A DNA stretch of 58,331 nt from Ephemerocybe angulata (lineage: Eukaryota > Basidiomycota > Agaricomycetes > Agaricales > Psathyrellaceae): contig JAACJK010000022.1 of NCBI GenBank assembly GCA_013368325.1, positions 1 through 58,331 on the forward strand, written 5' to 3'. Positions 1 through 58,331 of the stretch are shown piece after piece (position 1 is the stretch's first letter; each line of letters begins with the position of its first letter). The notes under the pieces were generated by a model. That model was not told where the DNA came from and did no database searches. It worked only from the letters and a program-made list of their open reading frames with translations. The position numbers and the translations under genes are program-made.

Positions 1-79
1 ACCCTAACCCTAACCCTAACCCTAACCCTAACCCTAACCCTAACCCTAACCCTAACCCTAACCCTAACCCTAACCCTAA
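1..79. repeat. Telomere, (CCCTAA)n
   Basis: About 13 uninterrupted CCCTAA units start at the first base and stop at a sharp junction with retrotransposon coding sequence. The C-rich strand reading inwards is the expected orientation for a left chromosome end. There is no subtelomeric spacer between the repeats and the copia pol gene. Confidence 0.97.
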
Positions 80-2689
80 ACCCATCGTACTGGGCTCCTC
101 ATCACTTCCTACACCTTCGGACTTTCTTTCCTCCTTGTTTCGTCGAGCTGCTTTGAGCTGTTTCTCCCGCTCTAAAGCACTCTCGGAGGTCTTCCGAATA
201 TTCATATTTCCGGCCTTGTGGTAATCAACGACTGTTTTGCGCTCCCGTAAACTGACCTTTGTGGGTGCAGGTGGTATTACCTTAGATGCAGGTCGCTTTG
301 GAGGTGTTTTAGGAGCTGGTGCAGTCGGTGTCTCGTCTCGAGGAGGCATGAGGGCGCCATGGACTTCGTCTTCGCTTTCATGGTCTGGTGTTTGAGTTTG
401 TGGGTCCATATGTGAGTTTTTGCCGGATTGGGTGTTGACGTCGAGCTTGAGTTTTTCGTTGGTGTCGTGCGCGTGGTCAGTCGACTTCCCCTCCTCAACA
501 GGCAATCCCGGCAGGTTCACAGGTTCCGCATTTTTGCTGAATGCTACGTTGCGTGAGACTTTAACTTTGCGGCTGCTCACGTCGTAGTAGCGGACCGATT
601 TGGACCCTTCCATAAATCCTACAAACACCATTTTATTTGATTTTGGTGCCAGCTTCGACCTTCCGACTGTCTCATCGAGTACCCAGACATCACACCCCCA
701 CTCCCGGAGGTGCGTCACATCTGGCTTCTTCCCAAAATAGGCTTCGTAAGGGGTTTGGCCGGGCAGCGCAGATGTCAAAACTCGGTTGCGTAAATACACT
801 GCATGGTTCACGGCTTCATCCCAGAGATAAGCGGGGAGCTTTTTCGAGATCAGCATTGCACGAGTGAGGTCTAAGAGCGTGCGGTTTAGTCGTTCCGCCA
901 CGCCGTTTTGGGAAGGCGAATATGGAGCTGTGGGATGAATTTCTATGCCCTTCGATGCGCAAATAGACTTCGTTTTTTCGTTGATTAGCTCTTTGCCATT
1001 ATCGAAGCGGATCCATGCAGGTGGCTTGCCGAATTTATTCTCTGCCCATGCGATTTGCTGCGCGATTTTTCCTGAGGCCTCCTCTTTGCTTTTCAGATAG
1101 TATAACATGACCATCCGAGTGCAATCATCAGTGAATGATATATAATATTTGAATCCACCGATTGAGGTTGTACGAATTGGACCCCAGACGTCACTGTGGT
1201 ATCCCTCTCCCGGGCGCTTAGCGCGTGTTTCGGCTTGTTTGGGAAATGGGAGCCGTGTGAGCTTCGCTTCGAGGCACGAGGTACACGTTGGTGATGGGAT
1301 CGACGATTCATCTACGTCAAATCCGGTAACGAGGTGCTTGCTATGCATTTTCTCGAGTGTTTGCATCCCAACATGCCCGAAAATCCGGTGCCATTCGTCC
1401 CAGCTTTTCCCAACTGGTTTCGCGAGGTTGGCGTGGTCCTGTTTGATGGCTGCGCGTGCATCGAGTTTGTACAGCCGGTCTGCCTTGCACCCTTGTCCAA
1501 CAATATTTCCCCTTTTGTCCTTCAATGTGCACATCCCATCCTTGAAGCTAACATCTCCTCCCAAATCGTCATAGCGGCTGAGTGAGAGCAGACAGTTTGG
1601 TGCCTTTGGTACGTGCAATACGTCTTTGAGGTGGTGCGTGATGATCTTATCACCGACTTTGAAGTTCACCATCACCGAGCCAATTCCGTCGACTACGGCG
1701 AGGTCTGGGCCCACCCCTTGTACGGTTTTTCCGGTGAGAGGCGTGTAATCGACGAATGATTCCCTCATTGTTGCAATATGGGAAGTTGATCCGGAGTCGA
1801 GGTACCAAGCGTATTGTGATGCGTTGTTTGGATTTTCGAAACGCGCCATATACGCTACTGCGACTGCACTATTGAGATTACTGCTATCGCTGGCCTGATT
1901 AGACCTCTCTCTCCTCCTTCTTCCCTTTGGGCCTTGCCCTTCCTTTCCTCCACCCTTTAACCAACAATCCTTCTTGAGGTGACCTTTCTTCTTGCAATTA
2001 TAGCATTCCACATCCGATCTGACTGCCTTGCCAAATTTGGCTTGCAAGGAGTTCTCGGACCCTTCATTCTTCCCTTTCCTCCTCCTATCTTCCTCCAGCA
2101 ATAGTGGTATGAAGTCCTTAGACTCCAGGGTCTTCTTGTCACTGCGCGACCCGAGGTACGATGTCGTGAACACATCCCAGCTTTCCGGCAATGATGCGAT
2201 CAGAATCATTACAAAGTCCTCGTCCGCAACAGGACTTTCTAGCAACGCGAGTTCGGCCTGCAGACCGCGAAGGTTGTTGACGTGCTCGTTGATATCGAGA
2301 CCTTCGCGTGCCTGAGACCGATATAGCTGTCTCCGTGCTGCCAGAATACCCAGTCGCCCTTTCGGTTCCTTGACCTGGCACAGCCTTTCCCAAATCTGGT
2401 AAGCTGTGTTTGCTCCAATGATGTGCGCCATCTCTCCATCGCTGATGGCCAATTCCAGCCTGGTTCGTGCCTTTAACTCGCCCTTTTCCCACCGAGTGAC
2501 GTCTTCGGCTGTCACCTTCGGTGATTCAGATTTCTCCACAGGCTTCACGGAGCCTTCTGCGGTGATGTATGAGTCGAGTTCTTGCTCTCGCAATATTGCG
2601 AGCATTCGCCGTTTCCACGGCATCCAGTTGCTGGCGTTCAGCGGCTCAAGTCGGTACGAGCCTGCTCCTGTAGTTGAGTCGGACGACAT
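80..2689 (-). CDS. Copia Gag-protease-integrase polyprotein, 3'-truncated
   Basis: One open frame starts at the ATG at 2689 (protein start MSSDSTTGAG) and has no stop down to the telomere, about 870 codons. In order it has a copia-type Gag domain, a CCHC zinc knuckle (CYNCKKKGHLKKDC, about 1965-2005), the retropepsin motif DSGST (about 1795-1810), the integrase HHCC region (WHRIFGHV...TCTSC) and the integrase core. The catalytic residues are the D of YHSDVWG, the D of RFDNGKE and the E of NGVAERLNR. A copia-type integrase tail follows. The domain order protease-integrase before reverse transcriptase identifies Ty1/copia. The frame continues into the telomeric repeats, which read Gly-Leu without a stop. 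Gag, protease and integrase look intact, but without reverse transcriptase the element cannot be autonomous. Confidence 0.93.
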
Positions 2690-2753
2690 TGCTGAGGTAT
2701 GTATAGCGAAGAGTGAAAGTGTATAGATGTAGTATAGTAGTTATAGTAGCAAG

Positions 2754-2767
2754 GCGGGGCTCATAAC
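2754..2767 (-). promoter_or_regulatory. Copia primer-binding site, half-tRNA-iMet type
   Basis: The minus strand reads GTTATGAGCCCCGC just inside the LTR. This is complementary to the anticodon arm of initiator tRNA-Met (GGGCUCAUAAC), as in Drosophila copia and yeast Ty5, which prime from a cleaved tRNA-iMet half. No match to the usual 3'-CCA-end primer site is visible. Confidence 0.6.
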
Positions 2768-2794
2768 TTTTTAAGTTATAAGTCTTATTTTAAT

Positions 2795-3007
2795 TGTTAA
2801 TGATAATTTATTCGACTCTCTCGAGCGTCCTTATATACACGTAGATACAAGTAACTAGAACCTACTACAATGTACTATAGTAGACTACTTGGTAATCATA
2901 TAAGTAAGCCTTTAATAAGATGAATAAGAAAAGTGTGGAGCGCTTATTAAGATAAGCGCCTAAGAATGAAGACGAATGTTCTCGCTAATACGAGTCCATT
3001 CTCAACA
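2795..3007 (-). repeat. Copia 5' LTR
   Basis: On the minus strand the segment starts TGTTGA and the proposed end reads TTAACA, a plausible imperfect terminal inverted repeat. A TATA-like TGTATATAAGG lies on the minus strand near 2827-2837. The outer edge is well supported by the return of gypsy coding sequence. The inner edge is uncertain by about 30 nt because the likely primer site lies further inside. Confidence 0.6.
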
Positions 3008-4293
3008 TACTCTATTGGAAAAACCCACAGAAACTAAGTCCTCGTCAGAGCCGAGCCTTTCTCACCCTGTCCAAATACGACTTCGAGCTGAAACACCAAC
3101 TGGGATCCAAGATGTACCAATCCGACGCACTCTCCCGACGACCCGACCTGTGCCAAGACGATGGGGGGCAAGAAGAAGTTACAATGCTACCGCCAGAACT
3201 ATTCGTGAACCTTATCGACACCGTCCTCCAAAACGAAATCCTGCAGAAGACGACCTCCGACCCTAACGTTACCCAAACCCTTCAACTTCTCCTTAACGAC
3301 AATCCATCAATCCATCAGAAAGACCTGAAAGATTGGACAATCGAGACAAAAGATGGTGGCCACATGCTGTTCCGAATCGGAAAAGCTTACATACCGGATG
3401 ACCCCGAACTCCGATGCAAGATCGTGCGTGCCCATCACGACTCCCCCACCATTGGCCATCCTGGAGAACTAGGCACCTTCAACGCCGTCCGTAAAAACTA
3501 TTGGTGGCCAGCCATGAGGATTTTCATAAAGTCTTTTGTCGAAGGATGCACCCAGTGTCAGCAATTCAAGATTAATCGCCAACCCACGAAGCTGACTCTT
3601 TTACCCATCACTGCCCCGGAAAGCAACAGACCATTCACACAGCTATCCATGGACTTTATCACCGATCTCCCTCCATCCAATGGCTTCGACTCAATCATGG
3701 TCGTGGTCGACCATGGCCTTTCGAAGGGGGTAGTTTTCGAACCCTGCAACAAGACCATCACATCAGATCAAGCCGCTGAAGTCCTGACTCGCCGGATCTT
3801 TACCAATTACGGCCTACCTGACAAGATCATCTCCAACAGAGGCCCCCAATTTGCTGCGAAGACATTCAGAGACCTCCTGACCCGCCTCGGAATCGACTCC
3901 TCTCTCTCCACTGCTTTCCATCCACAGACCGACGGAGGTACAGAAAGAGTGAATCAAGAAATCGAAGCCTACCTTTCCATCTATTGCACCGCCAACCCTC
4001 ACACCTGGAGCACAGCTCTACCTCTACTCCAATTCGTTCATAACTCTCGTCGCCACGCTGATAGAAATCAGACCCCATTTGAACTCATCATGGGAAGCCA
4101 ACCACAGGCTCTCCCAGAAGCATTCGAAAGATCACCACTCCCACAGACACAAGACCGACTCCAAGATCTAGACAGGATCCGAAACGAAGCCCTCGCTGCC
4201 CACGAACTCGGTCGTGTCCGAATGATCAGCCGCTCATTCAGACACTGGAAACCCTTCAAGAAAGGAGAACAGGTTTGGCTCGAAAGAAAGATG
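3008..4293 (+). pseudogene. Gypsy RNase H C-terminus and integrase fragment
   Basis: The frame starts LYWKNPQKLSPRQSR, runs through the RNase H end motif (SDALSRRPD at about 3121), then the integrase HHCC zinc-binding region (HHDSPTIGH...CTQC, about 3435-3560) and the catalytic core. The first core aspartate is in LSMDFITDL. The second should lie in a conserved SDRGPQF motif but reads SNRGPQF, a loss of a catalytic residue. The glutamate is in TERVNQEIE. Sequence typical of integrase stops at about 4293 (QVWLE), where DIRS-like sequence begins. The next in-frame stop is at 4341, inside the inserted element. Confidence 0.92.
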
Positions 4294-5361
4294 GTAATCT
4301 CAGGGAGTGTAATGAACCGGAGAGTGAGGTCTACGGGATGAGTCAGCGTGGTGCACAGCATCTTTCTTCGCTCTGCACCACGTCCTCCCAGAGACCGCCG
4401 ACACTCTACTTCGCAGTAGAGCACTCAGTATCGCCGAAAAAATAACTATTTGCGTTCATTCCTATCGAGTACATTCGTTCGAAATCGAAAATCGAAAATC
4501 CAGTACAAGATGACCGACACCACGAACAACCCCCACAACGATGTCTGCCCCGACTACACTCTCTCCGTCTTCGACGACTTGCGCAAGACCTACGAGAACA
4601 AAGGGATGACGAGGGAAGAAGCCGTTAACATGCTGAAGGCGTCTTGGGAGGCCCAGAACGCCATCGCCAGGGCGCGATGGGATCAGTTGGCCCCGGAACG
4701 TTTGGAGATTGCAGCCGAAGAAGCACGCAAAGCCGAGGAGACGGCTCAGTTGCGAGAGGCCGCCGAGAAGGAAGAAGCGGAAGCAGCTCTAAAGGAGGAA
4801 CGACGGAAGAATAGGGCGAAGTACTTGCCTGTTTCGGTTGGTGTGGGGATGCCCGACAGACCTACGGTCAGATTCCCTCCCTCCGTGCTGCAGAAACTGA
4901 GAAAGGGCGAATACGTTGACCTATGGTACGCCACCGATGCGGGCTTGACGGCTATGCTTCAAGACGTAGGGTCTGTTCAGTCCCAAAGACTCGTGCCGGA
5001 GCAAGATGAAGACGGAAGCGTCGCTTACGTTCCGGAGGTGGCGTTGAAGGCATCGAAGGCTTTAGTCCGAGATGAAAGCCTGTCTTGGGAACAATTTCCC
5101 ATTGCCTACATGCGTCTGATCCCTGCCATGCGAGATGCTGGGTGGGAAAAGGACAGTGTCAGCATGTTTGGCAAGTTTTGGTCGTCGTTGCAGATCCACC
5201 CTTGGGCCACATCGCTCGACTCGACGGGGTGCGACCGACACGCCCTCCTCATATACCAAGCCGAGCAGCGCCGCCAGTGGCACCTGATTGTCCAAAATGA
5301 CCACCAGGTCCCGGATATCTCTGTCCTGAACGAGTTCGCGCTTCAGAGAGCTCGGGACGAG

Positions 5362-5875
5362 TAGTGCCTTACAGGCTCGGGCTCAAAGCCGCGAGCCGGG
5401 CCAAGCCGGGCCCTTACAGGCCAAGCCGAGCCGGGCCTTACCCAATTTGGCAGTAGGGCCGGGCTGGGCTCAAGGCCCGGCTCAGAATTTCGCGCGCCAA
5501 AAAGCCGCGGCTTAGGCCTTAGCTACTTATAAAATATTAAACGCCACCTTGGTGCAACGGTTGAGGGTTCAGAAAGTTGTCCAAGGGGCTGCTGGTTCAA
5601 TTCCCGGCCATTGCAAAGCCTCATTTTGAACGAAAAAAATATATTTGAATGCACAGACTGTCCTAGACTAATAATACTACAAAGATTTACTGACTTGAAT
5701 CGAAATTCATTAGAAAAAAAATCATATACAAAAGCCGCGGCCTAAGCCGTGAGCCGAGCCGGGCCCGACCAATTTGGGGGCTCAAGGCTTGGCCCAGGAT
5801 TTCGGTGGGCCTTGGCCGCCCAAAGCCGGGCCTTAGCCGCGGCTTTTGGGCCGGGCCTGGGCCTGTAAGGCACTA
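5362..5875. mobile_element. hAT-type MITE with perfect 8-bp target duplication
   Basis: The terminal inverted repeats are TAGTGCCTTACAGGC at the left and its exact complement at the right end. The flanks are GGGACGAG at 5354-5361 and GGGACGAG at 5876-5883, an 8-bp target duplication, as expected of hAT transposases. The 514-bp body is built of GC-rich inverted segments around an AT-rich core with a tRNA-like stretch and has no coding capacity. It interrupts the DIRS gag frame cleanly, so it is the youngest layer of this nest. Confidence 0.92.
5541..5620 (+). other. tRNA-like (Pol III box A/box B) core inside the MITE
   Basis: A box-A-like TGGTGCAACGGTTGA (about 5549) and a box-B-like GGTTCAATTCC (about 5594) are spaced as in a tRNA gene. 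I could not close a full cloverleaf with a good acceptor stem, so it is not a functional tRNA. It may be a captured tRNA-derived SINE or a Pol III promoter relic. Confidence 0.5.
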
Positions 5876-5986
5876 GGGACGAGGCCCTCAAGCAGTACCA
5901 GGAGAGGAGGCTTACGCAGTTGGAGAACCGGTGAGTTTTCTTTCGAGACCACCCTTGCCACTATCCCTTCCCCTTTGCCGTGCCGT

Positions 5987-6018
<32 letters not shown>

Positions 6019-6474
6019 TCCGACCCTCGTCGTCGATGCCGACCGATGTGTCGATGCGCTCGAACGACTGTAGATACAGTCGTACGCAGCAAGCTGCCGA
6101 CTCCGGGCGCTCTCGCCCGTCGAGTAACCGCCGTGATCGGCGCGACCGCCGTCGTTCTGCCTCGCCCCAGCGCCAAAGTCGTGCCCGCTCTCGGTCTCGC
6201 TCCCGCAGCCGGGATTTTCGGGACGGCGCAGGTGGTCAAGCCCTACCTGCCTGCGCCGTCTGCCTGGGGCGCCACAAGCACGCCGACTTCGCCAACTGCA
6301 AGGAAAAGAGAACGTGGGACGACAAACATCCGACGATCTCCCAGCGCAACTCGGGAGCCCTCACCCTCACCGCCGGCAATAGGCCTCTCTGTGGAAATTG
6401 GCAGCTCCCGCGAGGTTGCACCAGCCTCCTCCACCCAGAACGACACGTTTGCTCGGGCTGCTCCTCTGTCAAGC

Positions 6475-8457
6475 ATGGAGCTCAAGACTGCCCTCGAGCG
6501 CAGGCGGTCTCAGCCTAGAACACCATACCGGGTGGAGGAGTGGAGGCGGGCATTGCGGGAGGCGGGATTGGAGGAAGAATGGGAACACGTTCTATGGGGT
6601 TTGGAGCATGGGTTCCTCGTCGGATTCCCCATCCTCTCTGCCTCCCAGCTCCCGGACAATTACAGCTCGATCGACGAACACCGGGAGCATTTCTCCAAGA
6701 TCGTACGGGCAGAGGTGGAGAAGGGGAGATGGATTGGACCTGTTACGCGCGATGTTCTCGAGCGTGTTATGGGGCATGTACAGTCGTCGCCTCTCTCCAT
6801 CATCCCCAAGGCTACCCCTGGCAAATACCGCGTTTTGCAGAACTTCTCGTCACCCCGCCGTCCTTCCCCGTTGCAGAACCCATCCATCAATAGCTTCATC
6901 GACTCGTCGGACTTTCCGTGCACTTGGGGAACTTTTCGTTCCATGTGCATTCTCATCTCGAAGCTGCCGCCGGGCTCTCAAATGGCCGTTCGTGATATCG
7001 CTGAAGCTTACAGAACGGTTGCTCTGCATCCTTCGCAGTGGCCAGCGGCCGTGGTTCGCGGCTTGGGAGAGGAGTTGTACGCTGACGTGTGCGTGGCCTT
7101 CGGTTCTGCGTCGTCTGGGGGGATTTATGGTGCCGTCGATGATGCGATGTGCGAAATCTTTCGTTCGAGGGGTGTGGGGCCCGTATCGAAGTGGGTGGAT
7201 GATCACCCCTTCTTTCGGGTCCTTAGGGAGCATCTGGAGGAGTTTAATCGGGTTAGGGAGAAGTGGAGGAGAAGGATTGAAGTGGAGGGGAGGCATCAGA
7301 CGAATAGTAGGGTGTGGTTTGGGGGAGGGACGATGGCAGATGGAGGGGTGTTTGAGGTGTTCGAGGATTGCCGGTTTCCGGTGCGCGACCTTTCTGGTTG
7401 CTCGCCTCGCTCCGAAAAGGACGGGGAGTACACCTCGTGCCTGGCCGACATCGACGCCATTGCTGACTGCCTCGGCGTCGGCTTTGAGAAGTCGAAGGAT
7501 GTGGACTTTTGCACCGTCGCACCCTACATTGGGTTTCGGTGGGATCTGGAGCGGCGCACGGTGGAGCTTCCGAGGGAGAAGGCCGACCGTTACATTGTGG
7601 CCATTGAGGAGTGGCTGGCGCGCTCGCGGCACGACCTGGAGCAGATTCAGCATATATACGGCAAGTTGCTCCATGCTTCCCTTGTTGTTCCAGCAGGACG
7701 AGCAAGACTCACGGGTCTCGAGCGCGCCCTCGGTCTCGCGCACGCAAACCCGTTCATGCCGCGACATCCCCCACGTTCCGTTCGACCAGACCTCGAGTGG
7801 TGGGCCGAGCGACTGCGTAGGACTGACCTCCGGCGTTCAGTCGTTATCCCGGAAGACCTCGTCGACCTCGGGGCTTTCTCCGACGCCAGTACCGGCACAG
7901 GGATTGCGATCGTCATTGGAGATAGATGGCGCGCCTGGCGCCTTCTCCCTGGTTGGCGCACTCGCGATGGGGACAAGGACATCGGGTGGGCTGAGGCAGT
8001 CGGTTTCTTCTTCCTTGCCGTCGCCCTCACTCGCATGGTTGGACCTGGGACGCACCTTCGGTTGTTTGGGGACAACGAAGGGGTGGTCAAAGGCTGGAGG
8101 AACTCGCGGAGTCGGAATGCCGCTGTCAACAATGTCTTCAAGCTCCTTCTCGATCACCTCGAGCTCGTTGATTTCGTCGGATGCATCCACTGTGAATATG
8201 TACGCACCGACGTTAACCCAGCAGACGGGCCGTCCCGCGGTATCCACCCACCTACCAGCAGACTCCTCCCTCCAATCGATATTCCTGAATCTCTCCGGGC
8301 CTATATCATCGACGCTCTCGACCCCGTTGCTCTCGACGCAGCCGTACCTTGTGAAGATGTCGAACGAAGCGGGGGTGGGGCTGGAGAGGACTGCGACGAG
8401 GATCAGGACGGTCAGGATGAGTTCGACGAGGTCGAATGTCTCGGCAGGGCCATCTAG
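6475..8457 (+). CDS. DIRS-like reverse transcriptase-RNase H
   Basis: The likely start is ATG 6475 (MELKTALERRRSQPRTPYRVEEW), overlapping the end of gag by about 40 nt in another frame; the open frame itself extends further upstream. The product is about 660 aa. The reverse transcriptase has the first catalytic aspartate in VRDIAEAYRTV and the active-site pair in KWVDDHPFF. RNase H follows with DASTGTG, the glutamate in GWAEAVG, FGDNEGVVKGW and the final aspartate in ADGPSRG. The DD pair preceded by WV instead of YX is usual for mushroom DIRS relatives. The 3' end overlaps the recombinase frame by about 100 nt. Confidence 0.88.
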   Translation: MELKTALERRRSQPRTPYRVEEWRRALREAGLEEEWEHVLWGLEHGFLVGFPILSASQLPDNYSSIDEHREHFSKIVRAEVEKGRWIGPVTRDVLERVMGHVQSSPLSIIPKATPGKYRVLQNFSSPRRPSPLQNPSINSFIDSSDFPCTWGTFRSMCILISKLPPGSQMAVRDIAEAYRTVALHPSQWPAAVVRGLGEELYADVCVAFGSASSGGIYGAVDDAMCEIFRSRGVGPVSKWVDDHPFFRVLREHLEEFNRVREKWRRRIEVEGRHQTNSRVWFGGGTMADGGVFEVFEDCRFPVRDLSGCSPRSEKDGEYTSCLADIDAIADCLGVGFEKSKDVDFCTVAPYIGFRWDLERRTVELPREKADRYIVAIEEWLARSRHDLEQIQHIYGKLLHASLVVPAGRARLTGLERALGLAHANPFMPRHPPRSVRPDLEWWAERLRRTDLRRSVVIPEDLVDLGAFSDASTGTGIAIVIGDRWRAWRLLPGWRTRDGDKDIGWAEAVGFFFLAVALTRMVGPGTHLRLFGDNEGVVKGWRNSRSRNAAVNNVFKLLLDHLELVDFVGCIHCEYVRTDVNPADGPSRGIHPPTSRLLPPIDIPESLRAYIIDALDPVALDAAVPCEDVERSGGGAGEDCDEDQDGQDEFDEVECLGRAI

Positions 8458-9610
8458 TGGTTCCACCCGGGCCCTTCGGATCTCCGTCCTGCGCCCACCG
8501 TGCTTATGTGCAGACCGTTTGCGCATTTGGCGCCCATTAATCTCGGGTTTGGGAGGGTCGGTGTCGGTGGAGAGGGCAGAGCGTGTATACGACATGTTGG
8601 CGATGACCTGGTCTCGGGCGACGCGGCGTACGTATGGGGCGGGTTTGCTGGATTTCCACGTCTTTTGTGACCTTCAGATACCCCCGGTGCCCGAGTCGCA
8701 GAGGGCCCCGGTCTCTATGGGGTTATTGCTTGAATTCCTCAGCTCGTGCGCTGGTATGTACTCCGGTTCCACGGCAAAGAATTACATTTATGGCGTCCGG
8801 GCCTGGCATACTACCCACGCTATCCCCTGGCGGGTGAACGAGATACAGCTCTCGGCGGCTCTTACGGCCATAGAGAAGATGACTCCTCCTTCGTCTCGTC
8901 GCCCGAAGCGTCCTCCAGTGACGGTCGACTACATCGAGAAGCTTGCGCCGTTTTTCAATCTTGCATCACCATTCGACGCAGCTGTTTTCGCCGCACTCAC
9001 GACTACCTTCTGGTCGCTCGCTCGCTTGGGCGAGTTCACGGTCAACCCAGATAAGGGCCCTTTCAGCCCGGACACTCACGTAACGCGCTCAGGGGTCAGT
9101 TCGGAGAGTTGTGTTGGAAGGTTAGGGCTGCCGGTCACCACCTTTTTCCTTCCTACCACGAAGACGGCGCCTGTGCACGGCGAGCGTGTCCAGTGGTCGC
9201 GTCAACAGGGTCCGTCTGATCCGCAAGCGGCTTTAGACGCCCATCTCGCTGTCAATGACCCGGGCCCGAATGACCACTTGTTCGCGTGGAGGTCAAAGGG
9301 GCACCTGAAGCCGTTGGAGCGTAGTGTTTTCCTACGTCGGGTCAATCAAGCTGCAAAGAAGGCTGGTCTTTCGCGCATGCAGGGGCATAGTCTTAGGATC
9401 GGCGGAGTGCTCGAGTTTTTGTTGCGGGGTATTCCGTTTGATGTTGTGAAGGCGTTAGGGCGGTGGGCGAGTGATGCTTTCACTCTCTACCTCAGGGAAT
9501 CGGCTGCGATTCTGGCACCGTACATCCAGGATACCCCCATTCTTGCAACATTCTCGAGCCGTTCATCCGTATCGCGATGCCGTCGCGCGTACGTTAGACG
9601 CCGTTTTTAG
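8357..9610 (+). CDS. DIRS-like tyrosine recombinase
   Basis: The likely start is ATG 8357 (MSNEAGVGLERTATRIRTV), giving 417 aa. The N-terminal part (about residues 70-180) resembles the core-binding domain of phage-integrase-type recombinases (WSRATRRTYGAGLLDFHVFC). The catalytic residues are visible: Arg in SLARLGEFTV, the His-x-x-Arg box GHSLRIGG, and the nucleophilic Tyr in FTLYLRESAAILAPYIQ. These complete the R...HxxR...Y set, so the enzyme looks intact. It would resolve and insert a circular cDNA copy. Confidence 0.88.
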   Translation: MSNEAGVGLERTATRIRTVRMSSTRSNVSAGPSSGSTRALRISVLRPPCLCADRLRIWRPLISGLGGSVSVERAERVYDMLAMTWSRATRRTYGAGLLDFHVFCDLQIPPVPESQRAPVSMGLLLEFLSSCAGMYSGSTAKNYIYGVRAWHTTHAIPWRVNEIQLSAALTAIEKMTPPSSRRPKRPPVTVDYIEKLAPFFNLASPFDAAVFAALTTTFWSLARLGEFTVNPDKGPFSPDTHVTRSGVSSESCVGRLGLPVTTFFLPTTKTAPVHGERVQWSRQQGPSDPQAALDAHLAVNDPGPNDHLFAWRSKGHLKPLERSVFLRRVNQAAKKAGLSRMQGHSLRIGGVLEFLLRGIPFDVVKALGRWASDAFTLYLRESAAILAPYIQDTPILATFSSRSSVSRCRRAYVRRRF

Positions 9611-9941
9611 ACGCCGGTACCATTTACGGTACGTCCTCCCTCCTGTGGGATATTGGGGGCCCTCCTTCGTGCGCGTCGTGAGGACTCCTGGTATTCATTG
9701 GGTGCACGGACTCAGTCGGGCCTTTGTAGTTCAGCCGTAGTTTCGAGTCGAGGCCAGCGATGCTGGCTCTCACCCAAAGCCACGATATCATGCGATATGA
9801 TGTTGGGGAGATGCCGAAAAGTACATAGATCTTACTTATGCCGAATATTGATTGCTTGCCGCTTCCTATGCTACACAGTGATGGTGATAAGCTATCCTAG
9901 CATATTAACCATCCTTCGTTCACTGAGCGCATCGAACGTAG
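9611..9941 (+). other. 3' non-coding part of the DIRS-like element
   Basis: Between the recombinase stop and the return of gypsy integrase (AACCTCAAACTCCCC at 9942) lie about 330 bp without a convincing gene. A short imperfect palindrome around GATATCATGCGATATGAT (about 9785) is the only structure I see. A DIRS 3' terminal repeat would be expected here but I could not match it to the left end. Confidence 0.45.
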
Positions 9942-10328
9942 AACCTCAAACTCCCCTACAGATCGAAGAAGATTGCGTCCAAATGACTAGGACCATTCAA
10001 GATCTTGGAAGAGATAGGAAGCCGAGCCTACCGACTTGCACTGCCAAAAGGATGGAAAGTTCACAATGTCTTCCACGCTTCCCTTCTTTCCCCATACCGG
10101 TTCACAACCACCCACGGTCCATCTTATTCAGAACCACCACCAGACATCGTGGAAGGTGAAGAAGAATACGAAATCGAAGGCATCTTATGACACAAAGAAG
10201 ACCGACATGGGAACATCTCGTACTGGATCAAATGGAAGGGCTACAATGAGTACGAATGGAAGACTGAAGACGAATTCGGAAATGCCACCGAGGTTCTCCA
10301 GGAGTATAAAGACGCTAACGGGTTGTGA
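9942..10328 (+). pseudogene. Gypsy integrase C-terminus and chromodomain
   Basis: This continues the gypsy integrase interrupted at 4293. The frame reads NLKLPYRSKKIASK, then a TGA where Arg is expected, then [30 protein letters not shown] and on to a chromodomain-like end (YWIKWKGYNEYEWKTEDEF) and stop at 10326-10328. A further frameshift lies near 10190-10205. The chromodomain marks the element as a chromovirus, a group thought to target histone marks. Confidence 0.85.
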
Positions 10329-10435
10329 CTCTGCCAAATCAAATCACAACAATCAGAACTCACAGTTCCACAGCTCAAGCCATCCTCGCCATCCTGTCTT
10401 ACCTTCAGACTCACGATCTACCCCCCATTCGCATC

Positions 10436-11309
10436 ATGATTACCACCAGCACCACCACCACTGCTTGCGCTCCCTTCACCACCGACGCCCCCACCTACAT
10501 CCATAATTTCGACGTCCCTGCTCTCCCTCACCGCATTTGGCCCACCGAGACCAACAAGATTGATCTTCGCACTGCCTTCACCCCCGATGAAATTCGCCAG
10601 GCCGAGAACAACATTGCCGCCATCACCTCCCTAGCCAACATCGTCGAGTTCACTGGCAGCTCCGGCAGCCTCTTGGACACCGCTGACGCTCCCCTGCTGA
10701 CCGAACCATCGCCCACCAAATCCTCAACATCGACGAATGGGACCTCGCCCTCACAACCTCCAAGAAGATACTTGAGAGAACCCTCGGCTACTCCCAGGCC
10801 CCCAAGCAAATCGTCGCTGACCTCGACTACCAGGTCACCTGGATGGAAGGGCGGAAGACCGCGCTCATAGAAGAGCTCCTCGAAAAACTCCCTGCCATTC
10901 GCTCAGGCATCCGCCGCGCCCTCCTCGCCCTCCGAAAAAGGACATCGACCTGGAAAACTATGGCAAGGTCCACACCAGAGACCTCACCAACGATCAACGA
11001 GCCATCAGGAAAGGATTCCCCTGCCGGTCCTGTCAACAACCGGGACACAAAGAGTGCGACCACGTCAAGTGGAACTGCAAGTGGTGCCGCAAGAACGCCC
11101 CCAACCACATGCCCTGGGAATGCGCCACAAAACCGGTCAACACAAAGAACGCCCGCCGACTTGCCAAGATCGCAAAAGGCTGGGGAAAATGCACGGCCTC
11201 CAGCTGGGGTACCTACAGGAACGATAACGATGAACCCGACACCTGGCGCACCGACAACGACCACGACAACTGGCAAGGCGAAGACGCCGAGTGGTACATG
11301 TGCACGTAG
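10436..11309 (+). pseudogene. Extra zinc-knuckle ORF downstream of gypsy pol, frameshifted
   Basis: The start is ATG 10436 (MITTSTTTTACAPFTTD). The frame is lost near 10699 and again near 10935 (an A run); reading across these shifts gives a protein of about 290 aa. The middle is helical and charged (about residues 90-160). The C-terminus has two Cys/His clusters, CRSCQQPGHKECDH and CKWCRKNAPNHMPWEC, ending in an acidic Trp-rich tail. It lies between pol and the 3' LTR, an unusual place for a Gag-like protein. I do not recognise its function; nucleic-acid binding is an inference from the knuckles. Confidence 0.7.
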
Positions 11310-11346
11310 TCTTCGATGCTGGGCATCAACGATAAGAAGGGGGTAA

Positions 11347-11718
11347 TGTTACGCTCCGCTCCACAATTTTCTCTCTTGTGACTCGTATCAACTCGTAGCG
11401 GACTGTTTTAGACTATTTTTAGCGTGCAGTTGCACAGCAACTGCGCTTCGAATCACTTTGACTTATTTCGACTCATGTATGACGACGCGCAGCCCTATTG
11501 CTGCACCTTGACTACTTCTGACTCATAGCTACTCATGTGTGTCTCAGTACTTATTACCCAGTAGCTACAGTCTTGTACCTTAGCTTGTTATTGGTTATTC
11601 AACCCCTTGTTCCCTTTTCTCTTTTGACTTGCGAGTGCTGCCTCGCTTGCTCATCATCACTCGATCAACTCAGCCATCGACAGACACTTGCCCACCTCTG
11701 TCGACGATGGTCGTAACA
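11347..11718 (+). repeat. Gypsy 3' LTR
   Basis: The segment begins TGTTAC and ends GTAACA, perfect 6-bp terminal inverted repeats with TG/CA ends, and is preceded by a purine-rich tract (GATAAGAAGGGGGTAA) that fits a polypurine tract. It is 372 bp long. The 5' partner has been lost, so the identity between LTRs cannot be used for dating. Confidence 0.85.
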
Positions 11719-12340
11719 GATGGCATCCCAGACGCCGAGGCGTCTATCAACTATGACATGGTTGATCGGGCAGTCTCTGATCTTGTGTCCTCCGGGCGCG
11801 GATCACTCATGATTAAGCTCGATCTTGAGTCCGCTTTCCGCCACATTCCTGTGTGCCCTGAAGACCACCACCTTCTGGGTTTCATATGGGAAGGCCTGTA
11901 CTACTACAACGGTACCACCACCTTCTGGGTTTCATATGGGAAGGCCTGTACTACTATGACGTCGTACTCGGCTTCGGCTGCCGCTCTGCACCATACATCT
12001 TCAACCCGTTTGGCGAAGCCCTCCACTGGATCATTTGCCACTCGCTCCCCGCCCATATACGCCACTATCTCGATGACTTCCTCTTGGTCTTCAAGCCGGG
12101 TACGCCATCTCATATCATGATTGCTGCGCTCGAGTGGGTTTTGGTGCTGAGGGCCCATCCACAACGCTCGAGTTCCTCGGACTCGAGCTCGACTCGGATC
12201 AGCTCGAGATCTGTCTCCCTCCTGCGAAGCTCGAATATCTCGTCGAGCTCTTTGACACCTGGGCTGCCATGAAGACATGCATGTGAACCCAGCTCGACGA
12301 GCTCACGGGCTTCCTCCAGTTCACGTCCCAAGTTATCCCC
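11719..12340 (+). pseudogene. Second DIRS-type reverse transcriptase fragment
   Basis: Reading across a frameshift gives a reverse transcriptase palm region: MIKLDLESAFRHIPVCPEDH, LLGFIWEGLYYYDVVLGFG, RSAPYIFN and the active site HYLDDFLLVF. A 50-bp segment (about 11863-11912) is repeated in tandem, which shifts the frame because 50 is not a multiple of three. Sequence after about 12120 is degenerate and rich in CTCGAG-like Ser codons. It differs from the intact DIRS-like element upstream (YLDD, not WVDD), so it is another lineage. Confidence 0.75.
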
Positions 12341-12860
12341 ACATATTATTTGACACCCACCATCGCTCTCGCTGCTGTGGTGACTATCGCCCAGTAGTGT
12401 TCAACGCTCGCCTGCACCCTCCATTACCTTGTACCTCGGAGTTATACTCTTCGTAGTGTGTTTCGTGTTATCCGATCTCGCTCTGTTCTATGTTCACGAC
12501 AGCACCCAACACTGGTAGCCACACAAATGGCCATGGCTGGTGCTGCCCCATCACTGCTGCAAGGGACTCCACTGCCTGCTTGATCTATCAGTTCATCTGG
12601 CCTCCACTGTGGAGTTTCAATAGATGGGTTGGGAAGTTCACAGGTGTCACAGGTTAATCTTCCCTGGGTCAGGCATCTGGAGCTTGGGCTACATGGGTGA
12701 TAAGATAAGATAAGATAGATAAGATAAGATAAGATGGATGGAGAAAAAGCGAAACCAAACAAAAAGCAGTTTTATGAGGAGGGGATGCGTTTCGGCCAAA
12801 AAAAATTTTCGCCTTCTGAGTTCGGCCCCAAACTCAATTGTTAGATGCTCTAGGTGAATC
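12341..12860. other. Non-coding stretch with (GATAA)n microsatellite
   Basis: No gene is supported. A GATAA/GATA microsatellite occupies about 12699-12735. The rest may be decayed retroelement sequence. Confidence 0.5.
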
Positions 12861-13040
12861 CCAAGTTATGTCAAAGTCTGAGATTTTGACATTTGGACTC
12901 AACCCCAACAGGAATGAGTCCAAATTATGTCAAAGTCTGAGATTTTGACATTTGGACTCAACCCCAACAGGAATGAGTCCAAATTATGTCAAAGTCTCAG
13001 ATTTTGACATTTGGACTCAATCCCAACAGGAATGAGTCCA
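12861..13040. repeat. Three tandem 59-bp units with built-in hairpins
   Basis: Three near-identical 59-bp units follow one another. Each contains two perfect inverted pairs: TGTCAAA...TTTGACA and TTGGACTCA...TGAGTCCAA. A related single copy of the second pair (GGACTCA...TGAGTCC) occurs near 13337-13372. Function is unknown. It may be an internal repeat of a foldback element. Confidence 0.85.
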
Positions 13041-13440
13041 AATTTTTGAGAGGTGATAAAACCTACAGAGTCAGACACATTTTGCACATCCTCTTCATCA
13101 GAAAAGATCTAAGGAAAGGTAAGACAAAAACTAGTCTTCAAAGTGTTTGAACAAACCTCAATAGGCTGGTTGAACATTGGAGATGGTGGTGGTTGGTGGT
13201 CAAGAAGCAAATGATGGAATCATTTGGGAAAATGTTGTTTACATCCATCAAACCAAACATTCACATCACATGATCCAAGATCTGGGCAAAAGAAAAAGGC
13301 AAAATCTTCGAAATTGTGTGAAGGCTTTTGGAGGGAAATTTGGACTCATTCCTGACAAGATTGAGTCCAAATTTTTGTGAAACTCTAAGTTGCAGAGAAT
13401 GTCCTAAAAATGCAGGTAAACCAAGGAAACACCCAGATTA

Positions 13441-13690
13441 GACCAAGTGACAGCCAGGTATGACAGACTGACACCCAGGTCGGACTACTGACACCCAGGT
13501 CGGAGGCAGGTAAGGGTTAATGACACCCAGGTCGGGCTACTGACAGCCAGGTCGGGGTTAATTTCACCCAGGTAAGGGTTAATGACAGCCGGGTCGGACT
13601 ACTGACAGCCAGGTCGAGGAAATAAATAGCCCTAAATTAACCCTTAATGGGCAGATATATTCCGACCTGGCACCCGGGTCGGGGAATCTG
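13441..13690. repeat. Minisatellite of about 20-bp units (TGACACCCAGGTCGG...)
   Basis: About ten degenerate copies of TGACA(C/G)CCAGGTCGG(A/G) with variable spacers (CTAC or TTAA) run from 13445 to 13690, ending with an inverted version (CCGACCTGGCACCCGGG). No coding potential is apparent. Confidence 0.8.
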
Positions 13691-13961
13691 AATGCTAGCC
13701 TCTCGACGAACGGCGATCCCATCGCATGGTTGCGTATCGGCGCTTGCGCCGATCGCTGTTGACAGCTACCAGTTACAGTATACACTCATCAATGTCCTAC
13801 ATCCCTCTGAATCGGCGAAAAGGATTCCTTCAGGGGTTTGACCACTGCCACTTTGGCACAATGCTTTCCTTCAGTTCCAATTCTCGGTGATAAAATTATC
13901 CTGGAGCTGTAACTCGAACTCTGAATAGTGAGATCAGGGCAGCTATGATCGTAGTACCCGT

Positions 13962-14070
13962 CTCGAACCATGAAACCCGACCTATACGTACGGTGCACAC
14001 ATAATTGGATTGTGCGAAGTACCCGAAATTTGTATGCACCGTACGTATAGGTCGGGTTTCATGGTTCGAG
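13962..14070. repeat. Perfect 36-bp inverted repeat with 37-bp loop
   Basis: The 36-bp arm at 13962-13997 (starting CTCGAACCATGAAACCC) is repeated as an exact reverse complement at 14035-14070. The 37-bp loop carries no gene. No clear target duplication flanks it. The perfect match implies recent origin or selection. Confidence 0.92.
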
Positions 14071-14640
14071 TATTCAACACCATGAATCCCGATCCTTAAC
14101 ATTCACTATGGTACGTGTGAGTAACGCGCGTTCTTGAAGAGCCGTGAACTCATATCACTCAACTTACCAGTCTGGCCTCGAGGTATCCTTCGATCCATTG
14201 TTCGAGATCCGTCCAAAACCGGATGCCGAGACTCGTCGGCAACTCGTCGGCATACCCGCCTGGTCCCACCGAGGCGCATCATTTCAAGGCCTCCTCCCCA
14301 CCCTAGCCTGTGACTGGTAAAATGGAGGCCCATGGGCCGACTAACGATGAGCGGCAAGGACGCTGGCCGTGGGACCCACGTATTGCGAAGCGATCTTGCA
14401 TCGGGGGGGCCGTGGGACCCTCCCCGAAGCATTGTTCACCTATTTTCAAAAGGGGGTTACCAATCGACCGAGATCGCACGTACAGACAATGCATCACCGA
14501 AACCGTAACCAATATCCAATATCGTAAGGTTTCGACTTCCTTCTCCGGAGGTACGTAGACCCCAGGCGCCTTGCCTCATCAGACCACTATGGGAGGAGGG
14601 AAAAGTTTGACCGCACTATAGGCCCCGCACAACACAGATA
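14071..14640. other. Non-coding stretch
   Basis: I see no supported gene, repeat or element here, only short chance frames. Confidence 0.5.
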
Positions 14641-14725
14641 TGAATATAAACTGGAGGCGCTAGTACAATCTTACTCCCAGAAATACTTCACGTTCCCCCC
14701 AAACGTTCCACACACTAAGGTCATA

Positions 14726-14897
14726 ATGCGACTGTCCCTGCCCACCCTCATTTCCGTCGTCGTCTCTCTGGTGCACATCGTCAATGCCCAGCAGGATGTA
14801 CGTCCCTCTAACGCCCGATTCAAGCTGACTCTGAGTGCTGATTCCAAATAACATACTTTTCCAGTACACTCTCAGTGAGGGGAAGGTACACTTCTAG
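14726..14897 (+). CDS. Signal-peptide exon of a small secreted protein, cut short by array A
   Basis: A TATA-like ATATAAAC (14644) is followed by ATG 14726 and a clean signal peptide (MRLSLPTLISVVVSLVHIVN, then AQQD) with a likely cleavage after VNA. A donor GTACGT at 14798 and acceptor TTTTCCAG ending at 14864 define a 67-nt intron with good branch-like sites. The second exon reads YTLSEGKVHF and stops, giving only 34 aa. The second exon lies in the edge of the repeat array that belongs to minus-strand gene A, so the original secreted gene was probably overrun by the array. It could still yield a short secreted peptide. Confidence 0.55.
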
Positions 14898-16995
14898 GGA
14901 AAGAACGACGTACGAACTGGAGGGCAGGGGCACGGAACGGTCAGCGAGCGGTATGTACGGTTCCAGGGGAAGACCGACGTACGGACTGGGGAGTAGGATC
15001 ACGGAGCGGTCAGCGAGCGGAACGTACACATCCAGGGGAAGAACGACGCACACCCTGGAGAACAGGAGTACGAAACGGTCAGCAAGTGGAATGTGCACTT
15101 CCGGGGGAAGAACGACGTACGCGCTGGAGAACAGGAGCGCGGAACAGTCAGATGTGTGCTTCCGGGAAAAGAACAAGACATGTACTAGGAGCTGGCAAGC
15201 AGGAGCACGGAACAGTCAGCGAGCGGAATGTACGCTTCCTGGAGAAGAAAGAGTGCCGTACCGGTTGCCTGTCCTACGTAGTTCTAATAATACTATTTGC
15301 TTTTTCGGGAGGAGTCAACGGCTCCTCCCGGCGCTGCTATTTCCTCGTCCCTTTTGAGAACCGACATTGGTCTGGATAAAAGACTTGTGTTTTCCAAAGG
15401 GCAATGGAGCCCGTTCAGGCGAGGACAAACACGGTGTGATGATGGTGCTTACGAGAAGGCGCTGACATAGGGTAGGACCTTTGTTTGGTCGACTTGAATC
15501 TCCTTGGTCTGTTGACTAACCTCTGAGACCTTTGTGGAGAGGGTCAGCGCATTCGGTCTCGTTAATTTATTCTTCATCTTCCATCATCGTTGTTCGTCCT
15601 CGACCTCAAGTTCTGAATTTTTTCGTCTCCCACCCACCCACTACCACAAACAGGAGTGCCGTACCGGTTGCCTGTCCTACGTAGTTCTAATAATACTATT
15701 TGCTTTTTCGGGAGGAGTCAACGGCTCCTCCCGGCGCTGCTATTTCCTCGTCCCTTTTGAGAACCGACATTGGTCTGGATAAAAGACTTGTGTTTTCCAA
15801 ACGTACAATCTGGGGAGCAGGAGCACGGAGCGGTTAGCGATCGGAATGTGCGCTTTCGGGGGAAGAACGACATACGCTCTGGAAGGCAGGAGCACGGAGC
15901 GGTCAGCGAGCAGAATGTGCGCTTCCAGGGGAAGAACTACGTACAAACTGAAGAGCAGGGTCACGGAAAGGTCAGCAAGCTGAATGTACACTTCAAGGGG
16001 AAGAACGACGTACGGGCTGGAAAGCAGGAGCACAGACCAGTCAGTGAGCAGAATGTGCACTTCTAGTGAAGGGGAACAACTTACGCCGCTCTGGACAGAA
16101 GTGAGTACCTGAAGGCTTAGCAGAACTCGACATCACTCACACTGTTCACACGTTCCTTTACAACATGTCTGAAAGATCCTATTTCCTTGGGACTTCTAGG
16201 AGGCCGGGGAGAACGATCTGGTCTCATCGAGCATAGGTAACGCATCTTGCATCTACGACTATACATACTTGAGTTTAGTGAACATGGGACTGCTCATAAA
16301 GTTGAAGTACTCACCACTTAAGCCAACCGCCCTCCCTGGATGACCCCAGCCTCGTTCTGCCGCATTTTGGGCATGTGTCCTTCACCGACTCCACCCACAC
16401 CTTCTCGATCAGCATACTCATCACAATAACCTCACCTGCTTCAAGGACCTCCTTCCAATCCTCAGGCTTAACCAAATGACCATCGTGCTGTCTAGCAAAG
16501 CGATACTTCTTCTCGGCTACCAGTTCTTCCCCTAACACCCCCCGGAAGTGCTTCACCAGGAAGTCATGGACGTCCTGACAGTGCGTTGAGCAAGCGAAAT
16601 GAGGTTTGGACGAGTCGTTCATACCTCAAATTCGGAAACAATGCTGAGTGGCAGGATTACATGTTCATCGAGGGCGTCAATAATCGTGATGCTGTTGGCA
16701 CTGGAGTATCCGACGTGCTGATAGATGCTCCGGTATGCGAGCTCTGCCTGCCGAAGTTGGGCGAGTATACGCTCAACTATATGATCCCCGGTTGTTCTTT
16801 AGTTCATTCCAAGCATACATTACAACAAACATTTGAACGTACGGTGGGCCGATCGATGCTACTGACAGCATAGTCTCCACCGATGGCATTGAACTGACCT
16901 CCACCGACGGAGAAGTTCGAAGCACCAGCGAAGAACTGTTGGAAGAGCTCGGTAGGCGGGGCGGGATACCTCGTCAATAGCCTCGATGGTTCCAT
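14820..16995 (-). CDS. Gene A: ubiquitin-like domain + zinc ribbon protein with single-codon microexon tail
   Basis: Exon 1 (16863-16995, start and donor uncertain) encodes the N-terminal motif FFAGASNFSVGGGQFNAIGGDY. Exon 2 (16625-16776) has a helix and the start of the ubiquitin-like domain (SITIIDALDEHVILPLS). Exon 3 (16315-16574) finishes the domain (LVKHFRG...VIVMSMLIEKV) and has CPKC. Exon 4 (16141-16258, 118 nt) has CRRC and FRHV. Introns are 50-86 nt. The CPKC...CRRC pair suggests a zinc ribbon. From GTGAGT at 16140 the gene enters array A: a 6-nt exon (16085-16090), then 3-nt exons at 16014, 15945, 15876, 15807, a 6-nt exon at 15186, then 15121, 15052, 14983 and 14914, and a last exon 14820-14855 (YVIWNQHSESA, stop). 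The domain resembles the mushroom ULD_2-type ubiquitin-like family (from memory). Role unknown. Confidence 0.75.
14856..16140 (-). repeat. Array A: 69-bp units = 66-nt intron + 3-nt exon
   Basis: On the minus strand each unit starts with a donor (GTACGT in most; also GTAAGT, GTATGT, GTGCGT, GTACAT), has a branch-like GCTGAC or CTCAC about 28 nt before the end, a pyrimidine-rich stretch, and ends CCAG or TCAG. Three bases follow, then the next donor. Intron lengths are 66 in most units (62 and 68 also seen). The triplets are CCC, TTT, AGC, ATT, CGC, GGT, TCC and TTC, plus two 6-nt exons AGCGGC and CTCCTA. The flanking bases are nearly invariant while the triplets all differ. One intron (15192-15806) is enlarged by a 551-bp insertion. 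Confidence 0.9.
15251..15801. mobile_element. Small element with identical 148-bp direct terminal repeats (TRIM-like)
   Basis: The segments 15251-15398 and 15654-15801 are identical over 148 bp and flank 255 bp of unrelated sequence. Each repeat contains a short hairpin (GGGAGGAGTC...GCTCCTCCC) and can be read as TG...CA at its ends. The architecture fits a terminal-repeat retrotransposon in miniature, but I could not confirm a target duplication or primer site. It lies inside one intron of array A just after the donor, enlarging it to about 615 nt. Identical repeats imply a recent insertion. Confidence 0.7.
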
Positions 16996-17179
16996 CTGCA
17001 GAGATGTGGTCGGTGACGAGAGGAGGGAGGAATTGCAGGGGAATACAGCACTTGGAGATTAGACGTACGAGAGAATGCACGTGGATGACATGAGGGAGCC
17101 TCGAGGCAGGGTTCTCGCTCATTTCGGACTTCACCCTGCTTGGCTGTGCGGGCGCTTAATTGCTTAAAATAGTCATATT

Positions 17180-17598
17180 CAAGGGTGGGCTGGTCTTCAG
17201 AAAACAGCACTAGGGTCGGAAAAAAAATTAAGCCCTCAAAAATTGAACCAACCACCTATGTAAGCGCCAAGCCTTCCCAAAAAGGCAATTTACATAAGCT
17301 TTTTCGGGCTCCGGCAGTCTACCCAATGGTTAACCGGAGGGCGCGAGTTCAACTCTCACTCAGCGCAAAGTATTTATTATTCTTCTTAGTATGTATTTAA
17401 GCACTATAGCCAGTGTAAGTCATCACTAGTGTACTCTGTATCAATTTCCTAAAGCCCAAATGCTGAAACTGACCCAAAATGGACCCCGGGGCCCCATTTT
17501 AGGGTTTAGAGAGGGGGTTCCAACAAAATTTTAGCAGCCAAAAGGCTGAACCAACCACCCATGTACGGGCCGGTAATTTAAAGACCAGCCCACCCTTG
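17180..17598. mobile_element. hAT-type MITE with 8-bp target duplication GTCATATT
   Basis: The perfect 18-bp terminal inverted repeat is CAAGGGTGGGCTGGTCTT. The flanks at 17172-17179 and 17599-17606 are both GTCATATT. A direct repeat TGAACCAACCACC(T/C)ATGTA occurs near each end (about 17247 and 17545). The middle holds a tRNA-like stretch (about 17318-17366, with GGTTAACCGG and GCGAGTTCAACTCTC). There is no coding sequence. It lies just upstream of gene A. Confidence 0.92.
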
Positions 17599-17606
17599 GT
17601 CATATT

Positions 17607-19990
17607 AATCCTTCTCACCTGCAGGGATGGGAAGATGGTAGGCTGGAAATTCGAATGTGTATGCCAAGAATACTCGTGGCCAGGTTAGGTATATAATCAT
17701 TGGATAGAAAAGTCCGGGTAAGGATCTACTCATTCTGTATGAGGTTCCTTGTGATGACTGATTCTGCCCTTCAGCGGACAGAAAAGTCGGACACTTAGTC
17801 CTTCGCTCATCTGGCACTCTAATTCCCTAGCCAACCTTTCAAGACTCAACCTCACCGATATGTCATTACACAATCACATGTGATTGTGCATTGTGTGCGC
17901 CTTTGACGCCGCTCTGTGACTGGCGTGACTTGGCCTTTTTACTGAGAATCACAGGCCAGTTGAACGCCCATGCGACGACGGGCGGTACCCATGCACGAAT
18001 AGATACGTTCTTGGTCATGATCATTTAGTTGGATTTTGCTCAAACAGCGAACAACTAAATCGGAGTACGCGACAGTGATTGATCAAGGTTCGTTGGGATA
18101 CAGCAACGCTTAGAGGCTCAGCGTCTGGAACAATTCTACGTTCTTCGCGGGCAGATTCTTATGTACGATGGTGTACTCACGGTGCAGGAGACACTCGAGT
18201 AATGCGTACTGTAAGCAGGAAGTGAGATTAATTGAAGTACGTACTAAGCCTTGTTCGACACGACCACCCTCCAGCGTCCCCACGGGCCCCAAAAGTGACC
18301 TCGTCCGCAGCGAACCCATGCGCAGTTATACTACACACTAAGCGAGAATGCACCTCCGTGTGCGCTGGGCGCCCGTTTGTTCCACTCCGTTGAATGGGAT
18401 AAATTGGACGCCAACACCCCACAAATTTCCGGACACCGCACTGAACCAAACATGGCGAATTTCCCTCGTACATCGAACGCGGCGAACGTCACCCCAAGGA
18501 AGATGCGGGGGATATAAGTATCACGGCGTATGCACGCACGCATACGGGACGATACAGCGCGATGAGCATCCGACATCGGTAGCCGGACACGACAGTCGGC
18601 CCGCGGGTCGAGCACAGAATAGTCAACACAGTCAATCAAGCACACCAACCCGCGAGTACCTTCACAGGCACCAGCACGCACACGGATATCCCAAATAACA
18701 TCATCATGACAATCTCCAGTAGCGAATGAGTTCCCTATCGCGTCGCACGAGAGGAAAGAACGGAAGGACTCGCTTACCTTCGCGTACACCAACTCGAGCG
18801 TACACCCCGCTACTCGCCCTCATCTTCTTTCCTCCGCCCTCGTCCCCATAACACCTCGCTCAGCTGCAACGGCCATTGCAAGGAAAGACGATGTCACTTG
18901 AGAGGGTGCTTCTCCTGTGATTGGGACACGGGGACGGGGGAGGGCGCTGCTGAGTTGCCCATCCGAGCCAAGAACATGGGACGGCGTCGGTGAGAGTCGA
19001 GGGCGTGCGCAAGGAGGCCGACCATGACGCAGGCTGGATAAACCAACAGGCGGCACACCATTATACAGTCCATGCAAGGGGAACCGAGGAAGGAAGACGC
19101 ACCCTGAAACCATATCCGTGCCGATTGGAGGTGGGAAGGGGGTAGCATCGCCGTTATGGGCACCGGTAAGGTGAACAGCGCCCATCCCACCAATGCTGAA
19201 TCTGAATCTTCTAGGCTGCGTGTCGGGCTTACACATCAATATATCAGCGCGCGCGCCCAGCCCCGAGACTGCACATAGCTCTCAGACTTGTGCTGCCAAC
19301 GCGCGCCACCCGCCCCTGCCAATGGGTTTGGTCGATCCAGAGCCTTCAGTACACCCGAGTGCCAGCTTAGACCAGCACCATTCTATGCCAGGAAGTCGTT
19401 CCCCGAGTTCGAGATGAGAAGGAAGCAGGGCGCAAGACAGGCCCGTAGTAACAGTGAGGAGGTGGAGGGGAAGGAGGAAGAGGCAACGGGCTTCGCGGTT
19501 GCTCTCCAGAAGGATTTGGCAAACAAGCCAAACAACTTGATGCCGACGTGATGCCGTCGGCGGAAGCCGAGTACCCACTTCCCCGCGGCTGAGTTCGAGC
19601 CGGTGGAAGTCTCGGATATTGTGTCTTCCAGGAGGCGGACAGTGCTCGGCATATGATTATATTATGGATGAAGATAGGGTACTGACGTGTCCACACACTT
19701 GCGCGATATTTAGGGACAAATATTATTAGATCCGTGACCCATCCGAATGCATCTGTTCCTCCGCACGTTTTATTGACTTTAATCAAGTTATTTTGAGGAC
19801 TGTGCCTCTTCCTATTGAATGAAAAAATGTCCTTGAGACTCGCCTGCAGGTGAGGACGGCCGAAAGCGCCGTCCTCGCAGGTTTAGTCAGCACATCAGAA
19901 AAGTTGGGCGGCGCTTATCCTCCTGGTTATCGTTCAACCACCATGTCGCCGTCGCCAACACCCTATCACCGTACATCTCTCCCTCCATCT
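17607..19990. other. Non-coding or unrecognised stretch
   Basis: No gene is supported. A perfect 20-bp palindrome (CACAATCACATGTGATTGTG) lies at 17869-17888. Open frames of 100-150 codons occur on both strands (for example 18331-18792 minus), but none has recognisable domains, splice structure or bias. Confidence 0.4.
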
Positions 19991-20258
19991 CCCCATACGA
20001 CGCCCCAACAGACATGAAACAGCACCCAGTCTATCATCTGGCCCACCCGGCACTTGCGCACATCCCACGTCCGCCTCGGCGCCCCGAGTTCGATTCTCTC
20101 CTCGCACACATTCACACAAGTGCGCCCTCCTGCCCATTTACGTCTGCAGCTGGTGCTCTACAGTCACTTGACCTCGTCAGCTATTGCCGAGCGCGATGCC
20201 ACGCCGTGCCTGCTCTAGCCTCCCAAAGCGCTAGCCGCCCGCACCATCCCGCGCACCC

Positions 20259-20633
20259 ATGTTCCCGCTGTCGTTTCGTTTGTCTGATATGGGTTCATCT
20301 GCATGGGGCAGGCGGGGTGATGGGAGCCGCTTGCCTTCCGCACTGTCTTACGCCGCCCGACCAACTGCTGCGCCGCTTCTTGGAATCTCGGCTGGTTCGT
20401 CGCTCGGTGGAGGAAAGAGGCTTCTTGCGCTCTGTGATATCAACCAGCGGGGCGAATGGATGTGGGATGGATTCGCCTCGAGCTCGAGAGTACTGTTCGA
20501 GGGAGAAACGATGGGTGGACGGCGTGGAGGGCTACTCGATGTGAAGAGGAGGGATGGAGTGACGTATCGGAGGGTTAGATCCCCGGTGAGTCGCGTCGTT
20601 CATCGCTCGGTCGCGTTCATCGCTACTTTCTAG
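20259..20633 (+). CDS. Hypothetical exon, Gly/Arg-rich, unrecognised
   Basis: The frame contains the protein-like stretch LLALCDINQRGEWMWDGF followed by SSRVLFEGETMGGRRGGL, and could splice at GTGAGT (about 20587) to a downstream exon near 20637. I do not recognise a family. It may be a remnant of a decayed gene in the fast-evolving subtelomere. Confidence 0.25.
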   Translation: MFPLSFRLSDMGSSAWGRRGDGSRLPSALSYAARPTAAPLLGISAGSSLGGGKRLLALCDINQRGEWMWDGFASSSRVLFEGETMGGRRGGLLDVKRRDGVTYRRVRSPVSRVVHRSVAFIATF

Positions 20634-20639
20634 ATTCAC

Positions 20640-22230
20640 GATTCCAGCCCAACATTCGGTCAACCAAGCTCGAACATTCCGTTTGACACACCCACCCGCT
20701 TCGCACCTGCCTTGCCTTTGGCATTCGCCCTCGATCGCAATCGCACCACCACACGAGCCGGCTCTCGACTCGATCGGGACTTCATTCGTTCACCCTGCTC
20801 TCGACCCTAACCTCCAGGCAGCCCGAGTACTGCCCCTTACCTCGTGGATCCTCGATGGGAGGACGAGCGACATCGCCGTGCGCTTGAGCATATCATAGGA
20901 GATGGAGGGCGAGAAGAGGTTGGATCGGAGGGATGGCGGTGAGGGGCGGTCGTGGACTGTGTTGTGAGATGTGTTGGGGATGCTGAGAGGGAAGCGTATG
21001 TGGAATGTTCGCGTGATGGCACACTGCTAGATTGCCAGGTGGTGTACGTGCGTCGTTGGAGGGGACGAATCCGTTCCCCTGTTCGTCGTATCCGTGGACT
21101 TGGTTGGTTCTGCTTCTCTTTAGCATGGGGTCATCGGCGGCAGTGGTGTGATTGGATCCATTCTGACGCCGTCCCTCCGCGCATTCAGTCACTTTCGCCG
21201 TGCTCGTGCTCATTCGAAGGATGACAGTGGACACGAGACGAGCCTCAAAGAACACTCTTAAACGCGTCGGAGGCACGATGAGACGACTCGCAGACCTGTA
21301 GCACCATGGAACTTGGACTTCGGTCGGTGTATGTCCGTATGACAAGCGACTCTCACTAGTGCAGGTGATACGGAGGTATGTCATCTTCCTCTCTATTCTT
21401 TCCTTACCTTCCTTCCGCCATATCACTTCAATGCATCGCTCGAAGTCACCCAGAAATAGGCCCTGCCCGCAACCCAAGCATCATTGGTACTCGATGTACT
21501 CCCCCTATCATCCAGCTTTGCGCACGAACCCCAAGTTCGGTGACGAACTCGATTCGGCATCCACCCGCACGATTCAACTGGAGGTGGGAAGCGATCTCCT
21601 GCAGTATTGACGAACGAGAGTCCGAGACTCGGCTTGAGATCGGAATGCAGTGCCTCGACGACTGAACGCGCTTCATTCCTGCCTAACCGAGACACGTTCG
21701 AGGAGAGGGGTCGTGTATACACACCTACACGGCATTCATGCATCTGCACGGTACGTCGCATGCGTCAGACGGCGAAGGTGCGCTCAAGGTGCGTTGGTAC
21801 TGTGAGTTGGACCGTGTCGCCCTGTGGTTAGGCTGCGACGAGGGGGGCCCGGGGCGATCCTGGGATGGGATGGGGCGGTGGTAAATGGGATGGGCGGGAC
21901 TCGGGGTGAAGCTAAAAGGGAGAAGGGTGGAATCTGGCCGGTAGCGTGTAGCGTGTAGCGCGTCAGTATAGGCTCCATATTCGGGGTTGATCGATCATGT
22001 TTCGCGCGGAATTGTATTTGCTCTTTGACCGACGACGACGCATGAGGAGGATGAGCAGCCGGATAGACTCAGCGCATGACTCAGCGTTTTACAAGTAACT
22101 CGACATCACTGGCAGTCGCGGCCTTGTGCGAAGATCGCACCGAGAGGAACTCTAAGAGGCCGTTGGTACTAAACAGGGGGGTGCTCGTGCGTAAGAAGGT
22201 GCAGTCGCGAATTAAGACGCGAGCCGGTGA
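20640..22230. other. Non-coding or unrecognised stretch
   Basis: Only short overlapping frames on both strands are present. I see no motif, signal peptide or intron pattern that I trust. Confidence 0.4.
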
Positions 22231-22236
22231 ACGACG

Positions 22237-22303
22237 AAATCATTGGAAGGATAGAGAGTTCGACGTCTTTACCAGTGATGTGGGATAGGGTGAGGTTCTT
22301 GAT
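22237..22303 (-). repeat. Duplicated exon-like segment, copy 1
   Basis: About 67 bp closely match 25569-25635. On the minus strand this copy reads NLTLSHITGK and then a possible donor GTAAAG. It is probably an exon relic of a gene family whose other copy lies beyond gene B. The function is unknown. Confidence 0.5.
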
Positions 22304-22661
22304 GCACGTTGTGAGTTGGACGATGAAGCTCGTAGTGACTCTATCAATCATCTCCGCAACACTTACCCTGCATCCAAGTACGTGGTTGTGTGCACTCGGG
22401 GATTCAAGAGGTCATCTCGGTGAGGATGCAGGGGCCGAAGTGGATGGTTCGGGGACTACGGACCTTTAGAAGCAGTTCATTAATAAATCGTGTCGCAAAG
22501 TGGGGAAACAATAGATTATGCGGCCAGACATTTGTATGGCAATTACAGAGAGAGGAATAGAAGGTGTCGAATAATACATAATACATCCAGATATTCTAAA
22601 TTAATATTAGTGGGGCCATGACGGATAAAGAGAAAACGCACAGGTTGCGTGGATCCAATCT

Positions 22662-25108
22662 CTACAGAGTACCAGCCTTACAACGCCTATCCATCCAGCT
22701 CTTCAACTGTATGATAGCGTTAATATAGTGCATTGAGATGCTGGGCTGCGTGTACGTACATCTGGAGTTTTCTTCTTGAGCTATACGGCGATGCTAGAGG
22801 TTGGTCGAGGTTGCCCATCCATAAATACTTCTTCAATAATCCTCAAATTAAAACGGGACATACCTGCTGGATTTTCAGAGACCGATGGGCAGTGAGCTCT
22901 CGCTTTCACCTGTCAAGCTGGGCGTGAACTCACGTCCTGCACGGTCCAGGACACCGATCTATCAACACTTGGTTCTCTCAGTATTCAAAAAGAAACACGA
23001 CTTACTACCTAGAAATTCAGAGATGCCCAGCCGTGAGTAAGGTAGTCTTCGGTTTTCGGAGAAAAACGGGACTTACGATCTAAGGATTCAGAGACGCAAA
23101 GTCGTGAGCGCTCTGCTCTCAGTGATCAAATCGTACCGGGACTTACATCCTGCAGGGTCGAAGACGCCGCTGAGCGCTCGGTTCTCAGTGGCCAAAGCAA
23201 AACAGAACTTACCTCCTGTGGGTTCGGCGAAGCCGAGCTTTGAGCATTTCTTTCTCTGTATTCAAAGGGAAATGAGACTTACCAGCTAAAGATTTGGGGA
23301 CACCGAAAGTAAGCAGCCGGTTATTAGCGTTCGAAGTGAAAAAGGACTTACAAACTAGAAATTCAAAGGCCAAGTTGTGAACACACGCTAATGATTAACG
23401 CGAAACAGGACTTACACCCTACGCGGTCAGCGAAGGCGATCCGTGAACGCTCATGTCTCTGTGGTGAAACCGTAAATAGACTTACGTCCTGCAGGTTCGA
23501 TGATGCCACTCCGTGAGAACCTGATTTTCGGTGTTCAAAGGACAACAGGACTTACATACTAGGAATTCAGAAATGCCAATCGATGATCAGTTTTCAGTTT
23601 TCAGGGCTCAAAGTGGGACATGGCCTACTGCCTACGTATACAGCGTCGCCAAGCTATTAGCATGATGCCCAGTGCTCAAATTGAAACTGGACGTACTTCC
23701 TGAAGGTTCAAAAACGCCAAGACGTGAGCGTGGTCCTATCTTCGAAGTGAAAAACAGAACACACATCCTGAAGGTTCAGAGATGCAGAGCGATGAGCACT
23801 CGCTTTTCAGCGTTCAATTAAACCACGACTTACATCCTGCATATTTAATGACAGAGTGCTATAAGCACGAGGTTTTCAGTGGTTGAAGAAAATGACAACT
23901 TACTTCCTGCATATTCAGATACAGAGCACCGTGAGTGCTTGGTTTTCAGTGTGCAAAGCGGACCTGAACTTACAATCTAGAGATAGTGAGCAATCAGCTC
24001 ATCCGGCCGGGTTAAGACTGGAACATACCATAATCTCCTGCCTTCGCACGTGGCGAAATGCCCATACCTCGTTATCTCCGGCTTCAGCTTCCTGTTCGCG
24101 TACCTGCGGTTCCCCTGGAAGCATAAATCTAGTAAAACACCTTCGACTACCCCCCCATTAGCCGGACAGTGACATCGACATGATTGCGGGGCAAGAACAC
24201 GTACCACACTTGCCACCCTTGGTCCACATATGTTCCAAGTTCCGTCCTCCCACATTTTGGACACATTTTCCTGAGCTCTTCCGCCACCGCCTGTTCGATT
24301 AGCATACTCATTACCAACTGCTGGCGTTCATCCCTAATTCTCCGCCAATCGCTAGCCTGGACCACAATTCCATCGTCTGATCCTGCTACCCGTCCGACGC
24401 AGTAACGCCCCTCTGTGACGCGTCGCTCTCCTATTTTCCCCCTGAAATGGTTGACTAATAGGCGTTGCAATTCCTGTTTCACCGATATCATTAGCATCTA
24501 AAAGTAAAATAGATGGGACTATAAAATCACTCGCATCGTAGGTCGGCACGAAACTCCATGGGACAGTCAGGGTCTCTCCCAACGCATCAGTGATAATCAG
24601 CGCATTTGAATCACTGTGGCGAACGGCGGCGGGAAGGGCTCGTTGAAATTCGTTCACAATCCGACGTACTAAGGTCGATCAGGGTGGTACCCAAAGAAGT
24701 ACGGCTACCGGAAGACGTACGCTCCTCAGTGTCGCTATTCTGGAATATCATATCTCCTCCGATGTCGTACACGGTCCATGCGCCGGTCGAGAAGTTGCTA
24801 CTATTGCTCAGTATATGGAGCTGGCGAGCATGTAGTGTTCTATCTGACGGAGATTGATTACTACCCTCGGGTGGCTGCTGGGGCATTTCCTGACGTAGGG
24901 CCGTTTTGAAAGGAGTTTGGCGGTTGTTACGAGGTAGCTGAGGCAGTTGCTGATGAGGAGGTGGTATCGTTTCTGACGAAAAGTGTCTTCACATCAGACG
25001 CTCGACCATCCCTAGACATCCTGTATACTCACCGTTCTTTCTACTCTGTACCGGAGACGTATCTCTGGAGCCTCCGATACGGTGATCCCAGCCTGGTCTG
25101 CTGCCCAT
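22662..25108 (-). CDS. Gene B: ubiquitin-like domain + zinc ribbon protein with single-codon microexon tail
   Basis: Exon 1 (25033-25108) encodes MGSRPGWDHRIGGSRD. Exon 2 (24721-24972) is Pro/Gln-rich, then NSSNFSTGAWTVYDIGGDM. Exon 3 (24535-24668) starts the ubiquitin-like domain (ALIITDALGETLTVPWSF). Exon 4 (24205-24473) ends it (LLVNHFRG...VMSMLIEQAV) and has CPKC. Exon 5 (24029-24146, 118 nt) has CRRC and FRHV. The introns are 60, 52, 61 (a GC-AG intron with TGCTAAT) and 58 nt, and all phases agree over 849 nt. From GTATGT at 24028 the gene enters array B: 17 exons of 3 nt that read IEDDEAYDGFLEDIVDQ. A possible 6-nt exon (22756-22761) and last exon LKSWMDRRCKAGTL (22662-22706) would end it. 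Without splicing into the array it stops at 23999. Function unknown; it is the paralogue of gene A. Confidence 0.78.
22864..24028 (-). repeat. Array B: 17 introns separated by exactly 3 nt
   Basis: Triplet starts (plus coordinates) are 23974, 23904, 23834, 23765, 23697, 23629, 23556, 23486, 23416, 23352, 23283, 23213, 23147, 23077, 23006, 22934 and 22864. On the minus strand every triplet is preceded by YAG and followed by GT. Twelve donors are GTAAGT; the others are GTGTGT, GTACGT, GTAGGC, GTGAGT and GTATGT. The introns between triplets are 61-70 nt. Nearly all carry a CTNAY-like site (CTCAC, CTAAT, CTTAC, CTGAT, CTCAT) 20-35 nt before the acceptor. In order, the triplets are ATT GAA GAT GAT GAA GCA, TAT GAC GGT TTT CTG GAG, GAT ATC GTA GAC CAG. 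Units are more diverged than in array A. Confidence 0.92.
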
Positions 25109-25568
25109 GATTGAACGATGAAAGAAAGGAGTGTCAACGGAAGGAAGGAACAGCGCACTCCTTCAACTGTTGCAAAATAGTGGAAGGGCTTCTATCTCCG
25201 GTGAGGACGCATTTGTTTGGAATGATGGAGGGACGGTCTGATTAAGGAGGAGATGTCCGGTCCGTGTATGACGGAGCCACAGATAATTACTGTCACTCGG
25301 GCTATGGAGGAGACATGTAAGCAGCAGGTACATGTTCCTCTGCTTCCAATCCACTGGTAATCATCTCCGTGGAACTCCGCGCACTCATACTCGAATATTT
25401 CGCGCGAAGTAAAACTAGAGTGTGAAGTTGCAATGAAATGTGGCTCAACCATTATATAGGGACTAATTTAAGGCTGTCTTGACCTGGTGACTGACTGAAG
25501 CGCTGGTAGTACATTCAAGCGCCAGTCCGGGCGCCTAATATATCGACGCTAGTCAACTGGTGGACAGG

Positions 25569-25635
25569 AAAATCATTGGAAGGGTAGAGAGTTAACACTC
25601 TTGCCCATGATGTGGGAAAGGGTGAGGTTCTCGAC
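25569..25635 (-). repeat. Duplicated exon-like segment, copy 2
   Basis: This matches 22237-22303. On the minus strand it reads ENLTLSHIMGK. An in-frame TGA lies just upstream, so this copy looks broken if it was coding. Confidence 0.5.
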
Positions 25636-25639
25636 TCAG

Positions 25640-26310
25640 ATGCACCTGGGGAGTCGGAGATGGAGGTTGGGCTGAAAGTGCACACCTTGAGGATTTCTAA
25701 TCGCCATTGCGTTCGAGTATTGCATGAACGGGGATAAAATGGGGTACAAAGCATAGGGATAAACAAAAAGATAAAGAGGATGTGATTTCAGGACTCAACG
25801 GTATGCCTGGACGCGCATCCGAGGGCGCCGAGGATAGAATTTAGGTAAAAGATCGACGAGAGGCGTTTGATTTATGATGCGTGCGATATCATCGCTCTCC
25901 CTAGACCTATGACCAATATGTGTGACACTACAAGATACAGTAGAAGATGGGGTCGGAGAAAATGGGTGTCGGTTAGTCAAAAGAGGGCAAAACGCTCGGA
26001 ATACAATCACCACACACCGGAAATCGCCGATCTCTCTCCGCGCCGCACGTACCCGAGGGAGCGAGTTCGTCATTCCAGTGTCTACGCCTTGCAGCAGTAG
26101 AGTGGTAGAGATGGGTACCGGGTAAGCCTTTAATATCATGTGTTCATAGTAAGTATCATTGGGAACATCGTTCGACTAAATACATACGTAAATCTGTTTA
26201 CAGCATAGGCCATTTACTGGAACTCATGATCATGAGCCGCATTCAGTAGGGATAGAATGAAGTGATACCAAACACCACCTATGGTCACAATTAGGATGTG
26301 ATCCACGACT
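25640..26310. other. Non-coding stretch
   Basis: I see no supported gene between the duplicated segment and the gag-like gene. Confidence 0.45.
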
Positions 26311-26314
26311 TTCT

Positions 26315-27226
26315 CTACCTAATTCGAGAGCGCTTCCTGTACCTCTCCCTCCTATATTCCCTATCGAAATGCAACACTTGTTCCTTCCACTCTGTCAAAT
26401 CACTCGGTCGAGGATAACTTTCAACCACCTTCCTCCTTAATCCCCTCGCCAGTCCCTCTCGGTACATTTTCAACAGAGTAATATCATCATACCCCGCCTC
26501 ACTCGCGTAACGGTCGAATTGCAGCGTGTAATCGGCACAGGTCTTATTCCGCATGGTGAGGGCATCGAGAGTGTTTCTCGAGAATTCCTCCACGCCCATT
26601 GGTAGGAAGTGGGCCTTGAACTTCTTCATGAAGTCCCTCCAGTCTCCAAAGATAGGAACGACAGTGTCGAGGTTAGGTTGTGTTTCCGCTCCAAGTCGCT
26701 GTATCTCCTCAAACCACAGCCGTTGTCGCATAGTGTCCGCCCAATTTGTCGCGCTTCTGTTCGTGCTCCTTCCTATCAGCCCCAAGGCGTATATTATCCT
26801 TCTCCGGTCATCAACTTCGCCTATCGCGTTGAGGTATAAGTGAACGTGGGCCAGAAACGGCATTACTTGTTCTAGTTCTCCGTTAAATGGTTCGGGCTCT
26901 GTGAAGTTGCATCTGGGTTCATTCTCATCTCCGTATTCCGCCACCTCAAATCGCGTGATGAAAGCACCTTCGGCGGCTTGGTTGAGGGCTTCATTCTGCA
27001 TGTTTATGGCGGCTATGGTGGCTATGGTCGCTTCTTGGAAAGGAAGGCCTTCCCGTACTCTGCTCGGAGGCAAAATCGATCGTTTGTCTTCCTCCGTGGG
27101 AGGACGCATCCTCGGTCGTCCATCCCTAACATATTGCACAAGCGCCAGTCCTAACGCTACCCCAGACTTGAAAAGGAAAGCAGCGTATGCTATGAAAGCG
27201 ACGGGTGTTAGGAAGGCTTTGAGCAT
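26315..27226 (-). CDS. Gag-like protein with N-terminal membrane segment
   Basis: The product is 303 aa (start MLKAFLTPVAFIAYAAFLFK). Residues about 4-30 are hydrophobic and could span a membrane. From about residue 105 the protein resembles the capsid region of Ty3/gypsy Gag: FNGELEQVMPFLAHVHLYL, WADTMRQRLWFEEI, DFMKKFKAHFLP and DRYASEAGYDDITLLKMYREG. There is no zinc knuckle; it ends in a basic Arg-rich tail. No protease, pol or LTR is visible on either side. It may be a solo gag relic or a domesticated gag. The intact frame favours the second or a recent origin, but I cannot tell. Confidence 0.75.
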   Translation of the reverse strand: MLKAFLTPVAFIAYAAFLFKSGVALGLALVQYVRDGRPRMRPPTEEDKRSILPPSRVREGLPFQEATIATIAAINMQNEALNQAAEGAFITRFEVAEYGDENEPRCNFTEPEPFNGELEQVMPFLAHVHLYLNAIGEVDDRRRIIYALGLIGRSTNRSATNWADTMRQRLWFEEIQRLGAETQPNLDTVVPIFGDWRDFMKKFKAHFLPMGVEEFSRNTLDALTMRNKTCADYTLQFDRYASEAGYDDITLLKMYREGLARGLRRKVVESYPRPSDLTEWKEQVLHFDREYRRERYRKRSRIR

Positions 27227-27229
27227 ATC

Positions 27230-30060
27230 AGGTTGGCAACCAAAGCCCTCGTTCGACAGTGGAAATGTGTGTTTAAGGCGAATTTTTAGTGAATTCCCTT
27301 GTGCTTGTTCTGCGCTACAGTAGATCGACGAGCGACTGCATGAAGGAATGCGCGTTCAGGCGATATACATACCACAGGCCACGCGTATACCTTGAGGCAT
27401 CCTCAAGGCTACCTCGAGGCTATATCAGTCAGCGAAATTAAATACACGAGGAGGCTGAGTAATCTAAATTAAAAAAACATGGTATTCCAAATTGCACATG
27501 ACCATACATGAGGCCTCACGAGCTCAGTATGCGCCCGTTCCTCGAGGTAATAATGCGCGCAAGATAAACTAAGTATACCAGAGAAACGGAAAGGCTGTGG
27601 ATGCCACTGGAGGTGTGTTAACACCGGCCGGTTAGATGAAGCGATGCCCAAAGAATGTCGAGCAAACGTACTCGTCCCATTTGCACACAGCATCCCAGGA
27701 AATGATCCTGCACAACGTGTGCCCATCGCTCCCTCGCCAAGTATAGTGTTGGAACAACCCTGGCATCTATGCGCATGTGGAACGGGACCTAGGGGTGTAC
27801 AACGACACGACCTAGCGTGCATTTCATAGATATATTCTAGATGGCCGAATTGCAATTATTAGACGATGGTGAATCGCCTTCCATTCATCCTACCTCCCAT
27901 CCTTCCTTCGTTCCCGGTTCTTTCTCCAGCTTCAACCCCGCCCATTCCGCCGTCTCCGTCACCACCTAGGGCGTTCATGCTCGCCAATGAAGTTCGACAG
28001 TCATCAGCACAACGACGCGCAACACGTGCTCCCTATATATGTTAGCGCCCAGGCGACGTCTGCCATATATAAGCTGTTAAATTCTCATCGTTTTGCCTAA
28101 TGGTCGCTCAAACGTTGGTACGCTTGTCAATACTACTGTCTGCGGCGCGCCGAGGAGGGTAAAGTAGACTGCGGCGGTACGCTCCAGGTGCCCTCGTAGT
28201 ACGTGGAATGAAGTGCGCATTGAATATTGGCAAGTTGGACGGTGTTGGTATGTGATTGGAGTAGGAGGTGGGGGCGATGGTGGAATAGGGGCGGTGCTTG
28301 AGTTGGGATGGGTGTTGGAACGTGAGGTGAGTCTGAAGGTGAGATAGCGAAAGCTGGCTGCACTGCGAGATACCCGTACGTACGTATCCAAGGTCGCGGA
28401 TCATGGTCGGAGTGGAAACAGACTGTTATCGTGTTTCTTCTGGAATTGTCATTGCTCGTCGTTCTCTTCTAGTTTGCTGCATGGTCCGTTCGGAGTGGGA
28501 GTAGGTTATTTTACTTTTATGTAGCCTGGAAAAAGTCCTGTGAACGTGCTTCCACAGTTTTGAGCGCTACATAGGCCAGCATGCTCTGAGTCGACAGACT
28601 GCTGGTATTCACGCTAGATAGTAACCAGTTCATATGTATTGAGGTAATAGGTTGTCCCCACAACCGTGGTCGTGCATTCGCGATCATGATAGGCTTTTAG
28701 TGCGCCCAGCGGGATGTGGGGGGGATGACTCCGGTAGGATGTTATGCGCAACCCGCATTACGTAGATGTTATGTTTGTATTTGCTTAAAGTATTAGGCTT
28801 TCCGTGCTTCATTTATTAATATGATGCCAGTTGCGCACTCAGTCCCTTTCGAGCTTCGTGAAACTTGGTTCAAGGTCTTGCGAAGGGGCTAGAGATTTTG
28901 TATTATCTATACATATCCACTGTTTGAAACGACCTTTTTAGAGCGTTCCGCTATACAGTACAATCCCCTGGGAGAGGTGCAAATGACACTCGCATTCATG
29001 ACACCTCTCCGGTCGACATCCTAAGGGGTAAGGAATCTTATGCTGTCTACCATATGCACAAATCGTTGCTCGAGGCTTCCGTTGCTCACTCGCCGAGGTC
29101 CAGTTTGCACGAACATGTGTCATAAAAACGCGGGTCCTACCTTTAGGATGACCTCTGAAACACTATCGGACTCTGAGTTGAGAAAAGCTGTAGACCGAGG
29201 GCAATTAGAAATTACATGACATCATAATTAAAAGAGAGAATATTTTCTAACATAATACATGACGACTGCAACCAACCTGAAGCAGAATCGGAGGTATCCC
29301 TTCACCTAGCTTCCATTTTGACCTCGACAAGGAGGTTCATGGAAACCCGAACAGCGCATGATGGACGAACATAACGATAATGTAGTCTAGATATACTTAT
29401 TGTGCACGCCAAATAACTTTAGAAGTAGAGGAGAAGGTAGGCCTTTTGAAGATGTCTCTATCTCTCTGGAAATCGCACACCTAAAGTGAGTGTACATACT
29501 ACATCGGAAACGGCTCACCCGGCGAATGATGGCTAACCCAGGTAGGCTTGGCGACATGAATAACAGCATGTATTTGGCTACACAACGACGGAGTGAGTGG
29601 TCTGAAACGACTTGGAACTCCGAAAGTCTAGTAATTTTCTGTGCGGCGAAAGACACATGATCCGTGTCTTACCCCAGATTTCTCCAGACGCTGGCTCACG
29701 TACAGCGGATAACCCTGAGGCTCCATGTTGCGCCGCAGTCTCGTTTAGTCACATCAAGCGCCCATTCTATGCCCATTCAAACCTCCTTAGGTTGCTATGC
29801 TCCACATTTACGTGTTTAAAGAACTTTGCTGAAGTGATAGTTATCTGCAATGAGACGAAGGTATAGTCACTGGGTATCATGGAGGGTAGCCTAGCTAGCG
29901 GGTCTCTTCCTACATGTTTCATATTTTTCATGCCTACACCTCATATGGATAAGTGTCACAACAGAGGGGCTATAAAAACATGGCATTCCCAATGATTTTA
30001 AGTACCAACAACCGAATCCAACCCTCACTGACCACCTCCTACCAAGTCAACCGCTTTTAT
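27230..30060. other. Long stretch without a supported gene
   Basis: AT-richer sequence with only short frames. No repeats, elements or splice patterns stood out on either strand. Confidence 0.45.
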
Positions 30061-30070
30061 ATCTATCACA

Positions 30071-30593
30071 ATGCTCTTCAAGTTCGTCACCGTTGCCACT
30101 GCTTTCTTTTCCGTCGTGAGCGCGTCGGCTATCAACCTGGAGGCTCGCCAGGTCGGCCAGCTCGCAACATGCACAATCGTGACGACCCCATCGAACCCTC
30201 CTAACGGGGGTTCACTCCTCGATGAATTCATTATCCGTGAGTAGAACGCCTGCATAGGTCTAAAGCGCGTCAATATTAATTGCACACACCACTGGCACAG
30301 TGTTCAACCAGGAGTACTCGGACGACCTTCCTCCCGGCAACGCCATCGTGGTATGCATTCCTTCATATCTATCTCAACGCTGTGAAGAGCTCATGTTCCT
30401 CTTCAAATAGACTGGCTCTACTTCCTTCACCGGTCCCAGCGGTGGACCCTACACCGTCACCAAGTCTCTCGGCGCCACTGGCTTGACCGCTGATCAGACG
30501 CGCGCCATTATGCGCAATTGGCAAGGTCAAACTTTCGCGGGACGCGGGGAAGTCGGCGTCACAAGCTGGTTCATCAACACCGTTACCTGCTAG
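30071..30593 (+). CDS. Small secreted protein (132 aa, three exons)
   Basis: Exons are 30071-30236, 30301-30350 and 30411-30593, joined by GT-AG introns of 64 and 60 nt with consistent phase (166+50+183 nt). The protein starts MLFKFVTVATAFFSVVSASA, a clear signal peptide, followed by INLEARQVGQLATCTIV with a possible Kex2-like processing point after EAR. The mature part has two Cys (one near the N-terminus, one as the last residue), a Gly/Ser/Thr-rich middle (TGSTSFTGPSGGPYTVTKSL) and ends in VTSWFINTVTC. It is likely exported. I do not recognise a specific family or activity. Confidence 0.8.
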
Positions 30594-30599
30594 ATGCAG

Positions 30600-31260
30600 T
30601 AAAGAGCATGGGCGTACGCGCCTTCAAATATCCAGTTATAAGCAACGGACGGGTTAGAGTGTCCAATGGTACTTTAGTCACAATGTAACTTGCTGGCAAC
30701 TCCTTACTCGACCCAATGGACATCTATTATGTTATTATCTATATTGGAAAGATGGAAGGGTGCCATAGTATAACGTGCTGGGTGCGTGGTGCTCGACGCC
30801 CGCAGAAGCGCTGAATTGCCCCCGTTCCGAGAGCAGAGCTGCTCATCACGGTTGGCGCTAGGAGTTGTTATTCAAACATTGAAAGGTCTCAGGCCCAGTA
30901 AGTATACGATACTCCGATTAGACATATAGGCCCGCGCCGCCTGCTTCCCAAGTTCGTCCTGGAGACTTATAAGCGCCCAAGTTCAACGTGGGAACCAAGG
31001 TCGGCATAGGCCCGGCATCATTGATGTGACGACGAGGGTGCGTTCAGCTCCTGTCCCGACCGTCCATCTACCCGCTTCCATCGCCTCTTTTCCCCCAGCC
31101 TCTACAGGATTCAGAATGAGTTAGAACACGAACTTACCCACTCACGAACTCAAGATACTGGAGATGACGATAGAAGCACCGCCGACGACGATGTCGGTTC
31201 AAAAATGTCGGTTCAAAACTTGAAGCGGACCAAGAACATCGTTTCGGGAACCCCGTAGCG
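30600..31260. other. Non-coding stretch
   Basis: No supported gene. Confidence 0.45.
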
Positions 31261-31279
31261 ATGGAAGCGCTTTCCAGAG

Positions 31280-33264
31280 ATGCGGTGTTCATCATGGACG
31301 TTGCATCGGTCGCTGGGCGCGTCGGGAACAAAATTAGGGTGGAAGCGGCTCATATCGTCGCGTCACTTTCCTATAGTGAGTATCCAGCACAGCGTATGGC
31401 GCCTCATACTAGGCTCCGAAAGCGCTCTGGAGACGCTTCTCCGCCTCCAAACCCCCGCATCTCCATATTCGCCCTATCCCACTTTCCGCCCACCGATCCC
31501 CTCCCACTACGATCCGCGTACGTTCGAGCTCTGCGAGCTATCGGAGATCGTCGATCCGAGCAAGTACGACTTACGCCCCGAAACGACCGGCCTGATGCGG
31601 ATGGAAATGAAGGAACCTCTGGGGCTGATATTCGCCGTACGTCCCCCTCTGTATCCACCCTTACATTCACCGTCATCGCTGCGACTAACCGCACCACCGA
31701 ACACTCAGATCGAAACCCTCGACATCCTCCTTCCCCCTCTCCTCTCGCCCTCCCCCGCAACTCCCACCCCATCGTCCAACTCCTCGCCTCCGCCACACGC
31801 TCCGCCCACCGCCGCGAAACGCTCTCCTCCTACCTCCCGCGCTCCGAACGCAAACCCTAAGCGCCGCAAAGTCCAAGAAGCGCAGCTGGGAGAAGGTCGT
31901 CTCGCCCACATCGCCCTCCGCCTCGCTCCCCGGAGCCTGTACTAGAAGCCCGATCGCAGGTGCCAGTGGAGGAGGAGGGAGAGGTGGGGTGGCCGGGAGT
32001 GCTGTGGGTGGGATGGGTTGTGCGAATGCGTGTGGGTTTGTTGGCGAGGACGAAGGATGTGAAGCTGCGGGAGACGTCGCTGTCGGGCCTCGTGCACTCG
32101 CGAAGGAGAACGCAGGTGTGGCGGATTCGTCAGCGAGGGGGATGGTGTATCGACCTGACCGTACGTCGGCCCTTTCGAATCTGTTGCCGAAATTCGCTGA
32201 CTTCCTTAGTATCTAATAGTTCCGCCCCACGCGCTCACCTACACGCTTACGAAGTCGCGGAACCTCGACGCACAGGTCGCCGTATGATGTTGATGGTACG
32301 TCCCCCTCGCCTCCCCTGCCTCCACGCACACCTCATGGATCTCTCGATTCTAACGCATCAACGTCCTCTCGTAGCGCCACGTCCTGCGCGCCTCGCAGGC
32401 CTCGTCGCACGCCGCATCCACGACACACGTCTTCGAGTATGCGCAGCGACGTACGGGCAGGTCCCGCTCGACGATGCGCGTGTGCGGACCATGCTCAATA
32501 TGGTTATCCCGTTGTGGCGGAGGGAGGAGGCAAGGTGGTGGAGGGCAGGGTGGGCGGGTCCGGGTATTGTGCGTGCGTATTCGTTTCGTTAAGCTGGGTG
32601 GATTGGGAGCTGATTGGTTTGGAATATTGTCTTTGACTGTTGCTTCGATTGCATTGCCTTCGTCGTACGACTCACTGGTATGACTCCCGCCTCATATGCG
32701 CATCTTTGTTTGTACGTTCTCTCCCTCCTGCTATGTATATCTACCAACTCTCCGTGCGACGTATCCCTATCATCTATATTTGCGTCGTCATTATTCCATT
32801 ATCTTCCCGGGCTCATCCTCACCATCCCTTCCAAACGACCGGTGATCTTCACGAAGGGACCACCCAACTACGCCCTCTCCACCTTTCCCGCCTCATCGCC
32901 CATGATCCCGTTATCCTTCCTGCCGACCCCCGGTCGACCATCTCCGTTCCCCGCTCCGCATAGACCCGCTCACCTTTCACGATACCCAACCCAACATTCA
33001 CAGACCACGCGCGCTATGCCAATTAGCCTTCAACCGATGTGCCTCGACACGTTCGCGAGCGTCGTGGACCCCATCACGCCCTTCGAGCGGGAAGAAGGGT
33101 GGGACGAGGGTAAGAGCGAGGGGGCGGTACAGGTGACGGAGGTGAGTAAGTCTTCGTTTGTTTATGGTGGTAGCACTCTCGTGTTAGTTCCCGACTTCGA
33201 AGGTCGTTCACTGTCTGGCTGTCATGGAACGGAAAGGATACTTGGCGACCCGCTCAGATCTTAG
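31280..33264 (+). pseudogene. Possible decayed multi-exon gene, unrecognised
   Basis: Protein-like pieces occur in several frames: FELCELSEIVDPSKYDLRPE and LMRMEMKEPLGLIFA before a donor GTACGT (about 31638); SHPIVQLLASATRSAHRRET; KKRSWEKVVSPTS; LAGLVARRIHDTRLRVCAAT; and KRPVIFTKGPPNYALSTFP. Donor- and acceptor-like sites lie between them, but I could not chain the exons into one frame. The pattern suggests an old gene losing its frame in the subtelomere, or a gene with many introns that I cannot resolve. No family is assigned. Confidence 0.35.
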
Positions 33265-33269
33265 GCCAC

Positions 33270-34270
33270 ACCTTGAAGGATTGGCTCCGCTTCAACTGCG
33301 TCTCGGTTTGACGAGTAGGTGTTGAGGCACATTGCATCCCCTGTTCCGCTCGTTAGCTAGCTTATACTAAACACACTCGCTATGCCCATTCTCACCTGTG
33401 AGCTCCTTTTCAATATCCAGAGGACCGATGATCCAGGCCGAGTGAGATCGGAGATCGGCCGTATCGACAATACCCTTCGAGCTCCTTCCAGGCTCATCGC
33501 AGATCGCTCAGGTACCGATTCCCAGGATAATGCCTTGCAATGTTACCGTTGTCATCACAGAGCCCATTACACAGCTTTCTAAATGAAACAAACATATATC
33601 CCCGCGCAGTATGTCCATAACCACGATGGGAATTGCGCACAGCGCGCATCGTGTCACGGGCGCCTATTTTATGTCCGTTGACGCTTTGTCATCCATCGTA
33701 GCTTTGAAAAGTCCGCTACGATGAGGAGGTGGGCGAGGCGCGTACTATAAGCGAGGATGAGTGGAGTTTTGGGATGGATGGGAGAAGGTACGCTGGGACC
33801 TGGGGGGAATCGGAATAGTGGCGCATGGTGGTTTCGGCCCATGTGTAGACCCAGGGTCGGGGATAACGAACATGTGGGCGATTCAGCCAATCCTGTCACC
33901 AGCGGCACAGTCGCACTGTTACACATGCCTCGCCTTCATACTTATCTGTTTTCGCCTATGTACGTCGCGAATGGGGCTCAAGCTTCTGACTGACTGATTT
34001 CAAATATGGACCTCCAGCCACTAGGTTAATGTGAACGTACAGAGGATGGAGCATAGCAGAGCAACAGCCTACCTGTGGGACCCTAATTACCTTGAAGCAT
34101 GAGCTGTTGAAATGAACATGCGTGTGGGATCTGGGAAAGGTACGGGCTGTGCTTTACGAGACTAGGGAACCTTCGAGGTATAAGATGTATAATGCTACTG
34201 GTAGAAGGGTCACAAAGGAGTTTTGTCTACGTTCCGTACTACATAAAATCCCAGTCAATCGAGCTGCACG
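33270..34270. other. Non-coding stretch
   Basis: Only short frames; nothing I can support. Confidence 0.45.
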
Positions 34271-34273
34271 CCT

Positions 34274-34841
34274 CTACCTCCGCTTTCCGGATACCTTCTT
34301 CATCGGCATCATCCCTGAGGGCCAAATTTCCAGCGCCTGTTGTGGCTTCGAAACCTCGAAGAGGATTGAGGTAACGGGAAGAGCAACATTATTCTGCACC
34401 AGATCGAAGTCGCTTAACCTGAGCTTGGTGACATGCCCTTCCCTCACAAGTGTGTTCTTCACTTCGTCAATCGTGCTGGTCCACGAAACATAAGGGAGAG
34501 AGATGGGCTTCCCGACTCCGCCGTTGGCCTTGACCGTCACCCCCTGGACGACGCGTGCTTCGAGATACTCGTAGTCGGCGAGATCGCGCCTGTAGTTGGA
34601 CACGGCCTCTTCGAGGTAGTCACGGAGCGATGGTTTGAATGACTCGATGTCCCTTAGTGTGAGGAATTCGTCCACCAAGTCACGAGAATCGAGCTCGGAA
34701 GAGTCCTATATTGCGGTAAATGGGTCAGCCGTGGTCTTGGTGTCTTAAAATGCGGCGTACCTGTGCGGCGTAGACGCCGAGGCTTAGGTAGACAGTTGCA
34801 AAGGCAATCAAACCAAAGGTAGAGCCGAGTGTGAAGCGCAT
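34274..34841 (-). CDS. Secreted protein with SR-EL/RD-rich pro-region and beta-grasp-like domain
   Basis: Exon 1 (34761-34841) encodes the signal peptide MRFTLGSTFGLIAFATVYLS and ends after YAAQ. A 55-nt intron (34706-34760, GTACGC...ATATAG) joins in phase 0 to exon 2 (34274-34705), giving 170 aa. The N-terminal mature region has repeated Arg-Asp/Glu motifs (DSSELDSRDLVDEFLTLRD; YLEARV), common in mushroom secreted proteins and possibly processed. The C-terminal part (about residues 85-165) resembles one unit of the domain in the secreted protein at 41208-42182 (LVQNNVALPVTSILFEVSKP). I chose the second Met because it starts the signal peptide; an upstream in-frame ATG exists at 34922. Confidence 0.75.
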
Positions 34842-34844
34842 GTC

Positions 34845-35155
34845 GATTGAGTATGAAGAATCTTTCTTAGAGTAGTAGGGTTGTGGGGGGAGGCGCAGCG
34901 GGTATGAGTCCTTTTTTGCCATGTTCTACACCCTTAAATACCATCGTTTACCGGAGCATGCCAAGACAACACTGGATGGAATTCCACACTCTGCCCTCGG
35001 GTCACCCCTCGAAAAGGGGAATTGCATCAAAGTTGCATTCTGTCATCCGCTAAACTCAACAGCGGGCGCCAAAAATCAATTCCTCGTTCTGCACCGTTTC
35101 CCTTCAAAGAAAAGGCATACGAAGGATTACCTGTAGCTATTGAGATTACTTCAGA
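34845..35155. other. Non-coding stretch
   Basis: Upstream region of the minus-strand secreted gene. No other gene supported. Confidence 0.4.
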
Positions 35156-35159
35156 AGCC

Positions 35160-36160
35160 TTGAAGTCACTGGAAGGTATCAAACTCGAAATCCTTGCACT
35201 GAGTGGTGTTTTGCATGCGCGGCACGATAGTGGATGACTTTCCGCAGGATGTCTCCAACAAACAAATCCCTCCTGAACAAATTTCAACTGATGGGAGGGC
35301 TTGCCGAATGCTCGGGTGCTGTCTGGCGGGTCTCGAACAAGGGGCTCCCATGATAGCGAGCGTTGAATCCAACCCACCCGGTCGGGTACGTGGGAAATCA
35401 TTCCCCGGAATGGTAAATCTGAAGGATGTCCTTCCACCTTTCCTCCTTTTCTTGAGGTTTGTGGAGATTACATCCACATCGGAGGAGATAATCATTACTG
35501 TATAGCACTTGTATAGCTATATCTTCTATCTGGTCAGAAGGAGAGGCTTCTGGGAGGTGCACAATGCCCCGCAGCACTGTTTTGGTCAGTGGTGAATGAA
35601 TCTGCCTCTCATTCATCCCAGAATCCATCTTTCCACCCCATTCTTGGGATATCAGCTCTATATAGTTTTATCATTGCATATGAAGAAGAATCGTAGCCTT
35701 ACTCGAATGATTGAGGGCAGCAATTGGTCTCTCTGGATTATGAGACCTGAATAGGGAACGGTTTCCCACGTACCCGACCGGGTGGGTTGGATTCATCGCT
35801 CGCTATCATGGGAGCCCCTTGGTCTCGAACGAACTCCCAAAAGCAGACCGAGCATCAGCCAAGCATCAGCTCACATAAGCAAGAAGGCAGATAGCCGTCG
35901 GATTTACACCTTTGTAAGGAAGGTCGGAGGTGATGGCACAGTTTGTTCGAGGAGAATTTGTTTGTAGAGGCCTCTGGAGGCCTCTACAAACATCGAAGTT
36001 TGTGTTGGCCTTAAGCGCGGCCATATCACTCCACCTTCCTTCCTCGTACTCGGCCATCACGGCTTCCTCAGAAATCTGTTTTGTTGAGCGGTTTGTTTTG
36101 TGTCAGAGGCCTGCGGAAAGTCATCCAGTACCGATCGACTTGAAATTCGAAGCCGTGATG
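35160..36160. repeat. Diverged inverted duplication with a central highly matched arm
   Basis: About 70 bp near 35321-35392 (ending in the GGTCGGGTACGTGGGAAA region) recur as a nearly exact reverse complement near 35761-35832. Weaker inverted similarity extends outward: GGATGACTTTCCGCAGGA at about 35233 matches TCCTGCGGAAAGTCATCC-like sequence at about 36108. A 15-bp hairpin, GTTTGTAGAGGCCTC and its complement, sits at about 35962-35994. No gene is supported here. It could be a foldback element or a rearrangement scar. Confidence 0.65.
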
Positions 36161-36164
36161 TCGG

Positions 36165-37855
36165 GCGCCTGGCACTTCTTCCGGTCCATCCGGCGCCCCA
36201 GTCCTACCCTACGCCCAACGATTTATGGAACGCTTCAAGGGCTCTCCATTTCTCCCCTGGCTAGACCTCTGCGGTCCATGCGGTGACCGCCTGACAGCCA
36301 CGGATAGATGGATCTATGCAAATGAGCCCCAGCCGTTTGTCCATCCGACATCTGTTCCGCCTCAGAAAGTCGCTCTCTTCAATACAATTGGGACGAATTT
36401 CAGCGGGAGAGGATGGGGATGAGACTACCGGGTGGCGCGGATGCGCTGGATCGCGAAATCGACCAGGTCGAAATCATCTCGAAACCTGTAGTGTGAAACA
36501 GGCTATTGACCTTCAGCCTTCGGACCGTGGCCCACCCTTCCATGAGTGCTGATCGACGCGCGTCACTCGTACCTCGCTATCGGTTTGCCCTGTCTCTTTC
36601 TTCCTTCACCCACAAGTTTCCTTTCTCAGAGCGGCAGACACACACATGGCGAGCACGATTTGAATTACTCGTATTACACCTGCGTCCGATGTACTTGTAA
36701 CTTTTGTAGAGAACCGATGTTCGATCATCGTTAAGGACGACGAGCCGACAATTTTAAGGTCAGCGAATCTTTCCTTGGCGCCTTAATGGGTGTAACTGTA
36801 ACCTACTTATTGCTCGCCCTATCTGCGACGGAGAGATATTCACCCTCGCTAGTGAGTAAGCCTCACGTCAGGCACAAGCACTCAGGGCTGACATTCTTTA
36901 GATCACAGTTCCAAGTCTGACCCATCGTTCTCGACGACGAGCTGGTTTGATGCTCGAATTGAATCTCACTCTGCTACTACGCTTTCCAGAAAGGGCCCTT
37001 CCATGCTCGATGTTATTTTCCAGGTAGCCAGTCAGTGTGCTTATCCTTCAAGTGTGTTTTAGCAGGAAGTTAGCGAGCGTCCTGTGGCCAAAATGGACGT
37101 TAAGACACACACGCACCTAATAGCCATTGACAGTACGTGTTCCAAGATGAGCCCATGCTCGACCCGAATGTCAAGAACCTCCGCTGACATCGCCAGTGGC
37201 AGCAATCGCGTCGTCGATCAACTACCCTCAATATACATGCATGTGGGCGGTTAGCCAGGTTAGCCTCGCACTCATTTATGACTCTCCTTAAACTCACCAT
37301 CGCTCGCTGCTTCACCACCCCCCACGCGAACCGCCACATCTTACCCTCTTACCATTACGCTCGATATCAACTCGATATTCTCCGCATGCATTCCTTGCAT
37401 TGTGCTGAGGTTGAAGGTGTGCACTGACTGTCAACCGAGCTGCCGTCGTTTTCGAAAGCGGTATGATGCTAGATCTTGGCGCCCTTGGGTTGTTTCAGGC
37501 TATTTTTGCCCTTTACGGCGCCTATCATGGCCCCTCCGGTCCGGTGAGTGCAATTGAGCCCGTGATAGCCCGCATGCCAAGCCTCGTGTATCTTATTTCC
37601 CAACCATCACCATGGATTATGCGCTTACCCTCCTTACTTCGCGGACACGGCGCACCGGAGCCACAGAGGGCCCTCATCTTTTACTTCAGAACTAGGAACG
37701 TCCACCGCAGCAATCGCTTCGCTTCCCAGCACAGCCAAGCCACCCCCAGGGCTAGCCACGTCGCACCGCCTCGTGCAGTGAGCTCCTTCACTTCTTCCAA
37801 CTCCGACACTTAATTCACTTCCACCACCAATTCTCGCGTAAAGAGGACGAATCGA
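36165..37855. other. Non-coding or unrecognised stretch
   Basis: No gene with recognisable features. A frame of 116 codons at 37463-37813 lacks supporting motifs. Confidence 0.4.
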
Positions 37856-37860
37856 GCTCA

Positions 37861-39267
37861 ATGGGCGACAGTCAGCCTCAGGCATCGACATCCAAACATC
37901 AGCTTACGCCGACGAAGGGAGATATCTCTACCAGTCGTCCGCGATGGCAGCAGTATGGCGGGTTCTACAGACCTGTCCGAGATCCTTCAATACCCTGGGT
38001 CCCCAGCCCTCCCCATTCTCCGATGCCTCTGGCGAATGCACCGGTCTTTGAGATCGACTTCAACCTGAAGCCAGGCGAACTCTCGAGCATAGACTCGAGC
38101 CCGACGTCGGACTGGAGCTTCACCCTCCCACCCAACGTCATCCAGCGACCGACCGTTCATGATCACGGAGATCCATCCCTCGTTCCGAAACGGATGTCTA
38201 CGATGCGAAGGCTGGTGAGACGATTTACGTCTCGGGGACGCTCTCGTGCGTACCTTGCTTTGATCACTCGACCGGATAGCCCTTAACCTTCTCGACGCAG
38301 GTCCGAGTACGTCTTCGCCGGCACCAACAGCCAAGGGTAAGATGCCGATGCTCGACAGCCTTCCCGATCCGCAGCGTTCCCTCAGGGTACAACCCCACGA
38401 ATGGAAGGCATACGGCTACTGGGCACGTCCCATTGTGGGGAATGTGCAAGTCCACAACTCAGGTGAGTCGCGATCACATCGCACGACGATCCTCACGAAG
38501 TTCATCATCACAAAGAATCCCCTCCCCAGCACTTCGCGCCCCTCCAACACATCAAGGACACCAGCATGACGCCAGAAGACGTGTTCGACTCGCTCTACTC
38601 ACCTCGCACCGGCTTCCACCCCGAACGCTGGAAACTCGGCATCGAACACCCGTCCCTCCCACCTCGGGCCACTCGCTGGGCGCCCCCAGATCCCACGAAG
38701 CCCCTCCCCTTCCCCTGGGAAGTCCAGCTCAACCCCTTCCTCGAGCACGTATTGTTCGGCGTCCCACGCGTGTACTGGGACGTGCGCGAAGATGTCAGTG
38801 CAGCGCAATACGGCGTCAACGGGAGCGGCGACGAAGGCTGTAGACCACTCACCCCCGCGGACTTTGCACAGCCAGCGTCATGGCCGTTCCTCACCCATAT
38901 GTATATCAACGCCCTCGCGGACGACATGGCAGAGCGCTTCGCGTGGCCGCTCATGGTGATCAACCCCGACGGCATCAAGGTGCGCGACGTACTGAACTGC
39001 GTGTACGCGAACTTTAGGGAGGGTGTGAAGGCGGATGAGTATTGGGGCCCGCATTGGACGACGGCGAGGCGGAAGGAGGCGGCGAAGGCGCATGGGCGGA
39101 GGACGGATGTGACGGCGCCTGAGAATGAGTGGAAGGCGCTTGAGGGGTATGTCGATCCAAACGACCGCATGCGGAGGATCGATTACCTTGGGCAGAGGAC
39201 GCTGTTCAGGGGCTTGGGACCGAACCCGGATGGGACGGGGTGGGTGCTGTATTTAGGCCAGGATTGA
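37861..39267 (+). CDS. DUF6699-like protein (full-length copy)
   Basis: Exon 1 (37861-38245) is Pro/Ser-rich (start MGDSQPQASTSKHQLTP). A 55-nt intron leads to exon 2 (38301-38462, PHEWKAYGYWARPIVGNVQV), then a GTGAGT...CCCCAG intron to exon 3 (38530-39267). Exon 3 carries the domain: PFPWEVQLNPFLEHVLFG, VPRVYWDVREDVSAAQYG, VRDVLNCVYANFREGV, RIDYLGQRTLFRGLGPN and the end GWVLYLGQD. The order of Trp-rich strand, helix and the final strand-loop is what I recall for DUF6699 proteins of mushrooms. As I place them, exons 2 and 3 do not join in one frame (off by one base), so either a splice site differs or the copy carries an indel. No catalytic motif. Function unknown. Confidence 0.7.
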
Positions 39268-40310
39268 ATATACAGTGCTGGTTCCCTTCGACTGATCGGA
39301 AATGCTCATTTCAGGTTCATTTCGCCCTCCAGATATCCGTCCGGTAAAGATCCATTAGTAGATGCGAACCGTGAATGAGTAAGGTATTTTCTTGATGCTG
39401 AGAGACGAGCAAAACGTTGGTAAGATTGGGACTCGAGACTGCGGCACTGAATCGATACTTCACGGGTAAGTAGGCCATGCTGTTGACCCGCTGCATACTT
39501 GGTATTCGTCGAACGCTGCTCTTTGCGTGGTGGCGCCGTGCACTCGTGCAGTCGCACCAGCATGCGAGTGCATAGCGAGATACAGGGCGCACTTTCCTCA
39601 ACCACAGTGTGAGTCCGCTACACCATGTTTCCTATGCACCGCGCACTGCCTGATGTATCAGGAGCACCGTACGCCGAGCCACTGGCATGCGTAGGTAATA
39701 CATCTTGAGGCATACCCTCATTGAGTGATAGGACAGGCATAGATATCCGGAATACTGTTCATCCACGACCCGAGCGCGCTGGATCTACCAAGCACCACGA
39801 ACCCGTCTCGCCGTACTCCCCACACTCGATTGTCACTACAAACTTGCTACTAGGGTATAGGATTGACTACAATATACCGCCTAGATATATCCTATTAATA
39901 CTGTGGTAGGTGAATCGGCCTATTCCGATGTTATCTTAATTAGAGAGAACATAAAAGAATAAGCGCCCAAACGAGCGCCTAGATAATGTGCCTACTAAAC
40001 ACAGTTGGAACTTGATGGGCCTAAAGACGTGTCGGGGATAGGAGCCCAGTTATTAAAGGGGACTGTGAAGGGAATATTACTGTATTAACGCCTGAGGATG
40101 TTCAACAATCGCAAGGCCAGCAACGGGAGCAAAGCACATACCTATTCTCGTTCTGCTTTGACAGCTGGTACCCTTCCTACGTCACCCACACCCAGCGATG
40201 ACTCAACTGGATATCGTTGAAAGGATGCGAAAATCGGTGGGAGGCCGCGTTCACTGCGTCGTTCCCATATTCCGCGAACATAGTATCGTGAGGCAAAGTT
40301 CCTTTGACCA
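39268..40310. repeat. Segmental duplication, copy 1
   Basis: From the 3' end of the DUF6699-like gene to about 40310 the sequence is highly similar to 42945-43143 plus 44465-45340. It includes the uninterrupted GGCCATGCTGTTGACCCGC site at about 39472 that is split by an element in the other copy. No separate gene is supported in this segment. Confidence 0.85.
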
Positions 40311-40324
40311 CGCATGGCATGATC

Positions 40325-40588
40325 AGGTCAAAGATCAACGCCCTCGCGGACGACATGGCAGAGCGCTTCGCGTGGCTGCTCATGGTCATCAACCCCGACG
40401 GCATCAAAGTTCGAGATGTTCTCAATTGTATATACGCGAACTTTAGGGAAGGTGTGAGGGCGGATGAGTATTGGGGTCCACATTGGACGACGGCGAGGCG
40501 GAAGGAGGCGGCCAAGGCGCATGGGCGGAGGACGGATGTGACGGCGCCGGAGAATGAGTGGAAGGCGCTTGACGGATGCCGACGATGA
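40325..40588 (+). pseudogene. DUF6699-like gene fragment, middle part only
   Basis: The fragment reads INALADDMAERFAW, VINPDGIKVRDVLNC, IYANFREGVRADEYWG and ENEWKALDG, nearly identical to residues in the middle of the full copy at 37861-39267, then loses similarity and stops. It has neither the start nor the end of the gene. It is joined directly to the right end of the duplicated segment at about 40315. Confidence 0.85.
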
Positions 40589-40599
40589 GAAGGCTGATG

Positions 40600-41135
40600 A
40601 GACGTAGATAATCTCTGATAATCACATAAGAAGGGTGTCTTTGATGAGAACGAAAGAACCACGCGGTACGGTCGGCGCGAAGTCCAAGGGTGAAAGTCCC
40701 GCGCACGCGACAAGAACCGATAGCCGAGGCGTTGCGGTGAGTGGGATGTATGTACTGCGTTCTGAGCTCAGTTTGGGTGCCATTACGGTGACAGAAATAC
40801 AGAATGGTGTGCGCGCCAGGCATCTGCCGCCCCTCCAGTGTTGCGCTCAAAGTGTCCATAGCACCGTGATTAAGCCACTCTAGAGGCTCTCTAGAGGTGG
40901 TTCGGGTCGAACACTGGTCGTAATCTGAGGCCTTGATCAGATCCTCGAGGTATGGAGTATCACGAGGGCTATGATCGGATCCCCCGAGGCATGAAGGATC
41001 ACGTCTTCTTGACGTTTTCCATCTTCATTGCTCAACGCTTAAATAAAGGCTGTGTTGATGCGTCTGATTCAGCTGCGCGCGCGTGAAATTCCCGCCGACC
41101 TTACCACACGATCCAGAGACTTCGGATGCCGAGTG
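40600..41135. other. Non-coding stretch
   Basis: No supported gene. Short matches to the first exon of the DUF6699-like gene (ATGCGAAGGCTG-like) occur near 40576-40605. Confidence 0.4.
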
Positions 41136-41142
41136 TCCTACC

Positions 41143-41150
41143 TATATAAG
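41143..41150 (+). promoter_or_regulatory. TATA box of the secreted two-domain gene
   Basis: TATATAAG lies 65 bp upstream of ATG 41208 with a C/T-rich leader (TCCTTTCCCCACCACGCC) in between, a usual layout for strongly expressed mushroom secreted-protein genes. Confidence 0.6.
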
Positions 41151-41207
41151 ACCGGAAAGGCGTTCAGAACCCCTAATTTGCGGAGCACTTCCTTTCCCCA
41201 CCACGCC

Positions 41208-42182
41208 ATGAAAGTCAACTGTGCCCTTGTCGCATCCCTCCTCATCGGAGTATGCGATTTACTAACGGGTGTTCGCGCATACTCCGTTAGTGTTTCTATC
41301 ACGAGCCAAGGCTTTGTGGCGGCATGAGCGTCTAACTTCTCCTAGGACTACAATGCTGAGCTCGACGCGCGCGACAACATCGACTACCTGTCTACGCGCG
41401 ACTTTGCGTACGACTACCAAGATCTTGATGCCCGCGAGCCGGTCGCCATCGAGATCCCCTTCCACCCCTCCATCCGCGACTTCCTCGAGGAAGCCGCCCT
41501 CATGTATCGCCGCGCGCCCCAGGCCGGCGGCGGCAAAAAACCAGAACCAAAGCCAGCGCCGCCACAAGCAGAAAAAATAGCCAGCATCAGCTTCGAGACC
41601 CAACCATCCCTAAACCCAAAGAAAGCGCTGATCGTGAACGCAGTGGACGTCTACAAGGGGGACACTGGCAGCACAATCAAGAAGAGTATCAGAAAACGGG
41701 TGAGCGAGATCGGCCCGAACTACTACCCGCCTTTGCCAGACCAGATTGAGCTGAGGGTCGGAAAGAAGATGGTGGACGCGGTTGTGCTGGGAGACGATGT
41801 GTTGTTTAACCTGAGTAAGGACATCAAGTTTTGGGTGACTGAACCAAACTGGAAACCAGAGCCACTGCCGACATCGCCAAAGCCAGACGTAAAACAAATA
41901 CCCGGCACGGTCAAGTTCGTTATCGTCCCAGCCGTGTCACCGCGAGGGGATATCGCGGACGTAGTGGACGTCGACTTCGGGTCCACTGGCGGCACAATCA
42001 AGGCGAGTATCAGATACTGGTTGAAGGCGCGCAAACGCCTCGAGTTGCGACAAAAGATTACGCTGAAGGTCGGAGAGGAGAGGGGGGGAAAGGAGAAGGC
42101 GAAGGTGTTGAAAGATAAGGATTTGGTGGAAACTGCCGTTCTTCACCTGGACGGACCCTTCATGTTTTGGGTAGATGAGTAG
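41208..42182 (+). CDS. Secreted protein with two tandem beta-grasp-like domains
   Basis: Exon 1 (41208-41249) encodes the start of a signal peptide (MKVNCALVASLLIG). A 96-nt intron (GTATGC...CTCCTAG) joins in phase 0 to exon 2 (41346-42182), giving 292 aa. The N-terminal mature region is rich in Asp-Ala-Arg-Asp/Glu motifs (AELDARDNIDYLSTRD; DLDAREP), then an Ala/Pro/Gly linker. Two related units follow: IASISFETQP...VLFNLSKDIKFWVTEP (about residues 100-195) and GTVKFVIVPA...TAVLHLDGPFMFWVDE (about 205-292), sharing DVY/DVDFG...GSTIKKSIR or GGTIKASIR. The fold is an inference. A single-unit relative lies at 34274-34841. Lies between two broken DUF6699-like copies. Confidence 0.82.
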
Positions 42183-42399
42183 AGGACGAGCTATTGGGGC
42201 TGGTAAGAAGGTCGATATCCTGGTGTGGATGTTGGGCGCCTGATGATCGCATGACGTTATCATAAGACCACCTTCGACTCTCAAATATACGAAGTTTAAT
42301 TGAATTCGGCTGGCTTAAGAACTTATAGGCTTCCTGTGCACCAGACCGAACGGTGATACGTAGACTGCTAACAACAGCATCCTCGCTCCCTCGCCGTTC

Positions 42400-42947
42400 C
42401 TGAGTCGATGCAGGTCCGAGTACGTCGTCGATTGCTTCTCCGGAACCAATAGTCAAGGGTAAGATGCCGATGCACCACACCCTTCCGGACCCGCAGCCTT
42501 CGAAGAGGGTGCAACCGCACGAGTTGAAGGTGTATGGACACTGGGCACGCCCCACAGTTGGGAATGTCCAGGTGCACGCAGCACAACTCAGGTGAGTCGC
42601 CTTCGCATCGTAGGAGGATCCTCTCGATGCTCACCCTCGCTAAGGCTCTCCTCCCCAGCACTTCGCTCTCCTGCAACACATCCAAGAAACCACGATAACC
42701 CCAGAAGTAGTATTCAACTCGCTCTACTCACCTCGCACCGGCTTCCACCCTGAACGCTAGAAACTCGGCATCGAGCACCCGTCCCTCCCTCCTCGATGTG
42801 ACGGCGCCGGAGAGTGAGTGGAAGGCGCTCGAGGGGTATGTCGATCCAAACGACCGCATGCGGAGAATCGATTAGCTTGGGACGCTGTTTAGGGGCTTGG
42901 CACCGAATCCGGATGGGACGGGGTGCGTGCTGTATTTAGGCCAGGAT
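42400..42947 (+). pseudogene. DUF6699-like gene, internally deleted copy
   Basis: This has the equivalents of exon 2 (KGKMPMHHTLPDPQP-like; QPHELKVYGHWARPTVGNVQ), the following intron and the start of exon 3 (HFALLQHIQETTITPEVVFN). It then jumps within CCTCGATGTGACGGCG to the 3' part (EWKALEGYVDPNDRMRRID), deleting about 390 bp. In-frame stops (TAG after HPER and after RRID) confirm it is dead. The deleted middle is roughly the part that survives alone at 40325-40588. Confidence 0.88.
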
Positions 42948-45340
42948 AGGACTGATCGGAAATGGTCAGTTCGTTTCGCCCTCCAGATATCCAATATTCC
43001 GTCCGATGAAAATCCATCAGTAAATGCGAACCATGAACGAGTAAGATATTATCTTGATGCTGAGGGGCTTGCAAAACCTTGGTAAGATCGGGACTTGGCG
43101 CTGCGGTACTCGATCGAGACTGCGCGGATAAATGGGCCATGCTATGGCGGGCCGTTTGCACCATTAATCAGCGCGCAAATATTTGGCTTAGCGCGCATAA
43201 ATCTGAGGCTTACGCGCATATTTGAGGTAGGAAGTGTGCTTTGGTACTGCGCACATCCAGCGCGCAAATTTTGAGTCTGCGCGCAAAGATTTGGTGAGTC
43301 CGCGCAAAAAATGAGGCGCGCGCAAATCGAGCGCGCAAATTCGCATCAAGCGCGCAAATTCGGATAGGGGCTGAACCGAAGGCCATGCTATCGTGAAGTC
43401 AATGGATCCATTGTCTCTGGGTTTACTTTACTGATCTGAATGAACTTAATACTCTGAATGAACTTAATACATTGCTGACATACTATGTATTGCTACTCTA
43501 AAGTGCCCAATTATGGTCAATCAATCTGCAGGTTGTGTTCAAGTTCAGGCGGTCACCGGTTTGCTGACCGAGTTACCCAATACCAATACCAGCTCGACCT
43601 TGGTTTCCGCAATGAAGCTATCAGATTTCAGCTGCCTTAATATAGGAGTCCAACTTGTACTAGCCACAGTATAAAACTGGACTCACTGCTTGTATCGACT
43701 TGTGTGAGATCAGTCCAGACCCATAGGGTGCTGTTCTAACTCCCCATGTTTGATACCTTGCGGCCATTTTTCGAGAACATGTAGGCTTTACAGCATCAGT
43801 TCCCGCAAGTTCTTTTCTACCTTGTTGAACTGAGGCTTATGGTCATGGCACAATGAGTCAATGAGACCTACGGTCACCTACCTGATGGCTCCATCAGAAG
43901 ACGAAGGTCATAGACCTTGGGGAGCACACCGGTACAAGTGATTGGTAGGCTGACAGCCCATCCCAGCAGAGCTAGACCAACACCATAGTCCGGTATTATA
44001 GCCCTGGTATCACAGCACACAGCACCCTCTTTACCTTTACGATGTGGTGCTTCAACAAATCCGACGGATTCATCATCAAAGCCCCGGATTCACTGGACTT
44101 AGGCTCGTTCTCGGGCGGCTAAAGAAGGCTTTGGTACACATGGACCCCTGAGTGCTCTCCCCCATTGCTACTAGTCCTAGGTCAACCCTCACTCCCGAAA
44201 TAGCATCGGCCTCACCATGCGGCTGTATGCAGTTCAGCCCCTATCCAGATTTGCGCGCTTGATGCGAATTTGCGCGCTCGATTTGCGCGCGCCTCATTTT
44301 TTGCGCGGACTCACCAAATCTTTGCGCGCAGACTCAGAATTTGCGCGGTAGATGTGCGCAGCACCAAAGCACACTTTTCACCTCAAATATGCGCGTGAAT
44401 CTCATATTTATGCGCGCGAAGCCAAATATTTGCGCGCTGATTAATGGTGCAAACGGCCCGCCATACCATGCTGTTGACCCGCCGCATACTTAGTTCCGTT
44501 GAACGCTGCTCTTTGCGTGGTTGCGCCGTGCACTTATGCAGTCGGACCGGCATGCGAGTGCGTAGCGAGATACGGGGCACACTTTCGTCAAGCGCAGTGC
44601 GAGTCTGCTGCACCATGTACACCATGTACTCCATGCACCACGCATTGCCTGGAGGCTGGGAGCGCCGCTGAGCAGTGAGTACTGCTATAATGAACGATGT
44701 ATCAGGAGCACCTTACGCCGATTCACTCACATGCCTAGGTAGTACACCTTGAGGCATGCCCACATTGGGTGATAGGACAGGCATATATATCCGGAATAGT
44801 GTTCATCCACGGCCCGAGCGCGCTGGATCTACCAACGACTCGTCTCGCCGTACTCCCCACGTTCACTTGTCCCTACAGAAATCCCTGCAGGTTATAGGGT
44901 AAACTCCAATGTACCAACTATATATATTCTAATAATACTTTAATAGGCCCGTTCTGCTGTTATCTTACCTAGAGAGAACACAAAAGAATAAGCGCCCAAA
45001 CGAGCACCTAGACACTGTTCCTACTGAACACAGTTGGAACTTGATGGGCCTAAAGACGTGTCGGGGATAGGAGCCCAATTAATAAAGGGAACTGCTAAGG
45101 GAATGTTCCATTAACGCCTGAGGACGTTCAACGATCCAAAGGCAGTAACGGGAGCACAGCCCGTACCTACTCTCGTTCTGCCTTAACAGCTGGCACCCTT
45201 CCTACGTCACCCAAACCCAGCGATGACTCAACTGGCCATCGTTGAAAGAATGCGGAAATCGGTGGGAGGCCGCGTTCACCGCATCATTCCCATATTCGGC
45301 GAACATAGTATCGTGAGGTGCATGATCTGTCAAAGAGGCG
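42945..45340. repeat. Segmental duplication, copy 2 (interrupted)
   Basis: Collinear with 39268-40310 but split at 43143/44465 by a 1.3-kb terminal-inverted-repeat element. The similarity ends near 45340 (ATAGTATCGTGAGG), the same point where copy 1 joins the DUF6699 fragment. Confidence 0.85.
43144..44464. mobile_element. 1.3-kb element with about 235-bp terminal inverted repeats made of GCGC-rich subrepeats
   Basis: The ends read ATGGCGGGCCGTTTGCACC and its complement. Similarity between the arms continues for about 235 bp (43144-43382 and 44228-44464) through many GCGCGCAAAT-type subrepeats. The flanks are CCATGCT on the left (43137-43143) and CCATGCT on the right (44466-44472), and the paralogous segment at about 39472 shows this sequence once, so it is a true insertion with a 7-8 bp target duplication. 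The interior (43383-44227) has no long frame. It is a non-autonomous DNA transposon, possibly hAT-related by target length. Confidence 0.88.
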
Positions 45341-45506
45341 CCCGTGATGGGATGGGATAGATTCCTTTGCGGAACCATTTGCTTTGTTATCTATTATCCA
45401 GACCGTCGGCCATCCTATGCATCATCTAAATAAATTGAAACATAGCAACGGCGGGTCACCGGTCATGGCCCACCCTCCTTGTGTCGCGCGTGGGAATTCC
45501 AGGCCC

Positions 45507-45514
45507 TATATAAC
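45507..45514 (+). promoter_or_regulatory. TATA box of the MYND gene
   Basis: TATATAAC lies about 45 bp upstream of ATG 45556, supporting that start. Confidence 0.55.
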
Positions 45515-45555
45515 GAGGCCAGCTTCAGACAACGGAATATCGGGCCCATCTTCCG

Positions 45556-46950
45556 ATGCGAGAGTCTCTCTCTCGCATCCTTGGACTCTATCTGACCGGC
45601 CCTCCACATCTCAACACCACCCTTATCACGCGAATCCTCTGTGTCAGCAAAACGGCTCGAGAGACTATTCTCACGTCTCTTGTCTCACATGCAGTGGGAG
45701 GGACGGAAAGTCCGTTCGCAGAAAATCGCGAGAACCTCTGCGCAACGGCCAGCATATTGGAAACCTATTCGGCACTTAGTGTTGTGGTGATACAGGATTC
45801 ACGTTCCTTTGCGATGTTCTACCGCCACCAGCTATTTAACAAACTGTTCGAAGCCTTCTTTGTTATGGCTAAACGGTTTGCTACATGGCATAGCCTTCAT
45901 CCTGCGCAGCACTTGCCTTGGGGTACAATATCAAGCGCTTTCTTCGAGCTTTTCCAAGCAATAATCGACACGCCTCACGCCCCAAAGCTCGTTCTCGGCG
46001 CAATAAAGCATAACGCCATTCCGTGTGCCCTGATCTGCATGGCCCAATCCGACTTGCTCGCTCCAGGTGATAATTTACTCGCGTGCTTGAACCAGTGCTC
46101 CCACTACCTGCGGGTATAACTAACCGACACAAATATGTATAATTCCGGGCCCGGTGAGCTCGAGGAGATCCTTCAACATCTCGCGTGCTGCGCCGTATTA
46201 CTTCAAATCCGCTCTGGAGTCCGATCTGGGATAAGATTTTGAATGTCCTGAAGCAGCGCCAGAATTGCGAGTTTAATAGGCGACCGAGCATCTGCAGCAA
46301 CCTACTAGTGAGTGCGATTCTTCAATTCACTTTTATCTGTATTAAACCGATAATATTCAATCCAGCATTGTAACAAGGAACGTTCCTCTTCACCCGATTC
46401 AGCTTTGATGCAATGCTCCAAATGCCTAAGTGTTGCTTATTGCTCCCCTGAGTGCCAACGAGAGGACTGGATTAGCCTCCACAGGGAAGAATGTGAGAAG
46501 CTGTCTCAAGATAAGACGAGTCCCCGGTTGATCACCTCCACGACCAACGAAATGAGGTGCAATCAGCTTGTGTACTTGGAACATTGCATGAGTGGCGACT
46601 CGTTTGAGAGTTTGCGGCCTGCCGGATTGGACGTCGATCAAGCAAATCTAATAGCTCACGACTTTCATAAGGATGACCCAAACACGACCCACCGCGGGGA
46701 GTCGGCTCCCTTATTCGAAGATCAGTGGGTAGACGAGCTTCGTAATCCGAACTCGGCGTGGAAGGAGCGCATAAGAACGGTAGTTGCAGATATGACGAGC
46801 GATCCAGGAGGAGCTATTATGCTGGTGGGGACGTTCCCGCACAGCTACAGCTGGTCCGTATACCTGGGTGGCGTGCTAACGCCCACAGCGGACACGGGTA
46901 GGCTTCAGGTCTCTACAAGTGTTTACGTACTCAGGCCAATCCCCCGCTGA
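45556..46950 (+). CDS. MYND zinc-finger protein
   Basis: Exon 1 (45556-46113, MRESLSRILGLYLTGPPHLN...) encodes a helical region. A middle exon (about 46160-46310) reads SRVLRRITSNPLWSPIWDKI and LKQRQNCEFNRRPSICSNLL before donor GTGAGT; its left edge is uncertain. The last exon (about 46379-46950) begins ERSSSPDSALMQ and carries the MYND finger CSKCLSVA-YCSPECQREDW-ISLHREEC. The Cys/His spacing fits a zinc-binding MYND domain, which usually binds proline-rich partners. Many mushroom MYND proteins have this helical N-terminus and a poorly conserved tail. No SET domain is visible. The substrate or partner is unknown. Confidence 0.8.
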
Positions 46951-47376
46951 TCTCAAATTCGAGTGGAATGTATCCTGACCTGATATTTATTCGTGACTTG
47001 GCTTAGGAAGAGTTTTGGCTTAGATGAATGGAAAAAAGCAGCGTGCGGGCGACCGTTTCTGGTCTGTAGGCCGTGGCGGATGAAGCATAGACTTGAATTC
47101 TTCTTCTATTGACAGACCCCGGTATATCACATCTGTAACAGGATGTGAACGGTGCGGGCACGAATGAATTTCAAAGTCTGAGACGACACTGAGGCATATA
47201 TGGACAATCTCCAAATGGCATATGATACAATGAATGCAAGAGGGTGAAGCGATACAAATATTGAGCGACGACTATCTTACAGTTGTATACCCGAGTCTTG
47301 AGATGCACAACGATGATGCTGATTTCACACGAATGGAATATCTAATCGACTGTACCCAATGTTGGAAACCGAAGCG

Positions 47377-48786
47377 TCAGTCAAGATGAATCGTGAAACT
47401 ATGTGCACATAGATGATAGATGTAAGGCGGACTCGGCCACGGAGAAGCTGAAAAAGTAAAAAGAGACTTGATAACTAGGGTGCCTCTGCTAACCTGAACC
47501 TCACCTGGGACTTCGTGACCAATCCCTACGCCAATCTCCCTCTCAAGGCATTTTAGTAGCGTTTGATCTATGAGGGAGGAGCAGTCGACAAGCTCAAGAC
47601 GCCTTAGGTGTATGATCGTCTCCCTCTCTGCCTCATACGGTGTACACAGGGGGCGAAGAAGCTGAATAGCGTCCGAAGTACAGGCAGATAGTGCCACAAT
47701 ATCAAGCTCTACCACAGTCCAGAAAGGTATGGTGTCCGCGAGGGAAGACCACTTCTGTATCGCGACCAGCGTGAGATGCGTGACGCAGGGAGGAATTGTG
47801 AAGGTTGGAGTGTCGAGGAAGCACCGTTCGAGAGTGAGTCTACGCGGGGCAAAAAACTCGAGAAGATATGCAACATCCTTTGCATTGCAGCCCTTGACTA
47901 CGAGGTGGTTGAGTACGACGTGGAAATCGAGGCCGCCTGAGAGAGGAAGGGTTGCCGGGTTTGGGAGTCTCACCGGATGGTCCAGCTCGAACCTATTGAA
48001 TACGACGGTTTCGAGAGACTTGAGGGATGCCAGGACGCGGAAGAAAACGTGGAGGTTCGACTCTGAGAAGTATTGCGACTGGTATGTGAGGTGGAAGACT
48101 GTGATGGAGGTTATGGTAGGATGTAGCAGCGAGGATAGGTGAAGGTGTTCGTCCGTCGGCTCCAATAGAGCCATTAGGCCCCTTCCATCGATATTCATCC
48201 ACCGGAGCTTCGGATTGACGTGTGCGGTGGTGAAAGTCTCTTCTGGGGCCTGTGTCGATGAGTCGAATGCGGGAGAGTGCAAGATGGTATCATCCAAATA
48301 GGAGTCGAATACCAAGTCACGCAGGTTGGGAAACCGTCCAGACTGCAGGATCGCTCGCGCATCAGGCAGTGATGAGGACCGTCTCGTATGTATAACAAGT
48401 GTCAATATCCTCGAAGAGGCCGTATAAAGGGTACTGAGGAATAAACGGATTGCGTTTTGTTCATTATCTTCAGCCACGAGTGACATTGGCGCCCGTCCCT
48501 GAGGGACGAGGAAAATCGAGAGAGGTTGGGCGCGCGATCTTCTTAGGTAGTTGTTGATGAATGATATAGCTGAGCTGTAGGAGGAGGGTGGTATGTCGTG
48601 GAAGACTCGGAGGTTCGTCCAGACCGACGGGGTTTCTTGAATGACACGGTTCCACTCCCTACACACACGACAAAGAGTACCGCGCGGCATGGGGTCAGTG
48701 ATAGCAATAGATGATGGTCGATCAGTCCATTCGACGAGTAGGGAGGTTTGAAACACATTTTGAAGCAGCTCGAAGCTGAGCTTCAT
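47377..48786 (-). CDS. F-box protein
   Basis: A single open frame of 469 aa. Residues about 1-60 resemble an F-box (KLSFELLQNVFQTSLLVEW; LCRVCREWNRVIQETPSVWTNL), which would bind Skp1 in an SCF ubiquitin ligase. The rest is an irregular leucine-rich region (LESLETVVFNRFELDHPVRL; ITSITVFHLTYQSQYFSESN; RRLELVDCSSLI) as in the large mushroom F-box/LRR families. A GTGAGG donor-like site near the end could add a short C-terminal exon. The target substrate is unknown. Confidence 0.75.
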   Translation of the reverse strand: MKLSFELLQNVFQTSLLVEWTDRPSSIAITDPMPRGTLCRVCREWNRVIQETPSVWTNLRVFHDIPPSSYSSAISFINNYLRRSRAQPLSIFLVPQGRAPMSLVAEDNEQNAIRLFLSTLYTASSRILTLVIHTRRSSSLPDARAILQSGRFPNLRDLVFDSYLDDTILHSPAFDSSTQAPEETFTTAHVNPKLRWMNIDGRGLMALLEPTDEHLHLSSLLHPTITSITVFHLTYQSQYFSESNLHVFFRVLASLKSLETVVFNRFELDHPVRLPNPATLPLSGGLDFHVVLNHLVVKGCNAKDVAYLLEFFAPRRLTLERCFLDTPTFTIPPCVTHLTLVAIQKWSSLADTIPFWTVVELDIVALSACTSDAIQLLRPLCTPYEAERETIIHLRRLELVDCSSLIDQTLLKCLEREIGVGIGHEVPGEVQVSRGTLVIKSLFTFSASPWPSPPYIYHLCAHSFTIHLD

Positions 48787-48789
48787 GAT

Positions 48790-50325
48790 GGGAGCACGGC
48801 GCAGCCCGCGCGAGGACGAGCTGGACGCCGAGCCGAACTTGAATGGCCCCCTAACGTCTCGCTACAAATGCCATCAGATATTCGGCCCTGTGGATGTGTT
48901 GTTCTACGTACCTGGGAGAACATTTCTGGCTGGTACTGAGCAGAGGTGACGAATGTACGAAGGGCAAGAGAATGTGAACAGGGACGTTCGCTGCTTCGAG
49001 ACGAAGTCCTTGTGTCGCTTCCTCATATCTCCCATCCTCCCAGCGTGTCCGCGAGCTCATAGCAAATACAGCACTGGCCTCAGCCTGAATTTGCAAAGTA
49101 ACGAGATGAGAGACAGGAGCAGGTCTATGGCCCTCGAAAATTTGCCCATTTTGGGACGTGGACCTCTCGTGATCAATCCAAGTACGGCCTCAACGTGCTT
49201 GGTACCTTTCCGAGAGCTCGATCATAAGCTTAGTCCCTCTCCGGCTCGGGAACGTGTTATCTTCTACTGGGATCCTTGTGTCATATGTCGATGGAACGTA
49301 GCCTTCTGGAGTCGGGGTCATAGAAGTAAGCTGTTACTGATTATGCCCCTTCGACAGGTAGCCTACGGGTACACCGGTGTCTGTGAATGCTCTTGAGATC
49401 AAGGTAAGCTTTCTCTCAAACACTGCACTCACCCCTCATGACGACAGCATTTCTATATAATGCTGCGTGATATTACACTTGCAGCTTCATTTCAGTCGGA
49501 CAGTCCTCATGCCAAAGACAACCCTGGATGTGACTTCCCTAAACTTCAGGATCTATCGGGCCATAGATCGAGTTGATCAAGTCTTATAAAGTCACCTTCT
49601 CGGACGGAGTTTGGCTCAAAGTACTTATCGTGTGCTTTGATATCAGATAGTGCTAGCGCCCACGCCCAAAAAGGAGTAGCCAGGCGGTACTCACTTGCGA
49701 TATGCGAGAACGCAAGCCCGCTACACACCGTAGTGGGTATCTTCAGAGACATAGAATATACAAATGTTACGATGAGAACTACATACACAGAACGCTGTTA
49801 TTGTACCGGCTGAGTGAGAGCTGCACATAACCCCACTTTGCGCAGCTGGGACAGCAATGGCAAGTCATGTTGAGCCTGATAATGATTGATCACGCACTGA
49901 ACAATGGACGGAGAATGGGACTGGGTGGTATCACTGAATCACGGCGGCTCCGTAGACATTAGAGTGACATAGTGAAGCGATGTTTCTAATCGAATAGGCG
50001 TATACTCTATTAGCTATAGCCTATAGGATCTCCAAAGGCTCCATGGAATAGGGGATAACAGTCCACTAACAGGATGAGGTCCTTGTACGAGTTAAGAGGG
50101 GAAAATACTAGCGTCCGCGTAATGGGAACCGTATCGAAGATTAAGCATTCGATGCACATGTACATGGATACAGTTTAAGTCTACAACATCCCCACAACTC
50201 TAGTTAAATGATTCACTATACACGGTGAACCTCAAACTAGCGGCATAGTCCACATGGGCGAGACGTTATAGTGGTATGGCACAGGGATTTATATGGATAA
50301 GGATACATGCGTCCGAATGGTCATT
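48790..50325. other. Non-coding or unrecognised stretch
   Basis: A 147-codon frame at 48953-49396 (plus) has no recognisable domain. Nothing else is supported. Confidence 0.4.
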
Positions 50326-50330
50326 GAAAT

Positions 50331-51285
50331 TCATCGATACTCCCATTTCATCTTTTCGTACGTTCTTTCTACCCTACCCTTCCCAGCATATGGCTTTGAC
50401 CTATTCTTGTGGGAATCGAGCCTGAATTGCTCGCGCGCCAGCCATTGTCGCTCCTCAAGTCTTTCTATGAGCCTGGCCCAGTCCTTTCCCTAGAATAGAG
50501 AAAGTGTGAACGACAGTCACACCTGTAACTCAGAGGAAGCGACTTACCCTATCGAGATATACATGGCCTTGCCCGTTTAGCTTCCTGAGTCCGTGCAGGC
50601 CAGGAATCCGGCTCAGTGGGCCGCATGTTCGAGCCCATTTTGCCTCCCTTATTTGGTGGCCCGCAGAGGCCAAATGGGCTTCAAACCACTTGCCTGAGGG
50701 ACCGGGAGCGGGCCCCATGTTATCCGGCGGATGCACCGGGTGTTCGCAGGCGAGGCACCACGCAACATTAAAGTGGCAGTCCTCGAGGGACGCGTAGCAC
50801 GGCGTCCTCTCGAGGTACAATTTCCGGGAGATATTCCCACCACTTTCCAAGAGCAGCGATCGTGGAGAATTCGGCTGGTACGTCTTGTGGAAGTAGATGG
50901 GAACTTGGAATACCGCATCTGACACCGGATAGGTGTTGGTGGATTCCTGGACGAGTGTAGTACCCCAAGGGAGCGTGTTCATGTCGGCAGCCATAGCAGC
51001 GGAGAAGGAGTGAATCAGATTATCCATGTCCGCATCGTCTGCAGTGGAACTCTTGGCTACTGCAACTCGCGACAGCGATTGTGCCAGTTGCTCAATCTCG
51101 CGCTCACTGTGTCGCGCTGGGAGATCCATTGCGCCAGCCGGTATGATAGAAGCAGGTGCCTGGGTCACAGTATCCACGATGATATCGTTTGGTAGGGTTT
51201 GGGACGATGTCGCCTCGGAGAGCACCTGTGCCACTCCTACCCGACCACGACGCGCAGCTCGATTAGAGGTCCTGATAGCAGGCAT
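50331..51285 (-). CDS. Hypothetical protein with Cys/His cluster (298 aa, two exons)
   Basis: Exon 1 (50548-51285) starts MPAIRTSNRAARRGRVGV. A 58-nt intron (GTAAGT...ATTCTAG, 50490-50547) joins in phase 0 to exon 2 (50331-50489). The N-terminal half is polar. At about residues 165-220 there is CYASLEDCHFNVAWCLACEH, then WFEAHLASAGHQ, a Cys/His pattern that could bind one zinc. Exon 2 is basic and helical (GKDWARLIERLEERQWLARE; YEKMKWEYR). The matched exon phase supports a real gene. I do not recognise the family. Nucleic-acid or protein binding is only a guess. Confidence 0.65.
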
Positions 51286-51289
51286 AGTT

Positions 51290-52755
51290 CGGTGTACAAT
51301 AAGAGATGCTGACTGGAAGCGGGACAGAGGGATAGGTTGGGGATAGGGTATCAGATGTAATTCGGGCCTTGTGGTAGTTGAGAGGCAAGAAGAAGTTGAA
51401 CCTACTGTCCCCTTTGTGGCCTCGCCTGACTAATCCGTGGATAGCCCCTTCCGGAAAATCGGGATCAGGAGGCGCCGTGCTTTGGCTGTAGATTAATCGA
51501 TGCCAGCCCGCTTTGTTTCCCTCTTTTAGGGACTTTGAACTCTGACTTACATACCTTTTATAGCTCTTCTGAGTGATAGTCAATTCTACCACCTGCTTAA
51601 GACCTCACTCACCTGCTGGTGGGACGGTGAAAGCCGGCGCTCGAATAGACGCCCAACTTGGCCCAAGGGCTTTACGTTGAAATATCTTGATTGATACCAA
51701 CTATACGGTACGTAAGGTTTCACCTTTTGAATTAATTATGCTGGATGCAGTTGCATCTGGTGATTTTCCTTGGTGAAGTGGAAATATGTAAGACGGGGCT
51801 TGTTCATCTCTCGAGTCTCGACCAACAAACCAATGACCGGGCATATTAAGTTGTCACAAACATGCTGGGGATAAACAACTCCATTCATTGCAGTTACTTG
51901 ATGTCCAATGACCGTGCTTTGGCCTCTCTTGTGTCAAAGCGACAGTAGGTGTTCCCTCGTCGGCACGGCGAACGCCATGACTCACAAACATACACCAGCC
52001 AGCAGCGACATTCGGTGCAGACCATCAGGTGGTTGTGCAGAGGCATATGGCATACAACTGCTACGATAGTCTACACGAGCTAAGCCTGATGTATCATGTA
52101 CGTATCCTACAAGTCCACTGCGTTCTATTTTGGATATTGACTCAAGAGCGCCGCATTACGCCACGTTTCGGGACCTGGGACTTGGATATCTTGAACCTTG
52201 TCGCTGAGGAGTGAAACGCAGACGGAAGGCAAGACCACCTCAGTGCCACGGTGTGAATACGCAAGGTCTCGCAGTCCAGTTCTCAAGGATTTCCTCCAGA
52301 TATATAAGGTGTTCCTCTCTCATGTCATTTACGGATAAGAGTGACAACCGCATGGAAAGATTGTGCGAATGATTGATTGTATCCATCCCAGGAACTTTGG
52401 GTATTGCGGCGGGGCGCTTGATTGAGCGAGGCACGCGGCACGCGCTGATGTGTCGCCGCTCTTCTTTGCCCCTAGGGAAAGGTTATAATAAGTTTTTGCT
52501 CTGCAAGGCGTGTTCAGTAGAGCCGGTAAACCTTGCTCATCTACCAGAGCATTTTGTTGCGAAGGCTGGACCACCTGAATCAAACCTGAACTAACTATAG
52601 GTCGTGCCGACGGTGCCGCTCCCTCCATCAAGACCCGGAATGAAGAACGGCGCGCTTTTACTCATCGGCCCCGCCATTTGAGCGAGTTTCACTCACTTCG
52701 GTTGGATTAAACCATGGCCCAGGAGGACTCACGCGACCATAATACTCGCGAGTGC
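51290..52755. other. Non-coding stretch
   Basis: No supported gene. Confidence 0.45.
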
Positions 52756-52759
52756 TGTG

Positions 52760-52766
52760 TATAAGG
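52760..52766 (+). promoter_or_regulatory. TATA box of the secreted gene at 52835
   Basis: TATAAGG lies about 70 bp before ATG 52835, with a C-rich leader between. Confidence 0.5.
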
Positions 52767-52834
52767 AGACGAGAGGTGCTCCTAATATAAGCATCCGCCA
52801 CATACCCAGCCCCTACCAGGATCACAATCTCCAT

Positions 52835-53199
52835 ATGCGCGTCCATTTTCTAGCTCTTCTGTCTACTTTCGTCTCCTTGGCGTCCTTATCGAGCGCTCAC
52901 CATGAGGTACATGCGACGTTAGCATCTCTGCGGTACCTACTTACACATCTTTCCAGAATTCCGTTGACTCAAGAGAGTTCGTTGATGCACTCAGCACTGT
53001 CCAAACTCGAGACCTTGGGGACGTATCGACGAGAGAAATTATTGGAGAAATAAACGAACGCTTGGAACGAAGACGCACCGGAAAATGGTGTTGCACTGAG
53101 TGCGACAAGGAATTTGAGAACGATGACATGGTGCGCACACCCTTGAAGGAAGTCAAGTTTAAGCTGACAGGCTGTACACCGCAAGGCGCTTGGACATGA
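52835..53199 (+). CDS. Small secreted protein (104 aa)
   Basis: Exon 1 (52835-52906) encodes the signal peptide MRVHFLALLSTFVSLASLSS followed by AHHE. A 50-nt intron (GTACAT...TTTCCAG) joins in phase 0 to exon 2 (52957-53199). The mature part begins NSVDSREFVDALSTVQTRDL and continues STREIIGEINERLERRR, the Arg-Asp/Glu-rich region seen in the secreted proteins at 34274 and 41208. It ends with a Cys-containing segment (WCCTECDKEFENDD; KLTGCTPQGAWT). The WCCTECDKEF stretch resembles half of a zinc finger, odd for a secreted protein. Function unknown. Confidence 0.8.
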
Positions 53200-54060
53200 A
53201 AAGAAGGTTGGAGGAAAGCACACAGTATACCCGTTGAAGAAGAACAGGAATTATTGTCCGAGCCCCCACTGAATCATTTACCCCAGTGATGAAGTTGGTT
53301 GAGCGTTACATTCGAAGATTACCCAAGTATTAGATCGGATCTATGTTTTTGAAGAAGTTGATCACCCCACGGTTCGTCGACAGAATCACGGCACTGCAGC
53401 CGGTATTTTGTTGCCCCATAATAAGAACCATGGGTGGATATATCTTGAGTCCCTTTCTTTTGGACATCGAAAGCTCCCCTCCCGACATTTGAAACGTTCA
53501 ACTCTGCTCGCCTGTCGCGTTGCTCACCATGCACGTCGCCCCCTTCTACAAACCTGTGGTACCCATGCACCTCGAGGCTCACTTAACGCTTTGCACTGCA
53601 CTACTCGCAATTATTCTAGTTTCGTGTTCACATCATGTTAGACCTGGTAGTCCCCAGCCACACAGCCAAGCTCGACCTACAGCAGTTCGGCCCTCCGTTC
53701 ACCGCCAGTGACTCTGGGGGTGGAGTAAATCTGTGAAGGAATACAAGCTCTCGTAGTACAGTGCTCAGTTTCCTCCACATATATTAGTCATTCCATTCGC
53801 TAGAGCATCAACAGGGAAGGAAGGACGGGACGTCGCCATCGCGCTCCGCCGCGAAGCGCCGGGCGGACCTTGAAAACGACCACGTGTCGGGTCCGTGCAC
53901 GAACGCGTCAATATAAAGTCGCGACGCGTTTCCTTCCCCGTTTCTTTCTTCCTTTCCCCCCACCCTCCTCCAGTTTCCTTCCCTTATCGTGCTGCCGCTA
54001 GCGATGCTTTCGTCGTCGTTGAGCGCCCCACCGCCGCCGCCGCTGTCGACAACGACGACG
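53200..54060. other. Non-coding stretch
   Basis: No supported gene. Some short frames lie on both strands. Confidence 0.45.
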
Positions 54061-54074
54061 CGCTCATCGTCGTT

Positions 54075-54760
54075 GAGCACGGTTGAACTGGGCGGTACGT
54101 CGTTCAGCTCGACTTCGACTGTCAAAACACTGATATATGCGACCTTTTGGCACTTCCTTCTATTATAGATGCTCTATCTACCGAAATCGCCCAAGGCGGG
54201 TTTCAATTTCTGTCCACCCGACCTTCGTATCCCTGCGCGCTAGAGACTTAGCGCCCACGATCCTTCGGTTCGCCCTTCACTCCCCACAAGCCCGACCGCA
54301 AGCTCAATATGCATGGACCTCAGTCAACATACCTGGAGCTTTGAGTGACTAGAATGTGCTTCAGTGGACCCGGCCTTCGCACTGAACGGTATGTCCTTCA
54401 GCTCGACTTCGACTATCAAATACCTGATGTATGCGATCTGTTCGCATCTCCCCATAACGGAGACCCTTTCTTCGCCAAATTCGATGCTCCTTCTACGAGC
54501 AGAAGTGCTGCAACCTCTGCAAGTCCATGACGAGTTCTGCACGTCCGCGAGCTTCCTCCCCCACTTTGTTTCACCCGTGCGTATCCCTAATACCAATATA
54601 TCGAGTGTGCACTCACATTTTTGGCTTCAGTATTTCCGATGCTTTTTGACTCCCACCACCATGTCCAACCTCCAGAAGCGTTCGACTTCTGTCCACCGTC
54701 GTCATATCCCCGCGCGCTAGTGATTTAGCGCCGTATGACTCAGCGACCTCTGGCCCAAAC
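54075..54760. repeat. Diverged tandem duplication upstream of the ABC-F gene
   Basis: Segments of unit 1 (54093-54300) recur in unit 2 (54385-54745). TCAGCTCGACTTCGACT with downstream GTATGCGA-like sequence occurs at about 54107 and 54398. TTCTGTCCACC...CGCGCTAG.GA.TTAGCGCC occurs at about 54209-54253 and 54688-54732. It lies directly before the ABC-F gene and may be a duplicated promoter/leader region. No gene is assigned to it. Confidence 0.65.
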
Positions 54761-54970
54761 AGCGGTAAGCTCTGCCCCACCCGTTCAAACTCCGACTCGA
54801 TCTTATCGAAATTTTTATTGGTGTCGGTTTTGTAATAGACCACGAGCGATTGTGATAGCATCGCATCGATTGGCTCATCCCTCCCTCTCCCTCGTACCTC
54901 CACCACTCTCTGGATTCGTTTGCACGGCCAGGGACTTACGACCGCTCGACTTTAACGACCACATTCCAAC

Positions 54971-57767
54971 ATGGCACCCTCTGCCTCAAAACAAAAGCGT
55001 CTCGCTGAAAAGGCCGCGAAGAAGGCCGCCGGCGGATCGTCCACAGCGGGCACCGATACCCCCACCGGCGACGGCACCGGCTACAGGCACGCCCCTCACC
55101 TCGCAGTCTGGCGCCCAGTCGAAGACCGGATCCCAGGAGGACATCCACGCCACGATGGCCAAGCTGAAGATGGCGACGGACAGGAGCGCCGCCGGTGTCT
55201 TGGTGTCCGACGTCAAGGGACGGGACATCAAGATCGACGCGTATACGCTCTCCTTCCACGGAAGGCTGCTCATCGAGAATGCCGAGGTCTCTCTGAACTA
55301 CGGCAATCGTTATGGTTTGCTCGGTGAGAACGGTTCCGGAAAGGTGCGTCGTGAATCCCCGTCTTTTTTTTTGGCTCGACTGACGTCCTCCAAGTCCACC
55401 TTCCTCCAATCCATGGCCGACCGCGACATCGAAATCCCCCCTCACATCGATATCTACATGGTTCGCGGCGAGGCCGAGCCCTCAGAGGTCAACGCCGTTG
55501 ACTTCATCGTCGCCTCCGCCCGCGAGAAGGTCGCCAAGCTCGAGGCCTACATCGAAGAGCTCTCTGTCGCCGACGACGTCGACGATCTCGCCCTCGACGC
55601 CGCCTACGAACAGCTTGAGGAGCTCGATCCCTCCACCTTCGAGGCCAAGGCCGGCTCCATCCTCCACGGTCTCGGCTTCGACCAGCAGATGATGAAGCGC
55701 CCGACGAAGGACATGTCTGGTGGTTGGCGTATGCGTGTCTCGCTCGCCCGTGCTCTCTTCATCAAGCCCCATCTCCTCCTCCTCGACGAACCCACGAATC
55801 ACTTGGATCTCCGGTGCCGTCGTCTGGCTCGAGGCGTATCTCTCTACCTACAACCACATCCTCGTCATCACCTCCCACTCCCAGGATTTCATGGACTCTG
55901 TCTGCACGCACATCATGGACCTAACGGCGAAGAAGAAGCTCACGTACTACTCCGGTAACTATTCGACCTACGTCAAGACGAAGCAGGAGAACGAGGTCAA
56001 CCAGATGAAGGCGTACAACAAGCAGCAGGACGAAATCGCTCATATCAAGAAGTGAGTCATTTTCTCTTCCTTTCGGTGACGTAGTGCTGACGGCTCACAG
56101 GTTCATCGCTTCCGCCGGTACCTACGCCAACTTGGTTCGTCAAGCCAAGTCGAAGCAGAAGATCATCGACAAGATGGAGGCCGCCGGCCTCATCGAGAAG
56201 ATCGAAGTCGGAAAGCCTCTTCAGTACGTATCAGATCATGATCGTCTCTCCCTTCCTCGCTCACGTCCTTTGCAGCTTCAACTTCGAGGACATCAACCGT
56301 CTCCCTCCCCCTATCATCGCCTTCGACAACGTCGCCTTCTCGTACTCGGGCAAAAAGGAGGACTACCTGTACAAGAAGTTGTCGTTCGGTATCGAGTACG
56401 TGTTCTTCCTGCTTCTCAACTTCGATCCACTGACATCATCGCAGCATGGACTCTCGTATCGCCATCCTAGGAGCCAACGGTACTGGCAAGTCCACCCTCC
56501 TCCACCTCATCACTGGCGCCCTCCAGCCTTGCGAGGGTACCGTCTCGAAGCACGTTGGTCTCAAGCTCGCCAAGTACTCTCAACACTCTGCCGATCAGCT
56601 CCCCTACGACCTCTCGCCGATCGAGTACTTCCAGAAGCTGTTCTCGATCAAGTACCCCGAGAAGGACGCGCAGGCGTGGAGAGCGCAGCTCGGACGATTC
56701 GGTTTGAGCGGGCAGCATCAGACGAGTCCGATCAAGAATCTTTCGGATGGGTTGAGGAATCGTGTTGTGTTCGCGCAGTTGGCGATGGAGCATCCGCATA
56801 TCTTGCTGCTCGGTGAGTTGGTTGTATCGCTTTGGCTGGGAAGGAGTGCTGATGCGGTTATGTTTAGATGAGCCCACTAACCATTTGGATATGGAGAGTA
56901 TCGACGCGCTTGCGCGTGCGATTAAGGCGTTCGAGGGTGGTGTTGTTATCGTGTCCCACGATTTCCGTGAGTGTCTCTTCTCTCTGTCGTTGTTTCGTTT
57001 GTTTTTGCCGTCGATGTCTGGTGTCTCTCGCCTGTTCGATCGATGCGCTTCGTCGGCGTCGACGCAGGTCTGCGATCCTTGGCTGTGCCGAGGGCTTTCG
57101 TTTTTGTCCTCGGCGCACATTGCGTGTTCGCTCCACGCTCGCCGTCGACGATGCGCACTTCTCGGCTCCACGTATGAGGAGGGTCCTCTCCCGATGCCGG
57201 CGGGTGCGGGATGGTCGTTTGTTCTACGTCCGCCCGCTTGGTACTCTCGTCTCTGTGGATGGGCGTTTCTCGGGGGTGGATTGACGTTAGCCATCGCACT
57301 GTTTTGTTCGCCCGTAGCTGCGCGAAGGGGTCTAGATCGCGGGCGTCACCGTTTTGTGCCTCTATCTTCGACTGCGATTGGGTCACCTCGACGCCGGTGT
57401 CTTCATCCGCCTTCGTTTACGGCTTGGTGGCCAACCGACTGCCTTTCCCGTGCCCGAGGACTACTCTTTCCCTCTATTCCGCCTATTTCGCCGATGTACG
57501 TTTGTGCTAACTTAACATGCTCTCCATAGGTCTCATCAGCCAAGTCGCCGAGGATCTCTGGGAGGTCGCTGACAAGACTGTTCGCAACCTTACCAAGGCC
57601 GATATAACCATCGTCGATTACAAGAAGAACCTCGTCAAGCAGAGTACGTACCCCTCTCCTTTCTATTCCTGATGTCGACAACGTTTACTGATGTGTGTCG
57701 AATAGGTATGGCTGCGATCGAGAAGGCGAAGCTCTTCTCGAAGACCGCCGCCAAGGGTGCCAAGTAA
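54971..57767 (+). CDS. ABC-F ATPase, ARB1-like, with two frame breaks
   Basis: Start [20 protein letters not shown]; the end is KTAAKGAK at TAA 57765. First ATPase unit: Walker A GENGSGK, split from Ser-Thr by an intron; signature MSGGWRMR; Walker [14 protein letters not shown]; then THSQ-equivalent VITSHSQDF. Second unit: Walker [10 protein letters not shown]; signature NLSDGLRNR; Walker [19 protein letters not shown]. Introns follow at 55345, 56053, 56224, about 56396, 56814, 56967 (about 560 nt, unusually long) and 57642. The twin-cassette order without membrane segments is ABC-F; in fungi ARB1 works in ribosome export. The frame shifts by one base near 55080 (after GDGTG) and near 55811 (after LDL). 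Both look like single extra bases, so sequencing error or recent decay must be considered. Confidence 0.9.
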
Positions 57768-58331
57768 GCGCATCGTCGACCGACGCCTTGCATTTGGCGG
57801 TGCGAAGGCGGTCGCACTTAGAGCGCCGCCCGTTCCGCTGCCACCGTCGGAGATCTCGCCCTGTAGCTCCCGTTCGCTGTCATCGTTGTTTCGTTGCACT
57901 ACATACATACATACATCGTTGTACTACTCATTCATCATCATCGTCATTCCCACCATCGTCCATACGACAGCCATCTCATCTTTCGTACTACTACATCTCA
58001 GTCTGCTGTTACAGTTCGGACTTGTCTTCTCTTCATGATTTTCATGATTTTCCGTGTCATTCTCGTATCGATTGCATCATACCGTATACATTAGAGTGTA
58101 AAAGTTGTATCTCGTACAGTAAAGTAGTTAGCCTTCCTGTTTCTTGTCTTTTGATTCTCTCTTTGTTTCGTTATATGACTTGTTTTATTCTTATCGTCGA
58201 TGTGCGTGTCGCGGCTCGCCCAGCTCGGTTTGGGACCCTCGTTTGACGTCGCAGCCAGTGCTGGAAACCTGGAGATTATTAATAGGGACGAGCACTGGAA
58301 GCGCTCATATCGGCGTGATGGTACCTTGGCG
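57768..58331. other. 3' region of the ABC-F gene and window end
   Basis: T/C-rich sequence with CATA repeats (about 57900) fits a 3' UTR and intergenic spacer. No further gene is supported before the window ends. Confidence 0.5.

Follow-up and report, generated by a model that had tools for sequence, protein, structure and literature searches.

In the microexon genes (MEG) of schistosomes and the bicycle genes of aphids, the protein is encoded largely by many consecutive tiny exons of about 5-36 nt that preserve the reading frame. A different kind of variable coding sequence is found in the repeat domains of fungal NLR/HET genes, where conserved tandem repeats carry a few hypervariable codons. 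In the literature found, exons of 1-3 nt occur singly or in twos, and in a search that covered mainly papers outside subscription, consecutive 3-nt exons in a run were not found described. Drosophila homothorax (hth) has a 3-bp micro-exon, which according to the accessible part of the report was abolished by a change of GTAAGT to GTTAGT (PMC7392893). Accessible portions of other reports describe one-nucleotide exons in Arabidopsis APC11 (PMC4674806; PMC8831610) and in Fusarium CYP621A (PMC12940212), and conserved GTRAGT donors at the one-nucleotide exons of VPS55 (PMC8831610). The known cases show that splicing of 1- to 3-nt exons is feasible, and they point to strong donors. Here we describe a locus at which putative exons of one codon follow each other in a long run.

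The window analysed is the whole stretch of 58,331 nucleotides of Ephemerocybe angulata DNA. The array lies on the minus strand, towards the 3' end of gene B, which encodes a ubiquitin-like protein of the ULD_2 type (PF22893). The PF22893 score is 45.1 bits for the conserved part and 51.8 bits for the full spliced model, both above the curated Pfam cut-off of 24.5. ULD_2 is the sole Pfam match above cut-off in the full spliced model, in which no NACHT/NB-ARC-type domain was found. A CxxC...CxxC pair lies downstream of the ULD_2 domain, and two zinc-ribbon Pfam matches in gene B both remain below cut-off. Elsewhere in the window are a retrotransposon gag-like ORF upstream of gene B (26315-27226, minus strand; Retrotrans_gag, E=1.4e-9), an integrase (3112-4341, plus strand; H2C2 and rve) and, at 6398-9610 on the plus strand, a long ORF whose phage-integrase-like match stays below cut-off; the last two are likely mobile elements near one end of the window.

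The spliced model of gene B comprises 24 exons, and its 954 coding bases contain a single stop, at the end; it reads MGSRPGW...FRHVRRQEIM, then IEDDEAYDGFLEDIVDQ, HRRIAQEENSR and FEELDG. All its features are on the minus strand. Exon 1 (25033..25108, start ATG at 25108) has an N-terminus that matches P0016, the deposited model of the ortholog in another strain, and exon 2 (24721..24972), also backed by P0016, encodes the N-terminal segment with SSNFSTGAWTVYDIGGDM. Exon 3 (24535..24668; ALIITDALGETLTVPWSF), where Pfam and the spliced model place the start of the ULD_2 domain, is followed by a predicted GC-AG intron (intron 3, 24474..24534; GCGAGT..CAG). Exon 4 (24205..24473), supported by protein search, spliced model and Pfam, holds the remainder of the domain and the first CxxC (CPKCGRTELGTYVDQGWQV). 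Exon 5 (24029..24146), conserved in paralogs, is the final long exon before the array and extends from the second CxxC (CRRC) to FRHVRRQEIM.

An earlier note on this DNA, written from the letters and their open reading frames, had drawn attention to 17 consecutive YAG-NNN-GT units, and these are indeed present on the minus strand at 23979..22864. Twelve of the 17 donors are GTAAGT, as it had counted, and the 16 introns between the units measure 61-70 nt, the spacing it gave. Its entry in phase 0 from the last conserved exon is borne out by a 52-nt intron (23977..24028; GTATGT..TAG), whose junction is the same in the mapped P0016. The chain scan, the parser and the spliced model agree on the array itself, 17 three-nt exons and 16 introns at 22864..23976. 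The first bases of exons 1-9 are 23976, 23906, 23836, 23767, 23699, 23631, 23558, 23488 and 23418, and those of exons 10-17 are 23354, 23285, 23215, 23149, 23079, 23008, 22936 and 22866. The triplets are, in order, ATT GAA GAT GAT GAA GCA TAT GAC GGT TTT CTG GAG GAT ATC GTA GAC CAG, which gives the tail of one residue per exon that the note had read. Without splicing, the frame hits a stop at codon 10 of the first array intron. For the end of the gene the note was right about the array and incomplete at the 3' end, where two further conserved exons follow in frame (22793-22760 and 22706-22687). A 70-nt exit intron (22794..22863; GTATGT..TAG), again shared with P0016, leads to the penultimate exon HRRIAQEENSR (22760..22793), similar in paralogs (REQAQSESR, RRAEVEEESR), and a last intron of 53 nt (22707..22759; GTACGT..CAG), also found in the mapped P0016, precedes the last exon, FEELDG plus the stop codon (22687..22706; spliced model and P0016). 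The array thus enters and leaves in phase 0, into a terminal exon pair that is similar among paralogs.

The array is a trait of the gene family. Protein search finds 15 ULD_2 family loci in the E. angulata genome, and the family analysis, made on the window and 13 further genomic stretches, shows arrays at 11 of them. They range from 5 to 56 units, with a longest unbroken run of 29 and a cleaned total of 197 units. Besides the 17 of gene B, there are 8 in the second window gene (B2; split 4+4), 10 in C13_262k, 21 in C13_315k (11+10 flanking a 9-nt exon), 10 in C13_329k, 27 in C13_394k, 13 in C13_241k, 56 in C13_338k (29+12+15), 5 in C208, 12 in C139 and 18 in C150 (9+4+5). The largest array (C13_338k, at C13:335000-344900) covers about 5 kb and has an insert of more than 1 kb, with a long T run, before its last 15 units. 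The ULD and first CxxC exon of B2 (16314..16577, minus strand; protein search) is 44% identical to gene B. The chain scan places its units CCC TTT AGC ATT at 15807..16019, with introns of a different family (GTACGT..CTGAC..CAG), and CGC GGT TCC TTC at 14914..15126, separated from the first four by other DNA; both groups are on the minus strand. Within this interrupted array (13900-16600, minus strand) a stretch beginning with TTTGGAAAACACAAGTCTTTTATCC is present twice, and is perhaps a small mobile element. The interrupted arrays of B2 and C13_338k may be in dead genes. Four loci have no array: three C214 paralogs, which have an unbroken tail that differs by eye from the array tails, and a C104 copy that by eye looks truncated. 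In a tree of the ULD exon, with only 2 of 13 inner branches starred, arrays occur in both deep subfamilies, so the design is probably old, or else was exchanged between subfamilies. The two subfamilies differ in intron consensus, yet both consensus lengths are 66-67 nt, and in both a branch-like site lies 24-25 nt from the 3' end by manual count on the consensus.

A dynamic-programming parser that weighted every exon length from 1 to 60 equally was applied to 15 loci. On the gene strand 157 of its 204 exons, a total that includes parts of ordinary exons, were 3 nt long, and on the opposite strand 0 of 44. A stricter first version, which put heavy weight on the branch site and broke arrays, had given 103 of 128 and was then loosened. 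Accepted array exons of other lengths were three of 9 nt (CGTCGGCGC twice and ATTAGACAT) and three of 6 nt (GACACT, AGCGGC and GACGCA). Eight parser pieces of 21-36 nt within arrays are taken as choices of an earlier AG, because on inspection each of them closes with AG and a triplet. Before cleaning, the 200 triplets contain 1 stop against 5.5 expected from position-wise shuffles (P=0.017), the cleaned 197 contain 0 against 5.1 (P=0.0024), and with each triplet counted once per gene (n=133) there are 0 against 3.3 (P=0.024); all P values given for the units are optimistic, since the units are related by duplication and the counts are not independent. The cleaned set leaves out three units by inspection: TAC in C13_241k, which overlaps the pre-array donor, GCG in C13_329k, which lies within the entry intron, and, by judgement, TGA at the edge of the C13_338k insert, the one stop found. 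Measured against the codon usage of long ORFs, the triplets also outdo 5000 of 5000 shuffles, in the sets of 200 and of 197 and with or without stops; for the 133 once-per-gene triplets, with sense codons only, p=0.0036. For gene B alone the same test is not significant (p=0.12), its 17 units being too few.

The splice signals of the arrays were compared likewise. Of 176 array introns, 164 have a YTNAY where the branch site is expected, against 71.5 in shuffles, and intron lengths fall into the three classes modulo 3 as 87, 55 and 34 of 176. In gene B the mean pairwise identity of the intron body is 0.58, and GT and AG are intact in all 17 units; at the decay rate of the body this would have a probability of roughly 1e-8, a rough figure, since the chain finder accepts only units with AG and GT and is thereby biased to intact ones; the gene B array has no degenerate gap within it. 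Among the 197 donors are 105 GTAAGT, 36 GTACGT and 2 GTTAGT, the last being the very change that abolished the hth exon, which counts against single-codon splicing. Four of the 11 arrays, from both subfamilies, have TGG as their last unit, compared with 6 of 197 units overall, some of the genes being close relatives. On these sequence grounds, the array triplets are very probably coding. The predicted exons are many, consecutive, internal, well under 30 nt and divisible by three, as in microexon genes, whose exons are also included in the mature mRNA.

Genome-wide, pairs of YAGNNNGTAAGT gave 69 matches and pairs of YAGNNNGTACGT gave 15, and 84 of 84 lie within ULD_2 family loci; the version of the pattern with a 6-nt exon gave 0. 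A chance or satellite origin of the matches was considered, as a backwards-pattern control returned 55+20 matches, above the pattern's own count, and was rejected when these were traced to satellites of another kind on C77, C97, C122 and C227, with a single further match on C55. The control thereby brought up a satellite with TGAATGAGGGACAAAGG units on C97, C122, C227 and C77. The chain scan, which covered the window and 13 family loci with exon lengths of 0-30 and at least 4 units, found 19 chains of length 3, all on the gene strand. The 6 chains of other exon lengths (10, 12 and 27) were discarded; all are antisense to arrays, two of which account for the whole set. DNA probes of 211 and 234 bp from arrays matched clear homologous units in the C13 and C150 arrays, and among the best candidates scored none lay outside ULD_2 family loci. 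The tandem-repeat finder (TRF) reported no tandem repeat in window positions 20000-27000. The array is real and not due to chance, and in the searches made it is found in one gene family only.

The deposited gene models bear on the array in several ways. P0016 contains ...FRHVRRQEIM-I-E-... and has HRRIAQEENSRFEELDG at its end; its mapping to the window gives introns at 24028-23977 and 23973-23907, which leave the exons ATT and GAA, and, at the 3' end, introns at 22863-22794 and 22759-22707. This comparison is limited to its first three introns and its last two, as its middle runs through array introns, with a mapping score of -109 of 670. The last array codon is K in P0016 and Q in gene B. 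P0014 appears, by hand comparison, to read one residue past the first intron and then to enter the next, and D9611_012609 (P0024), from the genome's own annotation and likewise compared by hand, leaves out most of an array and has translated sequence from inside one of its introns. A homolog in Coprinellus micaceus, P0004, has VSPVSFEQ as its last residues, and back-translation of these gives an array-type donor. Six-frame translation of 182 kb contains VSPVS 17 times, with an array donor at the start of 16 of them. This resemblance to read-through of an array-type donor hints that the array may predate the species. A whole array is in none of the 25 deposited proteins examined, and the models disagree inside arrays. 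The family models of two E. angulata strains go astray at the array, as probably does the one from Coprinellus micaceus, and such genes may therefore be overlooked in other genomes.

The introns and triplets of an array evolve at different rates. In five young arrays (C13_262k, 315k, 394k, C150 and B2) average pairwise identity is 0.80-0.84 for introns and 0.18-0.46 for triplet sites, and of the 66-67 intron columns at most 4 reach the variability of a triplet site; these arrays have a few hypervariable codons in conserved repeats, a feature of the fungal NLR/HET type. The contrast is smaller in older arrays (gene B, C13_338k, 241k and C139) and not significant in C208 (five units, p=0.18). 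Between pairs of units, flank differences of 1.7%, 6.4%, 10.9% and 16% go with triplet differences of 4.2%, 23%, 53% and 68% (8, 13, 88 and 631 pairs), in a set of 194 units that still includes TAC and GCG and excludes TGA and the five units of C208. These figures suggest that units were duplicated and that their codons then changed at several times the rate of the introns. In the cleaned units of six arrays, non-identical near pairs show a one-base change in 0.44-0.50 of cases, versus 0.17 in distant pairs, and 3 of 27 one-step pairs are synonymous against 30% expected, the pairs not being independent. Exact recent block duplications are seen in C13_338k and C150. For the fast codons, either selection favours new residues, or the intron copies are homogenised while the codons are kept.

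The predicted tails of GTAAGT-type arrays are rich in helix-forming and charged residues. Helix formers make up 93 of 159 residues (41% expected, p=1e-5), and Pro and Gly together are depleted (8 of 159, p=5e-4); the tail of C13_338k spells EEERERLESEHQAMEHRIEELKHQA. The helix bias is absent in GTACGT-type arrays (7 helix formers of 38). One may guess that the tail is a variable interaction segment.

Single-codon exons between fungal introns, as the earlier note proposed, are the best fit to this evidence, and we are fairly confident that the 17 single codons of gene B are spliced as three-base exons into a 17-residue segment between conserved exons. The prediction draws its support from the length-neutral parser, the scarcity or lack of stops, the codon-like triplets family-wide, entry and exit in phase 0, the conserved terminal exon, the splice sites kept in diverged arrays, and the model from the other strain with the first two single-codon exons and the same terminal exons. 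On the other side stand the array-less paralogs, the interrupted arrays, the GTTAGT donors, the codon-usage test for gene B alone, the disagreement of deposited models inside arrays and the lack of a helix bias in GTACGT-type arrays. The introns are short (61-70 nt), their donors are strong (GTAAGT or GTACGT) and they have a branch-like site; they would be recognised by intron definition, and their removal would probably be sequential, the growing exon gaining one codon per step, because a 3-nt exon offers little space to factors on both sides at once. That the array is removed instead as one or a few long introns, which would join the FRHV exon to the terminal exon and leave the triplets as relics or decoys, seems improbable to us. 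Skipping the whole array would keep the frame, as both ends are in phase 0, and P0024 does skip most of an array, then reading inside an array intron. A long intron would measure at least 1.2 kb, atypical for gene B with its introns of 52-70 nt, and triplets within it could become stops or leave codon usage, which they largely do not; the enrichment of TGG in last units and the retention of splice sites in diverged arrays are also against it. We give very little credence to a non-coding minisatellite that carries YAG-NNN-GT by chance, with the gene ending by read-through in the first intron. Although young arrays consist of repeated units of some 70 bp, with exact recent block duplications, and P0002, P0003, P0004 and P0014 are among the deposited models that stop close to the first array intron, the variable part is the three bases between splice sites, in two different unit families. 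Moreover, a terminal exon similar among paralogs follows in frame, pattern matches are confined to the ULD_2 family and 3-nt chains to its coding strand, and the gene B units, too diverged for a tandem-repeat finder, nevertheless have GT and AG in all 17.

How such exons arose is a separate matter. Introner-like intron copies could have invaded a contiguous coding tail between its codons, an origin we consider unlikely. Near-identical introns between unrelated codons are its expected outcome, and the presence of the 9-nt exon CGTCGGCGC in two paralogs versus separate CGT and CGC exons in another suggests that introns were gained or lost between the same codons. On the other hand, neither array probe had a match outside the ULD_2 family among the best candidates scored, exact block duplications are visible, and the array-less C214 paralogs by eye have a different tail. 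Closely similar units also differ more often by single steps, in 8 of 18 non-identical pairs at a flank distance of 0.1-0.125, versus 17% of distant pairs. In the reading we favour, arrays would grow or shrink by duplication or loss of codon-plus-intron blocks without shifting the reading frame, and with codons diverging several times faster than introns, tail length and sequence would vary by single residues among paralogs. In a more tentative reading, which we rate at a little under an even chance, the array may be a system of codon cassettes in which the unit is one codon plus one intron. Duplication, loss or skipping of a unit would alter the protein by one residue with the frame kept, and the array would be a built-in diversifier of ULD_2 tails. 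The similar introns would supply homology for exchange, and tails would be diversified over evolutionary time and perhaps, where exons are skipped, from one transcript to the next.

If transcripts confirm the predicted splicing, this would be an exceptionally extreme way of building a protein segment. With 17 to 29 units in a row, such runs would challenge the spliceosome with exons too short for two-sided recognition and would test its handling of them, as well as the order and accuracy of intron removal across dozens of consecutive splicing events. The array would also be a rare genetic design, altering a protein by whole residues while the non-coding part repeats.

Among the described systems, the 3-bp exon of hth is, in the accessible text, a single exon produced from a 48-bp exon through alternative splicing, whereas gene B has a run. 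APC11 and CYP621A indicate, as far as their accessible texts go, that plant and fungal spliceosomes can include 1-nt exons, which are isolated there and arrayed here. Another fungal gene has two 3-nt exons among more than ten introns, and the accessible part of its description reports no repeat structure. Fungal introner-like elements (ILEs) are, like the array introns, near-identical introns multiplied in a genome; in the accessible part of their description they lie in unrelated genes, two of them 145-626 bp apart in four fragments, whereas the array introns stay within one gene family and are 3 nt apart (PMC4457414). ILEs are recognised as near-identical introns in many unrelated genes, and the probe matches listed here are all in ULD_2 loci. 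The repeat domains of fungal NLR/HET genes are treated in a paper available to us in part (PMC4986451). The whole repeat is coding in those genes, and here only one codon per repeat is. Compared with the array, the exons of MEG and bicycle genes are larger and unrelated in sequence, and their introns are ordinary; here nearly all array exons are one codon, and the introns are mutual copies. The array belongs with the microexon-gene kind, and its tandem design of codon plus intron sets it apart.
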